DNA of 64,000 bases from Halobacteriales archaeon YIM A00010 (GTDB lineage: Archaea; Halobacteriota; Halobacteria; Halobacteriales; Haloarculaceae), in the NCBI GenBank assembly GCA_025041175.1, contig JAKCFJ010000001.1:124001-188000 (forward strand). The letters run 5' to 3'. Below are positions 1 through 64,000 of this stretch, piece by piece (positions within the stretch are counted from its first letter, which is position 1; each line of letters opens with the position of its first letter). The notes under the pieces were generated by a model, which saw only the letters and a list, made by a program, of their open reading frames with translations, ran no database searches and had not been told where the DNA came from. Position numbers and translations under genes: made by a program.

Positions 1-1
1 C

Positions 2-1381
2 GAGGAGCAGGGAGCGACCCAGACCCTCGAATTCGAGGCGACCGAGGAGATGGCCGAATACTACTGCTCGGTCCATCCCTCCTCGATGCGCGGCGACGTA
101 CAGATCGGTGATGCCGAGGATCCGGGTGACGACGACGAGCCGTTCATTCCGGAGGGACCAACTGTCGGATTGGAGACGGTCGCGGAGGGATTGGTCTCAC
201 CAACGAGCCTCGTGGTTGCCGAGGAGGAGCGAGACCGGCGGTTCATCACGGATCAGACGGGCCAGATCTACGTACACGGTTCCGACGGCGTGGCGGCGGA
301 GCCGTTCATGGATATCAGCGATCAACTCGTCGATGTGGGCGAGGACGGCTTCGACGAGCGTGGGCTGCTCGGGCTCGCGTTCCACCCCGATTTCGCGGCA
401 AACCGCAGGTTCTACGTCCGGTACAGCGCGCCCAACCGGGACGGGACGCCGGAGGACTACGACCACACGTTCGTCCTGTCGGAGTTCCAGGCAACCGAGG
501 ATCTGGATCGGGGGGTTCCAGACACCGAACGGGTGCTGCTCGAAATCCCGGAGCCCCAGTTCAACCACAACGCCGGCAGTATCGTGTTCGGTCCGGACGG
601 CTACCTCCACGTTTCGGTCGGGGACGGTGGTGACGGCGACGATACGGGGCTCGGCCACGTCGACGATTGGTACGACGGGAACGAGGGCGGAAACGGCCAA
701 GACGTCACCGAAAATCTGCTCGGGAGCATTCTCCGTCTCGACGTCGATGGCTGTGAGGACCCCTACGCCATCCCTGACGATAACCCGCTCGTCGGAACCG
801 AGGGGCTCGAGGAGCAGTACGCGTGGGGGTTGCGCAATCCGTGGGGACTGTCGTTCAACGACGGCGAGCTGTTTGCTGCCGATGTGGGACAGGAGCTCTT
901 CGAGGAGGTCAACATCATCGAGAAGGGCGGCAACTACGGCTGGAACATCAAAGAGGGGTCGCGCTGTTTCAGTACCGATAGCCCCGAAGCGCCACCGGAA
1001 GACTGTCCGAGCGAGACGCCGGGAGACGTTCGCGGTGGCGAGCCGCTGATCGATCCCGTGATCGAGTATCCACACCAACACGAAGGAGAGCCGATCGGCA
1101 TCTCCGTCATCGGTGGATACGTGTACTCGAACGACACCGTTCCCGGTCTCCAGGACGCGTACGTCTTTGGCGACGTGAACAGCGCGCTGTTCGCCGCCGC
1201 ACGCCCGGACAATGACGACGATCAGTGGTCGATGGAACAGCTCGTCGTCGATCCTGAATTCGACCGGTACGTTCTCGCGTTCGGCCGCGGCCACGACGGC
1301 GAGCTGTACGTCCTGTCCAACGACAGCGGGTTCATCGAGGGGGAAACCGGCGCGGTACACAGGATCGTCCCCGCCGAGTGA
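2..1381 (+). CDS. Cupredoxin / PQQ-type sugar dehydrogenase fusion (5' truncated by window edge)
   Basis: The reading frame is open from base 2, so the start lies outside the window. The first residues end a blue-copper (halocyanin-like) domain: the C-x3-H-x4-M ligand string (CSVHPSSM) is visible, while the first His ligand must lie upstream. The rest is a soluble glucose/sorbosone dehydrogenase beta-propeller, with GLLGLAFHPDF, a HNAGSIVFGPDG segment, GDGGDG (Ca/PQQ region), YAWGLRNPWGLSF and GGNYGWNIKEG. The family oxidises sugars with PQQ; a fused cupredoxin would pass electrons to the chain. It is probably exported and membrane anchored through the missing N-terminus (inference). It converges on pyrC, 14 bp away. 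Confidence 0.85.
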   Translation, partial: EEQGATQTLEFEATEEMAEYYCSVHPSSMRGDVQIGDAEDPGDDDEPFIPEGPTVGLETVAEGLVSPTSLVVAEEERDRRFITDQTGQIYVHGSDGVAAEPFMDISDQLVDVGEDGFDERGLLGLAFHPDFAANRRFYVRYSAPNRDGTPEDYDHTFVLSEFQATEDLDRGVPDTERVLLEIPEPQFNHNAGSIVFGPDGYLHVSVGDGGDGDDTGLGHVDDWYDGNEGGNGQDVTENLLGSILRLDVDGCEDPYAIPDDNPLVGTEGLEEQYAWGLRNPWGLSFNDGELFAADVGQELFEEVNIIEKGGNYGWNIKEGSRCFSTDSPEAPPEDCPSETPGDVRGGEPLIDPVIEYPHQHEGEPIGISVIGGYVYSNDTVPGLQDAYVFGDVNSALFAAARPDNDDDQWSMEQLVVDPEFDRYVLAFGRGHDGELYVLSNDSGFIEGETGAVHRIVPAE

Positions 1382-1395
1382 GCACCGGACCGGGA

Positions 1396-2661
1396 CTATC
1401 GATCGCGCACGTTCTGCCCGGTTTTCGCTCCGAACTCGCCGTTTTCGTAGACGATCTCGCCACGGACCATCGTCCATTCGGGGAACACGCCCCGTCGGCC
1501 TTCGAACGGCGTCCAATCGCATTTCGAATGGAGCCGTTCGGCGGTGATTTCGCGCGGCTCGTCCGGGTCGACGAGCACGAGGTCGGCGTCCCGTCCCGCC
1601 TCGATCCGTCCCTTCCGTGGCAGGTCGAACAGCCGCGCCGGATTCGCGGCGGTGAGATCTCGCACCCGCTCGTAGCTCATCCGTCCGGCCCGGGCTTCTT
1701 CCAGGAGCAACGGAAGCGCGGTTTCCACGCCTGGAACGCCGCTGGGTGCGTCCCAGACACCGGCGTCCTTCTCGGATTGCGTGTGGGGTGCGTGGTCGGT
1801 GGCGATCAGATCCACGTCGCCATCTACGACCCGCTCGTACACCGCCTGCCGGCGGTCCTCGCTCCGAAGCGGCGGGTTCATCCGCCCGAACGTGCCCAGC
1901 TCCTCGAGATCAGCCCGGCTGAGGAACATGTGGTGAGGCGTCACTTCACACGTCATTCCTGCGTCGGTGGCGCGATCGATGCCCGCCGGCGTGCTAGTGT
2001 GGGCGATGTGGATCTGGGTGTCGAGATCGGTCGCAACGTCGCACGCGCGTTCGACGGCGGCGACTTCGGCCTCGGGCGTTCGGTAGGCGCTCCACGCATC
2101 GGCATCCTCCCGTTGTCGAGCCGACTCGTCGAACCGGGTCGCGTCCTCGGCGTGGACCGTGACGGGAACGGCGTGCTCGGTGGCCCGTTCGAGGGCGCTC
2201 TCGAAGAGTTGGGTATCGATACCCATGTTCCCGGTCGAATCAGCCAAAAATACCTCCCCCAACGCGAACAGCGGTCGGTCGAGGAGTTCATCAGGGGTCC
2301 AGTCTGGAGTGACACCGCCGTTGAGCCCGAAGTCGACGTACGAAGCCTGCGCCAGCGCGAACTTCTCCGCGAACGCGTGGCGGGTGATCGTCGGGGGATC
2401 GGTGTTTGGCTGGTCGACAACGGTCGTCACGCCGCCCGCAGCCGCGCTTTTGCTCCCGGTCGTCCACGTCTCCTTGTGGGAGGCCCCCGGCTCGCGGAAA
2501 TGGACGTGGGCGTCGATCATTCCGGGTAGCAGGAGCGTACCGTCGGCGTCTCGAACGGTCCCGTCCCGTGCGAGATCCCGATCGACCGCCTCGATTCGGC
2601 CCGCCGAGACCCGAACGTCCCGAACGCGCCCGTCTGCGAGCGTGGCGTTTTCGATGAGCAT
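1396..2661 (-). CDS. pyrC: Dihydroorotase
   Basis: This 421-residue amidohydrolase would interconvert carbamoyl-aspartate and dihydroorotate in pyrimidine synthesis. The metal-binding DAHVHFREPG signature is at about residues 50-59, PQQ-free TIM-barrel motifs follow (HAED near 170, IHIAHTST near 230, ATDHAPHT near 300), and the C-terminus has the usual ADLVLVDPD segment. The length fits class I dihydroorotases. It overlaps no neighbour; the lplA-like gene lies 59 bp away on the same strand, upstream. The carboxylated-lysine position was not assigned. Confidence 0.93.
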   Translation of the reverse strand: MLIENATLADGRVRDVRVSAGRIEAVDRDLARDGTVRDADGTLLLPGMIDAHVHFREPGASHKETWTTGSKSAAAGGVTTVVDQPNTDPPTITRHAFAEKFALAQASYVDFGLNGGVTPDWTPDELLDRPLFALGEVFLADSTGNMGIDTQLFESALERATEHAVPVTVHAEDATRFDESARQREDADAWSAYRTPEAEVAAVERACDVATDLDTQIHIAHTSTPAGIDRATDAGMTCEVTPHHMFLSRADLEELGTFGRMNPPLRSEDRRQAVYERVVDGDVDLIATDHAPHTQSEKDAGVWDAPSGVPGVETALPLLLEEARAGRMSYERVRDLTAANPARLFDLPRKGRIEAGRDADLVLVDPDEPREITAERLHSKCDWTPFEGRRGVFPEWTMVRGEIVYENGEFGAKTGQNVRDR

Positions 2662-2720
2662 ACTATCGGTATCCGCATGAGCGACTTCACTGCGGCGATC
2701 GGGCGCTGATCATCGGCTGC

Positions 2721-3392
2721 TCAGACCCGTTCGATCGTGGGATCGTCGCCGGCGAGCGACCGTTCGATCTCGGGGAGGATGTCCTCGGGATCGCTCGGAC
2801 CGCCGGCGCGTTCGATACTGCCGACGCTACACTGGTCGAAGGGCAGCCCGAGCGCGTCGTACACGTCCGCCAGCACCGCCGCGATCGCGTCGTGGTCGCG
2901 GACGGTGACGATCCCCGAGACCAGCGCGACCCCCTTCTGAACGCGTTGTGCGATGCCGACGATCTTTCCAGCCGCTCGGAGCGAGTGGCTCCCCGGACAG
3001 AACGAGTCCTCGGGCTCGCCGGGCGTGACGTGGATCCCCAGCCGCGCCAGCGCCACCTGAAGGTCGGTCGTCGCGGCGGAATAGCGCGCTTGCAACCCGG
3101 TCCGGATGTCCTCTATCGGCTCGGATCGAGCGAACGCGACCGTCGCGCCGGTGTAGGCGACCGCCCGGCCGCCCACTGGGCGTTCCGTTGGTGGGAAGTC
3201 GTGGTCGCTCGCCGCCGCCCGCGCCGCCTCGTAGCCGTCCGTGGAGGCGTCCCGCCGGCCGAACGCGACCTGTTTGGGCGGTCGCCACACCCGGAGACCG
3301 GGCTCGCCGGTGTCGCGGGTGTCTTCGAGCAGCGCACGGGTGCGGGAACGATCGTCCTCGATCGTCTCACCTCGACCGCGGAGCACGCGCAT
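2721..3392 (-). CDS. Lipoate-protein ligase A family protein
   Basis: A 223-residue member of the BPL/LplA/LipB fold. The substrate-binding RPVGGRAVAYTG segment (about residues 76-87, matching the R-R-x-x-GG-x-V motif) and the catalytic-lysine region AAGKIVGIAQR (about 143-153) are present. These enzymes attach lipoate or octanoate to 2-oxoacid dehydrogenase E2 or glycine-cleavage H proteins. It lacks the separate C-terminal domain found in bacterial LplA, as is common in archaea, so lipoylation may need a partner. No H or E2 protein gene is in the window. Octanoyltransferase activity is the main alternative. Confidence 0.75.
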   Translation of the reverse strand: MRVLRGRGETIEDDRSRTRALLEDTRDTGEPGLRVWRPPKQVAFGRRDASTDGYEAARAAASDHDFPPTERPVGGRAVAYTGATVAFARSEPIEDIRTGLQARYSAATTDLQVALARLGIHVTPGEPEDSFCPGSHSLRAAGKIVGIAQRVQKGVALVSGIVTVRDHDAIAAVLADVYDALGLPFDQCSVGSIERAGGPSDPEDILPEIERSLAGDDPTIERV

Positions 3393-3444
3393 ACTGATGG
3401 TTCGAGCGCGAGCCTTTAGCCCTCCCGCTCGAAGAGCCGGACGT

Positions 3445-4305
3445 ATGCCGACGCTCTCTGGCGACGTGCTGTTTGGGTATCACCGCTTCTCGCTGTACAA
3501 TTCCCCGTACACCGCCCACGACAGCGGGTGTGCGATCGATCTCTACCCCGAGCCGGACGAAAACACCGCGTACAGTCCCGTCTCGGGAACGGTGCTCGGC
3601 ACGCAGAGCGTGCGCGCTCCATCCAAGGAGTACGCACCAACCCACGATCACTTGCTCCTCATCGACACGGGTGGCCCGGTCGCCCGGCTGCTCCACGTCG
3701 AGCCGGCGGTCGAACCGGGCGAGTCCGTCGCCGTCGGTGATCCGCTCGGAACGCTCGTCCGCGCCGGCTTCTTCGATCCGTGGGTCGACAACCACATCCA
3801 CCTGGGCTTTCGCCCGCCCGACGCCGATCCCTACCGGGCCTCGGGATCGCTCTCTATCGGCGTGGACGTACCCATCCGTCCGATCGAGTGGGACGGCGCG
3901 GGTCGCGTCGTCGAGAGCGCCGAGACGTACGCCGTGCTCGACGGACCGACACACCCCGATCCAGGGGCGTGTTTCGTGGGCATCGGGGTAGATGGAAACA
4001 CGAACGCCAGCCCTGGCGTGCTCGACGGTGGCTGTCCACACTACGCCGGCGGTGGGCGGCTCCACGTGAATCCGCCCTCACCGACGGAGCCCACCGAAGC
4101 CGTCTCGCTGGCTGGAGCGCACATCGGCAGCGCCGACGGTCGGGACGTGCAATGGGACGACATCGAAATCCGGGCCAACGGAACGCCGATCACGGGCCTG
4201 TCGTTTTTTCTGGCCCGCAATGCGTTCGGCGCGAAGCTGATCTGTCCAGACGCCAGTTTCGAGCCGGGCGAGCACGTCGCCGTGACCGTCCAGCACGCCG
4301 ACTGA
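3445..4305 (+). CDS. M23-like (duplicated hybrid fold) metallopeptidase homolog
   Basis: A 286-residue protein. The first part resembles the LytM/M23 fold: YTAHDSGCAIDLYP (first H and D zinc ligands), a TAYSPVSGTVLG strand, GESVAVGDPLGTL, and VDNHIHLGFRP, which matches the HxH ligand strand of M23. The second half (after ~residue 170) is unrelated to known catalytic parts that I recognise. No signal peptide is visible from the chosen start. The frame is open 204 bp further upstream, but that part is antisense to the lipoate-ligase gene, so the ATG at 3445 is preferred. Haloarchaea have no murein, so the substrate is unknown. Confidence 0.7.
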   Translation: MPTLSGDVLFGYHRFSLYNSPYTAHDSGCAIDLYPEPDENTAYSPVSGTVLGTQSVRAPSKEYAPTHDHLLLIDTGGPVARLLHVEPAVEPGESVAVGDPLGTLVRAGFFDPWVDNHIHLGFRPPDADPYRASGSLSIGVDVPIRPIEWDGAGRVVESAETYAVLDGPTHPDPGACFVGIGVDGNTNASPGVLDGGCPHYAGGGRLHVNPPSPTEPTEAVSLAGAHIGSADGRDVQWDDIEIRANGTPITGLSFFLARNAFGAKLICPDASFEPGEHVAVTVQHAD

Positions 4306-4351
4306 TACTGTCGGTCGTGGATCGGTGACCACTCGATGGCCTGTTCAGTCA

Positions 4352-4446
4352 TACGGTCGGACCTACGGACGGAGTGAGACGGACTATCCAGCTGCTGTCT
4401 GGTGGGTCACCAGCATCTGATATTCGATCACCTCTGTCCGACAGTA
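4352..4446 (-). repeat. Palindromic repeat family 1, copy A (95 bp, inverted)
   Basis: The element is bounded by inverted ends TACGGTCGGACC and CTGTCCGACAGTA. Its reverse complement aligns along its whole length with copies at 6455-6552, 23251-23345 and 35293-35391. Inside, CTGGTG-ACC-CACCAG forms a perfect hairpin, so the whole unit can fold as a stem with an internal arm. It has no coding capacity. It lies in the 284-bp gap between the M23-like gene and the thioesterase gene. Confidence 0.85.
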
Positions 4447-4589
4447 GCAGGCACTCGCTCCAGGCTCCCGACAACGCCACTGTCGAATCACGTGAGTATG
4501 ACCGACAGTATGAGACGACGAGATCGGGGTCGCCGTCAATTTCGGTGCTGATCGGTGAGTACAAGCCCGTTCACCTGTGAGCAGGGCGC

Positions 4590-5036
4590 ATGTCCGAGGA
4601 CTTTCCGGACGACGTCGTTGCGATGGTGCAGCAGTTCATCGAGCAGAACCACGGCTATCTCTCGTGGCTCGGCGTGACCGTCGACGAGTTCACGTTCGAC
4701 AGCATGACGCTCACCATCCCCTTCGACGAGAAACTCACCAACCCCACCGAACCCCCGACGATGCACGGCGGCATTGCGGCCACGCTCGTCGACACCGCCG
4801 GCGGGATAGCGCTGCGACCACACCTGGAGAACCCCCTCGGCGGCGGCGTGGCGACGATCAACCTCAACGTCAACTACCTCCGGCGAGCCGCCGGTGATCT
4901 CACCGCGCGGGCCGAGGTCGTCCGAACTGGTGGCACCGTCGGGATCAGCCGGGTGACCGTCGAAAGTGAAACTCCCGACGGCGACACCCAGCCCGTCGCC
5001 GTCGGACAGGGCGCGTACCGGCTGTTCCAGGAGTAG
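4590..5036 (+). CDS. PaaI-family hotdog thioesterase
   Basis: This 148-residue protein has the single hotdog fold of PaaI-type acyl-CoA thioesterases: PTMHGGIAATLVDTAGG (residues ~52-68) carries the HGG helix start and the catalytic acidic residue, followed by ATINLNVNYLRRA and a terminal VAVGQGAYRLFQ strand. Members hydrolyse aromatic or medium-chain acyl-CoAs as tetramers; the substrate here is not set by sequence. A fragment matching its last strand recurs at 6159-6224, which shows that a second copy once lay downstream. Confidence 0.88.
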   Translation: MSEDFPDDVVAMVQQFIEQNHGYLSWLGVTVDEFTFDSMTLTIPFDEKLTNPTEPPTMHGGIAATLVDTAGGIALRPHLENPLGGGVATINLNVNYLRRAAGDLTARAEVVRTGGTVGISRVTVESETPDGDTQPVAVGQGAYRLFQE

Positions 5037-5090
5037 GTCGATAGCCGACCGTCCCGTTGGGGTATCGACTCAGCTAAACGCAGATGAGGA

Positions 5091-5121
5091 AAAAATATTT
5101 TTCTCTACAAAACATATGTTT
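5091..5121 (+). promoter_or_regulatory. Two adjacent palindromes in the TA-like operon promoter
   Basis: Perfect 12-bp palindromes AAAAATATTTTT (5091-5102) and AAACATATGTTT (5110-5121) lie 22-52 bp before the ATG at 5143. The second sits at the expected TATA position (about 27 nt upstream of a leaderless start). This suits autoregulation by the winged-helix protein encoded next. The sequence is direct; the operator role is inference. Confidence 0.5.
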
Positions 5122-5142
5122 CCACTGCGCCGGTGATCAACA

Positions 5143-5730
5143 ATGGGGACAGACGATACTCCGGATCCCGACGAGATACAGCTGTTCACCTCCTCGGAGA
5201 TCCCTGACGACGCGAACGCAGCAGCCGAACAGGAGTGGAAAGCCACGACAACTGGATTCGAGCGCGTCGAAGCCGTTCTTCGGCGAACGACGACCGCCCA
5301 AAGCGCGGCAGATATCGGGGACCGAGCGCTCGTTTCCGAACCGACTGCCCGTAAGCACCTGGATGCGTTGGTCCAGTCTGGCCACGCGAGCACCCGTGAG
5401 GCCGGCTCCACGACCTTGTACCGTCGGAATCCGGATCAACACCGATTCGAACGCATCCTCCACCTCGCCAACGAGCACACGAGAGCGGAACTCACAGCCT
5501 CGATCCGTGGAATGAAAGAGCGGGTTCGGAAGTTCGAAACGGAGTACGACGCGACGAGTCCGGAGGAGCTCGTCCAACAACTAGCACCCGACGACGAAAC
5601 AGGGTGGGACGACGTCTCCCGCTGGAAGACCACTCGCCGCGACCTCGCATTCGCAAAAACCGCGCTCTCGTTCAAGGAAACCCGGAGCATCGACACGAAG
5701 AGCACTGAAGAGGAACGAACACATGCGTGA
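5143..5730 (+). CDS. Winged-helix regulator / putative antitoxin (DUF7342 type)
   Basis: A 195-residue protein with a winged-helix domain at about residues 45-95: the AADIGDRALVSEPTARKHLD stretch is the helix-turn-helix and STTLYRRN the wing. A helical, charged C-terminus (residues 110-190) follows. Its stop overlaps the start of the next gene by 8 bp, a sign of translational coupling. In haloarchaea this regulator type is often paired with a TumE-like protein. I infer that it represses its own operon and neutralises the partner; the promoter carries two palindromes that fit this. Confidence 0.75.
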   Translation: MGTDDTPDPDEIQLFTSSEIPDDANAAAEQEWKATTTGFERVEAVLRRTTTAQSAADIGDRALVSEPTARKHLDALVQSGHASTREAGSTTLYRRNPDQHRFERILHLANEHTRAELTASIRGMKERVRKFETEYDATSPEELVQQLAPDDETGWDDVSRWKTTRRDLAFAKTALSFKETRSIDTKSTEEERTHA

Positions 5731-6160
5731 GCGTCGGGAGCGGGGACCGATCGACCCACCCGCGCTTCAGGCAGTCGAACGGGTGTTTCGAAAGCGGCTC
5801 AACGGGCTGATCGAGAGCGTCGAGTACGTTCCGAGTACGATCGAACCGGTGGAGCTTCAGGTAACCGTGTGTCACGGTTTCGATTCGTCAACGGCGCGGT
5901 TCGACGTACAGTGGTGGATGCACCACGGATACAAATACCACTACGTCGAGAATGAACTGGAGTTCCGCTTTGGATGGGAGATCCGACCGGAGTATCCGGA
6001 CAAACACTTTCATCCACCGTCGGACGTGACCGATCACCTGGAATCGTGCATCACACACGAGGAGCCGGAACTCGTCACGCTTGCCGTCCTGACGTGTTGG
6101 TGGGAGGCGGTCCAGGCCGATGATCCGTCCCTGTTGAACGACCGGTCGAATCCGCCGTGA
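5723..6160 (+). CDS. TumE-like putative toxin (DUF6516 type)
   Basis: A 145-residue protein overlapping the regulator gene by 8 bp. Residues ~45-100 carry the pattern typical of TumE/DUF6516 proteins: an Arg-Phe-Asp strand (ARFDVQWWM), an aromatic YKYHYV strand, ELEFRFGWE, and a histidine-proline segment (KHFHPPSDVTDHLESC). No signal peptide or membrane segment is visible. The family is the toxic partner of minimal nucleotidyltransferase-like or HTH antitoxins. The assignment rests on motif layout and gene pairing, so it is tentative. The stop codon directly abuts a thioesterase remnant. Confidence 0.55.
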   Translation: MRERRERGPIDPPALQAVERVFRKRLNGLIESVEYVPSTIEPVELQVTVCHGFDSSTARFDVQWWMHHGYKYHYVENELEFRFGWEIRPEYPDKHFHPPSDVTDHLESCITHEEPELVTLAVLTCWWEAVQADDPSLLNDRSNPP

Positions 6161-6224
6161 GGAGTCGGTCGCCGCCGTCGGTCAGGGTGCCTACCGGTTG
6201 TTTCAAGGACAAGAGCAACGATAA
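6159..6224 (+). pseudogene. C-terminal remnant of a PaaI thioesterase
   Basis: In one frame the bases read EESVAAVGQGAYRLFQ then GQEQR and a stop. The segment VAAVGQGAYRLFQ matches the last strand of the intact thioesterase (VAVGQGAYRLFQ, ending at 5036) at almost every position, also at the DNA level. Nothing of the rest of the gene remains. The TA-like gene pair sits between the intact gene and this remnant, as if it replaced the body of a tandem copy. Confidence 0.75.
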
Positions 6225-6454
6225 GGCCGAGGGTGACCCCGGATCGTGGAGCCGTCGTAGTGGTGTCGTAGTGTTCGCCGGCGCTCTCGAGTAGAGATCC
6301 ACGTCCGGAGGGTTCTACGAAATCCTCCGACGGACGACGATCACCTCGGCGTCGAGCGGCGTACCGCCGAAGAACAAACTGGTCGTGGCGCTGATCGGAT
6401 ACGTTTGACCGAGTCCGAGCAACCCGACCGCGATGATGAGGCTCGTGAGCTTCA
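6225..6454. other. Intergenic stretch with one weak minus-strand reading frame
   Basis: Between the thioesterase remnant and repeat copy B I see no convincing gene. A 46-codon minus-strand frame (6315-6455) begins MKLTSLIIAVGLLGLGQTY and is hydrophobic at its N-terminus. Its start codon overlaps the first base of the repeat and it resembles nothing I know; it may be a tiny membrane peptide, a gene end or chance. Confidence 0.3.
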
Positions 6455-6552
6455 TACTGTCGGACAGAGATGATTGAATATCAACTGTTGGTGACCGTCA
6501 GACAGCAGCTGGATATTCCGTCTCATTCCGTCCGTGACTCTGTCCGACAGTA
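6455..6552 (+). repeat. Palindromic repeat family 1, copy B (98 bp)
   Basis: The ends are TACTGTCGGACAG and CTGTCCGACAGTA, a perfect 13-bp inverted repeat. The body aligns with the other three copies, including the shared GTCAGACAGCAGCTGG core. The bases just outside (TCA before, TCAG after) are the same as at copy C. Confidence 0.9.
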
Positions 6553-6632
6553 TCAGTCCGTGAAGCCACGGTGTGTCGACAGCACCGCGAACAGAACGGA
6601 GATAGCAGCGATCCGTCGCTGAGTCGGATCGA

Positions 6633-7313
6633 TCAGTGTAGCCAGTCGAATGCGTCACGAAACCGTCGTTTCGCGTCTCGTTCGGCAATCCGGCCGTGCC
6701 CGACGATCACGCGCTCGAACTCCCACTCGAGGATGCGGTCGACCGACTGGCGCCCCGCGGTCTCGTTTTTCATCGTATACCGGATATCGCGCGGCACGGT
6801 GATGTCGCCGTACATTCCGAGGAGGCGCATACCCAGCCGCGTCTTCAACGGAGTCTCTGGTCCGAGGTTGTAGCAGATGTCACCTACGATCAGTGTCTTG
6901 CTCGGTCGGTGGAAGAATTCGATCTCGGTGAGCCACCAGTGGCCGAGAAATGGAGCTTGGTCCACGACGCCCGCCCAGCGCGAATCCGGCGCGCTGCCAA
7001 GTAGGCCGTCGAAGACGAGGTCCGTTCGACGGCGGTCGAGACCGGGGGCAGCAAACAGCTCGGCGTCCGGGAAGACGCGCTTGTACTCTTCCATGTGGGC
7101 GTGGCCGTGCAGCTTGCTTGAGGGCGTCACGTACCGAACGCTCCCGAGGTCGTTCAGCGCCTCGACGCGCTCCTGGGTCAGCTTCGCGGGAGAGTTCACG
7201 AACAGGTCGTCGTTCGGGAGGCGGACGACGACCATGTTCCGACCGATCTGAAATCCATAAAAGGACAACGGTTCCGAGAGAACGAACAACTCGGGCGCCA
7301 CTTCGGTGAACAT
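6633..7313 (-). CDS. DUF4336-family metallo-hydrolase-like protein
   Basis: A 226-residue protein of the DUF4336 family, a branch related to metallo-beta-lactamase folds. Visible family features are the opening VAPELFVLSEPL, IGRNMVVVRLPNDDLFVNSP, a TPSSKLHGHAHMEEYKR stretch where canonical MBL enzymes have the HxHxDH site, DAELFAAPGLDRRR, and GHGRIAER near the end. The usual first metal motif is not intact, so catalysis is uncertain. The frame could start at 7361, but the ATG at 7313 aligns with the family start (MFTEVAPEL). Confidence 0.75.
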   Translation of the reverse strand: MFTEVAPELFVLSEPLSFYGFQIGRNMVVVRLPNDDLFVNSPAKLTQERVEALNDLGSVRYVTPSSKLHGHAHMEEYKRVFPDAELFAAPGLDRRRTDLVFDGLLGSAPDSRWAGVVDQAPFLGHWWLTEIEFFHRPSKTLIVGDICYNLGPETPLKTRLGMRLLGMYGDITVPRDIRYTMKNETAGRQSVDRILEWEFERVIVGHGRIAERDAKRRFRDAFDWLH

Positions 7314-7448
7314 GCGTACACGCACCTCGTCCGAGGTGAAAGCCGTTCGTACCGAGTCCAACGTCGAACGGCAGGAAGTGGTCTCGAAACTGTCCCTACA
7401 CGGTGATCACTCATCCGGATACGTACCGGACCCCGGCCATCGATCGCT

Positions 7449-8021
7449 TCAAACGAACTCGATCGATTCGATCGATCTGACCTCCCCGAACAGCCAGTCG
7501 GCGTGTTCGAGCGCGTACTCGCGGTGGTGGTCCTCGATGGAGCCAACCGAATCCTCGATCACGACGGGGCGGAAATCCCGGAGCCCGGCGCTACCGGCGG
7601 TGTGAAGCACACAGACGTTCGCGAGCGTGCCACAGATCAGCAGATCGCGGATCCCGTGGGTGTCCAGAAACCCTTCGAGACCGGTGCGGTAGAACGCGTC
7701 GTAGGTGTGTTTCGTGACGACGTGGTCGTCGGCCTCCACGGGCAGCTCGTCGACGATTTCGGTTTCCCACGTCCCTTCGAGCACGTGTTCGCCCCACCGC
7801 TCGAACTCGTCGTAGTAGTGGGTGTCCTCGAACTGCCCCTCGGGATGGACGTCCCGGGTGTAAATCACCTGTGCACCCGCCTCGCGGGCCAGTTTGATGA
7901 CCGCACGAACGGGATCGATGGCCGCCTCGCTGTCGGGGGCGTACAGGCTCCCATCCGGATGACAGAAGCCGTTTTGCATGTCGATGACGACAGCAGCGGT
8001 CGCGTCGGGATCGAACTGCAT
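7449..8021 (-). CDS. Isochorismatase-family cysteine hydrolase
   Basis: A 190-residue alpha/beta hydrolase of the isochorismatase/nicotinamidase group. The catalytic triad can be placed: Asp in AVVIDMQNGF (residues ~11-20), Lys in VVTKHTYDAFY (~98) and Cys in TLANVCVLHTAG (~135). DVHPEGQFEDTH may contribute metal ligands as in nicotinamidase. The start at 8021 is taken because the frame upstream reads as basic non-family sequence. Nicotinamidase is plausible because a nicotinate phosphoribosyltransferase gene lies 5.4 kb away, but the substrate is unproven. Confidence 0.85.
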   Translation of the reverse strand: MQFDPDATAAVVIDMQNGFCHPDGSLYAPDSEAAIDPVRAVIKLAREAGAQVIYTRDVHPEGQFEDTHYYDEFERWGEHVLEGTWETEIVDELPVEADDHVVTKHTYDAFYRTGLEGFLDTHGIRDLLICGTLANVCVLHTAGSAGLRDFRPVVIEDSVGSIEDHHREYALEHADWLFGEVRSIESIEFV

Positions 8022-8095
8022 AGCAGTAGGTCGGTGAGCAGGGGCCAAAACAGTTCTTCCGTGGTGTTTTTCCCGATTGCCGCTCACGGTTAGAT

Positions 8096-9556
8096 ATGCG
8101 ATTCCGTCCGGTTTTGCTCCTGATTATGGTCGTTCTTGCTGGGTGTGGCTCCGTGCCAACCCTCGGAACAGATTCGTCCCCCACCGAAACCACTCCAACC
8201 CAACCCGACGGTCAGGCTAATCTGACCGCGCCCGGTGGGTCCGACAACCCCGACATCGGTCGCCAAAACGGCTATGCCCACGACGACGCGCTGTCGATCG
8301 ACGCATCCGACGGCCTGAACGAAAGCGAGCGGGAGGCGGTGGTCTCGCGCGCGATGGCCCGGGTGGAGCTCGTTCGCGGCGAGGAGTTCGAACGGAACGT
8401 CTCGGTGACGATCCGCTCCCGGTCGGAGTTCAAACAGGAACAGGGAACCGAGAACGTTTCGGAGGCGTTCCGGCGGTTCGATAACGCGAAGTTCGAGGCG
8501 ATGTTCCTCGTGGGCGAAGAGACCGATTCGCTCGTCTCCCAGAGCGCCAGTCGCGGGGACAGCGTTTTGGGCTACTACAGCCACGAGGAGGAATCGATCG
8601 TCCTCGTGAGCGACAGCGAGACGCCGACGCTCGACGGTGAACGGACGCTGTCCCACGAACTCACACACGCCCTCCAGGACCAACAGCACAACCTTTCCTC
8701 GTACAACAAAACGACGCGGGACGAGTACAACGCTGTGAACGGGCTGATCGAAGGGGAAGCGAACCTCGTTCAACAGCGGTACATGTCTCTCTGTTCGGGG
8801 GAGTGGGACTGTCTCCCGAGTTCGGATTCTGGGGGGAGCACGTCCCCACCGGACAACTGGGGCGTGTATCTGCTCAATTACTTCCCGTACGCTGAAGGAC
8901 TAGAGTTTGTCGCCACCAACCAGCGCCAGGGCGGGTGGGAGCGGGTCGATGAGCTGTTTGCCGAGCCGCCCACGACGACCGAGCAGGTGATCTATCCCGA
9001 GAAGTTCGGCACGGATCAGCCGACGGCTGTCGACCTCGATGATCGACAGCGAAACGGGTGGGAGCGCGTTCGGCTCGATCCGTCCGAGCGGGGAGCGACG
9101 CGTCCGGATCACGCTGTTATCGGCCAATCGGGGCTGACAGCGATGTTCGCTCAGACCGGATTCGATTCGTACAATCGATCGGAAATCGTCCCTCGCGAAG
9201 CGATTTTGAACGCCGAGCAAGAGGACGACAGCTCGAACTCCCTCGACTACGGTCTTCCGGCCACGACAGGGTGGGACGGTGATCGGCTCCACGCCTACGA
9301 GAAGAACGGTGAGACGGGCTACGTGTGGAAGCTACAGTGGGACTCGCCACAGAACGCCTCGCAGTTTGCCGACGCGTATCGGGCGCTTCTCAGCCACTGG
9401 GGAGCGACGAAGGCCGATGGCAACACGTGGGTCATCGATGACGGACCCTACGCGGACGCGTTCTCCGTGCGTGTGACTGGATCGACGGTCGTCGTCGTGA
9501 ACGCACCCACGTCCGAAGACCTCAGCGACGTTCGGTCGGGAGGACCCAATGGATGA
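8096..9556 (+). CDS. Secreted zincin-like lipoprotein, Hvo_1808 family (first copy)
   Basis: A 486-residue protein with a short signal peptide ending in the lipobox VLAGC, then a Thr/Pro-rich linker. The HELTH zinc motif is at about residue 187 (LSHELTHALQDQQ), followed about 25-30 residues later by NGLIEGEAN, whose Glu may be the third zinc ligand as in gluzincins. A long C-terminal region ends with a conserved WVIDDGPYADAFSV stretch. It should sit outside the membrane, anchored by lipid. The next gene is a paralog overlapping by 8 bp, so both are probably co-transcribed. The natural substrate is unknown. Confidence 0.8.
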   Translation: MRFRPVLLLIMVVLAGCGSVPTLGTDSSPTETTPTQPDGQANLTAPGGSDNPDIGRQNGYAHDDALSIDASDGLNESEREAVVSRAMARVELVRGEEFERNVSVTIRSRSEFKQEQGTENVSEAFRRFDNAKFEAMFLVGEETDSLVSQSASRGDSVLGYYSHEEESIVLVSDSETPTLDGERTLSHELTHALQDQQHNLSSYNKTTRDEYNAVNGLIEGEANLVQQRYMSLCSGEWDCLPSSDSGGSTSPPDNWGVYLLNYFPYAEGLEFVATNQRQGGWERVDELFAEPPTTTEQVIYPEKFGTDQPTAVDLDDRQRNGWERVRLDPSERGATRPDHAVIGQSGLTAMFAQTGFDSYNRSEIVPREAILNAEQEDDSSNSLDYGLPATTGWDGDRLHAYEKNGETGYVWKLQWDSPQNASQFADAYRALLSHWGATKADGNTWVIDDGPYADAFSVRVTGSTVVVVNAPTSEDLSDVRSGGPNG

Positions 9557-10838
9557 GCACCGGTGGACTGTCGTCGTGCTCGCGGCGCTCACAGTGCTCG
9601 CTGGCTGTTCGTTGCCGTTCGATACGGGTGATGAGATCGGACACCAAGGCGGATACAGCGCGACTGACGAACTCGACGTGACCACTGACGACGGTCTGAA
9701 CGCGACCGAGCGCGAGAGCGTCGTCCATCGAACCATGGCCCGCGTCGAGTCGATCCGGGGATTGGCGTTCGAGCAGGACGTTTCCGTCCGCGTCATCTCC
9801 CGGGCCGAGTACCGCGAGCAACGCAATCAGTTCGGTTTCTCACCGACGAACCCCAGCGGGTGGAACGAGCAGGTCTGGGAAGCGCTGTTTATCGTCAACG
9901 AGTCCACGAACGCGACCGAGGCCGTCTCGGAGGTGTATCGAGGATCGGTGCTCGGCTACTACTCCGAGGGGGAGATCGTCATCGTGAGCGACAGCGAGAC
10001 GCCCCGCGTCGATCCGTTCACCCTCGTCCACGAACTCACTCACGCGCTGCAGGACCAACAGCTCACCCTGGCGAGCAATACGAACACCCAAGACGCCCGG
10101 CTCGCTGCGAACGGGTTGATAGAAGGCGACGCCAACGCCGTGGAGTACGAGTACGAAAGCCGGTGTTCCGGGTCGTGGTCGTGCCTTCCACGACCGGAAC
10201 AGACCCCGAACCTCTCGGACCATAACCCCGGCGTGTACACGACGATCAGTATGCCCTACGCCGAAGGACCGGGATTCGTCGAGGCGCTCTCCGAGCGCGG
10301 TGGCTGGGAGGCGGTCAACGACGCTTACGAGACGTTCCCCCAGAGCACGGAACAGATCATCCATCCAACGAAATACCCCGACGACGACCCCGAATCCGTC
10401 CAGATCGAGGATCGCTCTGCTGACGGCTGGCAGCAGTTTGACGCCACGCCCCGGGGCGAAACGATCGGGGAGGCATCGATCTACGCGATGTTCCGGACGA
10501 ACGGCGTCGTCGACCGCTCGACGGACGGACCGGAGAACTACTCCCATCCGATATCCACCGGGTGGGCCGGTGACCGGCTCGTTCCCTACAACAACACCGA
10601 CGGACAGAACGGCTACGTATGGAAAACGAAATGGGACTCCGAACGGGACGCCGAACAGTTCGCTCGGGGCTACGAACGGCTGCTCGAACGAAACGACGCC
10701 CGGAACGTCGATGGAACGTACGTCATCCCCGAATCCAACCCCTACGCCGACGCCTTCCGGGTGACCCACGACGGCCGGACCGTGACGATCGTCAATGCGC
10801 CCGCGGCTGACGAACTCGATCGGATTCATCGCTCGTAA
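9549..10838 (+). CDS. Secreted zincin-like lipoprotein, Hvo_1808 family (second copy)
   Basis: This 429-residue paralog of the preceding gene has its own lipobox (VLAGC), the zinc motif HELTHALQDQQ at about residue 161 and a downstream NGLIEGDAN, in which the possible third ligand is kept. Both proteins share RGSVLGYYS, VSDSETPR/T, a C-x(n)-C pair in the RC(S)GSWSCLP-like segment, and TGWAGDRL/TGWDGDRL. The 8-bp overlap and gene order point to tandem duplication followed by divergence. It may act as a pair with the first protein. Confidence 0.8.
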   Translation: MDEHRWTVVVLAALTVLAGCSLPFDTGDEIGHQGGYSATDELDVTTDDGLNATERESVVHRTMARVESIRGLAFEQDVSVRVISRAEYREQRNQFGFSPTNPSGWNEQVWEALFIVNESTNATEAVSEVYRGSVLGYYSEGEIVIVSDSETPRVDPFTLVHELTHALQDQQLTLASNTNTQDARLAANGLIEGDANAVEYEYESRCSGSWSCLPRPEQTPNLSDHNPGVYTTISMPYAEGPGFVEALSERGGWEAVNDAYETFPQSTEQIIHPTKYPDDDPESVQIEDRSADGWQQFDATPRGETIGEASIYAMFRTNGVVDRSTDGPENYSHPISTGWAGDRLVPYNNTDGQNGYVWKTKWDSERDAEQFARGYERLLERNDARNVDGTYVIPESNPYADAFRVTHDGRTVTIVNAPAADELDRIHRS

Positions 10839-10979
10839 CTACCGGATTGATCGTTGCTCTGCCATCCCGATGCGAGAGAACAGCACCCACACATCCGTCG
10901 ATTTAGTCACTCTCCTCTCGGAAATTTTCGACAGTAATGAATATACAGGTTCAAATTCCTGGGAGTGATATCGGTGGTA

Positions 10980-12455
10980 ATGGCATCGCTTTCGTTCGAG
11001 CCGTTGAGTTACGACGATCTCTCTCCGGATCGGCGGCCGACCCTATTCCAGGCGCTGGTTCCTGTGATCGGGATGCTCGCGTTCTTGAGCGGTGGAGCGG
11101 TCGCGTTGGGTCTCGATCCACACCTTCCGCTGTTGTGGGCGATCGTTCTGACAGGACTCGTCGGCCGATACTGGATCGGCGTGCCGTGGGAAACGCAGTA
11201 CGCGGGAATCGTCGACGCGCTCCGGATGGGGATGCAGGCGATACTGATCCTGTTCGTGATCTACGTGCTGATCGCGACGTGGATGTCGGCGGGAACGATT
11301 CCGGCGTTGATCTACTACGGATTAGACGTTCTGTCGCCGTCGGTGTTCCTTCCTGCGACCGCGCTGTTGGGGATGGTGGTTGCGTTCGCCGTGGGATCCT
11401 CGTGGACGACGGCGGGAACGATCGGCGTTGCGTTCATGGGGATCGCCCGCGGGCTAGGAATTCCGCTCCCGATGGCCGCCGGGGCGCTCCTCACTGGCGC
11501 GTACGCGGGTGATAAGCTCTCGCCGTTGTCGGACACGACGAACCTCGCGGCCGCGGTGACGAACACCGATCTGATGACCCACGTGCGCACCATGCGCGTC
11601 GGGACCACCCTGTCGCTGGGCATCTCGCTGCTCGCTTACGCCTATCTCGGGCTGACGGCCAGGGGGACGATTCCAGCCGGACAGGTCGAGACCATCCAAA
11701 CCGCGATCGCGGGTTCGTACTCGTTGCATCCGGTCGTGTTTGCTCCCCTCGTTGTGGCGTTCGGGCTCGCGCTCGCGGGCGTTCCGGCGCTTCCATCCCT
11801 CGTTGCGGGGATGTTTTCCGGCGTCGGGACGACGATTCTCGTACAAGGCGTCTCGTTCACGGCGGCGTGGGAGATTGCCCAGTCGGGAACCGATCCCGCC
11901 ACTGGCGTTGAACTGGTGAACGAACTGCTGACCAGCGGCGGTCTCATGGAGTCGACGTGGACGATCACGATCGTGGTCGCGGCGCTCGCGCTCGGGGGCC
12001 TTCTGGAACGGACGGGCGTGCTCGCGGTGCTCGCCCACCACCTCGGTCGGCTGATCGAAAGCGTTGCGGGGTTGACCACCGGAACCGCCGTCTCGGCCGT
12101 CGCTATGAACGCGCTTGCCGCCGAACAGTACATGAGCATCGTCGTTCCCGGGATGACGCTGCGGGGACTGTACGACGACTTCGATCTCGAGTCACGGAAC
12201 CTCTCTCGTGCCGTCGAGGCGAGCGGGACCGTCACCAGCGCTCTGATCCCGTGGAACGCCGGCGGCGTCTACATGGCAGGCGTGCTCGGCGTTCCGACGC
12301 TCGAGTACGCGCCGTACTACTTCCTCGGCTTCCTCTCGCCGGCGATACTGCTCGTCATGGGCGCTACCGGGTGGCGGATGCACAGCTCTCGTCCCCCGGA
12401 GTCGGATGCGGGAACCGAACGAGCCACCGGGGCCACCGTGGGCGACGACGACTGA
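10980..12455 (+). CDS. nhaC: Na+/H+ antiporter, NhaC family
   Basis: A 491-residue polytopic membrane protein with about 11-12 hydrophobic segments. NhaC-type features include AFAVGSSWTTAGTIGVAFMG, ALLTGAYAGDKLSPLSDTTN (the conserved D-K-x-S-P-x-S-D-T-T motif) and a late ALIPWNAGGVYMAG segment. The family exchanges Na+ for H+, which suits a salt-in halophile. The start at 10980 follows GTGGTA; the frame allows five further codons upstream. It ends 3 bp before a convergent membrane-protein gene. Confidence 0.9.
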   Translation: MASLSFEPLSYDDLSPDRRPTLFQALVPVIGMLAFLSGGAVALGLDPHLPLLWAIVLTGLVGRYWIGVPWETQYAGIVDALRMGMQAILILFVIYVLIATWMSAGTIPALIYYGLDVLSPSVFLPATALLGMVVAFAVGSSWTTAGTIGVAFMGIARGLGIPLPMAAGALLTGAYAGDKLSPLSDTTNLAAAVTNTDLMTHVRTMRVGTTLSLGISLLAYAYLGLTARGTIPAGQVETIQTAIAGSYSLHPVVFAPLVVAFGLALAGVPALPSLVAGMFSGVGTTILVQGVSFTAAWEIAQSGTDPATGVELVNELLTSGGLMESTWTITIVVAALALGGLLERTGVLAVLAHHLGRLIESVAGLTTGTAVSAVAMNALAAEQYMSIVVPGMTLRGLYDDFDLESRNLSRAVEASGTVTSALIPWNAGGVYMAGVLGVPTLEYAPYYFLGFLSPAILLVMGATGWRMHSSRPPESDAGTERATGATVGDDD

Positions 12456-12458
12456 TTT

Positions 12459-13328
12459 TCACCCGCCCCTGAGCTGTATCGTGCCGGTGTGGCGATACTT
12501 GTTGGTGGTGTAGACGACCGACGCCATCCAGAGCGCGATCACGAATCCGTACATGCCGTCGCCGGAGGGGTATCCTCGTCCGTAAACTGTCGCCACCAGA
12601 TACACGAGCGCGTACAGGACGATCGGAACGCCGAGGTAGACCGTCACGCGTGGAAGCCAGTCCGTTCTGGGCACCGTTGCATCGATGAACAGTCCGACAG
12701 GTGTGACGATCGATAGCACCACGAGGCCCAGTAGTCCCAGCCATGCGGCGATAAACCCGACACCGCTGTCGGGTTGCACCCACAACAAGAGCAACACGAC
12801 CGGGACCAGGAGAGCGTAGGCGGGAACTGCTCGCCACCATTTCGACGGAGTAGTCTTCTGGTGGTCGGTATCCCCTCTCTCCGAGCCGTCACGGTTCCGG
12901 AGCCGTGTCGTCACCCGATCGACGATCATTGCACTGACCATTGTTGTCAGTACGGAGAGACCAGCACCGAAGGCGACAGAAACTATCGTCAAGACGACAG
13001 CCACGACGACCATCTCCGGCGACGCGCTTGCGATCGTGGAAGGTGCGGGGGCGACAAAGACGAGCACTGTTGCGATCGAACCGACGAGACCGGTCCACAG
13101 CCCGGCGCGGCGGCTTTCGGTCGGTCGGTTGCTGTAGTAGTATCCGACGATCAATCCGGCCAGCAGTAGCGGCTCCCCAGAGACGGAGCCACCGATCACG
13201 ACGCCGTCTCCCGACACCGGCTCCCACGAGAGAGCGAGGGTGAACGGGATCGTTGCGAGACCGAGGAGGATCGCAAACCGCAACGAGTCGTCGGTCAAGT
13301 CAGCACGGAGGGCTCGAACTGATTTCAT
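12459..13328 (-). CDS. Polytopic membrane protein, DUF5518-like N-terminus
   Basis: A 289-residue protein with about seven to eight predicted membrane segments. The N-terminal half has the glycine-rich GGSVSGEPLLLAGLIVGYYY and LWTGLVGSIATVL segments typical of small haloarchaeal DUF5518-type proteins; the C-terminal half adds four more helices. A charged cytoplasmic-looking loop (residues ~130-150) separates the halves. The frame is open another 525 bp upstream but antisense to the next gene, so the ATG at 13328, behind an AT-rich stretch, is chosen. Function unknown. Confidence 0.6.
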   Translation of the reverse strand: MKSVRALRADLTDDSLRFAILLGLATIPFTLALSWEPVSGDGVVIGGSVSGEPLLLAGLIVGYYYSNRPTESRRAGLWTGLVGSIATVLVFVAPAPSTIASASPEMVVVAVVLTIVSVAFGAGLSVLTTMVSAMIVDRVTTRLRNRDGSERGDTDHQKTTPSKWWRAVPAYALLVPVVLLLLWVQPDSGVGFIAAWLGLLGLVVLSIVTPVGLFIDATVPRTDWLPRVTVYLGVPIVLYALVYLVATVYGRGYPSGDGMYGFVIALWMASVVYTTNKYRHTGTIQLRGG

Positions 13329-13445
13329 ACTCCTAATATGATTTGTATGGTTACGAGATAATAAATCTTCTCTGAAAAACGGTCGAGTCGGTAGTCCACA
13401 CGATGAATCCGGCTGCTTTTTCGGGTTGCCCTGAGAAGGGCGAGT

Positions 13446-14582
13446 ATGTTCGACATCGTCCCACCGGCTGCGATCCGCGACGGCCGGGCGACGGACGCCT
13501 ACTTCGATCGGACCATCACGACGTTGACCGACGCTGACCGTGATCCCCACGTCGTTGCCGAAGTCACGGCCGATCAGTTTCCGACCGGGGAGTTCGAGCT
13601 GTTCGCCGGCGTCGAGGACGCGGCGAAACTCCTCGCCGAGCGATCCATCGAGGTGGACGCGCTTCGGGAAGGACAGCTGTTTGACGGTGGTCCTGTGATG
13701 CGGATCGAGGGCCGATACACCGAGTTCGCACGGTACGAAACGGCGCTGCTTGGATTTCTCTCTCACGCGAGCGGGATTGCGACGAACGCGCTGGACGCCC
13801 GGCTGGCGGCTCCCGACTCCGACCTGTTGAGCTTCGGTGCGCGCCACGTTCATCCGTCGATGGCGGCAGTGGTGGAACGGGCGGCGCTCGTCGGGGGCTT
13901 CGACGGCTTTTCACACGTTGCTGCCGGCGAGCTTCTAGATCGGGAGGCCAGCGGAACGATGCCCCACGCGCTCGTGCTCTGTTTCGGGGAGGGCGAGCAG
14001 GAGACGGCGTGGAGCGCGTTCGATTCGGCCGTTGCCGAGGACGTGCCCCGGATCGCGCTGTGTGACACCTTCTCAGACGAGATCGACGAAGTTCACAGGG
14101 CCGCCGAAGCCATCGATCTCGACGGCGTCCGGATCGACACACCCAGCTCCCGGCGGGGGGACTTCCGCCACATTGCTCGGGAGGTCCGGTGGCGACTCGA
14201 GGTCGAGGGGTTCGAGGACATCGAAGTTTTCCTCAGCGGGGGACTCGGTCCGTCGGATCTCCGTGAGCTACGGGACGTCGCGGACGGCTTCGGCGTGGGG
14301 GGCTACGTCAGCAACGCCGATCCGGTGGATTTCGCGCTGGACATCGTCGAGATCGACGGCGAACCGATAGCAAAGCGCGGGAAGCTGTCGGGCGCCAAGG
14401 AAGCGTATCGAACGCCAGAAGGCGACCACCGGGTCCGTCCGGCGTCTGCTGACCCGGCCGGCGAGCCGTTGCTCGAACCGTTGGTTCGAGACGGCGAGAT
14501 CGTCCGTGAGTTCGACATCGACGGAGCCGCAGAGAGAGCGCTGGAGGACGCCGAGCGCGTTCGATCCGGCACCGACGGCTGA
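13446..14582 (+). CDS. Nicotinate phosphoribosyltransferase
   Basis: A 378-residue enzyme of the NAPRTase family, making nicotinate mononucleotide from nicotinate and PRPP in NAD salvage. Seen are YTEFARYETALLGFLSHASG (active-site helix), FGARHVHPSM (with the conserved His), a HALVLCFG strand, RIDTPSSRRGDF, and the late phosphate-binding FLSGGLGPSDLRELRD and FGVGGYVSNADP. The length fits the shorter archaeal form. The gene for the next NAD step from NMN-type substrates, nadM, lies 21 kb away at 35.4 kb. Confidence 0.9.
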   Translation: MFDIVPPAAIRDGRATDAYFDRTITTLTDADRDPHVVAEVTADQFPTGEFELFAGVEDAAKLLAERSIEVDALREGQLFDGGPVMRIEGRYTEFARYETALLGFLSHASGIATNALDARLAAPDSDLLSFGARHVHPSMAAVVERAALVGGFDGFSHVAAGELLDREASGTMPHALVLCFGEGEQETAWSAFDSAVAEDVPRIALCDTFSDEIDEVHRAAEAIDLDGVRIDTPSSRRGDFRHIAREVRWRLEVEGFEDIEVFLSGGLGPSDLRELRDVADGFGVGGYVSNADPVDFALDIVEIDGEPIAKRGKLSGAKEAYRTPEGDHRVRPASADPAGEPLLEPLVRDGEIVREFDIDGAAERALEDAERVRSGTDG

Positions 14583-14675
14583 CCCAGACCGGCGAGCTTC
14601 GATGGAACGGAAACGGAACGCATTCGATGCGTACAACACAAGTCATAAATTCTGTATGACACAACGTCGGGGGAG

Positions 14676-15482
14676 ATGGCGAGCCTGATGGGTTCAGCGA
14701 TCGTACTGGTGATTGGATTCCTCGCACTGCTCTGGGTTCCCGTTCGGGTTCGGGCCGTCTGGAACGGGAAGAAGTCCGCCCCGCCGATTCCCATCCGCAA
14801 GCGCTCCTACCACATCGTCGATTTCGATGTGACAGACAGAAACTTTCCGATGGTCGGCGCAGCGTTGTTCTGTCTCGCAGCGTTCGCGTTTTTGCTGGGT
14901 GCCGGTGGCGTAGTCGGATCGATGGGATCGTCTTCTTTATCGGAGCCGCTCACGACCGGTAGCGCCGCGATGATGGGTCCGGCGTTCCTGTTTGCGATCA
15001 CAGCGCAGGTGATCTACTCGTTCGACCGCCCGCAGTTGTTGGTTCCACCGCATCTCCGCGGCGAGTACGAAGCCGATGCTGACGATGAATTGGATTTCGA
15101 CTTCACGAACGAGGAGGTCCAGCAGTTGCTCCAGACGGATGAAGAACTGTTGGAGAATCTCGAGGGGATGGTCGAGGACGATCTGGCCTACCTCGTGTAC
15201 GAAGGAGAAGAAGAATCGCACTACGCGGTGTTAGACATCTGGTGGAACCAGGTCGCTAGAGGGCTCGGACACGAGACCCCAGAGGAAGATGACGGCGGCG
15301 CGTATCTCGTGACGTTAGCATCCACAGAGGCGTATCAGGAGCACGCCGATCGGATTGGAGAGTATCCCGAGGTAGAATCCAACCTCTGTGGAACGTCCCC
15401 GTTCGTCGTCGAACACCGATCCGAGCAGACCGACAACGAACTGCTCGAGGAGCGAACCGAAAGAGAGTTGCTCGACGACTAA
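14676..15482 (+). CDS. Membrane protein with acidic cytoplasmic tail, unknown function
   Basis: A 268-residue protein. Three hydrophobic segments lie at residues ~3-25, ~55-80 and ~95-112; the remaining 150 residues are strongly acidic with little hydrophobicity, so the tail is probably cytoplasmic. NEEVQQLLQTDEELLENLEG suggests a helical region. I do not recognise the family. A purine-rich GGGGGAG lies directly before the ATG. A stable hairpin followed by a T-run stands at its end. Confidence 0.65.
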   Translation: MASLMGSAIVLVIGFLALLWVPVRVRAVWNGKKSAPPIPIRKRSYHIVDFDVTDRNFPMVGAALFCLAAFAFLLGAGGVVGSMGSSSLSEPLTTGSAAMMGPAFLFAITAQVIYSFDRPQLLVPPHLRGEYEADADDELDFDFTNEEVQQLLQTDEELLENLEGMVEDDLAYLVYEGEEESHYAVLDIWWNQVARGLGHETPEEDDGGAYLVTLASTEAYQEHADRIGEYPEVESNLCGTSPFVVEHRSEQTDNELLEERTERELLDD

Positions 15483-15527
15483 CCGGAAATCCGGTTTCCG
15501 GTGGCTGTTCACCGGCGTTCTTTTTTG
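15483..15527 (+). terminator. Hairpin plus T-run after the acidic-tail membrane protein gene
   Basis: CCGGAAA-TCCGG-TTTCCGG (15483-15501) is a perfect 7-bp stem immediately after the stop codon, and a run of six to seven T follows at 15520-15526. Archaeal termination mainly needs the T-run; the hairpin may stabilise the RNA end. The rest of the gap up to 15776 shows no gene. Confidence 0.5.
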
Positions 15528-15776
15528 AGCACACTGACCGCTGTCTCGTAGACGGTGAAATAGACGGACCCATCCCCTGGCTCACGGTCTGGTCAGCGTG
15601 CTGTTGACTTTGTCTGACGAAAGAGCATCTCCTCCCGTTGTTCGGTTGGGACCCAGCAATCCACGATTGAGAATCGTCGTGATGAACTGTTGGAAGGAGT
15701 GTGACGCCGATACTGAAGCGGGAGGGGTATGACGAATAAACGTTAGATTTACTACACTAGACTTTCTACGACAGAT

Positions 15777-16040
15777 ATGTTCGATAACTGGAAGGGGAGC
15801 ATCGAGGCGATCGTAGTATTAGCCATTGCTATCGTTGTTTTTAATGCCGTAATTCAGCCAGTGCTCGTTAGTATTGATCCCATGTTCGCCGACCAGTACG
15901 TTCCCCCTGGTGAGACAACTAGACGAGTCCCCGCCACGCCGGCTGAATGGGCTACTCTTGGAACTGCTATCACTCTATTTATTATCTATGTTGTATTGAA
16001 ATTGTGGGTGATCCAACCATATCTCCTCGGGGAAGATTAA
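15777..16040 (+). CDS. Small two-helix membrane protein
   Basis: An 87-residue protein with hydrophobic segments at residues ~10-30 and ~58-80 joined by a loop rich in Pro, Thr and Arg. Base composition is richer in A and T than in neighbouring genes, matching the 3' part of the convergent gene beside it. It ends 59 bp from the stop of the toxin-like protein gene. A role as membrane immunity protein is conceivable but immunity genes usually follow on the same strand. Family not recognised. Confidence 0.5.
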   Translation: MFDNWKGSIEAIVVLAIAIVVFNAVIQPVLVSIDPMFADQYVPPGETTRRVPATPAEWATLGTAITLFIIYVVLKLWVIQPYLLGED

Positions 16041-16099
16041 AAGAAATTCCATCAGAAATTGAATACTTCGAACAGGAACTACGTGAAGAGATCCATCGT

Positions 16100-17956
16100 T
16101 TAAGGCCCCGCCGGCATCTTTTGACAAATTCCTATTTCTTTGCCGTTTTTCTCTTTCATATCACACCAGTTTTTGGCGTTTCGGTACAGACCATAATATT
16201 CTGTAATCTCACCAGCACCACGAATAGACATAACAAATCCTTTCACTTTTTTCGGGCTTGCACGCTTTCCAAGCATACCGACGAATTTCAGACTGACACC
16301 ACCTTTCACATAGTATTTGACATCGCCCGACGAGAAACCTTTATCGCTGAGTTTGATGAGCTGATCGGGTGTTGGACCTGCTACGATATACTTGCTCTCG
16401 CCATTTTTGAAAATATACTCGAGATCATCGGGCTTGTAGCCCTTATTGCTGAGTTCCTTAACCTGTTTGAGCGAAGGTGAAAGAAGTGTTCCGTCGTTAT
16501 TTTTGACGAAGTAGAGGATCTGGTCACTGGAGAAGTCCCGTTTACTGAGCTCTTCGACCACCTCGAGATCGGCGTTCTTCTTGGCAAGGGTTTCGATCTC
16601 GCCGGTTGTGAATTTATCATTATTTACTAGCCTCTTCATTCGATCATCGGTGTAGCCAATATGCTTTTTTTCTTTCGAAAGATGTCCTATTTCTGTAGCA
16701 GGGTTCTCACTTTTCGATGTCGCTGACCCGGCTGTGTCCCCCCGTTTCACGGAGCCCGGAAAGAGATCTACGATCTGTTGTCTGGGATCCTTGGGGAAAT
16801 GAGTCAAAAATGTATCGTAAATGGGTTGTAGCATCTTCTCCGCTTGGCCGGGATTATACTTTATCCACGTTTTCGTGATGGATCTGAGGTCACTAAGATT
16901 CTCGACAACTTTCCCCGGCGGCAACAGACCCACCGCCTCGATTGCTGCTCCAATCAGATCTCCTTTGAGTAGATTGACCGTGAAATCCCGAATGCCAGCG
17001 AGAGTATCTGCGATGGGATTGAGGACCGACAGCATCGAGCCACCGAGATAGAACGCCGAATTCGACTCCCGTGCCGTGAATCCATCGGGCATTCCTATCT
17101 CTCCAAGGAAGAATCCTATGAGCGTATTCCACGCTTCTTCACCCAGCGATTTCAGGGCATCAAGCGGTTGGTTTGTAACGTACGAAAGCTTCTTCAGGAG
17201 TTCCTCACGGCCCTTCTCCTTGATTCCATTGTAGATATCACCGGTTGTGTCGAGAACCGCCTCACCGCCATCCTGTATAGTGCCTGTTACAGGGTCGTCT
17301 CCCCACGACCAGCCATCGTCGTCATCCTCCTTTTTCTCTTCCGGCGTTGGATTCGGCTGATCGGACTGCCCGGAATCGGAGGAATCAGCCGGCGCCGTCT
17401 CATCACCACTTCCACCGCCGCCGGACACGTCCCGCCCGGAAACGTCGGTGCTCGCGCGGAACGACACCGACTCCAGCAGGTTCTGATCCCCCTCGACGCG
17501 ACGCGTATCGACCTCGATGCTCACGGTCTTGGTTTCCCCGGGCGCGATTTCGATCGCGTTCGCTTCGGTCTCGACCGAGCGTCCACCGACCTCGAACGTC
17601 ACGGCGTCACTGTCGTCGGTCAACCACAGCCCGGTGGATTGGGCACCCTGATTCGTGATCGTGAACACGTCGTTCACGGTCGTCACCGCGTCGGGATTGA
17701 GTCCGCTCCCCGTCGATTCCGACGTGGCCATCTCCGCTAACTCGATGCCCAACCGCCCCTTTTCGTCCTGCTCGGCGTACTTGCCGTTCGGTCCGGACGC
17801 AGGATGCAACCCGATGTACCCCGACGCGTCGCCAGCAACGTTCACGTCCGCGTTTCGAGACACACCCACTCCCGAAAACGCGCCCGTCGCGTAGATCGCG
17901 CTCGTCACGAGACCGAGGGCAACCAGCACGATCGCAAGGCGTCGCATCCGCCTCAT
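16100..17956 (-). CDS. Large secreted modular protein with polymorphic-toxin-like architecture
   Basis: A 618-residue protein in four parts. Residues 1-25 are a signal or anchor helix after RRMRR. Residues ~30-170 match the secreted haloarchaeal DUF1102 type (ADVNVAGDASGYIGLHP, FTITNQGAQSTGLWL). A Ser/Gly/Asp-rich linker runs to ~215. Then comes a helical region with ADTLAGIRDFTVNLLKGD and GAAIEAVGLLPPGKVV, the layout seen before toxin domains in bacterial polymorphic toxins. Residues ~450-570 hold three ~32-residue repeats of the form ELSxKGFSxDDxxYxxK. A short cationic tail with two Cys ends the protein. The 3' half is clearly AT-richer than the 5' half, as if acquired separately. A toxin role is inference. 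Confidence 0.6.
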   Translation of the reverse strand: MRRMRRLAIVLVALGLVTSAIYATGAFSGVGVSRNADVNVAGDASGYIGLHPASGPNGKYAEQDEKGRLGIELAEMATSESTGSGLNPDAVTTVNDVFTITNQGAQSTGLWLTDDSDAVTFEVGGRSVETEANAIEIAPGETKTVSIEVDTRRVEGDQNLLESVSFRASTDVSGRDVSGGGGSGDETAPADSSDSGQSDQPNPTPEEKKEDDDDGWSWGDDPVTGTIQDGGEAVLDTTGDIYNGIKEKGREELLKKLSYVTNQPLDALKSLGEEAWNTLIGFFLGEIGMPDGFTARESNSAFYLGGSMLSVLNPIADTLAGIRDFTVNLLKGDLIGAAIEAVGLLPPGKVVENLSDLRSITKTWIKYNPGQAEKMLQPIYDTFLTHFPKDPRQQIVDLFPGSVKRGDTAGSATSKSENPATEIGHLSKEKKHIGYTDDRMKRLVNNDKFTTGEIETLAKKNADLEVVEELSKRDFSSDQILYFVKNNDGTLLSPSLKQVKELSNKGYKPDDLEYIFKNGESKYIVAGPTPDQLIKLSDKGFSSGDVKYYVKGGVSLKFVGMLGKRASPKKVKGFVMSIRGAGEITEYYGLYRNAKNWCDMKEKNGKEIGICQKMPAGP

Positions 17957-18385
17957 CGCCGCCTGCCTCCCGCGAGACGACTACATCCCTGCAACCGACA
18001 CTGCACGGAACGAGCGAGGGTTCCGCGGAACACCTCCTCAGAATCTACGTAGCCGTCGCCAACCGGACTGCGAGGACCTAACATTGAAACGTATACACAC
18101 CACAACATGCATTCCATACTTAATATTTTCGATGATGAATGTAATCGCACGATTCAGTTATCGCGAATAATCCGAACGAATCCCTGCAAAGCGAACGCCG
18201 AGAGAATTGTATAAGAATAGAACTTTACAACGACCGCAGATATCTGTGACACATCATCCCCTAACGAAAACGGAACACATCAACCGCAGATCTGACGCCA
18301 AAGAGTGATCTCCAACGGACCAAACCGACCGAACCGAACGACGGCTGGTGACCGAACGACTTACCCACCACCGTCGTCTACTGAC
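17957..18385. other. Intergenic region between the modular secreted protein and rnpB
   Basis: This 429-bp stretch holds no convincing gene. It is AT-rich, particularly around 18080-18230, with TATA-like strings (for example GTATAAGAATAG near 18210) that could drive transcripts in either direction. Both flanking genes, the secreted protein on the minus strand and rnpB on the plus strand, would be expressed from here. Confidence 0.5.
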
Positions 18386-18707
18386 CGTGTGGCAGTGGGT
18401 GCCCGGCTTCCGCACGATGCGAGGAAAGTCCCCCCACCGTCCGGGCAGGTGACCGGGTGCAAACCCGGGGCGGGAGACCGTCGGCTCTGGAACAGAAACG
18501 AGACCCCTCCACCGGACCGATGAGGTGTGCGACGCCCGAGGTAACGAGGGCACGTTAACCCACCGAGGATCGATGGTGGAGAACGGATGGAACGGCGAAA
18601 CCCCACCGGTGCAAGCCCGCGACAGAATGGTAGCCCGGACACACGCCGCGGGCGCTCAGCCGAATGCTGGATAGAACAGAAGGGGGCTTACGGCTCACAG
18701 CCACACC
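18386..18707 (+). ncRNA. rnpB: RNase P RNA (archaeal type)
   Basis: The catalytic RNA of RNase P, which matures tRNA 5' ends. The universally conserved core is clear: GCCCGGCTTCCGCA then GAGGAAAGTCC (CR-I, P4 5' side, ~18418-18435), the internal ACAGAA near 18492, CGAAACCCCACC with GTGCAAGC, GCCGAATGCTGG, and ACAGAAGGGGGCTTACGG (CR-V, P4 3' side, ~18676-18693). The 5' GTGTGGC (18387-18393) pairs with the 3' GCCACAC (18700-18706) as helix P1, which sets the ends within a few bases. No gene overlaps it. Confidence 0.95.
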
Positions 18708-18854
18708 ACTTATCGATACTATATTTCCACTCCATACACGTTCGTGGTTAGTGATTTCTAAATAAAATATAATTGCATATCAGATATGAACTGGTTACCG
18801 GTTGAGTAATCATAACCAAAAATGTCTTTTCGTTGGTGTGCGATCGTAGCACAA

Positions 18855-20063
18855 ATGACTCGTCACCTCGTCATTTTCGTCCTCGGCATGGTCGTGCTTG
18901 CCGGCTGTGCCAGCGGTCCGTTCGGGACGAACACGTCGGACTCACAGAACATATCGCCGGAAGAAAACGAAACGGTACAGACGGACGCACAGACACAGAC
19001 ACAGACGCAGACGCAGACGCCATCCGGGCAGTCGAATGAGAACAACAGCCCGGGAACGGAATCCTCGGCGGCGAACGACGAGACAGCGACAACCAATACT
19101 GAATCACCAAACGACTCGGGCGACGGGGCTTCGAACACCGACCAAGACACGACCCCGTCCAGTGAGAACCCGTGGGGTGAACGGACGCTGACGGTCGCGA
19201 TCCGGAACGGTCAGGGCAACGACCGCGAGCTCGGACCGGTCGTCGAGGACGCGTTGGCGTACTGGGAGCAGAACAGTCAGCAGTACGCGGGGTACCAGAT
19301 CGATTACACCCTCGAGGAGAACGCCCAGAACCCGGACATCGTCGTTTCGCTCGTGTCGTCCATCGACGAGTGTGGCGTCAATGAGCAGGTTCAGGGCTGT
19401 GCTCCCTACGTCACCGAACCAACCGACGTCGATCGGCCCGTGAACGTGCAGATCCAGAGCGGGTACACCGATGACTCGACACGACAGCTCATCATCCACG
19501 AACTCGGACACACCCTCGGCTTGGATCACGACGACGAACCGAACGGGATCATGGCCGCAGAATCCGATCTGACCACGCGTCCCCAACCCAACGTGACCGA
19601 GCGCGCGCTACCGTGGGATCACTCCACGCTCACTGTTGCTGTCGATGAGTCGAATATTCCCCCACAAAAGCGCAACGCCGTCAACAACCAGATCGATAGA
19701 GCGCTCGATTACTACGAGCGTGGGGCCGACGGAACGGTTCCCGGTCGGGTCTCGTTCGAGCGTGTGTCCGATCCGAAATCCGCCGACATCCGGATCAAGT
19801 TCGCGGAGGACTCGCCGTGTTCGAGTCTCAACACCGGATCGTGCAGCATCCCCTCCGGCTACGATCCTGACGACGACGGTGCGCTCGAACAGTACCACCA
19901 CGTCAGAATCGTGCTCACCGATCTCGACACCAACACCGTCGCGTGGCACGTCGGCAACCGGCTCGGGGAGGACGTGTTTGGGTTCGACGAGGTGAACGAC
20001 TTCCCGTACCCGCTCCGGAGCAACACGCCACAAGACGAGCGAAACACTCGCTGGTGGGAGTAG
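18855..20063 (+). CDS. Matrixin-like lipoprotein with duplicated, degenerate second domain
   Basis: A 402-residue lipoprotein: signal helix with lipobox VVLAGC, a Gln/Thr repeat linker (QTQTQTQTQTQT, encoded by near-perfect 6-bp repeats at ~18988-19022), then a metzincin domain with HELGHTLGLDHD (the HExxHxxGxxH zinc site) and GIMA as Met-turn. The region from WDHSTLTVAVDES to the end repeats the same fold (LTVAI/LTVAV, DALAYWEQ/RALDYYER, SADIRIKF, WHVGNRLGEDVFGFD) but has lost the zinc ligands. It is probably a surface peptidase. An in-frame ATG 33 bp upstream (18822) is an alternative start. Confidence 0.8.
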   Translation: MTRHLVIFVLGMVVLAGCASGPFGTNTSDSQNISPEENETVQTDAQTQTQTQTQTPSGQSNENNSPGTESSAANDETATTNTESPNDSGDGASNTDQDTTPSSENPWGERTLTVAIRNGQGNDRELGPVVEDALAYWEQNSQQYAGYQIDYTLEENAQNPDIVVSLVSSIDECGVNEQVQGCAPYVTEPTDVDRPVNVQIQSGYTDDSTRQLIIHELGHTLGLDHDDEPNGIMAAESDLTTRPQPNVTERALPWDHSTLTVAVDESNIPPQKRNAVNNQIDRALDYYERGADGTVPGRVSFERVSDPKSADIRIKFAEDSPCSSLNTGSCSIPSGYDPDDDGALEQYHHVRIVLTDLDTNTVAWHVGNRLGEDVFGFDEVNDFPYPLRSNTPQDERNTRWWE

Positions 20064-20153
20064 AACGACTGTCGAACGTCTCGCCTACATTCGTGCACGA
20101 TCGTATCACTGTCAGTCGGAACATTTAGGGCCGAATGCTTTGAATTCGTCCTC

Positions 20154-20720
20154 GTGACCGCGGAGTTGCTCGACCCGGCGTCCACCCTGTTTCCCCTCCT
20201 GTTGGAGGACGGGTCGGGACTAAAACGCGCGGTCAAGCACGCGGTCGGCCCGTTGGGACTGGTGATCGTCTTCGTCTACTCGTTTCTCATCGCTGTTGTG
20301 CTCCCGTTTCCAAGCGAAATTGTGCTCGTTGCGCCGCTGAATCTCGCTGTTCCCGAGTGGGTGACGACGGCTCTCATCATCACTGTGAGCGGCGCTGGAA
20401 AGGCGCTCGGAAGCGTCCTCGCGCTCAGCATCGGCGACAAAGCGATCCACTCCGGACCAGTGATGCGAGCGCTCGATCGCGTAGGAATCGACGTCGTCAG
20501 CATGTCCCAACGCAAAACGGTCCAGATCGCCCAACGGTACGGCTATCTCGGACTGGCCGCCGTGCTCTGTGTCCCCGGATTTCCCGATACCCTCTCGATC
20601 TACGCGTTCACCGTGATCGAGCGGGATTATCTCAAGTTCGCCGTGGCGACGTTCCTCGGGAGCGTCGGCCGGCTGATCATCTGGCTCGCCGGCGTCGAGA
20701 TCGTCTTTCTGTTCTTTTGA
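20154..20720 (+). CDS. VTT-domain (DedA/YqaA-type) membrane protein
   Basis: A 188-residue membrane protein beginning with GTG. It has the VTT layout: a first hydrophobic pair (FVYSFLIAVVLPFPSEIVL) with the conserved Pro-Ser-Glu re-entrant motif, a glycine-rich VSGAGKALGSVLAL helix, YGYLGLAAVLCVPGFPDTLSI, and a final FLGSVGRLIIWLAG segment. Relatives are thought to move lipids or ions across membranes. The 90-bp gap before it carries no other gene. Confidence 0.75.
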   Translation: MTAELLDPASTLFPLLLEDGSGLKRAVKHAVGPLGLVIVFVYSFLIAVVLPFPSEIVLVAPLNLAVPEWVTTALIITVSGAGKALGSVLALSIGDKAIHSGPVMRALDRVGIDVVSMSQRKTVQIAQRYGYLGLAAVLCVPGFPDTLSIYAFTVIERDYLKFAVATFLGSVGRLIIWLAGVEIVFLFF

Positions 20721-20751
20721 TTGACTCTGCTCCCTGCCGAAGCCTTTTATA

Positions 20752-20928
20752 TCAGGACGACCGACGAGGAATCGTGACAGTCACGGCACGACGGTTCACG
20801 TTCGACTTTTCGATGCGCGTGTAGCCGGTGCCGTGTCGATGGAGCCAGCCACGTTCCGTACAGCTCTCGAGTGAACGGGTGGTGAACTCGACGCGTTTCG
20901 TTTTGGTATCGACGCTACACAGCGACAT
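20752..20928 (-). CDS. Small basic protein (58 aa), unknown
   Basis: A 58-codon minus-strand frame in the 321-bp gap between the VTT protein and metG starts MSLCSVDTKTKRVEF and contains ERGWLHRHGTGYTR, ending in IPRRSS. Third codon positions are GC-rich as in real genes here, but the product is unusually basic for a haloarchaeon and I know no relative. It may be a genuine short gene or chance. The rest of the gap shows nothing further apart from the metG promoter region. Confidence 0.35.
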   Translation of the reverse strand: MSLCSVDTKTKRVEFTTRSLESCTERGWLHRHGTGYTRIEKSNVNRRAVTVTIPRRSS

Positions 20929-21041
20929 CCGATTCGATCACGCATGAGAACTGATCAGTTTCGACAGCAGGACAACGATAGACAGAACCGATTCGAAGCA
21001 AGAATATCGGCGGTTTTACAGCGTTTGGAGTTGCACACCGT

Positions 21042-23093
21042 ATGAACCAGCACCATGAGCCGTTTCCGACGGACCGACCGGCGGTCGTGACGTGTGGACT
21101 CCCCTACGCCAACGGTGATCTCCACATCGGGCACCTGCGCGGCAACCTCAGCGCGGACGTGTTCGCTCGCGCACTCGAAAAACTCGGACAGCAGACGGTG
21201 TACGTGTGTGGATCGGACATGCACGGGACTCCGATTGCCGTCGAGGCCGAAAAGCACGACGTTCCGCCCGAGGAGTTCGCGCTCCGGTACCACGAGCAGT
21301 ACCGAGAGACCTTCGAGCGGTTCGGCATCGATTTCGACAACTACGGTCACACCCACGAGCCGACGAACATCGAACTCACCCAGGAGATCGTTCGCACGCT
21401 CGAGGAGGAGGGGTACGTCGTCGAGAAGCCGATCCAGGTCGCGTGGGACCCGATCGAGGACCAGCCGCTACCCGACCGGTACGTCGAGGGAACGTGTCCG
21501 TACTGTGGGGAGACGGCTCGCGGCGACGAGTGCGACGAGGGGTGTGGACGCCACCTCGAACCCGGCGAGATCGAGGAGCCAACGAGCGTCATCACGGGCA
21601 ACCCGGCGGAGTATCGCACCCGCGAACACGAGTTCTTCCGGCTCTCGGAGCTACAGGAGTATCTCCAAGCGTTCATCGATCGGCTCGAAGGCACTGACAA
21701 CGCGAAACGCCAGCCCCGCGAGTGGATCGAGGGTGAACTCAAAGACTGGTGCATCACCCGCGATCTCGACTGGGGCATCGACTACCCCGACGAGGAGACC
21801 GATCTCGTGTTGTACGTTTGGGTGGATGCTCCGATCGAATACGTCGCCGCCACCAAGGCGTACACCGAGTGTGTCGGCGCGGACGCGTACGACTGGGAGC
21901 GCGTCTGGAAGGACGACGGCGAGATCGTTCACGTCATCGGACCAGACATCATCCAACACCACTCCGTCTTCTGGCCCGCGATGCTCCGTGCCGCGGGATA
22001 CACCGAGCCGCGTGCGGTGATGGCCTCGGGGTTCGTCACGCTGAACGGTGCCGGCTTCTCCACGAGCCGCAACCGGGCTGTGTGGGCGCGCGAGTATCTC
22101 GACGAGGGGTTCGATCCCGACCTCCTTCGGTACTACATCACGACCCACAGCGGCCTCCAGCAGGATCTGGATTTCTCGTGGGATCGGTTCCAAGAGCGCG
22201 TGAACAGCGAGCTCGTCGGAACGCTCGGAAACTTCCTCTATCGCTCTCTGTTGTTCGCCCACCGGAACTACGAGGGAACGCCCGACACACCGTGTCCCCA
22301 ACCGGTCACCGAGCGCATCGAAACGGCGCTCCAGGCGTTCGAAGCGGCGGTGAACGACTACTCCGTCCGGGGAATCGGATCTGTCCCCGTCGAACTCGCC
22401 CGCTTTGGCAACGAGTACATCCAGCGCAACGAGCCGTGGAAGCTCACCGACGAGGATCCCGACCGGGCCGCGGCGGTCATCCGTGGCTGTGTCCAGCTGG
22501 CGAAAGCGATCGCCGTGCTTCTCGAACCGACCGCTCCGGGAGCCGCAGCACGGCTCTGGTCGCAGCTGAACGAGGACGGAAGCGTACACGACGCCACGCT
22601 CGAAACCGCGCTCGCCGCGCCGACGGCGCGGTTCGAGGAGCCGACCGAGCTGTTCGAGCCGATCGAGGACGAGCGGGTCGAAACGCTCGCCCAACGGCTC
22701 GACGACCGACAAGCACAGCCCGAAGATGGGGGCGACGGCATCGACGCCGAGACGGCGCTCGAACCACCCGCCGACGAACGGATCAACTTCGAGGAGTTTC
22801 AGGCGCTCGATCTCCGGGTCGGTCGCATCACGGCGGCAGAACCGATCGAGGGGGCGGACAAGCTCCTGGAGCTCGCTGTCGACATCGGCCACGAGACGCG
22901 CCAGGTTGTCGCCGGGCTCCGGCAGCTCCACGACGTCGAGGACCTCCCCGGGACGCGCGTCGTGCTGCTGGCCAACCTGGAGAAAGCCGAACTGTTCGGC
23001 GTCGAGAGCGACGGGATGGTGCTGGCTGCCGGCGAACAGGCGGATCTCCTCACTACCCACGGCGAGACACCGCCGGGTACGACGATCAAGTAG
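21042..23093 (+). CDS. metG: Methionyl-tRNA synthetase
   Basis: A 683-residue class I synthetase. LPYANGDLHIGHLRGN carries the HIGH motif, CPYCGETARGDECDEGC gives the zinc knuckles (~residues 148-165), and the KMSKS position reads FSTSRN, the variant usual in archaea. The anticodon-binding helical domain follows. After a charged linker at ~550-590 the C-terminal EMAPII/Trbp111-like tRNA-binding domain is fused (FQALDLRVGRITAAEP, DLLTTHGETPPGTTIK). A TATA-like TTTTACA lies about 27 nt before the ATG. Two different palindromic repeats follow the gene. Confidence 0.97.
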   Translation: MNQHHEPFPTDRPAVVTCGLPYANGDLHIGHLRGNLSADVFARALEKLGQQTVYVCGSDMHGTPIAVEAEKHDVPPEEFALRYHEQYRETFERFGIDFDNYGHTHEPTNIELTQEIVRTLEEEGYVVEKPIQVAWDPIEDQPLPDRYVEGTCPYCGETARGDECDEGCGRHLEPGEIEEPTSVITGNPAEYRTREHEFFRLSELQEYLQAFIDRLEGTDNAKRQPREWIEGELKDWCITRDLDWGIDYPDEETDLVLYVWVDAPIEYVAATKAYTECVGADAYDWERVWKDDGEIVHVIGPDIIQHHSVFWPAMLRAAGYTEPRAVMASGFVTLNGAGFSTSRNRAVWAREYLDEGFDPDLLRYYITTHSGLQQDLDFSWDRFQERVNSELVGTLGNFLYRSLLFAHRNYEGTPDTPCPQPVTERIETALQAFEAAVNDYSVRGIGSVPVELARFGNEYIQRNEPWKLTDEDPDRAAAVIRGCVQLAKAIAVLLEPTAPGAAARLWSQLNEDGSVHDATLETALAAPTARFEEPTELFEPIEDERVETLAQRLDDRQAQPEDGGDGIDAETALEPPADERINFEEFQALDLRVGRITAAEPIEGADKLLELAVDIGHETRQVVAGLRQLHDVEDLPGTRVVLLANLEKAELFGVESDGMVLAAGEQADLLTTHGETPPGTTIK

Positions 23094-23124
23094 CCACGAA
23101 GGGTGCGTTCGACCTCACGCTCTC

Positions 23125-23234
23125 ATAGGGGCTGTTGTGATTCCGTACCGCTGTGGCGACACAGAACGGTTCGTGAACCCCCAGAGCAGTTGTCAGTCAA
23201 CGTCCGTGCCGAACATACTCACAACAGTCCCTAT
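23125..23234 (+). repeat. Inverted-repeat element family 2, copy E (110 bp)
   Basis: The element is bounded by ATAGGGGCTGTTGTGA and CACAACAGTCCCTAT. It matches, in reverse orientation, the 110-bp element at 53452-53561 with only scattered differences, including the shared CGCTGTGGCGACACAGAACG core. It has no coding capacity. Size and termini suit a non-autonomous miniature transposable element; no matching transposase is in the window. Confidence 0.85.
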
Positions 23235-23250
23235 CAGCGCTGTGTGGTCA

Positions 23251-23345
23251 TACTGTCGGACAGCGGTGATTGCGTATCGGCTGCTGGTGATCCGTCAGAC
23301 AGCAGCTGGCTCGTCCGTCGCACTCCGTCCGCAGGTCCGACAGTA
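23251..23345 (+). repeat. Palindromic repeat family 1, copy C (95 bp)
   Basis: Ends TACTGTCGGAC and GTCCGACAGTA form a perfect inverted repeat. The inner CTGCTG and CAGCAG blocks can pair as a second arm. It lies 16 bp after the unrelated family 2 element, so two repeat families are clustered downstream of metG. Confidence 0.9.
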
Positions 23346-23399
23346 TCAGTCCGGTCGCCGTTCGGTACCCACTTATGAGACCGGACAGTACGCCCCGGT

Positions 23400-23585
23400 A
23401 TGGATGACGAACGGGAGTATCGGTTCGCCGTCGACGAGGTCGGCGAAGACGAGCCCGATCCCATCGAAACCCTCCGGTCTGCGGATCCTGAGCCTGGTTC
23501 CCCGTCGATCGAAGGCGCGCTTTTCGTCGCGCTCGGCGCGCTCGTGACGACCGGAGCGTTGCTGATGATGGTTGGTGTCGTCTGA
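23400..23585 (+). CDS. Small single-helix membrane protein (DUF7312-like)
   Basis: A 61-residue protein: 40 acidic residues (DEREYRFAVDEVGEDEPDP) followed by one C-terminal membrane helix (ALFVALGALVTTGALLMMVGVV). This tail-anchored layout is common among small haloarchaeal proteins. It is 44 bp upstream of the NfeD gene on the same strand and may share its transcript. Function unknown. Confidence 0.65.
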   Translation: MDDEREYRFAVDEVGEDEPDPIETLRSADPEPGSPSIEGALFVALGALVTTGALLMMVGVV

Positions 23586-23629
23586 TCATTCCCCGAAGGG
23601 TTAACATATCGACAGACCAAACTCCACGC

Positions 23630-24205
23630 ATGGAGGCGATCGTCTTACAACCCGTTGTCGAGGGGGTTTCACTTACGTTGCCGATGTTGCTGTTGCTCGC
23701 CGGTGCCGGGCTCCTGATAGCCGAAGCGCTCGCGCCCGGCGCTCACTTCATCGTCATTGGAATCGCCCTATTGGCCGCTGGACTCGTCGGGATCGCGCTG
23801 AGCGGGATCGTTGCGATGGTTCCCATGCTGATCGGGATGGCGCTCACCGTCCTGATTGCGGGGGGGCTGTCGCTGTATCTCTACCAGGAGATGGACCTTT
23901 ACGGCGGGAAGGGAAGCGGCCGCACGAGCGATTCGGACGCGCTCAAAGGGAAAACAGGTCGCGTCACCAAACACGTTACTTCTTCGAATGGTGAGGTGAA
24001 ACTCGACAACGGCGGCTTCAATCCACACTACCAGGCCCGAACGCTCGGCGGTGAGATCCCACCCGGTGAGGAGATCATCGTCATCGATCCCGGCGGTGGA
24101 AACGTCATCACCGTCGAAGCACTCTCGGTCATCGAAGACGAGATCGACCGGGAACTCGATCTCGAATCCAGAAACGAGGAGCGCGAGACTGATACTGCCT
24201 CGTAG
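23630..24205 (+). CDS. NfeD-family membrane protein
   Basis: A 191-residue protein with three to four hydrophobic helices at residues ~15-85 (LPMLLLLAGAGLLIAEALAPG is typical of NfeD) and a C-terminal OB-fold domain (LKGKTGRVTKHV, GEEIIVIDPGGGNVITVEAL). NfeD proteins pair with SPFH/stomatin proteins in membrane microdomains, and an SPFH gene plus a decayed SPFH copy follow directly, so the module is conserved here. It lacks the N-terminal protease domain of long NfeD proteins. Confidence 0.85.
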   Translation: MEAIVLQPVVEGVSLTLPMLLLLAGAGLLIAEALAPGAHFIVIGIALLAAGLVGIALSGIVAMVPMLIGMALTVLIAGGLSLYLYQEMDLYGGKGSGRTSDSDALKGKTGRVTKHVTSSNGEVKLDNGGFNPHYQARTLGGEIPPGEEIIVIDPGGGNVITVEALSVIEDEIDRELDLESRNEERETDTAS

Positions 24206-24269
24206 CTGGGTAGACGGAAACTGACGCAATCAGCAACTTTTTGGTCCGATTACGATGATATGCTGTTTG

Positions 24270-24790
24270 ATGACATTCTTATTACAAGATTTGGGGCTAT
24301 CGCCGTTCGGCTGGTTGCTTTTGGTCGTGCTCCTCGTTACGGCGTGGTCTTCCATCGAGATCGTTCCCGAACACGAAAAACGGGTGCTCACGCTGTTTGG
24401 TCGGTACCGGAAGCTGTTGGAACCGGGGATCAACGTCGTTCCGCCGTTCGTGTCGATCGCGCATCCGATCGACACGCGAACCAAAACGATCGAGGTTCCA
24501 CGGCAGCAAGCCCGCACGACGGACGGGATCGCCGTCACGGTGGCTGCGGTCGTCGAATGCACGGTAGTGGACGCTGAGAAGACGTTTCTCGAGGTCGAAA
24601 ACCACGAGCGTGCTGTGAAAACATATCATAAGTGTCCGTACGAGCAGTGATCGGAAAGATGGATCACAACAGTGTGATAAGCCACTATGGAAGGCTCGAC
24701 CGGCGTTTCCGACAGGAACTCGATGAAATGACCGACGAGTGGGGCGTGCGCGTCGAGAACGCCGAGACACACGAGGTGAACACCCAGTGA
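24270..24790 (+). pseudogene. Decayed SPFH/stomatin-like gene
   Basis: The first 380 bp encode a normal SPFH start: one membrane helix, IEIVPEHEKRVLTLFGRYRK, LLEPGINVVPPFVS and AEKTFLEVENHERAV, closely matching the intact gene 0.65 kb downstream. The frame then breaks into HKCPYEQ and a stop at 24650. From ~24710 another frame resumes the same family (ELDEMTDEWGVRVENAETHEV) and stops at 24790. About 20-30 codons around the oligomerisation region and everything after are lost. A truncated 126-residue product could still be made. Confidence 0.8.
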
Positions 24791-24917
24791 CGTTCATCGG
24801 ACCGAGACCGGTCCCCTCCGACTGTTCCGTTCGATGGGTTCACAGAACAAAAACCAATCACGATCAATTCATTTTATAACGGAAACACTTTTAGTGCCAC
24901 TATCCCAATCTCCTCGC

Positions 24918-26066
24918 ATGTTTGCCCTCCCGTTACAGGCAAGCGTCGTATCGATCGTAGTTTTAGCGTTACTGCTGGTTCTGATCTTCGCCGTTGCACA
25001 ATCGGTGGAGATCGTAAAGCCCTACGAGAAGCGCGCGCTGTCGGTGCTCGGAGAGTACCGGAAGTTGTTGGAGCCGGGTCTCACCTTCGTGCCGCCGTTC
25101 GTGTCAGCGACGTATCCGTTCGACATGCGGACCCAAACGCTCGACGTTCCCCGCCAGGAGGCGATCACGCGGGACAACTCGCCTGTCACGGCTGACGCCG
25201 TGGTGTACATCAAAGTGATGGACGCGAAGAAGGCGTTCCTCGAAGTCGACGACTACAAGCGCGCGGTGTCGAACCTCGCTCAAACGACGCTGCGGGCGGT
25301 GCTCGGGGACATGGATCTCGACGACACCCTGAACAAACGCAATCAGATCAACACGCGCATCCGGGCTGAACTCGACGAGCCGACCGACGAGTGGGGTGTG
25401 CGCGTCGAAAGCGTCGAGGTGCGCGAGGTGAACCCGACGCCCGAGGTTCAAGATGCGATGGAACAACAGACCTCAGCAGAGCGTCGCCGCCGTGCGATGA
25501 TCCTCGAAGCCCAGGGTGAACGGCGCAGCGCGGTCGAGACCGCAGAGGGTGACAAGCAGTCGAACATCATCCGGGCACAGGGTGAAAAGGAAGCCCAGGT
25601 CTTGGAAGCACAGGGTGACGCGCTGTCGACGGTGCTCCGGGCGAAATCAGCCGAATCGATGGGCGAACGAGCCGTCATCGACAAAGGCATGGAGACGCTC
25701 GCAGATATCGGTCAGAGCGAATCCACCACCTACCTCCTGCCCCAGGAGCTTACCTCGCTGGTCGGCCGGTACGGCAAGCACCTTTCGGGCAGCGACGTTG
25801 CCGAGGACGCCGCAGAACTCGACAGCCTCGACTTCGACACCGAAACCCGCGAGCTGCTCGGTCTCGACGAAATCGATGAGATGCTCGGACAGATCGACGA
25901 AACCGCCGAGATGGACGTTGACGAGATCGACGAGATCGACGAGATCGATGAGGAAGCACAAGCCATCAGGGAAGGGGAGGAAACGCCCGATATCAAGGAG
26001 TCGAACGAAGTGATCGAAGAGATGGACGGGGACGCCGACGTAGAACTGGAGACCGAAGAGAGCTGA
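24918..26066 (+). CDS. SPFH (stomatin/prohibitin) family membrane protein
   Basis: A 382-residue protein with an N-terminal membrane helix (residues ~8-30), the SPFH domain (KPYEKRALSVLGEYRKLLEP to VEVREVNPTPEVQDAM, ~35-185), a coiled-coil stretch rich in Ala, Glu and Arg (ERRRRAMILEAQGERRS, ~190-270), and an acidic tail with a DEIDEIDEIDE repeat (encoded by GAGATCGAC repeats at ~25920-25950). Such proteins form large membrane-bound rings and work with NfeD. The frame is open to 24834, but the ATG at 24918 matches the family start. The acidic tail is unusually long. Confidence 0.88.
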   Translation: MFALPLQASVVSIVVLALLLVLIFAVAQSVEIVKPYEKRALSVLGEYRKLLEPGLTFVPPFVSATYPFDMRTQTLDVPRQEAITRDNSPVTADAVVYIKVMDAKKAFLEVDDYKRAVSNLAQTTLRAVLGDMDLDDTLNKRNQINTRIRAELDEPTDEWGVRVESVEVREVNPTPEVQDAMEQQTSAERRRRAMILEAQGERRSAVETAEGDKQSNIIRAQGEKEAQVLEAQGDALSTVLRAKSAESMGERAVIDKGMETLADIGQSESTTYLLPQELTSLVGRYGKHLSGSDVAEDAAELDSLDFDTETRELLGLDEIDEMLGQIDETAEMDVDEIDEIDEIDEEAQAIREGEETPDIKESNEVIEEMDGDADVELETEES

Positions 26067-26198
26067 CGCGGCTCGGCGGAATCGACGCTCGACCGGCCAC
26101 TCTTGCGAGCGTCACGATAACGTCAGTACGAGTTGACCTCTTTGTTGCCCCCCACGAACCGACAACTTATTTTACATAGCGAGCACAATGGATACGTA

Positions 26199-26810
26199 AT
26201 GGCTGATGAGTCGGGGGAGTCGGTCGACACGGAGAAGCGGGCAACGCTCCGGCGGTTTGCAGCACTCGGGGCTGCTGGTCCGCTTTCACGACTTGTCGAT
26301 AATGGTTCTTCGAGCGACGCCCGCGACGCGATCGTCGGCTATCTCTCGACGACGCCCGGCGCTCACTTCTCGAAGATCCGTGACGATCTCTCGCTGGGCA
26401 CCGGCGAAACCCAACACCACCTCCGTCGGCTCGTCGACTCCCGCGCCATCGAGAGCTTTCGGGACGGGGAGTACCGTCGGTACGTCGAAGCCGACCGGTT
26501 CAGCGGATTCGAGCAGGTCGCGCTCGGCTATCTCCGGCGAAAGACGCCCCGCGGGATGCTCATCGTCCTCCTTCGTGATCCCGATGCGACCGCGAGCGAC
26601 ATCGCCCACACGCTCGACGTCTCGCGACCGACTGTGAGCAAGCACGCAAAGGAACTCGAATCGGCAGACCTTCTGTCGCGCGAGAACGGCTACTCGGTCG
26701 AACGGCCCGAAACCGTACTCGCCCTTCTCGTGCGGTACGCCGACTCCTTTGGAGACGATGCGGTCGCTCTGGCTGCCGATGCGGACTCACTGATCCGATA
26801 CGATCCGTGA
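26199..26810 (+). CDS. Tandem winged-helix transcriptional regulator
   Basis: A 203-residue protein with two winged-helix domains: residues ~45-105 (PGAHFSKIRDDLSLGTGETQHHLRRL) and ~130-185 (ATASDIAHTLDVSRPTVSKHAKEL). It lacks a sensor domain and any membrane segment. A TATA-like TTTTACATA at ~26170-26178 lies about 27 nt before the ATG, so the mRNA is probably leaderless and the upstream in-frame ATG at 26133 is unlikely. Target genes are unknown. Confidence 0.8.
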   Translation: MADESGESVDTEKRATLRRFAALGAAGPLSRLVDNGSSSDARDAIVGYLSTTPGAHFSKIRDDLSLGTGETQHHLRRLVDSRAIESFRDGEYRRYVEADRFSGFEQVALGYLRRKTPRGMLIVLLRDPDATASDIAHTLDVSRPTVSKHAKELESADLLSRENGYSVERPETVLALLVRYADSFGDDAVALAADADSLIRYDP

Positions 26811-26817
26811 ACGACGG

Positions 26818-27057
26818 CTACGCCGTCACTTTCCACGTGGTCCCCGACGAGTACCCCCATTTCTCGATCGTGAGATCGAACGCCGCCTTCTGCACCGACC
26901 GCATGTTCGCCCCGACCTCTTTGGCACTCAAACCGAGTTCGTCACCAATGAGACGAGATTTAAAATAAGTTTTCGTTGTTGCGTTTTCTCGGAGATGCCG
27001 CAGGATTCGCTGTTGTTTCTCGGTCAAGTCTATCGCTGCTGCGGTGCTGGCACTCAT
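26818..27057 (-). CDS. Small conserved haloarchaeal protein (DUF7123 type), HTH-like
   Basis: A 79-residue protein. IDLTEKQQRILRHLRENATTK, SRLIGDELGLSAKEVGANM and a final strand pair EKWGYSSGTTWKV give a winged-helix-like outline. A TATA-like CTATATG lies at ~27080-27086 on its strand, about 27 nt before the start, which supports 27057 rather than the longer frame. It converges on the tandem winged-helix gene, 7 bp apart. A DNA-binding role is inference. Confidence 0.7.
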   Translation of the reverse strand: MSASTAAAIDLTEKQQRILRHLRENATTKTYFKSRLIGDELGLSAKEVGANMRSVQKAAFDLTIEKWGYSSGTTWKVTA

Positions 27058-27303
27058 ACGTTGATCCAAGAGAGAACGACATATAGTGAATTTGGTACGG
27101 TGGGTTAACACCGTTACGTATGGCGGTTTTGATCGAATGACGCCAGTCTCGTGGGTGCTATGAATCGGGGCCTGGTACGACCGGGAAACACGACGAAACG
27201 GACGATCGAAACGAGAAAGAGCAACGGTTTCGATCGCAGTCGGTCGACCGATGGCTCGACGATTTATCGAATCCCTCGGGGCTGACTGGCAGTGGGCCAG
27301 CAG

Positions 27304-27693
27304 TCACTCGATTATCTCTCCGACAGCAAAGTTGGGTTTGACCTCCGTGATCTCGACTTTGACGCGTTCTCCGACCTCCGAATCGGGGACGATGATTACG
27401 TAGCCTCGCTCGACGCGCGCGATCCCGTCGCCTTGTTTGCCTAGGTCTTCGATCTCGACGTACCGGATCTCACCGGTTTCGACCGGGGGTTGGGGCTGGT
27501 CCGATACCGTGGAGGTGGTCGTTGATGACGAACGAGCCTCCTCACCCGCCGAAATGAGCGCAACACGGTAGGTCTCACCCGGATCGACAGAACCGGTCTC
27601 GATCTCACGCCGGGGGACTTCGACGGTGTACGTCTCCCCATTGGCAGACACCTCGGCGCTAAACAGACACAGGAGCTTTTCTGAGATTTCCAT
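27304..27693 (-). CDS. TRAM-domain protein with N-terminal extension
   Basis: A 129-residue protein. The last 60 residues form a TRAM domain (EIRYVEIEDLGKQGDGIARVE, YVIIVPDSEVGERVKVEIT), the RNA-binding beta barrel also found in TrmA and MiaB enzymes. The first half is a further beta-rich stretch and a Ser/Thr linker. Stand-alone TRAM proteins are abundant in haloarchaea and bind RNA, perhaps as chaperones; that role is inferred. The 192 bp between it and the DUF7123-type gene show nothing. Confidence 0.85.
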   Translation of the reverse strand: MEISEKLLCLFSAEVSANGETYTVEVPRREIETGSVDPGETYRVALISAGEEARSSSTTTSTVSDQPQPPVETGEIRYVEIEDLGKQGDGIARVERGYVIIVPDSEVGERVKVEITEVKPNFAVGEIIE

Positions 27694-27871
27694 GATAGAC
27701 CTCTGAACGCGATGTCACGGGCACTGGGTAAAGAAGGTATCGCCTCAGAACGACATCTCCCCCTGCGTAGACGAATCAATGTACCCCATCACCTACGGAA
27801 TTGTATAATTGTTGTATTATCTCTATGTATGATACCGGAACGTATATTATGCAGTAGCAGCGATCGGAACT

Positions 27872-28630
27872 GTGCGACTCCACCCACTCTGTCGGCTTGG
27901 TCTTGCTGATGGAGTGACGGTGCTGAACATCGCAGCCGGGTTTGTAGCGGTTCTGACGGTTCCCTTGTCGATGGTGACGACGATCGAGGGGAGCCACGAC
28001 CCCCAAGCGTTCGGGATCACCGTCGGGCTGGGAGTGACAGCCCGACTGATCCTTCTCGGAGCGATCGCCGACGGGTTAGACGGCGTCCTCGCTCGCCGAG
28101 GAGCCAGTTCGGCGGTCGGATCGTTGTTGGATTCGATCGCAGACGTCGTCTCTTTCGGCGTCGCACCGGCGCTGTTCGTCTTCGGCGTCGCGTGGATGGA
28201 GTGGAACGCGGCCGCGTCTGCCACACTGCCGGCCCTCTGGGTCGTGATGGCGTTCGTCCCGACGGTGTTCGTGGTGTCGTCGATCCTCCGCACGGCGGTG
28301 TACACGGTCGCGGATTCGGCCGAGGAATTTCGCGGGGGCGTTCCGAACACGCTCGCGGCGACGATTCTCGCAGTGACGTATCTCGCTGGCTTCGACAGCG
28401 CTTCCCTTCTGTTGGTCATGGCAGGCGTGCTTTCGTATCTGATGCTGGTTCGAACGCCGTATCCGGGGTTACGCGCGCGGGATGCCTTCGGTGCCGGGGC
28501 CGTCCAAGCGATCGTCGTCGTTGCCCCGATCGGGCCGGGACTGTGGTGCGCCCGGCTGTTGCTCGTCGCCGCGTTCGCGTATCTCGCGCTCGGCCCGGTG
28601 GCGTATCGAAACCGAGGAATCAGGAAGTAG
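27872..28630 (+). CDS. CDP-alcohol phosphatidyltransferase (archaetidylserine synthase type)
   Basis: A 252-residue membrane enzyme starting with GTG. The full catalytic signature D-G-x2-D-G-x2-A-R-x8-G-x3-D-x3-D is present (DGLDGVLAR, then GSLLDSIAD, residues ~68-92), with about six further hydrophobic helices. LADGVTVLNIAAGFVAV at the start is typical of PssA-like proteins, so transfer of CDP-archaeol to serine is the likely reaction. The glycerol or inositol phosphate analog cannot be excluded. It ends 11 bp before a convergent gene. Confidence 0.82.
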   Translation: MRLHPLCRLGLADGVTVLNIAAGFVAVLTVPLSMVTTIEGSHDPQAFGITVGLGVTARLILLGAIADGLDGVLARRGASSAVGSLLDSIADVVSFGVAPALFVFGVAWMEWNAAASATLPALWVVMAFVPTVFVVSSILRTAVYTVADSAEEFRGGVPNTLAATILAVTYLAGFDSASLLLVMAGVLSYLMLVRTPYPGLRARDAFGAGAVQAIVVVAPIGPGLWCARLLLVAAFAYLALGPVAYRNRGIRK

Positions 28631-28641
28631 CCGGCAGGGAA

Positions 28642-29400
28642 TTACAGCGGTGTTCCGTCGGGGTGTTTTGCGCCCTCCGAATCGTGAACGACGATCTCCC
28701 CTCGGTCAGGATCGGTGGGTTCGTAGGTCTCGCTGACGGCCATGGTCTCCTCAATCTCCCTGATAGCGCGTCGTTTCAGCGCGACAGCAAGCGCTTTAGC
28801 GTCGTCACGGCTGATCTCCCGCCCGAGTCCCTCACATTCGTGGGCGCGCAGGAGTCCGTCGTTATCGTCGGACTGTGTCCGACTGCTTGCGGAGCTTCGC
28901 TCCTCGCTGCCCGAGACGCGTAGCGCCTCGCTCTCGACGGGTTCGCCCATCGGCTGGCTCATCCCGCCGAGGGCGAGGCTGAAGGGGTACGTTTGGCAGA
29001 TGAGCGGCCGGTCGGCGTGAGCGGTACACGCGCCAGTGCCGCATTCGTCCTCTTCGTAAAAGGAACAGTCGCCACAGCCGTCGGTTTGGAGCGCCCACTC
29101 GAACGTTTCCCCCTCCAGCCCGTCGGGACCCTCCGTCAGCCCGTAGGGGATCGGACGGGCGACGTCGCGCCACTCCCCACCGGTCGCGTCCTGCATGCCG
29201 CGAATTTCCCCTGGAAACACGGTGGCGGTGTGTTCCTCATTCTCCCCGTGAGCGGTGCAACACGCCCCACACCGCGTACACGAAAAGCCGATGGATTCGA
29301 TGGCGTCGGCCAACGCGTCGGTGTCGAGCGCGCGAGCACGCTCGTATTCGCGCTCGAGATCGGGGAGACCATCAGCGCCCGTAGTGCTCGAGCTGTCCAT
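28642..29400 (-). CDS. YkgJ-family cysteine-cluster protein
   Basis: A 252-residue protein with a zinc- or iron-binding cysteine cluster: FSCTRCGACC (residues ~38-47), DGCGDCSFY, ECGTGACTAH and RPLICQTYPF. The family is of unknown function, possibly an oxidoreductase. Residues ~157-178 (SEALRVSGSEERSSASSR) are encoded by an inserted palindromic DNA element and interrupt the otherwise conserved spacing. The ATG at 29400 precedes a predicted helix without signal peptide. Confidence 0.82.
   Translation of the reverse strand: MDSSSTTGADGLPDLEREYERARALDTDALADAIESIGFSCTRCGACCTAHGENEEHTATVFPGEIRGMQDATGGEWRDVARPIPYGLTEGPDGLEGETFEWALQTDGCGDCSFYEEDECGTGACTAHADRPLICQTYPFSLALGGMSQPMGEPVESEALRVSGSEERSSASSRTQSDDNDGLLRAHECEGLGREISRDDAKALAVALKRRAIREIEETMAVSETYEPTDPDRGEIVVHDSEGAKHPDGTPL
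28867..28936 (+). repeat. Hairpin-rich insert inside the YkgJ-family gene
   Basis: Three hairpins stand in a row: GTCGGA-ctgtg-TCCGAC (28867-28883), GGAGC-ttc-GCTCC (28891-28903) and GAGACGC-gta-GCGCCTC (28913-28929, one mismatch), followed by GCTCTCG. The order and loop sequences of the last two match the 45-bp insert at 57888-57932 in another gene, read on the same DNA strand although the host genes run oppositely. The insert keeps the reading frame. The outer limits are estimates. Confidence 0.65.
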
Positions 29401-29448
29401 ACTGACCGTTTCACTCCCGCGGAGAAAAAACCGTTCCTCGACCCCGGC

Positions 29449-30246
29449 TCACTCCACGACTGACGCGTGCGCGCCGTCCCACGCGATTTTTCCCTCGACG
29501 GCGAGCTTTTCGAGGTGGGCTCGCACTGTGGCCTCCGCGAGCGCACGAACGGCAGACACGTCCTTCTCGTAGGCGGCGTCCGTGATCGCCGGCACCGACG
29601 ATGCGCCCGCGTCGACAGCGCCGAGAACGCAGTGCTCGCGCTCGAGACGGTGATCGATGAGCTGTCGAACGGTCGCTCGTGGCGATTCGATCGCGGGACC
29701 GTGACCGGGGTACATCGCCGCGGGAGCGCGGGCGTGGACGCGCCGAAGCGATCCAAGATAGGCCCGCATGTCCCCCTCGGGCGCGCCAACCACGACGCTT
29801 CCCGACGCCAGCACGAGATCCCCGACGAGGGAACGCTCTCCAGCCACGAACCCGACGTGTTCGGGCGCGTGGCCGGGCGTCTCGAGCACCCGAACGCGCC
29901 CCTCCCCCGTTTCAATCACGGTGCCGCCGGAAAACGTCCGATCGGGGGCAGTTCCCGTCGCGGACCGAAACGACCGCTCGCGTCCGCTGCGTGCCCACAC
30001 AGTAGCCCCGGTTTCCGTGGCGTACTCGCTGACGCCACCGACGTGGTCCGGGTGGTGGTGGGTAACCGCGATGTGGTCGACGGTCCGTTCGGCGACGGCT
30101 GCGTCGAGTTCGCCGCTTCGTCCCCCCGGATCCACGAGCAGCGAACGGTCGTCTCCCAACAGGTAGGCGTTCGTCGGGCCGCTCGGCGCGTCGATCGGAG
30201 CCGCTGTTCCACTGGACGGCGATACCGGAACTGTGGAAACGTCCAT
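29449..30246 (-). CDS. Metallo-beta-lactamase-fold hydrolase
   Basis: A 265-residue MBL-fold protein. The metal motif THHHPDHVGG (residues ~62-71), the later His in ETPGHAPEHVGF (~123-134), Asp in LVGDLVLASG (~141-150) and YPGHGPAIE (~180) are all intact. The C-terminal 60 residues (LAEATVRAHLEKLAVEGKI) form a winged-helix-like tail, as in LACTB2-type enzymes. Hydroxyacylglutathione hydrolase-like or nuclease activities are both possible. It is 48 bp upstream of the YkgJ-type gene on the same strand. Confidence 0.85.
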   Translation of the reverse strand: MDVSTVPVSPSSGTAAPIDAPSGPTNAYLLGDDRSLLVDPGGRSGELDAAVAERTVDHIAVTHHHPDHVGGVSEYATETGATVWARSGRERSFRSATGTAPDRTFSGGTVIETGEGRVRVLETPGHAPEHVGFVAGERSLVGDLVLASGSVVVGAPEGDMRAYLGSLRRVHARAPAAMYPGHGPAIESPRATVRQLIDHRLEREHCVLGAVDAGASSVPAITDAAYEKDVSAVRALAEATVRAHLEKLAVEGKIAWDGAHASVVE

Positions 30247-30310
30247 ACCGGGCGATACACGACCAGTAGGAAAGCTCTCACGACCGACCCAGACCTATCG
30301 CCCGACGCGC

Positions 30311-30583
30311 TCAATCGACGAGGAAGTACACTTGCTTGCGCGCGTCGTGGAAACTGTACCGGGAGCCGACGAGATCCGCCTCCTCCAGGCGGTTCAGCGC
30401 GTACCGAACGGTGCGATCCGGAAGCAGCGACTCCTGGGCAAGCTGCCCTTGTGAGAGGGGTGATTCGTCGTCGAGAACTTTCGCAACGAGCTTCGCGCTC
30501 GGAGGAAGATCGCGCAGACGATCACGAAAATCGGGATTGGTGAGACAGGTTTCCGCGGGCTGATTCTCCGCATTCGTACTCAT
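30311..30583 (-). CDS. Small winged-helix (MarR-like) regulator
   Basis: A 90-residue protein with a single winged-helix domain: LPPSAKLVAKVLDDESPLSQ, AQESLLPDRTVRYALNRLEE (recognition helix) and ADLVGSRYSFHDARKQVYFL (wing). The short N-terminal tail has one Cys. Related small haloarchaeal regulators are usually stand-alone. It faces away from the MBL gene's promoter by 64 bp and may be its upstream neighbour in one transcript. Confidence 0.78.
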   Translation of the reverse strand: MSTNAENQPAETCLTNPDFRDRLRDLPPSAKLVAKVLDDESPLSQGQLAQESLLPDRTVRYALNRLEEADLVGSRYSFHDARKQVYFLVD

Positions 30584-30890
30584 ATCCGGCTCTCGGGGGA
30601 ACGGGATTGTAAATCTTCGCTATAACCCCCACAAAACAATACGAAGTCTCCAATGTGTGATTGTCACCCTTATACATAGATTTCAGACAGGTATTGCCGC
30701 AACCTGTGCAGGGAAGTAGGTGGGATCCCGAGGGCAGTATCGGCTCCGCTGTCGGCGTTTGACCGGCTAATGCGGCGTTTTCCGTCGTCTGAAATCGTCC
30801 GACGCGTGCCGACCGGGGAGTGATGAGTGCTGACACGGTGCACGCTAATCCAGTATCGTTTTATTTCCCGACTGAATTGTTGGGGGTAGT
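30584..30890. other. Intergenic region with methyltransferase promoter
   Basis: The 307-bp gap holds no convincing gene. GTTTTATTT at ~30858-30866 lies about 28 nt before the GTG start of the methyltransferase gene and is its probable TATA box. A second TATA-like CTTATACATA stands near 30669-30678; a short unannotated transcript could start from it. I see no stable hairpin or tRNA here. Confidence 0.45.
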
Positions 30891-31598
30891 GTGAAGGGCC
30901 AGGAGTGGTATCAGGCGAAGGACATCGCCGAGGATTACGACACAAAGCGGTTTTCCCGCGGTGGGCGCCTCATCGATGAGCGGGAAAAGCAGGCCGTTCT
31001 CGAGGCTGTATCGCCCGTCGAGGACAAGCGAATTCTCGAAATCGCTTGTGGAACCGGTCGATTCACAACGATGCTCGCAGACCGCAGCGCGGAGATCGTC
31101 GGGCTCGACATCTCTAATGCCATGCTCCAACAGGGCCGAGAGAAGGTCAGGAACAACGGGGTGACGGATCGCATTGAATTCCTCCGGGGAGACGCCGCTC
31201 GGCTTCCGTTCCCGGACGATTATTTCGATTCAGTGTTTGCGATCCGTTTTTTCCACCTCGCGGAGACGCCCGCGTCGTTCTTGCGCGAGATGAGCCGCGT
31301 GTCCCGCGATCAGGTCTTTTTCGACACGTTCAACCGCTACAGTACGCGCACAGTTTACAACTGGTTGCTCCCGATGGGGTCGCGGCTCTACTCCGAATCC
31401 GAGGTCAACCGCCTTCTCAGGAATGCGGACCTCACACTCGCGGACGAGTCGCACGATTTCATCCTCCCCTACGGCTTTTATCGCCAGATCCCGGATGAGA
31501 TCGCATCGGGCTTCAGAGAGGCAGATACGGCGGTCGGGGGGACGCCCATCGGAAATCTCCTCGCGTCGGTGTCCTACTGGAATACGTCCGTCGATTGA
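30891..31598 (+). CDS. SAM-dependent class I methyltransferase
   Basis: A 235-residue protein starting with GTG. Motif I ILEIACGTGRF (~residues 47-57), EIVGLDISNAML and GDAARLPFPDDYFDSV give the Rossmann methyltransferase fold (UbiE-like type 11). The C-terminal half (RYSTRTVYNWLLPMGSRLYS) is not specific. A glycosyltransferase gene follows 84 bp later on the same strand, so it may modify a lipid or glycan, but this is weak evidence. Confidence 0.82.
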   Translation: MKGQEWYQAKDIAEDYDTKRFSRGGRLIDEREKQAVLEAVSPVEDKRILEIACGTGRFTTMLADRSAEIVGLDISNAMLQQGREKVRNNGVTDRIEFLRGDAARLPFPDDYFDSVFAIRFFHLAETPASFLREMSRVSRDQVFFDTFNRYSTRTVYNWLLPMGSRLYSESEVNRLLRNADLTLADESHDFILPYGFYRQIPDEIASGFREADTAVGGTPIGNLLASVSYWNTSVD

Positions 31599-31682
31599 CG
31601 ATCCAGCCCCCGCGTTCGTCGCGCGTGATCGGGAGAGCTTGCTATCCAATCGTTTTATCGCTGGGCGGTCAGTAGCCCCGGT

Positions 31683-32681
31683 ATGGAACTTTCGGTGGTC
31701 GTGCCGACGCTCAACGGCCGCGAACACCTCGTGCGGTGTCTCGATGCGCTTTCGGAACACGCATCGTCGGCGGAGGTCATCGTCGCCAACGGACCGAGTG
31801 TGGACGGGACGACCGGGATGGTTCGCCGTCGTGACGACGTGGACGTGCTCGTGGAGGTCGGTGAACGGAACATCAACGTGGCGAGAAACGCGGGTATCGA
31901 TCGCGCCAGCGGCACCGTCGTTGCCTTTCTCGACTACTGGCTGGTCGTCGAAGAGCGGTGGACTGACGCGATACGGACGGCGTTCGATCGCGTCGCGCCA
32001 GCCCACCGCGCCAGCGGCCACGGGCCGCCGTTGCCCGCCGCGATCACGGGACCGGTTCACCGGTCTCGTCGGGGCGGCGTGCGTTCGGACACCGTCGACC
32101 GGCGGACGATCGCGGGCACTCAGGTGACGTACTTCGATGGGGGCAACGTCGCGTTTCGGCGTGATGCCCTCGAAGCGATCGACGGCTTCGACGAGTCGCT
32201 CGCCACCGGGAGCGCCCGCGACGCCGCTCACCGCCTCGCGCGACTCGGCTACGACGTGGTGTGGGACCCGACCCTGAGCGCCCGACAGGACGCCCACCCC
32301 CGGCACGCCGCTGGCGGCCACAAGGCAAACACCTCCGGATTCCGGCCCCGCTGTCACGCCGCCGGCGTCGCAACACGGGATTGGAACTGGCGGTACCGGT
32401 CGCTCACCTACCGATTGGTGAAAAACTACGGAGTGAGATCGCTCTGGCGCGTCGCCCGTCACATGACCGACGACGCCAAAACCGCGCTCACGTCAATCGC
32501 ACGCGGCGAAACGCGCCCATCCGACTGGCTCGCCAACGGCCGGGACATCACTGTCGGCGCGGCCGTGGGGCTGAAAGACGGTCTCATTGCCCGGTTCCGG
32601 GACCGCTCGCCACAGCGCAACCACAACGGTGTTTCGATGCGCGCCGACCGAGCGGTCGCGGTGTACGACGAACGCGAGTAA
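31683..32681 (+). CDS. Family 2 glycosyltransferase with altered DXD motif
   Basis: A 332-residue GT-A-fold protein: MELSVVVPTLNGREHLVRCL start, VIVANGPSVDGTTGM (usually NDGSxDxT), NVARNAGIDRASGTVVAFLD, and the late YFDGGNVAFRRDALEAIDGFDE. The site that normally reads DDD or DXD after VAFLD is FLDYWLVVEE, so metal binding may be altered. The C-terminal 100 residues resemble AglE/AglI-type haloarchaeal enzymes only loosely. A TATA-like GTTTTATCG lies about 27 nt before the ATG. Confidence 0.8.
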   Translation: MELSVVVPTLNGREHLVRCLDALSEHASSAEVIVANGPSVDGTTGMVRRRDDVDVLVEVGERNINVARNAGIDRASGTVVAFLDYWLVVEERWTDAIRTAFDRVAPAHRASGHGPPLPAAITGPVHRSRRGGVRSDTVDRRTIAGTQVTYFDGGNVAFRRDALEAIDGFDESLATGSARDAAHRLARLGYDVVWDPTLSARQDAHPRHAAGGHKANTSGFRPRCHAAGVATRDWNWRYRSLTYRLVKNYGVRSLWRVARHMTDDAKTALTSIARGETRPSDWLANGRDITVGAAVGLKDGLIARFRDRSPQRNHNGVSMRADRAVAVYDERE

Positions 32682-32784
32682 CGACTGTCCGGTGGAACAC
32701 ACCTCGAATAAAACGACATCACTACCAATGATAACGTTCAGCACAACGTTCCATCGCCCGATTCCTCGGAACGAGACAGAAACA

Positions 32785-32793
32785 ATTATATAG
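32785..32793 (+). promoter_or_regulatory. TATA box of the thermosome gene
   Basis: ATTATATAG lies about 25 nt before the first ATG (32813), and the string AACGAGACAGAAAC just upstream may be the BRE and activator region. A strong TATA near the start fits the high, heat-induced expression known for haloarchaeal chaperonins. The induction is family knowledge, not visible here. Confidence 0.55.
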
Positions 32794-32812
32794 AATCGCA
32801 ATCCATGTCTCT

Positions 32813-34390
32813 ATGATAATGTCACAACCTGCCCAACGAGGTCAACCGATGTTCATTCTGGCAGAGGACACCGAACGCACCCAGGGCGAGGACGCGCAGT
32901 CCTCGAACATCACCGCTGGGAAGGCAGTGAGCAACTCCGTTCGTTCGACGCTCGGGCCGCGTGGGATGGACAAGATGCTCGTCTCCGATTCGGGCGACGT
33001 CGTCATCACGAACGACGGCGCGACCATTCTCGAGGAGATGGACATCGACCATCCCGCCGCACAGATGATTGTCGAGGTCGCCACCACACAGGAAGAGGAA
33101 GTCGGAGACGGAACCACGACGGCCTCGGTGCTCGCCGGGGAACTGCTCTCGCGGGCGGAGGATCTCCTCGAGGACGACGTTCATCCGACATCGATCGTGG
33201 AGGGCTACCACGAAGCCGCGCGCATCGCCCAGGAGACGATCGACGAGCAGGTGCTCGACCAGACCGTCGACGACGATCTCCTCCAGAACGTTGCCGTGAC
33301 GAGCATGACCGGCAAGGGGACCGGCGACATCGGCGCACGGCCGCTCGCAGAGACCGTCGTCGAGGCCATTCGTCGGGTCGAATCCGACGACATCGACCGG
33401 GAGAGCGTTCAGGTTCGGACCCAGACGGGTGCATCCTCCTCAGCGACGGAGCTCGTCGAGGGCATCATCTCCGAGGAGGAGCCGCTGCACGAGAACATGC
33501 CCGGACGCGTCGAGTCGGCCGACATAGCGGTGCTCGATCTGGATCTCGAAGTGCGCGAGAGCAACATCGACGCCGAATACAACGTGACCAGCGTCGATCA
33601 GCTCAACGCCGCGCTCGACGCCGAGGAGGGCGAACTTCGGGAGTACGCCGACGCGCTCGTCGGTGCCGGCATCGACGTGGCGTTCGTCACGGGCGACGTC
33701 GACGACCGCGTCGCCTCCGCGATCGCAAACGAGGGAATACTCGCATTCGACGGCGTCGACGACGACGAGGCCGAATCGATCTCCCGCGCAACGGGTGCCC
33801 GGTTTGTGGGGACGATCGACGACCTCGCAGCCGACGACTTCGGTCACGCGGAACTCGTGCGCGTCGAAAAGTTCGGGGACGAAGAGCTCGCGTTCATCGA
33901 AGGCGGCACCGAGGCCGAGTCCGTCACTGTCTTCGTTCGCGGTGGCACCGAGCACGTTGCCGACGAGCTCGAACGCGCGTTGGCCGACGGGCTAGACGTC
34001 GTCACCGCTGCGATCGAACGCGGCGGCGTCGTTCCCGGTGCGGGCGCGATCGAGGTCGCTATCGCGGATGGGATCCGCGAGGAAGCCGCTTCGATCACGG
34101 GCCGCAAACAGCTGGCCGTCGAGGCGTTCGCCGACGCGCTCGACGTGCTCCCGCGCACGCTCGCAACCAACGCCGGGATGGACCCGATCGACGCGCTCGT
34201 CGAGCTCCGGTCGACCTACGACAGCGAAGGGACCGCCGCCATCATCGCCGAGGGCCAGACTGGTCGCGTGGGTGATCCCCTCGACGCCGGCATCCTCGAT
34301 CCCGTCGCAGTCAAGCGCGAAGCCATCGAGAGCGCCACCGAGGCCGCGACGATGATCACTCGCATCGACGACGTGATCTCCGCGAACTGA
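32813..34390 (+). CDS. ths: Thermosome (group II chaperonin) subunit
   Basis: A 525-residue group II chaperonin. [53 protein letters not shown] (catalytic Asp of the ATPase) and [14 protein letters not shown] are all intact. The C-terminus stops at [10 protein letters not shown] and lacks the Gly/Met-rich tail found on many subunits. Such subunits form double-ring folding chambers closed by a built-in lid. Starts at 32813 and 32819 are both possible. It converges tightly on the SAM hydrolase gene (6 bp). Confidence 0.95.
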
Positions 34391-34396
34391 GCGGCG

Positions 34397-35194
34397 CTAC
34401 GCCGAATCTTCGTCGTTTCGTTTCTTATCCACTGACCATTCGAGCCGGACAGTCGTACCGCTCGTGACGCCGAAGGCGTCCTCGCCACGGCCCTGGTTCA
34501 CTGCGAGTTCGACGTTGCCGTGGCTGCCGACGGTGAGGAGACGGTCGCCGGGATCGAGCACGGCGTAGGATCGTTCGACGGGGACGCGTTCGTCGTTCAC
34601 GGCGACGGATTCGCCGAACAGCCCCTCACAGACGCCGCCGGGAACGTTCGTGATCGCGTTGCCAAAGCCGTCCACGACGAGCACCTCCCCGATCGCGTGC
34701 CCATTCGGCTCCTCGATCGTCGGCTCGGGAAACGCGAGATCGACGTGTTCCTCGGCTGGATGCGCGCGATCCAGCCGCTCGATGGCGTCCACGCCGGCGT
34801 CGTGGACGGCCGCCGCCGCCGGGGCGAACACGTCCCGCCCGTGGAACGTCGTGCTGGCGGGATCGTCGTGCGTCCACTCGAACACCTCGACAGCGTCGCT
34901 CAGCCGACGTGCGGCCGGCAACAGCAGGCCGTTGTCCGGCCCGACGAGGGCGTGCTCGCCCGCACGGACAACCAGCGCCGAACGGCCGGTTCCGACGCCG
35001 GGATCGACGACCGCACAGTGAACGGCTGGCGGGTAGTAGGGAAGCAGCTCACGCAGCCAAAACGCCGCAGTCCGCACGTTCTGGCGGGGGAACTCGTGGG
35101 TGATGTCCACGATCCGAGCGTCGCACCCACCGGCGATGACGCCTCGCATCGCTGCTGGGTACGGCGAGCCGAAATCCGACGCAAGCGTGATCAT
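34397..35194 (-). CDS. S-adenosyl-L-methionine hydrolase (adenosine-forming, DUF62)
   Basis: A 265-residue protein of the SAM hydroxide adenosyltransferase family, which splits SAM into adenosine and methionine. Typical parts are ITLASDFGSPYPAAMRGVI, HEFPRQNVRTAAFWL, VVDPGVGTGRSALVV, VGPDNGLLLPAA, FHGRDVFAPAAA (the FxGRDxFxP motif) and VLVVDGFGNAITNV. It lies downstream of nadM on the same strand, separated by a palindromic repeat; the upstream frame to 35248 (GTG) reads as unrelated sequence, so the ATG at 35194 is used. Confidence 0.9.
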   Translation of the reverse strand: MITLASDFGSPYPAAMRGVIAGGCDARIVDITHEFPRQNVRTAAFWLRELLPYYPPAVHCAVVDPGVGTGRSALVVRAGEHALVGPDNGLLLPAARRLSDAVEVFEWTHDDPASTTFHGRDVFAPAAAAVHDAGVDAIERLDRAHPAEEHVDLAFPEPTIEEPNGHAIGEVLVVDGFGNAITNVPGGVCEGLFGESVAVNDERVPVERSYAVLDPGDRLLTVGSHGNVELAVNQGRGEDAFGVTSGTTVRLEWSVDKKRNDEDSA

Positions 35195-35292
35195 ACGTTG
35201 GATTGAACGCCCGCAGACATATCCTATCCGGCTCGGAACCGACCACACTCGGCTATCGGCCGTCGGATCAACGGAGCAGCCCGGACAAGAAA

Positions 35293-35391
35293 TACACTGT
35301 CGGACAGCGGTGATCGCGTATCGGCTGCTGATGACTCGCCAGACAGCAGCCAGCTAGTCCGTCGCACTCCGTCCGCAGGGCCGACAGTGTA
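35293..35391 (+). repeat. Palindromic repeat family 1, copy D (99 bp)
   Basis: Ends TACACTGTCGG and CCGACAGTGTA are a perfect inverted repeat; the body closely follows copy C (for example CAGCGGTGAT, CGTATCGGCTGCTG and GTCGCACTCCGTCCGCAGG). It lies in the gap between nadM and the SAM hydrolase gene, with 4 bp between its end and the nadM stop codon. Confidence 0.9.
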
Positions 35392-35395
35392 CTCC

Positions 35396-35911
35396 TCACT
35401 CCCCGTTCGCGTCGGAGTCGCTGACCTCGTGGAGACGGCTGACGCCGTCGATCTCCTCAATGATTTCGACGGCCGGATCGGGCACCAGGTGCTCCCACTG
35501 TTCGCCACGACGCATCCGGTCGCGGACCTGGGAGCCTTCGAACTCCTCGCGCCTGATCATCGGCGTGGAACGGACCTCGATGCCGGCCTCCTCGAACAGC
35601 CGCACGACCAGCGGATTGTTCGAGTACGCCACGTCGAAGTGGGGCGACATGCTCTGGACGTGGCTCACCCACACCGCGTTTCGATTCAAATCCTCGATCG
35701 GAACGGCGTAGGTGGTGAGATCGAGGGGCTCGAGCGATTTGGTGATCATCATGATGCGCTCACCGGGGGTGAACGGATCGTGGCCCGTGTGTGATTGATC
35801 AGCGCTCCCGATGCCGAGCACGAGTTCGTCCACCTCTGGGGCGATCTGCTCGATCATCATCTGGTGTCCCTCGTGGAAGGGCTGAAACCGCCCGATGTAG
35901 AACCCACGCAT
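35396..35911 (-). CDS. nadM: Nicotinamide-nucleotide adenylyltransferase (archaeal NadM)
   Basis: A 171-residue nucleotidyltransferase that makes NAD(+) from NMN and ATP. The start MRGFYIGRFQPFHEGHQMMI has the GxFxPxHxGH motif, ELVLGIGSADQSHT and FTPGERIMMI follow, and the ISTxR-like signature region reads EFEGSQVRDRM. The length is the archaeal norm. The stop codon lies 4 bp from palindromic repeat D, which separates it from the SAM hydrolase gene; the pair would otherwise form a simple operon. Confidence 0.95.
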   Translation of the reverse strand: MRGFYIGRFQPFHEGHQMMIEQIAPEVDELVLGIGSADQSHTGHDPFTPGERIMMITKSLEPLDLTTYAVPIEDLNRNAVWVSHVQSMSPHFDVAYSNNPLVVRLFEEAGIEVRSTPMIRREEFEGSQVRDRMRRGEQWEHLVPDPAVEIIEEIDGVSRLHEVSDSDANGE

Positions 35912-36046
35912 ACGTAGTTCTTCGCCGGTTCATTAATAAGAACAGTGATCCGTGAATTCCCATATATTTATTGATGTTATACGTCCCTGCTCCCGATTTT
36001 AGCCGCTAGCTTCGGTCTCGGTGGGAGAAAGTATATCAGTAAACAT

Positions 36047-36064
36047 CTCATCGTATATGATGAG
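36047..36064 (+). promoter_or_regulatory. Palindrome around the lonB TATA box
   Basis: CTCATC-GTATAT-GATGAG is a perfect 18-bp palindrome (the centre is also palindromic apart from the outer base pair G/T) ending 12 bp before the lonB ATG at 36076, with the TATA-like centre about 20 nt upstream. A second TATA-like GTATATCAG stands at 36031-36039. A repressor or activator dimer could bind here; this role is inferred. Confidence 0.5.
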
Positions 36065-36075
36065 AGCACGGTTCT

Positions 36076-38103
36076 ATGAGCGACAACAACCCAGACGAGG
36101 CTCTCCCGGGACAGGAGGGGGAAGACGATTCGCTGTCCACGTCGGGAGACCGCTCCGCCGAAGCCGTCACAGAGCTCGGTAAGGAGCAGATCGATGACGA
36201 CCAGATCGACGACGACGCGACGGGTGAACTCCTCGGCGGGCTACAGGTCGACACGACCGCCGACATCGAGGTGCCTGAGCGGCTCGTCGATCAGGTGATC
36301 GGGCAGGATCGGGCCCGTGATATCGTCTTGAAGGCGGCCAAGCAGCGCCGCCACGTGATGATGATCGGGTCGCCCGGGACGGGCAAGTCGATGCTCGCGA
36401 AGGCGATGAGTCAGCTCCTCCCACGGGAGGAGCTCCAGGACATCCTGGTGTATCACAACCCCGACGACGGGAACGAGCCGAAGATCCGGACGGTGCCAGC
36501 GGGGAAGGGCGACCAGATCATCGACGCCCACAAAGAGGAGGCCAGAAAGCACAATCAGATGCGGTCGTTCCTCATGTGGATACTCATTCTGGTCGTCTTT
36601 GGCTATGCGCTCATCCGGGGGCAGTTCCTTCTGGGGATTCTGGCTGCGGGTGTCATCTACTTTCTGTTCCGATACAGCAGTCGTGGGAGCGACGCGATGA
36701 TCCCGAATCTGCTCGTGAACAACGCCGACAAACAGACCGCCCCCTTCGAGGACGCGACGGGCGCCCACGCGGGTGCGCTGCTCGGTGACGTGCGTCACGA
36801 CCCGTTCCAGTCGGGGGGGATGGAGACGCCGAGCCACGACCGGGTCGAACCGGGTGCGATCCACAAATCCAACAAGGGCGTGTTGTTCGTCGACGAGATC
36901 AACACCCTCGACATCCGGTCCCAGCAGAAGCTGATGACCGCGATTCAGGAGGGCGAGTTCTCGATCACGGGCCAATCCGACCGGTCCTCGGGCGCGATGG
37001 TCCAGACCGAACCCGTCCCGACGGACTTCATCATGGTCGCGGCCGGGAACCTCGATGCGATGGAGAACATGCACCCCGCGCTCAGAAACCGGATCAAAGG
37101 GTATGGGTACGAGGTGTACATGGACGACACCATCGAGGACACGCCCGAAATGCGGCGCAAGTACGCCCGCTTCATCGCCCAGGAGGTCAAAAAAGACGGC
37201 CGGCTGCCCCATTTCACCCGCGACGCCGCCGAGGAGATGATCCTCGAGGCCCGCCGCCGGGCCGGCCGGAAAGGGCATCTAACGCTCGAACTCCGGACGC
37301 TCGGTGGGCTCGTCCGGGTCGCCGGCGACATCGCCCGCGCCGAGGAGACGGAGTTCACGCGGCGCGAGCACGTCCTCGAGGCGAAAGGCCGCTCACGATC
37401 CATCGAACAACAGCTGGCCGACGACTACATCGAGAAACGCAAGGACTACGATATGACCGTCGCGCACGGCGATGTCGGCGGTCGCGTCAACGGTCTTGCG
37501 GTGATGGGCGAGGATTCGGGCATCGTGATGCCCGTGATGGCCGAGATCGCCCCGTCCCAAGGACCCGGCGAGGTGATCGCTACGGGTAATCTCCAGGACA
37601 TCGCCCAGGAGGCCGTCCAGAACGTGTCGGCGATCATCAAGAAGTTCTCGGACGAGGACATCACCCAGAAGGATATCCACATCCAGTACGTCCAGTCCTA
37701 CGAGGGCGTCGAGGGCGACTCCGCGAGCGTCACCATGGCCGCGGCCGTCATCAGCGCGCTCGAAGACATTCCGGTCGATCAGAGCGTTGCGATGACCGGC
37801 TCGCTGTCGGTCCGTGGCGACGTGTTGCCCGTCGGAGGCGTCACCCACAAGATCGAAGCCGCGGCCAAATCCGGCATCGATACGGTGATCATTCCCGCGG
37901 CGAACGAGCAGGACGTGATGATCGAAGACGAGTACGAGGAAATGGTCGAGATCATTCCCGTCACCCACATCAGCGAGGTGCTCGACATCGCGCTCGTCGG
38001 CGAACCGGAGAAAGATTCGCTCGTCGACCGGCTCAAGAGCATCACCGGACAGGCGCTCGAGTCCGGATCGGCAGCCGGACCGGGCAGTCCGAGCCCACAG
38101 TGA
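36076..38103 (+). CDS. lonB: Membrane-anchored ATP-dependent Lon protease (LonB)
   Basis: A 675-residue archaeal LonB. AAA+ motifs: Walker A MIGSPGTGKSMLAK (~residue 97) and Walker B GVLFVDEINTLD. Two membrane helices are inserted in the ATPase domain at ~residues 160-200 (FLMWILILVVFGYALI, LGILAAGVIYFLF), as usual for LonB. The protease domain has the catalytic Ser in EGDSASVTMA (~549) and Lys in THKIEAAAKSG (~592). It degrades unfolded and regulatory proteins at the membrane and is essential in Haloferax. The CPBP protease gene starts 1 bp after its stop. Confidence 0.96.
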   Translation: MSDNNPDEALPGQEGEDDSLSTSGDRSAEAVTELGKEQIDDDQIDDDATGELLGGLQVDTTADIEVPERLVDQVIGQDRARDIVLKAAKQRRHVMMIGSPGTGKSMLAKAMSQLLPREELQDILVYHNPDDGNEPKIRTVPAGKGDQIIDAHKEEARKHNQMRSFLMWILILVVFGYALIRGQFLLGILAAGVIYFLFRYSSRGSDAMIPNLLVNNADKQTAPFEDATGAHAGALLGDVRHDPFQSGGMETPSHDRVEPGAIHKSNKGVLFVDEINTLDIRSQQKLMTAIQEGEFSITGQSDRSSGAMVQTEPVPTDFIMVAAGNLDAMENMHPALRNRIKGYGYEVYMDDTIEDTPEMRRKYARFIAQEVKKDGRLPHFTRDAAEEMILEARRRAGRKGHLTLELRTLGGLVRVAGDIARAEETEFTRREHVLEAKGRSRSIEQQLADDYIEKRKDYDMTVAHGDVGGRVNGLAVMGEDSGIVMPVMAEIAPSQGPGEVIATGNLQDIAQEAVQNVSAIIKKFSDEDITQKDIHIQYVQSYEGVEGDSASVTMAAAVISALEDIPVDQSVAMTGSLSVRGDVLPVGGVTHKIEAAAKSGIDTVIIPAANEQDVMIEDEYEEMVEIIPVTHISEVLDIALVGEPEKDSLVDRLKSITGQALESGSAAGPGSPSPQ

Positions 38104-38104
38104 C

Positions 38105-38953
38105 GTGACCGACTGGACGGCGTTTACCGGGATCACTGGCGTCGTCCTCGTGCTGTTACTAGCGCTTGCTCGTCTCTCACAAGACGCCGTCAGCGGCGGA
38201 ACTGGGGAACCACCGACCCAGCCCAGCGACCACCACAGCGCCGAAACGGTTGGCCCGGAGAACCGGCGCAGTCCGCCCCGAGAACGGGAGTATCCGGACA
38301 CACCGACGACACCGCGTCCCGAGCGGGCGTCGACGCCGCGATCCCCACTACACCGGCTGTCCCCCGCGCACCTGTTGCTCAACGTTGCGCTCTCACAGGG
38401 GCTGTTCGGGGGTATTCTCCTCGCCAGCGCGTGGTACACCTCGGTTCCGATGGCGGCCATCGGCGTCGACAGTGCCGACCCCACGAGCGTCGGTGGCGTG
38501 GCGCTCGGCGTCGGGATCGTCACCGGCGTGGGGCTCTACGCACTCAACGCGCTCGGTGCCGCGAGCGCGACGGCGCTCGGCCACGAGTACGACGAGCGCC
38601 TCCGCGAGTTCCTCACCCCCGAAACGACTGCCGGATGGATCGTTCTGCTGGGCGGTGTCCTTCCGATCATCGCTGGCTTCGAGGAACTGCTGTTCCGTGG
38701 CGCGCTGATCGGTGCGCTCAGCGCGGGCTTTTCCATCTCACCGTGGCTTCTTGCTGGTGGTTCTTCTGTGGCGTTCGCGGTCGGTCACGGCGCACAAGGC
38801 CGGATCGGGATCCTCGTTACGGGCGTACTCGGCTTCGCGTTGGCTGTCGTCTTCGTTCTCACGAACAGCCTTCTAGCGGTCATCGCCGCGCACTACCTCG
38901 TGAACGCTCTCGAATTTCTCATCAGCGGAGCGCTCGGAATCGAATGGGCGTGA
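38105..38953 (+). CDS. CPBP-family intramembrane metalloprotease
   Basis: A 282-residue polytopic protein beginning with GTG, one base after lonB's stop, so probably co-transcribed. After one N-terminal helix and a long Pro/Arg-rich linker come about six helices with the CPBP (Abi) motifs: GFEELLFRGALIG (EExxxR), VAFAVGHGAQGRIG (His) and VIAAHYLVNALEF (His near N). Relatives include Rce1 prenyl-protein peptidase and bacteriocin-immunity proteins. Linkage to lonB suggests membrane protein quality control (inference). Confidence 0.85.
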   Translation: MTDWTAFTGITGVVLVLLLALARLSQDAVSGGTGEPPTQPSDHHSAETVGPENRRSPPREREYPDTPTTPRPERASTPRSPLHRLSPAHLLLNVALSQGLFGGILLASAWYTSVPMAAIGVDSADPTSVGGVALGVGIVTGVGLYALNALGAASATALGHEYDERLREFLTPETTAGWIVLLGGVLPIIAGFEELLFRGALIGALSAGFSISPWLLAGGSSVAFAVGHGAQGRIGILVTGVLGFALAVVFVLTNSLLAVIAAHYLVNALEFLISGALGIEWA

Positions 38954-38973
38954 CCCGACGACGCGCCATCGGA

Positions 38974-40119
38974 TCAAAAATTGTAGCCGAAGTCGGCGAG
39001 TCGGTAGATGCCGGTCCCGAACACGTCGTTCGTGTTGCCGTCCTCGTAGTTCATGAAGCTGATCAACCAACACCTGTTCGAGTTGTTTGGGGATTCGTAG
39101 AGACTAATAGAGCCACTGTCGCCCCGTTTTAGATCGCTTCCCGAGCTGTTGTCCTTGTGGAACACCGAATAGGGTTTCGGGAGACAGCCGGGAGCGGTGT
39201 AGATCGTTTCGGCGGTGGTTTGGATCTTGGCGAAGCTGGTTCGGCACGTGGTTCGACCAACTTTTCGTGTGTTCGCCCCGCGGCTTTTGAGGTGGCCGAG
39301 ACCATCGTAGGAGTAGTGGCCACTGATGCCGTTGTACCCCGAATACCGGATAGCGCGCTTCATCCGGTAGCCCCCGTTGAGTTTGACCATAGCATAATCT
39401 TCCTTACATTTAGTGTGTTTCACGGTGCCCAGCGCGGTTCCATCGGGGTGTTTCAACGTCGATCCCGACGCGTTGCTGCCCGAAAAGATGTGCTGGCACG
39501 TAGCGAGATACCGCTGGCCGTTTTTAAACGCTGGCGCACCGACGGTGCCGATCGGCGCGTTGGAGTTGCCCCACACCTCGTATCCGCCGCGGATCGTGGA
39601 GGTGGACGAACTCCAGTTCCGGAGGGTGTTGGTACAGCTGAGCGATTCGAAGCCAGTGACCGGCTCGACATCGATCTTGACGCCTTCGATTCGGGTCGGG
39701 ACCTCCCCCATCATCCTCCCTATTTCGCTGTCCTGTAGCCGGACGATCAGCCGGGAGTTGTCCCCCCCCAGCTCCCCCGGACTCACACCGACGCTGATGA
39801 CCCCCGGTGTCGCACCGAGCGACTGCTCTACCCGGTGTTTCAGCCGCGTTGCGTGGATGAAGTCGTTGTACCAATCGGCCGCCACGTACCGTTTGTACGG
39901 CGTTGGCTCCCTGTGAGGATCGTCGCTGTGAAAACCGATGACGATCGGAACCTCGTCCGAAGCGGCACCGTCGATGTCGTCTTGGGTTATATATTTGGCT
40001 GACATCTGTGTGAATCCAACTCCTAAAAGGGAGGATAACAACCGCCGGCGGCTCATTCCCGGGGCTGTCTCGGTATGAATCGTGTCGGTCGATGGTCGGT
40101 CATAATCATCTAACATCAT
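38974..40119 (-). CDS. Secreted chymotrypsin-like serine protease with Tat-type leader
   Basis: A 381-residue protein. MSRRRLLSSLLGVGFTQ (from residue 22) is a twin-arginine-like leader; residues ~55-160 resemble an N-terminal propiece. The protease part has the triad order of family S1: His in LATCQHIFSG (~residue 212), Asp in CKEDYAMVKL (~240) and Ser in LKRGDSGSISL (~340, GDSG motif). Several Cys could form disulfides. Start 40119 has a TATA-like ATTTTAC about 25 nt upstream; 40056 would start at the leader itself. AT content is above the local mean. Confidence 0.72.
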   Translation of the reverse strand: MMLDDYDRPSTDTIHTETAPGMSRRRLLSSLLGVGFTQMSAKYITQDDIDGAASDEVPIVIGFHSDDPHREPTPYKRYVAADWYNDFIHATRLKHRVEQSLGATPGVISVGVSPGELGGDNSRLIVRLQDSEIGRMMGEVPTRIEGVKIDVEPVTGFESLSCTNTLRNWSSSTSTIRGGYEVWGNSNAPIGTVGAPAFKNGQRYLATCQHIFSGSNASGSTLKHPDGTALGTVKHTKCKEDYAMVKLNGGYRMKRAIRYSGYNGISGHYSYDGLGHLKSRGANTRKVGRTTCRTSFAKIQTTAETIYTAPGCLPKPYSVFHKDNSSGSDLKRGDSGSISLYESPNNSNRCWLISFMNYEDGNTNDVFGTGIYRLADFGYNF

Positions 40120-40402
40120 CCGAATCGGTATACTTTCACATCCGTAAAATAGATTGTCGAAGTTTCATTATAGGTTCGAAGTGTGATATAATGATACATA
40201 CGACGTTTCCGATAGAATACTCCCGGACGGCGTATCGGTTATAGATCCATGCATCTTTTCCAAGAAATAATTTGATATGTACTGTGGTTGTATTGTATGG
40301 ATATGTATCTTGATATCAGGAAGGATCCTGTTGTAATAGTATGATAATAGCTATCTCGTATCACGATCCAATGGTGTGGTTTCGAATCCGATTGACGCCC
40401 GT

Positions 40403-40816
40403 TTATTGAACATTTCTGAGCGTCCAGCCGATCGTGTAGCCGATGGAACCGGAGATGATGGCGACCCCGGCCGAAAACCAGAGCAACAGCCGGAGGTATT
40501 CGACGGTACCCGCGCCGGGAAACGTCGCTAGTCCACCGCTGGTGAACAGTCCCACGAGCAAGAGGAGCTGAATTATCACCACTACCACGTAGCCGGCGTT
40601 GGCGTAGGCGATCGTGCCGGCCGTTCCGAGGAGGACCAGGACGGCAAGCACACCAGCGACATCCGATCGGACGAAGACGAGTACACCCAATGGAACCACG
40701 GTTCCGACCGCCCCGAGGACGATCGAAACGACGATCCCCGCGAGGAGTATGCGTCGAGAGCGGTCCCATGACCTCCCGAACAAAAATCCTGTAAGGAAGA
40801 TCCTCCGGATGGGCAT
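40403..40816 (-). CDS. Four-helix membrane protein, unknown function
   Basis: A 137-residue protein with four hydrophobic segments (~24-45, ~50-70, ~75-98, ~108-130) and short polar ends; PIRRIFLTGFLFGRSWDRSRR is a positive-inside start. No conserved motif recognised. It follows an AT-rich region and the flanking 283-bp gap (40120-40402) shows no gene. Confidence 0.6.
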   Translation of the reverse strand: MPIRRIFLTGFLFGRSWDRSRRILLAGIVVSIVLGAVGTVVPLGVLVFVRSDVAGVLAVLVLLGTAGTIAYANAGYVVVVIIQLLLLVGLFTSGGLATFPGAGTVEYLRLLLWFSAGVAIISGSIGYTIGWTLRNVQ

Positions 40817-41158
40817 TACTCGAGACTGATAGGTGAGCGAGTAAATAGCTTATCTACAATAAAGTATCCATTTGATCCAGACCTACTCCATCGCTAAGAC
40901 GTGTTCCGATCAATGTGGACTGGTTCATCGAACGCTGTGGCGACGGACAGTTGGCAATACGGAGTTCTGCGTGGTGTGATTGTTTGATACTCAATTAATT
41001 TAATTATTATATTATAAATTAATATCTTATTACGTCTTCATATAGATTAGAGTGTTCTTCAGACGCTGTCGTAGTCCGGTCGTGGCCCGGACGCGGGTTC
41101 GAGCGCCGGAGGCAGCTCGCCAGCCCGCCACACATCACGTCGAGGAGGAGTCGTGGAC
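40817..41158. other. AT-rich intergenic region
   Basis: This 342-bp gap shows no coding frame that I can support. A very AT-rich core (about 40985-41040, TTAATTATTATATTATAAATT) offers several TATA-like strings and easily melted DNA. The last 100 bp are GC-rich again and may be untranslated 3' sequence of polX. A GGTTCGAGC string near 41095 is not a tRNA arm because the flanks do not pair. Confidence 0.5.
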
Positions 41159-42907
41159 TCATCCGTCGAGAAACGCTCGAACGTCCTCTGTGGGCCACGT
41201 GGTGAGAACGTCGCTCGGTTCGGCCCAGCCGCGCCGAGCAGTGTGGACGCCGTACCGAACGTAGTCGTAGCTCCCGGGACGGTGGGCGTCGGTGTCGATC
41301 GTGACCGTCGCGCCCTGCTCGATCGCGGCCTGCACCGCCGCGCCCCGCAGATCGAGCCGGCGGGGGTTGGCGTTGATTTCTAGCGCTGTACCGGCTTTCG
41401 CGGCTGCCTCGGCCAGCGCAGTCACGTCGACATCGAGTCCGGATCTGCGGTTGAGTTGGCGGCCGGTCGGGTGGCCGACGACGTCGACAGCGGGGTGTTC
41501 GGCGGCCGTGACGAGCCGGTCGGTGCCGTCGCCGTCGAGTGCGGCGTGTGGCGATGCGACGACGCAGTCGAGCCGTTCGAGCAGCGCGTCGTCTACCGAG
41601 AGCCGCCCGTCAGCGTCGATGTTCGCCTCGACGCCCGCGAACACGTCGATCTCCGCGTCGTCGTCCACCGCACGGAGTTCCGAGAGTTGCGATTCGAGCT
41701 GTTGGTCGGAGAGACCGACCCCGCCGACCATCCCCGGCCCCTCGGCGTGGTCGGTGACGCAGACGTACTCGTACCCCCGCTCGGTGGCGGCCTCCACCAT
41801 CTCTTCGATGCTGTTTCGGCCGTCGGACCACTCTGTGTGTAGGTGGAGATCGCCGCGGATCGCATCGAGCGTGAGGAGTTCGGGCAGCGCACCCGCTGCT
41901 GCCGCGTCGATCTCGCCGCGTCCTTCCCGCAGCTCGGCGGGGATCGGGGGGAGATCGAGCGCGTCGTACACCCCGCTCTCGGTCTCACCGGCGACTCGGT
42001 CGCCAACGCGTTGGCCGGCGTCGGGATCGTCGATCCCGGAAACGTCGAAGACGCCGTACTCGTTCACTTTCAGATCCCGCGCAATCGCGCGGTTGCGAAG
42101 CTCGACGTTGTGGTCTTTGCTCCCGGTGAAATACTGGAGCGCAGCCCCGAATTCCGCCGGCTCGACGACGCGGAGGTCGACGCGGACGTCGTTGGCCCTG
42201 ACGCTGGCCTTGCCCGTTCCGGCCTCGATGACCCGTGATGCGTCGGGCCAGTCGGTGAACGCGTCCACGACCGTTTGTGGATTCGTGCTCGCCACGAGCG
42301 CGTCGACATCACCGATGGTGGGCCGCCAGCGCCGCAGCGATCCCGCCACTGCACACCGCTCGACCGGTGCGGTCCCGGTGAGGTAGTCGGTGACTGTCTC
42401 CCCGATTGGAACGGCGTCGCTGAGGAGCTGTCGACCCTGTGACTGTCGGGCAAAGTCGACGTTTTCGAGGATGTTCGACTCGGTTTTGGGACCAAACCCC
42501 GACACCGTCCGGATCTCCTCGTTTTTCGCCGCGGCTTCGAGTTCGTCGAGCGTTTGAACGCCGAGCGCCTCGTACAGGCTGCCCACGGTTTTGGGACCGA
42601 CTCCCTCGACGCTCGTCAACGCTACCATCTCTACGGGCAGCTCTGCTCGTTTCTCCTGTAGTTCGTCTATTTCGCCGTTCTCGACGTATTCGAGTACTTT
42701 CGAGGCGATGGCCTCGCCCACGCGATCGATCCGTTCAACGGCGTCTGTGCCCTCCTCCTGGGCGAGTGTGGCGACGTTCTCGGGATGCTCCCGGATGTTC
42801 TCGGCCGCGCGGCGGTAGGCAACCGGTTTGTACTCTACGTCTTGGGCCGCGAGGAGGTCAGCGAGCTCCTCGAACCGCGCTGCGAGCTCGTCGTTGCGGA
42901 TCGTCAT
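41159..42907 (-). CDS. polX: DNA polymerase X family with C-terminal PHP exonuclease domain
   Basis: A 582-residue repair polymerase. Helix-hairpin-helix segments (VEGVGPKTVGSLYEALG, VSGFGPKTESNILE) bind DNA; the nucleotidyltransferase site is AVAGSLRRWRPTIGDVDALV, whose GS and DVD motif carry the catalytic Asp; the third Asp is in RVDLRVV. The PHP domain follows: GDLHLHTEWSDG, VCVTDHAEG, GVEANI, ASPHAAL and DTDAHRPG, giving a 3'-5' exonuclease or phosphodiesterase. It works in base-excision or gap repair. Its start overlaps the DUF5788 stop by 4 bp. Confidence 0.95.
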   Translation of the reverse strand: MTIRNDELAARFEELADLLAAQDVEYKPVAYRRAAENIREHPENVATLAQEEGTDAVERIDRVGEAIASKVLEYVENGEIDELQEKRAELPVEMVALTSVEGVGPKTVGSLYEALGVQTLDELEAAAKNEEIRTVSGFGPKTESNILENVDFARQSQGRQLLSDAVPIGETVTDYLTGTAPVERCAVAGSLRRWRPTIGDVDALVASTNPQTVVDAFTDWPDASRVIEAGTGKASVRANDVRVDLRVVEPAEFGAALQYFTGSKDHNVELRNRAIARDLKVNEYGVFDVSGIDDPDAGQRVGDRVAGETESGVYDALDLPPIPAELREGRGEIDAAAAGALPELLTLDAIRGDLHLHTEWSDGRNSIEEMVEAATERGYEYVCVTDHAEGPGMVGGVGLSDQQLESQLSELRAVDDDAEIDVFAGVEANIDADGRLSVDDALLERLDCVVASPHAALDGDGTDRLVTAAEHPAVDVVGHPTGRQLNRRSGLDVDVTALAEAAAKAGTALEINANPRRLDLRGAAVQAAIEQGATVTIDTDAHRPGSYDYVRYGVHTARRGWAEPSDVLTTWPTEDVRAFLDG

Positions 42908-43341
42908 CGCCGCCTCCGGGGGGTGTTGTCGTCCTTTCCGAGCGCCCGTTTCAGGAAGTTCGACCACCGCTTTCTGTCCGCGGCTTCTTTCGTTGCGATC
43001 TCGCGCTCGATGTCTGCGGGTTCGAGGCGCTCGAGCGCCGACAGCGCCCGGTCGATGCCGATGATGCTCTCGACCAGCCGCTCGCCGGTCTCGAAGCTGA
43101 TGTCCGCTTCTTCGATGCGCTGTACGCGCTGTCGGCGCTCGCGCCGAAGGTTCTTTTTCAGCTGGTCGACCCGCTCGCGGTCGTCAGCGGGAACGGTGTT
43201 TCGTCGCTTGGTTTCGAAGACGAACTCACCGAGTGCGATCTCCTCGCCTTGCACGTCGATCGTCTCCGGAATCGACGCGCCGACCGTCGCGCCTTCGCGC
43301 TCGATCCGTTCGAGGAGCTGCTTTCGCTCGTACGGTTTCAT
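42904..43341 (-). CDS. DUF5788 family protein
   Basis: A 145-residue haloarchaeal protein starting MKPYERKQLLERIEREGAT, with GASIPETIDVQGEEIALGEF and a long charged helix pattern (LKKNLRRERRQRVQRIEEAD) that could be a coiled coil, ending in a basic RRRR tail. It overlaps polX by ATGA, so both are co-translated; a helper role in DNA repair is only suggested by this. The longer frame to 43395 lacks family similarity. Confidence 0.8.
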   Translation of the reverse strand: MKPYERKQLLERIEREGATVGASIPETIDVQGEEIALGEFVFETKRRNTVPADDRERVDQLKKNLRRERRQRVQRIEEADISFETGERLVESIIGIDRALSALERLEPADIEREIATKEAADRKRWSNFLKRALGKDDNTPRRRR

Positions 43342-43581
43342 ACCGGTCGTTGGTCCTTCGAACACTAAAAGAAACGCGTGGAGTGGGATCCCCACGTCAG
43401 AACAGCCCTCGGTCCGGTTCGTCTCGCTTGCTGTCTCGACTGCTGGTCCGTTCGCGGCCGTTGGTTTGCAGACATAATAAAAAATTGCTGTGCTGGGCGG
43501 TTACAGGCGTTGGCAAACGTTTGGACGGAAAACGTTTGTCCGTCCGGGTGATGATTCGTGAGCGTGCGACGTCGGATCGTG

Positions 43582-44112
43582 CTATGTGATCGTGTCAATG
43601 AACTCGAAGCCATCAATGACGCTGATCTGTCCCTCGAAGCCAGCGGCTTCGACAGCTCTCTTGATGCCAGCTCCGGCGTCGGTATCGGTCGTGATGACAG
43701 TCACAGACGAGACTTCGCCCCGTGCCAACCGTTGGACGGCTACCCCAGCGAGTGCTGTATCCGCCTTCTCGATCTGATCCTCGGGGCGGTTCGACACGTT
43801 GGCAATGTAGCGGCGCACATCGTCCATCACGGTAGCGACTGCGGGAGTCGTGTAGTCGATTCGATCAGCAACTGCCACCCAACCCGCATCGATAGCGCTA
43901 TTGACGGGCGTCTGTCCAGGTGTACTGGTCTCCGGTGCCCCACCGAGTTCGTTATGGATCCGCTGCGGAATGAGAAACGTAATCCCGTTTGTGGTTGCAA
44001 AGCGGGCGAGTGCAATGTATTTCCCATTTTGCTGGCGTCCACAGGCAATGAAAAGCCCCGAATCCGCGATCCAGACTGCATTCTGACGCTGACTTTCTTC
44101 CATCTGAATCAC
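43582..44112 (-). CDS. PIN-domain-like putative toxin nuclease
   Basis: A 176-residue protein. AVWIADSGLFIACG (~residues 12-25) matches the first Asp of a PIN fold, IHNEL may give the Glu, EKADTALAGVAV (~115-126) the second Asp and ITTDTDAGAGI (~140-150) the third. PIN toxins cut RNA. The gene start overlaps the preceding regulator by 4 bp (44109-44112), which fits a toxin-antitoxin pair. The 186 bp up to the DUF5788 gene (43396-43581) show nothing. Confidence 0.65.
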   Translation of the reverse strand: MIQMEESQRQNAVWIADSGLFIACGRQQNGKYIALARFATTNGITFLIPQRIHNELGGAPETSTPGQTPVNSAIDAGWVAVADRIDYTTPAVATVMDDVRRYIANVSNRPEDQIEKADTALAGVAVQRLARGEVSSVTVITTDTDAGAGIKRAVEAAGFEGQISVIDGFEFIDTIT

Positions 44113-44702
44113 GTCGACTCCTCGGACTCTCCGTGCGGTCGCTCCCGGGCGTTACGAATCTGCTCGAAATACGGATCATGCTCTCGCATGTCGAGGACGA
44201 CCTCCCGGAGAGCGTGGAGCACTGCAATTCCGAATGCGGGATGGAGATCAAGCTCACGAGCGGCGAGCCGTTCAGTCATCCCCCCCTCGACGTACGGAAT
44301 AACGTATGTTAACGCGCCAGCAAGTTTACTGATGCCATGTTTTTCGATCAGGAGAGATAGATCCTGATCGTTCGGTGCCCGACCGATGGCTTCGATAAGC
44401 GTCGGTGTGACCGTGTACTCATCGCCATCGAGAGCCGCTGTAAGGGTGATCGGAACTGCCGTATAGGTATGGGTTTTCTGCGTCTCATCACGGGTAAGGA
44501 CGCCGAGCTCAACGAGCGACCCCGTATCGGAATAAACTGTCGTGCGTGGGATCTCCATGCTCTCTGTGATCTCATCGATCGTCACGTCCTCGTTGCAGAG
44601 AATATAGGTATAGAGGCGAGCAAGTCGTGGCTCTTCTAACAGATGAGCGACCGAGATGATCCCATCGATGGCACGTTCAGGATCGCCGTTTGCTGTCGAC
44701 AT
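44109..44702 (-). CDS. HTH regulator / putative antitoxin (DUF7437 type)
   Basis: A 197-residue protein with a winged-helix domain at ~residues 25-75 (LARLYTYILCNEDVTIDEITE, MEIPRTTVYSDTGSLVELG) and a mostly helical C-terminus. It precedes the PIN gene with a 4-bp overlap. An in-frame ATG nine bases further upstream (MYCMST) is possible, but it would lie inside a palindrome. The pair with this regulator type and a PIN-like protein recurs in haloarchaea. The autorepressor role is inferred from the upstream palindrome. Confidence 0.68.
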   Translation of the reverse strand: MSTANGDPERAIDGIISVAHLLEEPRLARLYTYILCNEDVTIDEITESMEIPRTTVYSDTGSLVELGVLTRDETQKTHTYTAVPITLTAALDGDEYTVTPTLIEAIGRAPNDQDLSLLIEKHGISKLAGALTYVIPYVEGGMTERLAARELDLHPAFGIAVLHALREVVLDMREHDPYFEQIRNARERPHGESEEST

Positions 44703-44703
44703 A

Positions 44704-44724
44704 CAATACATGATTCGTGTATTG
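44704..44724 (-). promoter_or_regulatory. Operator-like palindrome before the PIN/HTH operon
   Basis: CAATACA-N7-TGTATTG has perfect 7-bp arms and ends 1 bp before the start codon at 44702. The minus-strand TATA-like CATTATTACC lies immediately upstream (44725-44734). This arrangement, operator between TATA box and start, would allow the encoded HTH protein to block its own transcription. Confidence 0.55.
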
Positions 44725-44887
44725 GGTAATAATGTTTTGGGCACCGCTCTTGGGTCGACGCGGAAGACGAGATGATCCTCCCGTCGGATTGCTCACATCC
44801 GTTTCGCTGTCCTACATAAGAGCGTCTCCGGCTGTTCGATCGAGAGCAACCGACAGCGTTAATCGGAAACCGGCCGGACGACCGTCC

Positions 44888-45178
44888 ATGGCTGAAGAGG
44901 ACGAGGAAGAGGAGTCCGGACCGGTCGTAGAACTCGGGGCGGGTGAGCCGGTCGAGGGTGCACCGCTCGCGCGCATCACCTCGCGGCTGCATTACGGCAT
45001 TCCGAAAAGCGAGGTCGTTCGCCGCGAGGGCGACGCCGTCATCCGCACGCCCGACGGTCCGCGCGAGCTTGCGGGCGTGCTCGATGCGTCCGAGGAAACG
45101 TACTTCCCGCGCGAGCAGGACCTCACGGACGCCGTCCGCGAAGTGATCGGCACCGGTCCAGTGGCGACCGAGGAGTAG
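44888..45178 (+). CDS. DUF5789 family protein
   Basis: A 96-residue acidic protein. After an EEDEEEE start come LHYGIPKSEVVRREGDAVI, LAGVLDASEETYFPREQDL and TDAVREVIGTG, the marks of the haloarchaeal DUF5789 family (function unknown). The upstream extension to 44717 is not acidic and is excluded. It converges on nreA, 8 bp apart. Confidence 0.8.
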   Translation: MAEEDEEEESGPVVELGAGEPVEGAPLARITSRLHYGIPKSEVVRREGDAVIRTPDGPRELAGVLDASEETYFPREQDLTDAVREVIGTGPVATEE

Positions 45179-45186
45179 GCATCTGC

Positions 45187-46455
45187 TCACTGATCGTTCC
45201 GTTCGAGAAACGCAGAGAGGTCCGTCTGGACGCCCGCAACCATCTCGGAGTTGCGCCGCAGCTCCGAGCTCCCGATCGGAAGCTTCTCCTGGAGCTGGGC
45301 GACTGCGCCGTGAAACGACTGCGCCGTGGCTGGCTCCGTCGAGACGGCGTCCCGGACGGTCTCCCGGATCAGCCAGACGCCGACCGGTCCCCAGTAGTCG
45401 TCGGTGACGTGTCGGAGCACGAGCGCTTTGGCCTGGCGATCGCGTTCCGCGAGGTGTTCGAGCACCGCGAGCCGGGCGGCGTAGTACGCGCCGGCGGTCT
45501 CCTCGACGTACTGCGTCCGTCCGTCGAAGCCCTCGTGGTCGCTTGCGATCCAGTAGCCCCCGCGTCCGGGGTTCCAGACGCTTCCCGGCGATTTCATCTC
45601 CACGAGTTCGAACTCCCAGTTACCGGGCGCGAGGATCACCCAGAACCGGTTGCCGAGGAACTCCGCGCGCCGTACCTCCACCGCGTCGATGCTCCCGGCG
45701 TTCCGGAGCGAGCCGCCCAAGAACTGCGAGACGGTGTCGTCGACAGCGGTGATCGACCACCGCGTCGGAACCAGCGTGCGGTTCCGTGTCTGCCCGAGCG
45801 CGCCCGCAGACAGGATGGTGTTGATGTCGTACACGTCGAATCCGCGGTTGTACAGATGCGTCATCGCGCCCTCCGCCCGCCAGTCGTCGTCCGACAGCGT
45901 CTTCTCGACCGCGCGGGGCACGTGGGGGTTCTCCGTGAGCTGAGCGCCACTCGCGTGCGCTCGTGGCCCTCGTGGGGTCGCCACGCGGTCGACCGACAGA
46001 TCGATCTCGGGCGTGTCTTCGAGATCCACCTCCACGTCGACTGGGCGGTCCGCGATGGCAACCTCCCGGCGAACCCCCGTGAAGCCGTCCCACTCGTCGG
46101 CCACGTGCACGTCAGTCGGCTGTGTGGAGTTGAGCAGCCCGGCCCGGGCCTGAAACACGTCGTCGATCGTGAACCCCTGTCGGTACCACTCCCCGCTGGT
46201 GACGTAGTCGTCTGCGGGATCGCCCTCGGCGACTGGTGCCAACACCCCCGCAGAAACGCGGGGATAGCCCGATCGACCGACGAAAATCGACGGGGCAGTG
46301 CTCCCGAACAGCGAATCACCCTGGATCGTCTCCTCGATACGGCGCTCAACGTCCGTGAGATACTCCGTGATGGCGTAGGACTTTTCCTGAGCCAGCCGGC
46401 GCTTGTGGCTCTCGTCGTCGCGTTCGAGCCCGTCGATGAACTCCTCGAGCCGCAT
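45187..46455 (-). CDS. nreA: DNA repair protein NreA
   Basis: A 422-residue archaeal Nre protein. Family marks are APSIFVGRSGYPRVSAGVL (residues ~53-71), DVFQARAGLLNSTQPTDV, FLGNRFWVILAPGNWEFEL and EHLAERDRQAKALVLRHV. The C-terminal QTDLSAFLERN is a PIP box (Q-x2-h-x2-a-a), which in Nre proteins binds the PCNA clamp. Haloferax NreA acts in repair of mitomycin C lesions (family knowledge). This version has no obvious N-terminal zinc finger. It is 153 bp downstream of tfb on the same strand. Confidence 0.88.
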   Translation of the reverse strand: MRLEEFIDGLERDDESHKRRLAQEKSYAITEYLTDVERRIEETIQGDSLFGSTAPSIFVGRSGYPRVSAGVLAPVAEGDPADDYVTSGEWYRQGFTIDDVFQARAGLLNSTQPTDVHVADEWDGFTGVRREVAIADRPVDVEVDLEDTPEIDLSVDRVATPRGPRAHASGAQLTENPHVPRAVEKTLSDDDWRAEGAMTHLYNRGFDVYDINTILSAGALGQTRNRTLVPTRWSITAVDDTVSQFLGGSLRNAGSIDAVEVRRAEFLGNRFWVILAPGNWEFELVEMKSPGSVWNPGRGGYWIASDHEGFDGRTQYVEETAGAYYAARLAVLEHLAERDRQAKALVLRHVTDDYWGPVGVWLIRETVRDAVSTEPATAQSFHGAVAQLQEKLPIGSSELRRNSEMVAGVQTDLSAFLERNDQ

Positions 46456-46608
46456 TACTCGATCCAGGTGCTGGGGGTGCTTGAACCTTCAGCAAAACCG
46501 GATGAGAGGTACCACAGCCACGGCGACAAACCACTGGACATTCCACGAATACGGGAGCGCGAGCGGTCGTGTGGGTGGTGGTTGCGGTGTGGCCGTCGGT
46601 TCGGGTGG

Positions 46609-47565
46609 TCAGCTGTGAATACCCATCGCTTCGATCTGCTCTTGGTACCGATTGCGGATCGTAACTTCCGTCACCTGTGCGACGTCAGCGACTTCACGCT
46701 GGGTTTTCTTCTCGTTGCAGAGCAGTGAGGCAGCATAAATCGCCGCAGCTGCGTACCCTGTCGGGGATTTCCCCGACAGCAGTCCTTCCTCTGCGGTCGT
46801 GGTGATGATCTCGTTTGCTTTCGCTTTGACCTCTTCGGAAAGCTCGAGCTCCGAGCAAAACCGGGGAACGTACTTCTTCGGATCGACCGGCTCCATCTCC
46901 AAGGCCAGTTCTTGGGAGATGTACCGGTACGTGCGCCCGATCTCCTTGCGTTCGACGCGAGAGACCTCCGAAATCTCTTCGAGACTGCGGGGGATCCCTT
47001 CTTTGCGACACGCCGCGTACAGCGCGGAGGTGGCGACTCCCTCGATCGAGCGGCCACGGATGAGGTCGTCGTTCAACGCGCGCCGGTAGATGACGGACGC
47101 AACCTCCCGAACCGACCGCGGAACGCCGAGTGCGCTGGCCATGCGGTCGATCTCCGACAGCGCGAACTGGAGGTTTCGTTCACCCGCATCCTTGGTCCGG
47201 ATGCGCTCTTGCCACTTGCGTAGGCGGTGCATCTGGCTGCGCTTTTTCGAGGAAATCGATCGCCCGTAGGCGTCTTTGTCCTTCCAGTCGATAGTGGTCG
47301 TCAACCCCTTGTCGTGCATCGTCTGGGTCGTCGGCGCACCGACGCGGGATTTCTTCTGGCGCTCCTGGTGGTTGAAAGCGCGCCACTCAGGGCCGGGATC
47401 GATCTTCTCCTCTTCGATGACGAGCCCACAGTCGTCACAAATGAGTTCACCACGGTCCGAACTCTTGATCAGGTGGTCGGACCCGCATTCGGGACATTCT
47501 CGCGTGCGTTCTGTTTCGTGTTCCGTTTCCTGCTCGCGCTCCCGCGTACGGGTGGACCGTGTCAT
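46609..47565 (-). CDS. tfb: Transcription initiation factor TFB
   Basis: A 318-residue TFIIB homolog. The zinc ribbon is at residues 24-46 (CPEC ... CDDC), the B-reader/linker contains [21 protein letters not shown], and two cyclin repeats follow ([21 protein letters not shown] and [18 protein letters not shown]), ending in the helix-turn-helix ([20 protein letters not shown]) that contacts the BRE. TFB recruits RNA polymerase to TATA-bound TBP. Haloarchaea carry several paralogs; which one this is cannot be told from sequence alone. Confidence 0.97.
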
Positions 47566-47733
47566 CGCATTTTTATACTACCTCGGTCAGAGCACTTAAA
47601 CCCTCCGTAACATGGAGTTATCTGCCGCATCTACGCCGCCCGAAATCGATGCACACGAGGTGTTTGTGGTTCGCTCGTGTCGTGTACATTTCTGATCGGA
47701 AGCCACTTATCAGCTCCACGACGATCCGAACGT

Positions 47734-48330
47734 ATGCCGGTCATCGAATGTGACCCCAGCGTTGCCCGCGAGCGCCTCAGGGAGGCGGGCGTCACCGTCG
47801 AGCCGGGCAACACCGAACACGAGCGCTGGCGGGCGGAGTACGACGGCGCGACCGCCGTCGCCTACGAGGGAAAGATCCTCGTGCAGGGAGAGACGCTGGG
47901 GCGGTTGGTCGCGGTGTTGCGCGAGGAAGGCGGCCGGGCACACGTCTACTTCGACGGTGCCTCGCGGGGGAATCCGGGTCCGGCGGCGGTCGGGTGGGTG
48001 ATCGTCACCGACGACGGCATCGTCTCGGAGGGCGGCGAGCGCATCGGTGAGACCACGAACAACCGCGCCGAATACGAGGCGCTCGTTCGCGCGGTGTCGG
48101 TCGCCGCCGACTACGGCTTCGATACGGTCGAGATCCGCGGTGATTCCGAACTGATCGTGAAACAGGTAACCGGCCAGTGGAACGCGAACGATCCGGGGCT
48201 GCGAGAGCGGCGGGTTCGTGTGCGCGAGCAGCTCGAGGCGTTCGAGGAGTGGAATCTCTCCCACGTTCCACGAGAGATCAACGAGCGCGCTGACGCGCTC
48301 GCAAACGAGGCGCTCGACGATGCTTCCTGA
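47734..48330 (+). CDS. rnhA: Ribonuclease HI
   Basis: A 198-residue protein. The type 1 RNase H domain occupies the C-terminal two thirds: HVYFDGASRGNPGPAAVGWV (first catalytic Asp), NNRAEYEAL (Glu), EIRGDSELIVKQVTG (second Asp) and HVPREINERADALANEAL (last Asp). The N-terminal 65 residues form the extra domain seen in haloarchaeal RNases HI (related to hybrid binding). It removes RNA from RNA-DNA hybrids. The next gene overlaps its 3' end by 11 bp. Confidence 0.93.
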   Translation: MPVIECDPSVARERLREAGVTVEPGNTEHERWRAEYDGATAVAYEGKILVQGETLGRLVAVLREEGGRAHVYFDGASRGNPGPAAVGWVIVTDDGIVSEGGERIGETTNNRAEYEALVRAVSVAADYGFDTVEIRGDSELIVKQVTGQWNANDPGLRERRVRVREQLEAFEEWNLSHVPREINERADALANEALDDAS

Positions 48331-48844
48331 CGACGTGATCGAAGAGGCAGAACGGTTGAGCCGCGTCGCTCGCGCGGCGGTCGACCCGAACGAAGCCGAC
48401 GGGGCGCGCCACAAGCGCGAGAAACTCCTCGCGCGCCACGGCTACGTCGCCCGAGAGCGCGAGACGGACGCGACGCTCGTCTGCTACCCACAAGACTGGA
48501 TCGATAACGGGGAGGTCCAGGTCGAACGGATCGAGGACACCGATCGCGCGATCGAGCGCCCGCTCGAAGCACCGGCGACGGGAGACTGGGAGCGCATCGA
48601 GCAGCACAACCGCGACGTCGCAGAGCGCGTCACCGAGCGCTACGGCGATGTTCACGGTGCCAACGCCGTGGCGTTGGCTGATTTCATGAGCAACCACTAC
48701 GCGATGGCGATCGAACACGCCACCGACGCCATGCGCGAGGAATTTCTCACCGAGTACTACCCGCGCAACGCGTGGTCCACAAAAAAACAGAGTGCGATCG
48801 TCGAGGAGTCGGTGGAACTGGCGCTCGATCTTGCCCGAGAGTGA
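48320..48844 (+). CDS. Conserved haloarchaeal protein linked to rnhA (DUF7108 type)
   Basis: A 174-residue protein overlapping the rnhA end by 11 bp, so the two are co-translated. It has an acidic helical start (LPDDVIEEAERLSRVARAAV), KREKLLARHGYVARERETD, LVCYPQDWIDNGEVQ and NAVALADFMSNHYAMAIEHA. No catalytic motif is evident. Stable linkage to RNase HI in haloarchaea suggests a role with RNA-DNA hybrids or replication, by context only. Confidence 0.78.
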   Translation: MLPDDVIEEAERLSRVARAAVDPNEADGARHKREKLLARHGYVARERETDATLVCYPQDWIDNGEVQVERIEDTDRAIERPLEAPATGDWERIEQHNRDVAERVTERYGDVHGANAVALADFMSNHYAMAIEHATDAMREEFLTEYYPRNAWSTKKQSAIVEESVELALDLARE

Positions 48845-48857
48845 GCGCCGCTCCGAT

Positions 48858-49223
48858 CTACTCCTCTTTTGCTTCGTCGACGAGCTCTCGAATCTCGTCG
48901 GCGCGGCTCTTGGTCGTGGCGAACCGAGAGAACACCCACGACAGCTGGTCGATGACCGCGTCGTGGCCGGCCTGGGTCAGCGCGTACTGGTTCGTGCGCT
49001 TGTCGAGTTCGCTTTTCTCGACCAGACCCATCTCCACCAGGTCGTCCAGGTTCGGGTACAGCCGCCCGTGGTTGACTTCCGAACCGTAGTACTGCTCTAG
49101 TTCGCGTTTGATCGCAAGCCCGTACCGTGCTTCCTCGGACAGGATCACGAGGATGTTCTGCTGAAATGCGGTCAGGTCGCGTTCGATCCGCGATACGCCG
49201 GAGACTGACTGTGCCTCTGACAT
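48858..49223 (-). CDS. PadR-family transcriptional regulator
   Basis: A 121-residue PadR protein. Winged helix: LTAFQQNILVILSEEARYGL, AIKRELEQYYGSEVNHGRLY, PNLDDLVEMGLVEKSELDKR and a wing TNQYALTQAG; a C-terminal helix (WVFSRFATTKSRADEIRELV) serves dimerisation. A TATA-like TTTTAAATAG about 27 nt before the ATG supports a leaderless transcript. It diverges from ppa; the 221 bp between them also contain the ppa promoter. Confidence 0.88.
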   Translation of the reverse strand: MSEAQSVSGVSRIERDLTAFQQNILVILSEEARYGLAIKRELEQYYGSEVNHGRLYPNLDDLVEMGLVEKSELDKRTNQYALTQAGHDAVIDQLSWVFSRFATTKSRADEIRELVDEAKEE

Positions 49224-49444
49224 GACCTATACAAATGTCACCACTCTATTTAAAACTTTTCAACCATCAACTGAGTGTTTGTGCAGGAACGCTGCTGTAT
49301 GGTGGTAGCTAGTATAAACTACCGGTCATACCCGACACTATTAAGCGATAATGGATCTTTTCTGTCTAAAATAATGTGATATATTATAGCGCACGCGAGG
49401 CGTATGTCGAAAGAAACTTTGGATCACCCCACCCAGTGTGGTCG

Positions 49445-49978
49445 ATGACGAACCTTTGGGAGGATCTCGAAACCGGACCGAATCCACCAGAAACGATTTA
49501 CGCCGTGATCGAGTGCCTGAAAGGCGAACGGAACAAATACGAGTACGACAAGGACGTTCCGGGCGTCGTGCTCGACCGGGTGCTCCACAGCAACGTTCAC
49601 TACCCCTCCGACTACGGATTCATCCCGCGTTCGTACTACGACGACGGCGACCCGTTCGACGTGCTCGTGCTCGTCGAAGACGCGACGTTCCCTGGCTGTG
49701 TGATCGAGGTCCGCCCTGTCGCTCTCATGCGGATGGATGACGACGGCGAACAGGACGACAAGGTCATCGCGGTGCCGACCGAGGATCCTCGGTACGACCA
49801 CATCGAAACGCTCGGAGACATCCCACAACAGACCCGAGACGAGATCGACGAGTTCTTTTCGACGTATAAGAACCTCGAAGAAGGGAAGGAAGTGGAGACG
49901 CTCGGCTGGGAGGACAAACAGGCCGCTCTCGACGCCATCGCGCACGCACAGGACCTCTACGAGGAGCAGTTCGGCTGA
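49445..49978 (+). CDS. ppa: Inorganic pyrophosphatase (type I)
   Basis: A 177-residue soluble pyrophosphatase. Active-site groups: ERNKYEYDKDVPGVVLDRVL (Lys and Glu), YPSDYGFIPRSYYDDGDPFD (the DxDPxD-type motif) and DKVIAVPTEDPRYD. It pulls biosynthetic reactions forward by hydrolysing PPi. The ATG at 49445 matches the family start; the frame extends upstream through the promoter (GATATATTATAG at ~49377-49388). Confidence 0.95.
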   Translation: MTNLWEDLETGPNPPETIYAVIECLKGERNKYEYDKDVPGVVLDRVLHSNVHYPSDYGFIPRSYYDDGDPFDVLVLVEDATFPGCVIEVRPVALMRMDDDGEQDDKVIAVPTEDPRYDHIETLGDIPQQTRDEIDEFFSTYKNLEEGKEVETLGWEDKQAALDAIAHAQDLYEEQFG

Positions 49979-50015
49979 TTCTTCCTGGTCATACCGGCGC
50001 TCGCAACCATGCATT

Positions 50016-50159
50016 ATGAGCATGGGTAATTATTTGACTCTCGGGACCGTACGGACGAGTGGAATGAAAGGGCGTGTACCCATCGGCATCGATCACTTGA
50101 CTGTCGTTCCGGAGAACACGGACCGTGGTCCGGAGAGCGACGCGGAGGAAGGGCAGTAG
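50016..50159 (+). CDS. Possible 47-residue protein
   Basis: A short frame between ppa and the phosphodiesterase gene reads MSMGNYLTLGTVRTSG, then KGRVPIGIDHLTVVPEN and an acidic tail ESDAEEGQ. The acidic tail and codon choice look haloarchaeal. I know no relative, and a second ATG at 50022 is possible. The gene may be real, but chance is not excluded. Confidence 0.35.
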   Translation: MSMGNYLTLGTVRTSGMKGRVPIGIDHLTVVPENTDRGPESDAEEGQ

Positions 50160-50226
50160 GATCGATCAGTCGTTGGGATCGTCGGGGAAAAGAAGGTTCT
50201 TGTGTGCTCCTCACGCAGACGGCGGT

Positions 50227-51570
50227 ATGGGATTGTTCGATCGACTACGCGGTGATGACGGACCGCGGGTTGCGTTCATCGGTATCGACGGCGTGCCGTA
50301 CAGCCTCATCGCCGACAATCCGGACGAGTTTCCGAATCTGACGGCGATGGAAGACGCCGGCGCGGCGGGGGCGATCGACAGCATCGTTCCCCCGGAGTCG
50401 AGCGCGTGCTGGCCGTCGCTCACGACGGGCGTCAACCCCGGTGGAACGGGCGTGTACGGCTTTCAGGACCGAGAAGTGGGGTCGTACGAGACGTACGTTC
50501 CGATGGGTCGAGACGTGCAGGCGACCCGGCTGTGGGATCGCGTCACGGACGCTGACCGTGATGCGACCGTCATGAACGTCCCGGTCACGTTCCCGCCCCA
50601 GCGGAACGTCCAACGGATGGTGTCGGGTTTTCTGTCTCCCAGCGTCGAGAAGGCCGCGTACCCCGACGATCTCCGTGAGTCGTTGGAGGGGATGGACTAC
50701 CGCATCGATGTAAACGCGAAGCTCGGCCACCAGGACGACAAAACCGAGTTCATGGAGGATGCCCACGAAACGATCGACGCGCGTTTCGAGGCGTTCAAGC
50801 AGTGTATCGAGGAAGACGATTGGGACCTCTTTTTCGGGGTCTTCATGACCACCGATCGGGTCAACCACTTCCTGTTCAAGGATTATGAGGAGGGTGGGGA
50901 GAACTCCGAGGCGTTCATGGAGTTCTACCGGAAGGTCGATGAGTACATCGGTCGGCTCCGCGATCTGCTCGGTGACGACACGACGATGGTCGTTGCGAGC
51001 GACCACGGATTCACCAGCGAGGAGTACGAGGTCCACCTCAACACGTGGCTGCGCGAGCAGGGGTGGCTCGATTACCGCACTGACGATCACAGCGAGCTGT
51101 CGGACATCACCGATGACACGCGCGCCTACTCGCTCATTCCCGGCCGGTTTTACATCAACCTCGAAGGACGCGAGCCACGCGGCAGCGTGCCCGAATCGGA
51201 GTACGAAGACACCCGCGAAGAGCTCACCGAGCTGATCGAGGGGTTGGAGGGACCGGACGGAACGCCGGTCGCACAGCGCGTCGTCACCGACGCCGACGCC
51301 TTCCGCGGCGACCACGACGACATCGCACCGGATCTCGTCGTGATTCCGAACCACGGCTTCGACCTCAAAGCCGGTTTCAAAGACGACACCGACGTGTTCG
51401 ACGTGGGTCCCAGAAACGGGATGCACAGCTTCGAAAACGCGTGTCTGTTCGTCGACGATCCCACCGCGCGGATCAACGATGTCGACCTGTTCGACATCGC
51501 GCCGACCGTGCTCGATCTGATGGAGATCGAGTACGACCGGACCGCCTTCGATGGGGCCAGCTTGGTCTAA
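50227..51570 (+). CDS. Alkaline phosphatase superfamily phosphodiesterase/phosphotransferase
   Basis: A 447-residue protein of the type I phosphodiesterase / nucleotide pyrophosphatase group. Metal-site strings are FIGIDGVPYSL (first Asp), SSACWPSLTTGVNPG (nucleophile Ser/Thr region), FMTTDRVNHF (Asp and His), VVASDHGFTSEEYEVH (Asp-His) and the late GMHSFENACLFV (His). No signal peptide is visible. Enzymes of this kind are frequent in haloarchaeal glycosylation islands and may add or remove a phosphodiester on a glycan. A GT-C-type gene follows 77 bp downstream. Confidence 0.85.
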   Translation: MGLFDRLRGDDGPRVAFIGIDGVPYSLIADNPDEFPNLTAMEDAGAAGAIDSIVPPESSACWPSLTTGVNPGGTGVYGFQDREVGSYETYVPMGRDVQATRLWDRVTDADRDATVMNVPVTFPPQRNVQRMVSGFLSPSVEKAAYPDDLRESLEGMDYRIDVNAKLGHQDDKTEFMEDAHETIDARFEAFKQCIEEDDWDLFFGVFMTTDRVNHFLFKDYEEGGENSEAFMEFYRKVDEYIGRLRDLLGDDTTMVVASDHGFTSEEYEVHLNTWLREQGWLDYRTDDHSELSDITDDTRAYSLIPGRFYINLEGREPRGSVPESEYEDTREELTELIEGLEGPDGTPVAQRVVTDADAFRGDHDDIAPDLVVIPNHGFDLKAGFKDDTDVFDVGPRNGMHSFENACLFVDDPTARINDVDLFDIAPTVLDLMEIEYDRTAFDGASLV

Positions 51571-51647
51571 CTACGAGATCGAATCGCCGCCTTCGCGTTT
51601 TGGTAGTAGGTGGATTTAACCGTGATAGCGACGATACCACGTGGTAG

Positions 51648-53471
51648 ATGCACCGCTCGCGTCTGTTCGCGCTCTTTTTACTGGGGACCGTCGTCCACGT
51701 CGAGTCGCTGGGGTATTGGTTCGTGGCGGTCGACTCCCCGAAACTGATCCTCTCGAGCCGGATCGCTGGCTGGGGCGACGCGGCAGCGATATTCACGCAG
51801 CCGTTGATGCACGAAACGGAGTTCACGACGCTCGCGCTGTTCTATCGACCGTTCGCTAGCCTTTCGTACTCCGTCGACTACTGGGTGTGGGGGATGGATC
51901 CGTTCGGCTATCACCTCACGAATCTCCTCCTCCAGGGCGTGGCAGTGGTGTCGGTCGCGGTCGTCGTCGGGGAACTGACCCGCGACGCGGCGGTCGGACA
52001 GCTCACCGCCGCGTTGTTCGCGTTGCATCCGCTCACAGCGGAGGTCGTGCCGGCAGCACCGCGCCGACACGACGTCCTCATGTTGATCTTCCTGCTCGGG
52101 TCGCTGGTGCTGTTCGTGAGGAGCCAGCGCGAACGTGGTGTGTCGCGGCGGGATTCGGCCTTGTATTTCGGTGGATCGCTCGTGGCGTACGTGCTCGCGC
52201 TCGGATCGAAGGAACCTGCGGTTATCGTTCCCGCGTTGATTTTCGTGTGGGCGGCGCTCCAGCACGATGGGGATCCGTACAGGACCCTGTGGCGGTCGGT
52301 GTGGGTCACTGTCCCGTTCGGTGTCCTAACGGTCGCGTATCTCGCCGTTCGGGTTGCGGTGTTGGGTGAACTCGGTGGCTACCGCGGGAGCAGTGTGGTG
52401 TTCGAGGACGTGGGCGGAATGGTGGCGGCGTATTTCGTCTCGATCGTGTATCCGATCGACGTTCTGGGCAACGGACTCGCTGCCGGCGGGCTGTGGATCG
52501 GGGCGGTGTTTCTCGTGGGGGCGCTCCTCGTGCTCGTCGCGCTCTGGGCCGCTGGATCGGTCGCTGTTGGTCGCATCGGCGCGATGAACGTTCTGCTGGT
52601 CGCGCTTTTTGTGGGCGGTTGTGCCCTGCTCGTCGTGGGGATTCCCTGGGCCGGCTGGGAACCGTTCGATCCGATCGGTGAGCTACTGCCCCCGCTCACC
52701 CCCTCGCCGTACCCACTCTCCCACACCACCACCGGATTGCTCCTCGGGGGGACGTCTCTGGTCGGTGGGCTGTGGGCGCTGTACGCCCGTCGGTGGACGG
52801 GCGAGCGGATCGATCTCCCGACCCTCGTGGTCTGCACCGTCTGGCTTGCCATCCCACTCGTGCTGTACGTCCAGGGCCATCAGTATCTGGTCCGGACGGG
52901 GTACGCATCGATCGTTCCACTGATGGCGATCCTCTCCATCCTCCTCGTCAGCGCGGTCCGGGAACTCCGGGCCAGCGGCCGGACACTCGATCCCAACGCT
53001 GTGCTCGTCGGCATCGTTCTGTTGGTACTCGTTCCACAGGCCGCCGCCTCACCCCTGTTTCATCCGTACGATGGCTGGCAGGAGTCAGGCGAAGTGAATC
53101 GAATGGTGTTCAACGGACTCGCAGACCAACTCACGGAGCAAGACGACGTCACGACCCTGCGAGTCCGCGGACTGCCGAGCGGAATCACGAGCGATTCGTT
53201 TCCCGGAGTGAGATCGGTCGTCTACCCCGGTGCCCAGGCCACCGGATCGTGGCTCAAGCTCTCTTACCCCGGCCGGGAGCTAGCAGTGCACAACGACGGC
53301 CGCACCCATCTCCAACGCGTCCCCGTGGGTGTTTCGGTCAACACCACCAGGGACACCGACACCCTGACCGCAACGCTCCACTACGAGCACAACGACACCG
53401 AACGCGTGGCTCCGTATCGCTCACACGAACGCCGAGCGAGCGCCACGGCTCATAGGGACTGTTGTGCGTAG
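51648..53471 (+). CDS. GT-C-type polytopic membrane glycosyltransferase (TMTC/PMT-like)
   Basis: A 607-residue protein with about 12 membrane helices in the first 450 residues. FYRPFASLSYSVDYWVWG and GYHLTNLLLQG closely follow the pattern of TMTC/O-mannosyltransferase-like GT-C proteins, and ALFALHPLTAEVV is also typical; the TPR tail of TMTC proteins is absent. Such enzymes take polyprenyl-phosphate sugars on the outer face. The last six sense codons (HRDCCA) and the stop codon lie within the 110-bp element at 53452, so the native C-terminus has been replaced. A TATA-like GATTTAACC lies about 30 nt upstream of the ATG. Confidence 0.78.
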   Translation: MHRSRLFALFLLGTVVHVESLGYWFVAVDSPKLILSSRIAGWGDAAAIFTQPLMHETEFTTLALFYRPFASLSYSVDYWVWGMDPFGYHLTNLLLQGVAVVSVAVVVGELTRDAAVGQLTAALFALHPLTAEVVPAAPRRHDVLMLIFLLGSLVLFVRSQRERGVSRRDSALYFGGSLVAYVLALGSKEPAVIVPALIFVWAALQHDGDPYRTLWRSVWVTVPFGVLTVAYLAVRVAVLGELGGYRGSSVVFEDVGGMVAAYFVSIVYPIDVLGNGLAAGGLWIGAVFLVGALLVLVALWAAGSVAVGRIGAMNVLLVALFVGGCALLVVGIPWAGWEPFDPIGELLPPLTPSPYPLSHTTTGLLLGGTSLVGGLWALYARRWTGERIDLPTLVVCTVWLAIPLVLYVQGHQYLVRTGYASIVPLMAILSILLVSAVRELRASGRTLDPNAVLVGIVLLVLVPQAAASPLFHPYDGWQESGEVNRMVFNGLADQLTEQDDVTTLRVRGLPSGITSDSFPGVRSVVYPGAQATGSWLKLSYPGRELAVHNDGRTHLQRVPVGVSVNTTRDTDTLTATLHYEHNDTERVAPYRSHERRASATAHRDCCA

Positions 53472-53561
53472 TTTCGGCACGGTCGTTGACTGTCGAGTGC
53501 TCTGGTGTTTCACGAATCGTTCTGTGTCGCCACAGCGGGACGGAATCACAACAGTCCCTAT
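53452..53561 (-). repeat. Inverted-repeat element family 2, copy F (110 bp, inverted)
   Basis: The element is bounded by ATAGGGACTGTTGTG and ATCACAACAGTCCCTAT and is the reverse complement of the element at 23125-23234 with few differences. It lies exactly between two convergent genes: it supplies the stop (TAG, 53469-53471) of the GT-C gene, and its last base is part of the stop codon of the flippase gene on the other strand. Confidence 0.9.
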
Positions 53562-54592
53562 CACTCGTTCCGGTCGGTGGGTTCGTCTCGGTGAGCGGTG
53601 TCCGGGTTCGGCGTTTGGTTCGCCTCCGCGTTGGTGGGATCGCTCCGCAGTTGATAGAGCGTGAAGACGACAGCCCCAATGAGCGCGCCGTACCACAGCG
53701 TTCCGGCGCGGACGAGGAGCGTCGACCCGACAGCCACCGGTCGAGCGTAGCCGACTGCGATGAGGGTGCCGACCATACTGGCCTCGGTGGCTCCGACGCC
53801 GCCGGGAAGAAAACTCACCGCTCCGATGATCGAGCCGAGTCCGAAGACGGACAGCCCGAGGACCGGATCGGCACGAGCGCCGAATCCCTCGATGACGACC
53901 CAGAACGCCAGCCCCTCTAGCCCCCACGCCAGCAGGCTCAGCCCCATCGCAACCCCCAACGGCCGCGGACGGAACAGCGCGTACGTCTGCTCGTACAACG
54001 CCGTCAGTTCCGTCACGTGTGAGCCGACAACCGGTAGCCCCTCACACAACGAGAGCGCTCGGAGACAGAGCCACCGCCATTGGAGGACGATCAACCCCCC
54101 GAGAACGACGACCGCGATCCCGATCAGCACGACGATCGAGCGCTGGTACAACAACACGGCCAACGCGGCGAAGCTACTCAGCGCGAGGAGGTCCGTGATC
54201 CGTTCGGCTCCGATGGCCGGCACCGTCCGGCGCACCGGGACCCCCTCGAGATCGCGGAGAAACCACGCTTTCCACACCTCACCCACCTTTCCCGGCGTGA
54301 CGACGAGCATCAGCCCGCTGAAAAACACGACCGCGCTCTCACGGACCGAAAGCTCGATGTCGAGGGTGCGGAGGTAGTACTCCCATTTCAGAAACCGGAC
54401 GCTGTAGCCGAGCAACACCAGTCCGAACATCACACCCACAGCGGTCGGATCCACGTCAAGCAGCGCCACCACGACCGCGTTCGCGTCACCGAACAGAAAG
54501 AGCGCGAAAAACACGACGAGCGTGCCCAGTGCCGTCAACCCCACTCCGTAATCGGACACCACGCCGACGCAGTAGCGAACGACCCCCCTCAT
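53561..54592 (-). CDS. Flippase-like membrane protein (LPG synthase TM / UPF0104)
   Basis: A 343-residue protein with about eight to nine membrane helices. Family marks are GYSVRFLKWEYYLRTLDI, FFSGLMLVVTPGKVGEVWKA (the TPGKxGE motif), AIGAERITDLLAL (ERxxD) and FLPGGVGATEASM (PGGxGxxE). Relatives transfer or flip lipid-linked groups. The start overlaps the stop of the PHP gene by 4 bp, making it the last gene of a three-gene operon. The C-terminus is a polar tail ending next to repeat F. Confidence 0.87.
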   Translation of the reverse strand: MRGVVRYCVGVVSDYGVGLTALGTLVVFFALFLFGDANAVVVALLDVDPTAVGVMFGLVLLGYSVRFLKWEYYLRTLDIELSVRESAVVFFSGLMLVVTPGKVGEVWKAWFLRDLEGVPVRRTVPAIGAERITDLLALSSFAALAVLLYQRSIVVLIGIAVVVLGGLIVLQWRWLCLRALSLCEGLPVVGSHVTELTALYEQTYALFRPRPLGVAMGLSLLAWGLEGLAFWVVIEGFGARADPVLGLSVFGLGSIIGAVSFLPGGVGATEASMVGTLIAVGYARPVAVGSTLLVRAGTLWYGALIGAVVFTLYQLRSDPTNAEANQTPNPDTAHRDEPTDRNE

Positions 54593-55278
54593 CGTCCGTG
54601 TCCGCGACCGGGAGCGAATCCGGCAATCCGATCCACCGACTCCCGAAGCTGGTGTGCTTTCGTTGCGATATGACCGGAGAAATAGCCACCGCGACCGCGG
54701 GCGACGACCTCCGCCGGCTGGGTCTCCAGCGCGTTGAGGAGCGGTCGATCACCTTCGACTACTGTGTGCGCCCGGCCGATCTCCATCGGGAAGTGGGCGT
54801 CGCTCCCGCCGGTCGTCGGGAGACCGTGGGCGTGGGCGAACGCCCGCGCCCGGTCGTTGTCCCGCGACAGGAGACAGCGCGAATTGCAGATTTCGACTGC
54901 ATCGACCGCGTCGGCGATAGCGCCGAGATCGGTGTCGTACTGCTGTCGGAGCCGATCGAACGGGTGAGAGAGTATCGCCACGCCCCCCTGCTCGTGAACG
55001 CACTCGATCACTGCCACCGGGTCGTCCGGGGCGGGCGGCTCGTCCACTCCCAACGCGAGGAGGTGTCCCTGGCTCGTCGTCACCTCGACGCCGGGGATCA
55101 CCGTCAGCTCCGCCGGTGCTGCCGTCCGAACGGCGTTCACCCCCTCGAGCGTGTCGTGGTTCGTCACAGCGATCCCGTTGAGTCCGTGCTCGACGGCTGT
55201 CGTAGCGACGGCTTCGGGCGCTGCGTTCGAACACGGTGAGGCGTCCGTGTGCACCTGCAGATCGTAGGTCCGCGTCAT
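54589..55278 (-). CDS. PHP-domain phosphoesterase
   Basis: A 229-residue stand-alone PHP protein. Metal-binding motifs in order: DLQVHTDASPCS, VTNHDTLEG, IPGVEVTTSQGH, ILSHPFD and GGSDAHFPMEIG. The family hydrolyses phosphomonoesters or short nucleic acids. The start overlaps the UbiA stop (ATGA) and the end overlaps the flippase start, so it belongs to the same operon. By position it is a candidate for a lipid-linked sugar phosphate phosphatase (inference). Confidence 0.88.
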   Translation of the reverse strand: MTRTYDLQVHTDASPCSNAAPEAVATTAVEHGLNGIAVTNHDTLEGVNAVRTAAPAELTVIPGVEVTTSQGHLLALGVDEPPAPDDPVAVIECVHEQGGVAILSHPFDRLRQQYDTDLGAIADAVDAVEICNSRCLLSRDNDRARAFAHAHGLPTTGGSDAHFPMEIGRAHTVVEGDRPLLNALETQPAEVVARGRGGYFSGHIATKAHQLRESVDRIAGFAPGRGHGR

Positions 55279-56186
55279 TGCATCGTCTCCATGATGAGGA
55301 TCGGCACCTGGTAGAGCACACCGATAGTAACGACCAGCCACGACAGCAACGTGAAAACCATCGGGCGGTCCGTCAGGAGATACTCGGGACGGCCGGCCAC
55401 CGTCGTCGTGTGAACGAGGTGGTGATACCGGAACACGCCGTAAAAGACGAACGGAAGCGCGAGCATCATCGGCGTTTCCGCGTGGAAAAACGTGTACAGC
55501 GCGTAGGTCATCAACAACACCGCCATCGTCACCACGAGCAGCTGATCCAGCTCCTCGTTGGTGTACACGCCGAGCGACTCCCGTGTCGCGTCGGGGTTCG
55601 AGACGGTTTCGAGCTCGTGGCGCCGTTTCCCGACCGCGAGCACCAGCGCCAACAGAAACGTACAGAGGATGAGCCACGGGCTGAGATACACGCCGATAGC
55701 GGCGACGCCCGCAGCCGCTCGCAGAACGAACCCGATCCCAACCGTGAGCACGTCAACTAACACGACCTCCTTGAGAAACACGGAGTAGACCACGTTCTGT
55801 CCGAGGTATCCGAGAAGAACGGCCAACACCCAACCGTCGACGACGTACCCAACGAGCAGCCCGCCCACTAGCAGCCCCACCGCGAACACTCCCGCCACCG
55901 GCACCGAGAGCTGCCCGCTTGCGATCGGTCGGTGCTGCTTTTCGGGGTGTTTGCGGTCTTCCTCCCGATCACAGATGTCGTTGATGACGTACACCGCTCC
56001 GGCCACCGCGGTGAACGCCGCAATCGCACCGATGACGCTCCGCCACGCCGGAATCGAAAGCAGATTGCGGGAGAACACCAACCCCAACAGCAGAATGCCC
56101 TGCTTGTACCACTGGTGGGGACGAAGCTCGCGGAGCAATCCCCGTATCGTGTCTCCCGATTGGGAAGTGATCGAGCGATTGGACAT
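55275..56186 (-). CDS. UbiA prenyltransferase, polyprenyl-phosphate phosphoribosyltransferase type
   Basis: A 303-residue integral membrane enzyme with about nine helices. RPHQWYKQGILLLG at the start, VINDICDREEDRKHPEKQH followed by RPIASG (first Asp-rich motif), YSVFLKEVVLVDVL, GFVLRAAAGVAAIGVYLSP and VGKRRHEL match the layout of DPPR synthase (mycobacterial Rv3806c), which joins PRPP to decaprenyl phosphate, rather than that of quinone or GGGP-type UbiA enzymes. The ATG at 56186 fits; the longer frame overlaps the divergent promoter. First gene of the operon with the PHP and flippase genes. Confidence 0.8.
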   Translation of the reverse strand: MSNRSITSQSGDTIRGLLRELRPHQWYKQGILLLGLVFSRNLLSIPAWRSVIGAIAAFTAVAGAVYVINDICDREEDRKHPEKQHRPIASGQLSVPVAGVFAVGLLVGGLLVGYVVDGWVLAVLLGYLGQNVVYSVFLKEVVLVDVLTVGIGFVLRAAAGVAAIGVYLSPWLILCTFLLALVLAVGKRRHELETVSNPDATRESLGVYTNEELDQLLVVTMAVLLMTYALYTFFHAETPMMLALPFVFYGVFRYHHLVHTTTVAGRPEYLLTDRPMVFTLLSWLVVTIGVLYQVPILIMETMQ

Positions 56187-56247
56187 TGATGACAGCGAAC
56201 TACGCAGGCCACAATCAAAAAGGGCCACGGCGCAAATCCCATATTCT

Positions 56248-57333
56248 ATGGGAACGGACTCTGGAGCTGATCGGCCGAACGGCTCGGCGTTGGTCACTGG
56301 CGGAACGGGATTCCTGGGACTCCATACGTGTCAGTATTTAGTCGATAACGGGTGGGACGTGGTGGCATTCGACCGCGTTCCGTTCACCGAGGAGGATGAC
56401 GTGTCGGGAATCGAGTACGTCGAGGGCGACGTTCGGGACGAGGACGCGGTTCGGGGGGTGATCGACAGGTTCGAACCGGACGTCGTCGTTCACGCCGCGG
56501 CTGCCCTGCCGTTGTGGGACGCCGACACGATCCGGGAGGTCACAATCGACGGGACGCGCTCGGTGCTGTGGGCGGCCGAGGAGGCAGGCGTCGATCGCGT
56601 GGTGTACATCTCCTCGACGGCCGTCTACGGCGTTCACGAGGAGCATCCGATCACCGAATCCTCGCCGCTCGACGGTGTGGGTCCGTACGGGAACGCGAAG
56701 GTCCAAGCCGAAAAGCTGTGCGGGGATTTCCGTCGTCGGGGGCTGTGCGTCCCGATCCTCCGGCCGAAAACGTTCATCGGTCCCCAGCGGCTCGGCGTGT
56801 TTCAGGTGCTGTTCGACTGGGTCGAAAGCGGTGCGAACATCCCGCTGGTGGGGTGGGGAGACAACGAATACCAGCTCATGCACGTTCACGACCTGGTTCG
56901 GGCCATCGAGCTCGTGTCGACGGATGATCCCGAGCGCGTCGACGACACGTTCAACGTCGGAGCGACGGAGTACGCCACGATGAAAGCGGACTTTCAGGCG
57001 CTCATCGACCACGCCGGCACCGGCAAACGCGTGGTCGGAACCCCGGCACTAGTGACCGTGGCCGCGCTCAGGATACTCGACGAACTGAACCTGTCGCCGC
57101 TGTACCCGTGGATCTACGAGACGGCCCACCACGATTCGTACGTGTCGATCGAGAAACTCCGTGGGCTGGGCTGGGAGCCGGAGTATTCGAACACCGAGGC
57201 GCTGATCGACACGTACGACTGGTATCTCGACCACTACGAACCGAGTGAGGCGTCCGACACCGGGTTGGATCACCGCGTTGCGTGGGATCAAGGCGCGCTC
57301 GCGCTGGTCAAGCGCGTGTTTCAGGCGTTCTGA
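56248..57333 (+). CDS. Extended-SDR NAD-dependent epimerase/dehydratase
   Basis: A 361-residue protein with the NAD-binding TGGTGFLGLHTCQYL (GxxGxxG), DVRDEDAV, VVHAAAALPLW, the catalytic Ser and Tyr-Lys pair in YISSTAVYG and GPYGNAKVQAEK, and RPKTFIGPQRLGVF. It resembles UDP-glucose 4-epimerase and 3-beta-HSD-like enzymes. It is divergent from the UbiA operon across only 61 bp, which links their regulation. Epimerisation of a lipid-linked or nucleotide pentose is an attractive but unproven role. Confidence 0.85.
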   Translation: MGTDSGADRPNGSALVTGGTGFLGLHTCQYLVDNGWDVVAFDRVPFTEEDDVSGIEYVEGDVRDEDAVRGVIDRFEPDVVVHAAAALPLWDADTIREVTIDGTRSVLWAAEEAGVDRVVYISSTAVYGVHEEHPITESSPLDGVGPYGNAKVQAEKLCGDFRRRGLCVPILRPKTFIGPQRLGVFQVLFDWVESGANIPLVGWGDNEYQLMHVHDLVRAIELVSTDDPERVDDTFNVGATEYATMKADFQALIDHAGTGKRVVGTPALVTVAALRILDELNLSPLYPWIYETAHHDSYVSIEKLRGLGWEPEYSNTEALIDTYDWYLDHYEPSEASDTGLDHRVAWDQGALALVKRVFQAF

Positions 57334-57415
57334 TCCGACCGGCAACCGCTTGCTCGGTTTCGAGGTAGCTTCCGAACAACAAACACACTTGTAGCGAGGC
57401 GTTGTATCGCCGTTC

Positions 57416-57841
57416 ATGATACACACCATCGTCGATGATCCCGGTTCGTTGGCACCGGCTACGCTTCGAGAACGGTATACAGCGGAGCTTCGAGCGGTCA
57501 TCAAGTCGGTTGGCGCGGAAACCGCTGCCGAGCAGACGGAAGTCGACCGCGATCGGATCGACGCGATCGCTGGTGACGGAGCTGAGGTTCCCATGTCGGA
57601 GGCGGCGGCCGTGTTCGCGCTGCGCGATGGAACCCCTGACGCCGAGACGATCGAGATCGAAGCCCGCGATGCGCTCCTCATGGGGATGACGACGGCGGTG
57701 TTGGATGTCGAGACGCTCGAAAGCGAGATCGACGGCCGGATCGAGGCGCGCGCGATCCAGCAGAAGGTCGAGGGACGGACGCCCATGACGCTCGAGGAGT
57801 TCGCGCTCCTCTATGGGACGATCGAGGCGCGCAAGGCATGA
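57416..57841 (+). CDS. DUF5791 family protein
   Basis: A 141-residue haloarchaeal protein with LRERYTAELRAVIKSVGAET, VDRDRIDAIAGDGAEVPMSE, AAAVFALRDGTPDAETI and GRTPMTLEEFALLYGTIEAR. The even helical pattern suggests a small helical fold; function unknown. Its stop overlaps the next start by 4 bp (ATGA). Confidence 0.8.
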   Translation: MIHTIVDDPGSLAPATLRERYTAELRAVIKSVGAETAAEQTEVDRDRIDAIAGDGAEVPMSEAAAVFALRDGTPDAETIEIEARDALLMGMTTAVLDVETLESEIDGRIEARAIQQKVEGRTPMTLEEFALLYGTIEARKA

Positions 57842-58764
57842 GGGTCGCCGTTTTGGGCTGTGGCTACGTCGGGCTCGAACTGTGTCGTCGGGCTTCGCCC
57901 GGCTTCCAGAGGCACGGAGTGCCTCGCTGTCGCCAGCTGACCGACCACGACGTGATCGGGGTTCGTCGTTCCGAGCAGGGTCTCGAAGCGATCGAGGCGA
58001 CGGGCGCGGGGGCGGTTCGTGCAGACGTGACCGATCCCGATGCGCTCGCGTCCGTGCCGGACGTGGACGCGCTCGTGTTCAGCGCCAGCTCGGGCGGGCG
58101 GGGCGCGGACGCCGCCCGTGCGGTGTACGTCGAGGGGTTGGAAACGGCGATCGACCACTTCGGCGCGCGTGAGAACCCGCCCGAGCAGCTGATTTACACG
58201 TCGAGCACCGGCGTCTACGGCGACCACGACGGTGGATGGGTGGACGAAACGACGCCGGTCGAACCGACGACGGAGAAAACCCGCGTGCTCGCAGAGGCCG
58301 AGAGGATCGCCCGCGAACACGCCGCCGAACGCGGGATCGAGGGCACTGTTGTCCGGTTCGCCGGGCTGTACGGTCCCGATCGGTACCGGCTGGATCGGTA
58401 TCTCGACGGCCCGGTCACGGAGGGGTATCTGAACATGATCCACCGCGACGATGCGGCCGGGATCGTCCGGTTCGCGCTCACCGAGGAGACCCCGGACACG
58501 CTGCTCGCGGTCGACGACGAGCCGGTGGACAAATGGGAGTTCGCGTCGTGGCTCGCGGACCAGTGTGGCGTCGAACAGCCCTCCACGCGGACCAAAGACG
58601 AGCGCTTGGCTGATGCGGATCTTTCGACGCCCGCGAAACGGCGCATCCTGACGAGCAAACGCTGCTCGAACGAATGGGTTCGGGAACTGGGCTATGACTT
58701 TGCGTATCCCACGTATCGGGAAGGCTACCAGGACGCGATCGAACGGTATCGGAACGAAGACTGA
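57838..58764 (+). CDS. SDR-family NAD(P)-dependent nucleoside-sugar-like epimerase with inserted peptide
   Basis: A 308-residue atypical SDR (YeeZ-like). RVAVLGCGYVGLEL is the nucleotide-binding start (GxGxxG); YTSSTGVYGDHDGGWVDE and VVRFAGLYGPDRYRLDR follow, and FAYPTYREGYQDAI ends it. The canonical second Rossmann element has lost its Tyr-x3-Lys pair at the expected site. A 45-bp in-frame DNA insert after GLELC adds 15 residues (RASPGFQRHGVPRCR region), in the first helix. It is translationally coupled to the DUF5791 gene. Confidence 0.82.
   Translation: MRVAVLGCGYVGLELCRRASPGFQRHGVPRCRQLTDHDVIGVRRSEQGLEAIEATGAGAVRADVTDPDALASVPDVDALVFSASSGGRGADAARAVYVEGLETAIDHFGARENPPEQLIYTSSTGVYGDHDGGWVDETTPVEPTTEKTRVLAEAERIAREHAAERGIEGTVVRFAGLYGPDRYRLDRYLDGPVTEGYLNMIHRDDAAGIVRFALTEETPDTLLAVDDEPVDKWEFASWLADQCGVEQPSTRTKDERLADADLSTPAKRRILTSKRCSNEWVRELGYDFAYPTYREGYQDAIERYRNED
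57888..57932 (+). repeat. 45-bp hairpin insert inside the SDR gene
   Basis: Two hairpins, CGGGC-ttc-GCCCG (57889-57901) and GAGGCA-cggag-TGCCTC (57909-57925), lie between two copies of TGTCG (57883-57887 and 57928-57932). Deleting 45 bp restores a normal GLELCRQLTDHDVIGV sequence. The hairpin order, the TTC loop and the trailing GCTGTCG correspond to the insert at 28867-28936, so both belong to one small palindromic family. Confidence 0.75.
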
Positions 58765-58872
58765 GTCGTTACTGACGGTTTATCGACACTGCAACAGCCG
58801 TTAGATAGGTGTACGAATTGTTTCTCAGACAAACAGAGGAATGTTTTTATGGATGACTGAAAATTTCGAATT

Positions 58873-59403
58873 GTGACTACCATTATTGGACCCACGCTTC
58901 CAGACCCGTATTTCAGCACTGTCGAATCGATTTGGGATGAGCTAGTAGATGAATTCGGTATTGATCGGTATACCAACCCATTTCCGCACTTTACCCTGTA
59001 CGCCCTGAATGATGAGGTCGATATTGCAACCGTTGAAGCCGCCGTTACGGAGGCCGTGAGAGAATACTCTTCGGTTTCGGTTCATACAGATGGTCTTGGC
59101 ATCTTCCCTGGAAACCACGTCTGGCTCCCGGTCGCTAAATCCCCCCAACTCACAGCACTCCACTCTGATGTCGTACGGGCGGTTGAGGATTTGGGAACGG
59201 CACCAGTGCCATTTTACGAACCGCATAGATGGTTTCCACACGTGGGCTTGGCACTCGGCGTCGATGATGAGCGGACTCGTAACATCGTTGCGTTCCTGCT
59301 GGACTATGATTTCGAGTGGAGTTTTACTGTGGATAATGTTACAATTACCCGGACACTGGATGATAAAAAAGAACACGAAGTAGTGGCATCTGTCGATCTT
59401 TGA
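58873..59403 (+). CDS. 2H phosphoesterase (2'-5' RNA ligase family)
   Basis: A 176-residue protein starting with GTG; a TATA-like GTTTTTATGG lies about 27 nt upstream. The first HxT motif is FPHFTLYAL (~residue 43); the second is FPHVGLALG (~residue 121), where the usual Thr or Ser is Gly. The family includes cyclic phosphodiesterases and RNA-ligase-like enzymes. The altered second motif may weaken catalysis. The gene is richer in A and T than its neighbours upstream, as is everything from here to 61.7 kb. Confidence 0.75.
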   Translation: MTTIIGPTLPDPYFSTVESIWDELVDEFGIDRYTNPFPHFTLYALNDEVDIATVEAAVTEAVREYSSVSVHTDGLGIFPGNHVWLPVAKSPQLTALHSDVVRAVEDLGTAPVPFYEPHRWFPHVGLALGVDDERTRNIVAFLLDYDFEWSFTVDNVTITRTLDDKKEHEVVASVDL

Positions 59404-59703
59404 ACATACTGTATCGAACGATCGGAGTGTCCGGTCGAGAGTGGGAGTGAGGCAGGGGAGAGCAAATTCACGGATTGCTTCTACCAGTGTCTAGAACGGA
59501 CGAACCGTATTTGCGCTTGAGACGCGAATATCGACCAACAACGTAACTGCGACTTTGGGAAGACCTCTATCCGGTCATACTACTGACTCAACATACAATC
59601 GTCTGAATATTTCAATAGAGCCGGAGAGACACGTCTCTCCCTCTCGTAGTTGGTGCCCATACTACTCACAACACTTTTACCAAGTTGTGTATGTTATATA
59701 ACA
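59404..59703. other. Intergenic region upstream of the AbrB gene
   Basis: The 300-bp gap contains no gene that I can support. Its right end carries the AbrB promoter with the inverted repeat annotated separately. The remainder is of mixed composition without notable hairpins. Confidence 0.45.
59667..59689 (+). promoter_or_regulatory. Inverted repeat around the AbrB-gene TATA region
   Basis: CACAAC (59667-59672) and GTTGTG (59684-59689) flank ACTTTTACCAA, whose TTTTAC stands about 27 nt before the ATG at 59704. A second palindrome GTTATATAAC (59693-59702) touches the start. AbrB/MazE-type proteins commonly repress their own promoters, so this is a likely operator (inference). Confidence 0.5.
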
Positions 59704-59973
59704 ATGGTAAGAACAGGTACAAACACGGATCATAAAACAGTGACCCTCGACGATCGAAGTCGGATAACGCTTCCCCAGCACATCAGAAACCGTTTCCAGC
59801 TCAATGAAGGGGATAATCTCATTCTCGGTTTCGACGGCGACGAGATCCGTCTCCGACCGAGACCGTCCTTCGAACCGATTCGATCCGGACGGACCAAGTG
59901 GGATAACGAGACGTTCCTGGATGCTGGAGCGGCGTTGTTCGGTGGAATCGAAAACGAGAATCCCCACGAGTGA
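59704..59973 (+). CDS. AbrB/SpoVT-domain protein (antitoxin-like), no toxin partner
   Basis: An 89-residue protein with the swapped-hairpin AbrB domain: KTVTLDDRSRITLPQHIRNR, FQLNEGDNLILGFDGDEIR. An acidic C-terminus (~residues 55-89) could wrap a toxin. No PIN or other toxin gene follows; the convergent ATPase gene lies 47 bp away. It may be an orphan antitoxin or a plain regulator. Confidence 0.8.
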   Translation: MVRTGTNTDHKTVTLDDRSRITLPQHIRNRFQLNEGDNLILGFDGDEIRLRPRPSFEPIRSGRTKWDNETFLDAGAALFGGIENENPHE

Positions 59974-60020
59974 TCGATCGAGTACGATGTTGAACGGCCA
60001 CCCGATCGTTCTGTGGCTAT

Positions 60021-61442
60021 TCACTCCTCAGTATCGCGCTCGAGCGCGTCAACGACATTGGCGAGCGTGAACAGCCGGAGATTACCACGGTCTTCGGCAG
60101 CTTCTTCGACGGACGATTTGAACCCCGAGCGGCTGAACAACGCGTATTCGTACGTCGGATCGTCGCCCGATGGTGGTGTCCAGTCGACTGCCTGCGCATT
60201 GTCTTCCAGCGTGGCGAGCACGTCGTAGCCGAGGGGTGCGTTCGTGAACTTCGCTTCGCCGACGAGCAGCGTCGTTTCGTTTGTGGGTGCGACGACATCG
60301 ATTTCCTGTCCCTTGTACCACCATTGGCTGGGCAGCTGTGTGAACGTGTATCCACTGTACAGTTCCGGGAGCGCAGCGTGACAGAGCGTTTCGAACGTCT
60401 CGCTAACGAAATCAGGGAGTTCCGGCTCGATGAGATCCTCGTATGCGCGGTCTCCGTAGAGTTCGTACTGCCCGCTACGTCCGTACAGATATTTGAAATA
60501 AAACTGGAAAACGGGATCACGAATGCGGTACCGGGTCCGTTTGCTTCGCGCGGGGTCGGTGAGTGCTGGGTAATGTTTTTCGATGATATGTAGGGTTTCC
60601 AGTCGGTCGAAGTAGTACGATGTTTTCGTCGTCTCGATCCCTGCCCCCTGTGAAATTTCGTTACGTTTCCGGTTGCCGCTCGCCATCGATTCCAGCACCG
60701 AGAAATACGTGTTCACGTCCGTGAGTTCCATCTGGAGCACCGTCTCGGGCTCTGTGTGGAGCGGGCCATCGGGATCACACAACAACCGCCAGATGTTTTC
60801 TCCGAGTGATCGTGACGCATCGAGCGGTGTGAGATATCGCGGCGTTCCCCCGAAAACGCCGTACACGAACACGCGGTCTTCCCGATCGTATCCCGGTACG
60901 AACTCCTGTACGGCTCGAAACGGGAACGATGTCAGTTCGAGTCGGCCGTTCGGTGTCTGTGAAACTCGACCGTAGAGCGGTGCACCGCCATCGAAGACGT
61001 GTGTATGAATCATCCCGATCGCGGACCCGGTGAGTACGAGCGTGGATTGACTCTGTTCTACTCCCGTATCCCACAGGTGCTGAATGATCGAGGGTAATCC
61101 CTGGTTCGATTCGATGAGATACGGGAATTCATCGATAATGATGATCGCATCTCGCTCGACGAGATACGAGAGTAGTGGTTCCCATTCTTCTTTGACCGAA
61201 GTAATATCCGGGTAGGTCGTCGCGGCTGCCTCGGCAAAGCGGCGTAGCTGTGTGGCTGGCGTTCCTTGGACAGCCTGATAGTACACTGCGCCATCGTAGT
61301 CGGCAATGGACCGACGCACAAGCTCGCTCTTCCCGATCTGTCGTCGTCCATAGACGACCGCCAGCTCCGCAGAATCGCTCTCATAGAGCGACTGTAACCG
61401 GGTGAGCTCTTCGGTCCGGTTAACGAACTTCTCCATACCCAT
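60021..61442 (-). CDS. Archaeal STAND-like ATPase with C-terminal DUF234 nuclease-like domain
   Basis: A 473-residue protein. N-terminal P-loop: AVVYGRRQIGKSELVRR (Walker A), AIIIIDEFPYLIESN (Walker B), LTGSAIGM (sensor). A winged-helix region follows (EISQGAGIETTKTSYYFDRL). The C-terminal DUF234 part contains QWWYKGQEIDVVAP and TTLLVGEAKFTNAPL, the D-x(n)-E-x-K pattern of PD-(D/E)XK nucleases. Such ATPases are common in archaea and often mobile; their role is unclear, defence being one idea. Three 15-bp direct repeats stand upstream. MEKF at 61436 is an alternative start. Confidence 0.85.
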   Translation of the reverse strand: MGMEKFVNRTEELTRLQSLYESDSAELAVVYGRRQIGKSELVRRSIADYDGAVYYQAVQGTPATQLRRFAEAAATTYPDITSVKEEWEPLLSYLVERDAIIIIDEFPYLIESNQGLPSIIQHLWDTGVEQSQSTLVLTGSAIGMIHTHVFDGGAPLYGRVSQTPNGRLELTSFPFRAVQEFVPGYDREDRVFVYGVFGGTPRYLTPLDASRSLGENIWRLLCDPDGPLHTEPETVLQMELTDVNTYFSVLESMASGNRKRNEISQGAGIETTKTSYYFDRLETLHIIEKHYPALTDPARSKRTRYRIRDPVFQFYFKYLYGRSGQYELYGDRAYEDLIEPELPDFVSETFETLCHAALPELYSGYTFTQLPSQWWYKGQEIDVVAPTNETTLLVGEAKFTNAPLGYDVLATLEDNAQAVDWTPPSGDDPTYEYALFSRSGFKSSVEEAAEDRGNLRLFTLANVVDALERDTEE

Positions 61443-61480
61443 CGTAGTAGCCGAACGAACGTATACTCCTCGGTATTAAA

Positions 61481-61525
61481 GTTGAGATTATAATAGTTGA
61501 GACTATAATAGTTGAGACTATAATC
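61481..61525 (-). repeat. Three tandem 15-bp repeats upstream of the ATPase gene
   Basis: Read on the plus strand the units are GTTGAGATTATAATA, GTTGAGACTATAATA and GTTGAGACTATAATC (61481-61495, 61496-61510, 61511-61525). They start 38 bp upstream of the ATPase start codon, next to the minus-strand TATA-like CTTTAATACC. A 15-bp period, about one and a half DNA turns, suits cooperative binding of a regulator. Confidence 0.7.
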
Positions 61526-61685
61526 TCCCCCTTGGTGCCCCAGTATAACAGTAGAAAGACTAGTTCTCGTTGCCGACCAACTGCAAGCTCTTCATACTTC
61601 CCAGGATGATTCATCTGCAGAAACCCACGGAGATCGCGCTTGTTGCTCGGAACCACCCCACTTAGCGATTCGCTACCAATAGTTA

Positions 61686-61704
61686 AACAAATTTGAAATT
61701 TGTT
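61686..61704. promoter_or_regulatory. Perfect 19-bp palindrome upstream of the MFS gene
   Basis: AACAAATTT-G-AAATTTGTT has perfect 9-bp arms. Its right end lies 25 bp before the ATG at 61730, at the position of the core promoter. A dimeric repressor controlling the exporter is the simplest reading; no regulator gene of clear fit is adjacent. Confidence 0.5.
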
Positions 61705-61729
61705 GTGTGCTACTCTGTGAAACACCAGC

Positions 61730-62917
61730 ATGTACACGGGCGTTCGGACAGACAAACTTCCGGCATCGCCGCTGCTCAAATACTACGCGTTCGAGGCGAC
61801 CCGGCGGGCCGATTTCAGCGTCCCGATCTTCGTGTTGTTTTTCACGTCTCGCGGGCTGTCGCTCGCGGAGGTCGGGGTTCTGGAGGCGCTATTCACGGTG
61901 GTCGTGCTCGTCTGCGAGACACCGACGGGATATCTGGGCGATCGGATCGGACGGCGGTGGTGTCTCGTCGTGGGGACGCTCCTGTCCGCGCTCGGCTCGC
62001 TGGCGTTCGTGCTCGCCCACTCGTTCATCACGTTCGCGGCGATCATCGGGCTGCGGGCGATCGCCTCGACGTTCACGTCCGGCACGCAGGAAGCGTGGCT
62101 GTACGAGACCCTGGAGATGGAAGACGGGAGCGATCGGTTCGCCCACCACGCGGGGCGTGCGGCTGCTCTCGGTGCGTTCGTTCAGGGCGGGGCCGCCGTG
62201 CTCGGTGGCGTGCTCTACGCGTTCGATCCCGTGTTGCCGTGGCTGCTGGAGGGAGCGGTCGCCGCCAGCGGCGCGCTGATCGTTTGGACCGTTCCCGAGC
62301 CGGATCGAGCGGGGACCGACGCCGAACGGCTCGGTCCCGCCCGCGCGCTCGCAACTACTCGGGAAGCGCTCTCGACCCGTGGGCTGGGCGTGCTGGTCGG
62401 ATACACAGCGGTATTGTTCGGGGTGGGCAACACGCTCGAGATGTACGTCCAGCCCGTGAGTACCGCGGTCTTGGCCGTTCCACCCGCCAGGATCGGGCTG
62501 CTGTACGCGGGGTTCACGGTGGTCACTGCGGTGCTCACGGCCAAATCAGGATGGCTCGAATCCCGCGTCGGCATCCGGCGCTGGTTCACCGTCGCGGTGC
62601 CGCTGTTAGGGATTGTGCTTGTGGGAACCGCGTTCGTCCCGTTGCTCGCGCTGGTGGCGTTCGTGCTGACTCGCGGGATCGTGGCCGCGTCGCGCCCCCT
62701 GTTTGGGCAGTACGTCAACGACCGGATCGGCTCCGAGAGTCGGGCGACCGTTCTCAGCGCGGCCGGGACCGTCCGGTCGCTCGCCACGGCACCGCTGAAC
62801 GTGCTCGGTGGAGCACTCACCGGGATCACATCGCTCACGATCGGAATGAGCGTGCTCGGCATCGTGTTGCTCGCGTGTTCGGTGCTGGCCATCGCGGCGT
62901 GGAAACGGGAACAGTAG
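61730..62917 (+). CDS. MFS transporter (drug-efflux type)
   Basis: A 395-residue transporter with twelve hydrophobic segments. The loop-2/3 signature is seen as GYLGDRIGRRWCLVVG, repeated more loosely in the second half (LESRVGIRRWFTVAVP). LLKYYAFEATRRADFSVPIF is typical of an archaeal/bacterial subgroup of exporters. Substrate unknown. A perfect palindrome lies in its promoter, suggesting inducible control. Confidence 0.85.
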   Translation: MYTGVRTDKLPASPLLKYYAFEATRRADFSVPIFVLFFTSRGLSLAEVGVLEALFTVVVLVCETPTGYLGDRIGRRWCLVVGTLLSALGSLAFVLAHSFITFAAIIGLRAIASTFTSGTQEAWLYETLEMEDGSDRFAHHAGRAAALGAFVQGGAAVLGGVLYAFDPVLPWLLEGAVAASGALIVWTVPEPDRAGTDAERLGPARALATTREALSTRGLGVLVGYTAVLFGVGNTLEMYVQPVSTAVLAVPPARIGLLYAGFTVVTAVLTAKSGWLESRVGIRRWFTVAVPLLGIVLVGTAFVPLLALVAFVLTRGIVAASRPLFGQYVNDRIGSESRATVLSAAGTVRSLATAPLNVLGGALTGITSLTIGMSVLGIVLLACSVLAIAAWKREQ

Positions 62918-63037
62918 AACGGAGCGAGCGACCGTTTTGTAACCGTGTTGGTGTTCGGAGTGCTGACAGCGGGGGTTGCGGATGCGAGGGTGGCCCCGTT
63001 ACTGTTATCGAACGAGCTTTTCATCTGACCAATAAAT

Positions 63038-63181
63038 AACTTTATAACTCATCGGGGAGCCAACGATAGATGAGAACGCCAGTGACGCCGTGGGGCGTGT
63101 GCGTTCGTATTGAACGCGCCGGGTGATGGGACCACCCGACGCTGGGGTTCTCAGACCGCGAGAACACCCCATGCTTGGGGA
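63038..63181 (+). ncRNA. Possible structured RNA or 5' leader with consecutive hairpins
   Basis: A TATA-like ACTTTATAA (~63038-63046) is followed by a run of perfect or near-perfect stems: ACGCC/GGCGT (63085-63098), GCGTTC/GAACGC (63101-63117), CGGGTG/CACCCG (63120-63138), GGGGTTCTC with GAGAACACCCC (63144-63169, one bulged A) and an alternative CCCC/GGGG (63167-63180) that would break the previous stem. An ATG (63171) lies in the last loop. I recognise no known RNA family, so the type is tentative. Confidence 0.45.
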
Positions 63182-63317
63182 TGAATCAGAGACATGTAAC
63201 GGTGTCGAATCGTATAAGAAATATGAACAGTGTCCGCGCTGTCGTGTGTGTGGTCGGCCGGTTCGTACGCGTCTCGACCACCGGATGGGCTGCCCGCTGG
63301 GACGGTGGTGGCGATGA
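63171..63317 (+). CDS. Small Cys-rich (zinc-finger-like) protein
   Basis: A 48-residue frame: acidic start MLGDESETCNGVES, then QCPRCRVCGRP and DHRMGCPLGRWWR. Four to five Cys and one His could bind zinc, as in the many tiny haloarchaeal zinc-finger proteins. Its stop overlaps the next ATG by 4 bp (ATGA), a coupling often seen between true genes. A TATA-like GTATAAG at ~63212 inside the frame could instead drive the next gene alone, so reality of this gene is uncertain. Confidence 0.45.
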   Translation: MLGDESETCNGVESYKKYEQCPRCRVCGRPVRTRLDHRMGCPLGRWWR

Positions 63318-63880
63318 GTTTGCCACTGTTTCAGTTCCGCGACCGGCGGGGAGAGGTACTGAACCTCTCGGCCATCGAGGATCGAGACGTGGTATCGAAA
63401 GCCGAACTGTATCACATCGTGGACGTGGCGGAGGGAGTCTGGTGTCGGCCATGCCAATCCACTGGTTGTGCCCACGCCACTCAGATCGAACAGGTGTTAG
63501 CCACCGCCGGGCTTGCTACCACACCGGGCGGCTACGACGAACTCCCCGGTATTGCGCGGTTCACGCGCTATGTCGCCACCGGTGAGACGGTGATCGAATG
63601 CTGGTTCGACAACGGCGCGTGCGTGCGCTTTCACGAACAGCGCGATGGTGACGTGATGCAGTCCGTGTTCACGCCCGACGACGCACGCGAACCGGCCGAG
63701 ATCACCGAGAAACCCGACGCCGACAGCGCTCCGGCCTGTCTTGTCGACACGCTGGTAACCTACTGCCAGTACCGACAGCGCGGGGATCTGGATGGCTTGC
63801 GCCAGCGTTTCCCCGAGCTGGCACGCGTCGTGGGTGAGGAGGCCGCTGGGGACGCCCAAACGACCGCCGAGAATCCGTAG
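63314..63880 (+). CDS. Conserved-looking acidic protein of unknown function
   Basis: A 188-residue protein beginning MSLPLFQFRDRRGEV. One part carries three Cys near each other (GVWCRPCQSTGCAHATQ), another ECWFDNGACVRFHEQ, and the last 60 residues are acidic and helical (YCQYRQRGDLDGLRQRFPEL). No family recognised. It overlaps the possible zinc-finger gene by 4 bp. A GGC-T7 tract at ~63943-63956 may terminate it. Confidence 0.6.
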   Translation: MSLPLFQFRDRRGEVLNLSAIEDRDVVSKAELYHIVDVAEGVWCRPCQSTGCAHATQIEQVLATAGLATTPGGYDELPGIARFTRYVATGETVIECWFDNGACVRFHEQRDGDVMQSVFTPDDAREPAEITEKPDADSAPACLVDTLVTYCQYRQRGDLDGLRQRFPELARVVGEEAAGDAQTTAENP

Positions 63881-63977
63881 CGAGCGGTCGCGGTGCGGTG
63901 TGGGGCGTGACCGACTGTCCCACGAGCGCAGTTCCCGCGAGCGGCTTTTTTTGCCTCCCGACTCCCGATATGGTAGT

Positions 63978-64000
63978 ATGGCAACGAGCACGGCGACGTG
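63978..64000 (+). CDS. Start of a gene cut by the window edge
   Basis: The ATG at 63978 opens the frame MATSTAT, which continues beyond the window. Another ATG nine bases upstream is in the same frame region. Too short to identify. Confidence 0.25.

Follow-up and report, generated by a model that had tools for sequence, protein, structure and literature searches.

Five adjoining genes in a 64,000-nucleotide window of the genome of Halobacteriales archaeon YIM A00010 (the window being the whole stretch of DNA that was analyzed) are predicted from their sequences to form a dolichyl-phosphate-pentose donor-and-transfer unit. We give this reading, in which the UbiA, PHP, SDR, flippase-like, and GT-C proteins encoded at 51648-57333 act in series, a probability of roughly 0.78. 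The UbiA protein would convert PRPP to dolichyl-phospho-ribose-5-P, and the PHP protein would remove the 5'-phosphate from this intermediate. The SDR would then act as a single-carbon epimerase on the lipid-linked ribofuranose, to yield xylofuranose (Xylf), arabinofuranose (Araf), or a similar donor. The LPG_synthase_TM protein would flip the lipid-linked pentose across the membrane, and, outside the cell, the GT-C protein would attach the pentose to a glycan or glycoprotein of the surface. We infer each catalytic step, the order of the PHP and SDR reactions, the identity of the sugar, and the acceptor.

The original prediction, made without database searches, described six genes at this locus, and open reading frames and Pfam matches recover all of them in the window (Table 1). 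The layout is also as first described: UbiA, PHP, and flippase-like genes form one operon with 4-bp overlaps between neighbors (ATGA in each case), the SDR gene is divergent from it, its start 61 bp from the UbiA start, and the genes for the GT-C-like protein and an alkaline-phosphatase (AP)-superfamily enzyme converge on the operon. The nearest named genome, that of Halocatena pleomorpha, has the same six genes and a UbiA protein that is 87% identical.

Table 1. Features of the pentose-donor locus and its flank; coordinates are positions within the window.
Feature	Positions	Strand	Evidence	Proposed role or status
Type I phosphodiesterase (alkaline-phosphatase superfamily)	50227-51570	+	Pfam Phosphodiest 4.2e-48	Flanking gene, outside the unit
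GT-C-type membrane glycosyltransferase, 607 aa, ~10 TM	51648-53471	+	Via homolog L065	Proposed extracellular transferase for lipid-linked pentose
Flippase-like protein	53561-54592	-	Pfam LPG_synthase_TM PF03706 2.5e-40; TIGR00374 85 bits (cut-off 43)	Proposed lipid-linked pentose flippase
PHP-family phosphoesterase	54589-55278	-	Pfam PHP_C 1.2e-14, PHP 7.1e-7	Proposed 5'-phosphatase of polyprenyl-phospho-ribose-5-phosphate
UbiA-superfamily polyprenyl-phosphate phosphoribosyltransferase (DPPR-synthase type)	55275-56186	-	Pfam UbiA 7.8e-29; NCBIfam PRK12324.1-2 E 7e-65	
Divergent intergenic region, 61 bp	56187-56247	.	Sequence	Presumed promoter region of both transcription units
Extended SDR, GalE-like	56248-57333	+	Pfam Epimerase PF01370 1.2e-42	Proposed lipid-linked pentose epimerase

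The gene set is firmly co-conserved. UbiA of the DPPR-synthase type (DPPRS-type) is present in 17 out of 194 genomes of the class, and SDR matches at E ≤ 1e-60 are found in exactly those 17 (P = 9e-25, hypergeometric, ignoring kinship). PHP matches at E ≤ 1e-70 occur in 16 of these genomes and in one more, G066; the 17th, G146, has a divergent PHP copy (E = 8e-39) and a rearranged cassette. We considered the G066 gene as an orphan PHP and rejected this, since a C-terminal fragment of UbiA remains there together with PHP and the flippase, which identifies a decayed cassette. Five genomes without UbiA also have PHP matches, of lower strength (E = 1e-35 to 1e-40). Nearly every intact haloarchaeal locus examined keeps the SDR-UbiA-PHP-flippase order and orientation (in Haloarcula, Halococcus, Halalkalicoccus, Natrialba, Natrinema, and others), so the arrangement in the window is not due to chance; three MAG loci (L043-L045) have no SDR within the flanks fetched. 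The original prediction had proposed a check of conservation across Halobacteria, and the outcome named there as adverse, a lack of co-conservation in related genomes, did not occur.

Conservation of the block extends from chromosomes to plasmids, with four haloarchaeal plasmids carrying the cassette. There are two copies each in G088 and G169, and an extra broken one in G173. In addition, among the phage-like elements tabulated for the published Halanaeroarchaeum sulfurireducens M27-SA2 genome are HLASA_2009, 2010, and 2012, which lie close to one another and encode a PHP protein, a decaprenyl-phosphate phosphoribosyltransferase, and an NAD-dependent epimerase (PMC4866403). The distribution is thus patchy, and the cassette is probably mobile. 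It is possible, though at odds that we put somewhat below even, that it is a mobile archaeal island for glycan diversification, in which an invariant UbiA/PHP/SDR/flippase core on plasmids and a prophage-like region is acquired and lost en bloc and paired with an ever-changing GT-C gene. Such an island would switch the pentose decoration of the surface, and perhaps virus susceptibility, in the manner of the serotype-converting gtr cassettes of bacterial phages.

The system had been described as haloarchaeal, a limit that the wider data do not bear out, as methanogens hold a UbiA-PHP-flippase core. From 14 sampled genomes of the phylum outside Halobacteria we read 14 loci with DPPRS-type UbiA, taken here as those of methanogens and relatives. 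PHP lies near UbiA in nine; the other five comprise two cut contigs (L103 and L106), two loci with damaged UbiA (L114 and L115), and one with a different layout (L109), where a PMT_2 protein is found and an SDR homolog (51% identity) adjoins UbiA. Eight of the 14 have a homolog of the flippase-like protein, whose place is taken in three others (L108, L111, and L115) by an SMR/EamA-like protein of ~120 amino acids. SMR proteins have been proposed as flippases in mycobacterial and O-antigen systems (PMC11127046). Their occurrence in place of a protein to which they are not homologous therefore supports a flippase role for the LPG_synthase_TM protein, a role for which its genomic context argues strongly. 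DUF362 proteins accompany the methanogen loci and were not seen as a shared neighbor in haloarchaea.

In this archaeal phylum a PHP gene comes after UbiA, whereas bacteria have a HAD phosphatase, a PAP2 protein, or a fusion of HAD size in that place. None of 18 bacterial loci has a relative of the archaeal PHP; the partners of UbiA are a HAD phosphatase with GtrA in Lactococcus, PAP2 in Marivivens and Rhodococcus, and a FAD oxidoreductase with an SDR in other loci, and some bacterial UbiA proteins are themselves of HAD-fusion size. The context strongly indicates that PHP is the phosphatase of the pathway. The nearest solved relatives of the protein are 7ug9 (a 5'-3' exoribonuclease), 3e0f, 9etk, and 2yb1, among them metal-dependent phosphoesterases such as 7ug9 and 2yb1; its AlphaFold model (pLDDT 55) is too poor for use. 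Seven motif positions are invariant among the haloarchaeal proteins (H10, H41, E65, H72, H105, D160, and H162), in which HxH begins with Gln instead of His and SDG lacks its Asp. The metal-binding motifs of the family are HxH, DH, E, H, and DxH. With the motif altered in this way, catalysis by the haloarchaeal PHP cannot be taken for granted, and gene context gives good support, short of proof, to the predicted replacement of the phosphatase by a non-homologous protein.

The altered motif would also suit a different assignment within the same donor pathway, in which dephosphorylation takes place elsewhere and the PHP protein acts as a phosphodiesterase or a quality-control or recycling enzyme for misflipped or spent lipid intermediates. 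A parallel in favor is rhizobial NoeN, a proposed phosphatase that is partly replaceable, its deletion only lowering arabinosylation (PMC5080398). We nevertheless find this assignment unlikely: the seven motif positions are retained, methanogen PHPs carry the canonical HxH, and PHP occupies the place of the bacterial HAD and PAP2 proteins, neither of which is annotated beside the archaeal cassettes.

No protein of the set is better conserved than the SDR: across haloarchaea its copies are 69-75% identical to the one in the window, and the motifs TGGTGFLG (TGxxGxxG) and YxxxK (Y147/K151) are invariant. Homologs with 36-42% identity lie beside or near bacterial UbiA; an SDR homolog adjoins UbiA in Streptomyces and Nonomuraea and shares a cluster with UbiA and SMR in Sinorhizobium and Rhizobium. 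From this context the SDR is, with strong likelihood, the epimerase of the pathway. The original prediction specified a ribose or arabinose donor: a DPPRS-type UbiA and the strict co-conservation of the set speak for a donor of this kind, and nothing favors arabinose. There is a single SDR, and no DprE1-like FAD oxidoreductase is found among the annotated neighbors of the cassettes (L118-L120), on which grounds xylofuranose would be no less likely than arabinofuranose. A closer functional precedent for the SDR is the GalE-like Ribf-to-Xylf epimerase of Citrobacter (PMC11127046), and xylose would be as plausible as arabinose for the pentose donor. In the open-access literature searched, pentofuranose is not reported from haloarchaeal glycans.

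The GT-C protein of the window has no Pfam match of its own and is placed among GT-C enzymes via a homolog only, L065 in G157 (37% identity, E = 8e-77), whose open reading frame carries a PMT_2 domain (E = 1.6e-13); its AlphaFold model (pLDDT 37) is too poor for use. In other cassettes different GT-C proteins replace the window type, with either PF15971 (DolP-mannose mannosyltransferase) or PMT_2 domains. A GT-C gene with a PF15971 or PF13231 match lies within 3 kb of 13 out of 19 cassettes, the window GT-C being one more, and 15 of the 84 such matches in the 17 genomes are within 3 kb of a cassette, against 0.25 expected (P = 5e-22, Poisson, which ignores kinship). Cassettes in Natrialbaceae adjoin a member of PF15971, the family of DolP-mannose mannosyltransferases; Haloferax AglS is an enzyme of this activity, which moves mannose from dolichyl phosphate to a glycan outside the cell (PMC3871713). 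Three Haloarcula-type cassettes (that of G115 and both of G169) have no GT-C gene close by. The gene context makes a strong case that the GT-C protein would use the lipid-linked pentose.

UbiA-superfamily enzymes have many acceptors, and the window protein matches a range of UbiA models. The cassette might on these grounds make a prenylated ribose as an end product, such as a lipid or secondary metabolite that the flippase and GT-C proteins export or modify, rather than a glycosyl donor. The recurrence of nearby GT-C genes from several families, including that of the DolP-mannose mannosyltransferases, points to a product that serves as sugar donor, and we regard an end product as quite improbable.

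The extent of the pentose-donor unit is best seen in Halocatena. UbiA and the window GT-C are both present in five out of seven genomes (two of the five look near-identical) and both missing from the same two, so that the window GT-C occurs in 5/5 genomes with UbiA and 0/2 without. These two, G183 and G198, are sister species with an empty site, in which the phosphodiesterase gene is followed by ~0.94 kb and then by a counterpart of the gene at 57416-57841, the downstream neighbor of the SDR in the window. The GT-C, flippase, PHP, UbiA, and SDR genes have therefore been gained or lost together. The original prediction counted the AP-superfamily phosphodiesterase as a member of the system, and its gene does adjoin the GT-C gene in Halocatena cassettes. 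This membership is very improbable and is refuted for the genus: the gene is kept in all seven genomes (the six other copies are 84-93% identical to that of the window), including the two that lack the whole five-gene unit (84-85%), and none was found near the cassettes of other genera in the loci compared. Since it stays where the other five are absent, the unit is 51648-57333, with the AP-superfamily gene as no more than a conserved flank.

The first step of the pathway depends on UbiA, whose assignment to the decaprenyl-phosphate phosphoribosyltransferase family is firm, with profile scores, structural matches, and phylogeny all in agreement with the DPPR-synthase type first predicted. The best NCBIfam models are decaprenyl-phosphate phosphoribosyltransferases (219 bits), compared with at most 50 bits for the GGGP, menaquinone/quinone, heme, and chlorophyll UbiA models. 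The score is 15 bits short of the equivalog cut-off of 234, which is an annotation cut-off and not a biochemical one and which the ortholog in G057 passes with 241 bits; two plasmid orthologs carry the RefSeq label decaprenyl-phosphate phosphoribosyltransferase. The best solved relative is the Mycobacterium tuberculosis DPPR synthase Rv3806c (PDB 8j8j/8j8k; E = 3e-27 over residues 2-290), with the next protein family among the PDB matches at 5e-3, a gap of more than 10 orders of magnitude. N69, D70, D73, D77, R188, and E191 (the NDxxDxxxD motif and the R/E pair of loop IV) are invariant in the 17 haloarchaeal sequences; the motif and the pair are residues studied in bacterial DPPRS-type enzymes (PMC11127046).

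In a maximum-likelihood tree, one branch (100/99) holds the haloarchaeal, methanogen, and bacterial DPPRS-type UbiA proteins together with Rv3806c, other archaeal UbiA proteins falling outside it, and the haloarchaeal proteins form a single group (100/100). The grouping with GGGP or menaquinone enzymes that had been named as adverse to the prediction is not seen. That the protein belongs with the ordinary archaeal prenyltransferases for lipids, quinones, or carotenoids is scarcely credible: such enzymes share the UbiA superfamily and their models do match it weakly, but the profile scores, the margin of Rv3806c, and the tree stand against this, and the scores and the tree likewise rule out a lipid, quinone, or EboC-type UbiA. 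A search of viral contigs with the profile of UbiA brought up no relative, and a phage collection yielded one unannotated record, from human feces.

If the proposed unit operates as predicted, it would be the first archaeal route described, in the literature searched, for making and using lipid-linked pentofuranoses, with a PHP phosphoesterase standing where bacteria use a HAD or PAP2 phosphatase. The archaeal PHP bears on the question of which phosphatase works in DPPR pathways. The unit offers a testable archaeal pathway for surface pentoses, testable functions for three poorly assigned protein groups (its PHP, SDR, and flippase-like families), and an example of donor machinery held constant while transferases change.

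Several known systems resemble the archaeal unit. In the Haloferax AglD-AglR-AglS route for DolP-mannose, a single sugar on dolichyl phosphate is likewise flipped and put onto the N-glycan outside the cell (PMC3871713), but the mannose is charged by the glycosyltransferase AglD, whereas the archaeal unit would take a pentose from PRPP by means of UbiA. The mycobacterial decaprenyl-phospho-arabinose pathway (Rv3806c, Rv3807c, DprE1/E2, Rv3789, and Emb/Aft) has a UbiA of the same family, followed by phosphatase, epimerization, flipping, and GT-C steps. It differs in its PAP2-type phosphatase, FAD-dependent DprE1 with DprE2, and SMR flippase, none of which is annotated beside the haloarchaeal cassettes; an SMR/EamA protein is a feature that it shares with three methanogen loci. 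In the rhizobial noeCNHOP operon for Nod-factor arabinosylation, noeC, noeH, and noeO are orthologous to mycobacterial decaprenylphosphoryl-arabinose genes (PMC5080398). Other rhizobial plasmids combine a UbiA of HAD-fusion size with a homolog of the archaeal-unit SDR and an SMR protein; these loci are bacterial, and those read have no related PHP.

The bacterial route runs from PRPP to polyprenyl-phospho-ribose-5-phosphate, which is dephosphorylated and optionally epimerized by a GalE-like SDR before it is flipped and a GT-C enzyme transfers the sugar (PMC11127046). The three-component pentofuranosylation systems of Citrobacter youngae O1/O2 (PMC11127046) share with the archaeal unit a DPPRS-type UbiA, a ribose-5-phosphatase step, a GalE-like SDR (Ribf to Xylf), a flippase, and an extracellular GT-C. 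A GT-C transferase encoded with the donor genes, a feature of the bacterial three-component system, is found in the archaeal unit too, as is the GalE-like SDR with TGxxGxxG and YxxxK of the O2 variant. The two differ in the phosphatase (a fused HAD domain in Citrobacter, a stand-alone UbiA with a PHP gene in archaea), in the flippase (MATE and LPG_synthase_TM, respectively), and in the transferase (a GT136 GT-C as against probable members of other GT-C families). With PHP and LPG_synthase_TM proteins in the places of the HAD domain and the MATE flippase, the archaeal unit is predicted to work like the bacterial pentofuranose systems.

A short repeat element resembling a MITE occurs twice in the window, and one copy lies inside the proposed pentose-lipid unit, between the gene for the GT-C-type membrane glycosyltransferase and that for the flippase-like protein. 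The final codons and the stop of the GT-C gene come from this copy.

Copies of the MITE-like element in the window
Copy	Position	Length	Terminal inverted repeats
1	53452-53561	110 bp	15 bp, ATAGGGACTGTTGTG
2	23125-23234	110 bp	15 bp, ATAGGGACTGTTGTG

Genome-wide, the 15-bp repeat is found 89 times when up to one mismatch is allowed, and its reversed control not at all. Among these occurrences inward-facing pairs predominate, with spans of about 110 or 210 bp. Five relatives lack the repeat in the region that corresponds to the one around copy 1. The source assembly comprises 5.97 Mb in seven contigs, with 3.9% contamination; since it exceeds most genomes of its genus (3.7-4.0 Mb, and one of 5.3 Mb), it may contain some duplicated or foreign sequence.

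Approximately 10 haloarchaeal loci carry an arylsulfotransferase-like gene (cluster 4) near the SDR-UbiA-PHP-flippase cassette (for example, L027:12255-13673, and L118), and at one plasmid locus a sulfotransferase and an adenylyl-sulfate kinase are found near the cassette, together hinting at sulfated glycans. On the methanogen side, seven loci with UbiA, PHP, and flippase genes also encode a DUF362 protein, which is conserved and about 355 aa long (L102, L104, L105, L107, L110, L112, and L113). In cassettes of the Haloarcula type, a VTT-domain membrane protein follows the flippase (L029:11809-12501 and others); it is possibly a carrier-lipid recycling transporter, and it weakly matches the undecaprenyl-phosphate transporter UptA.
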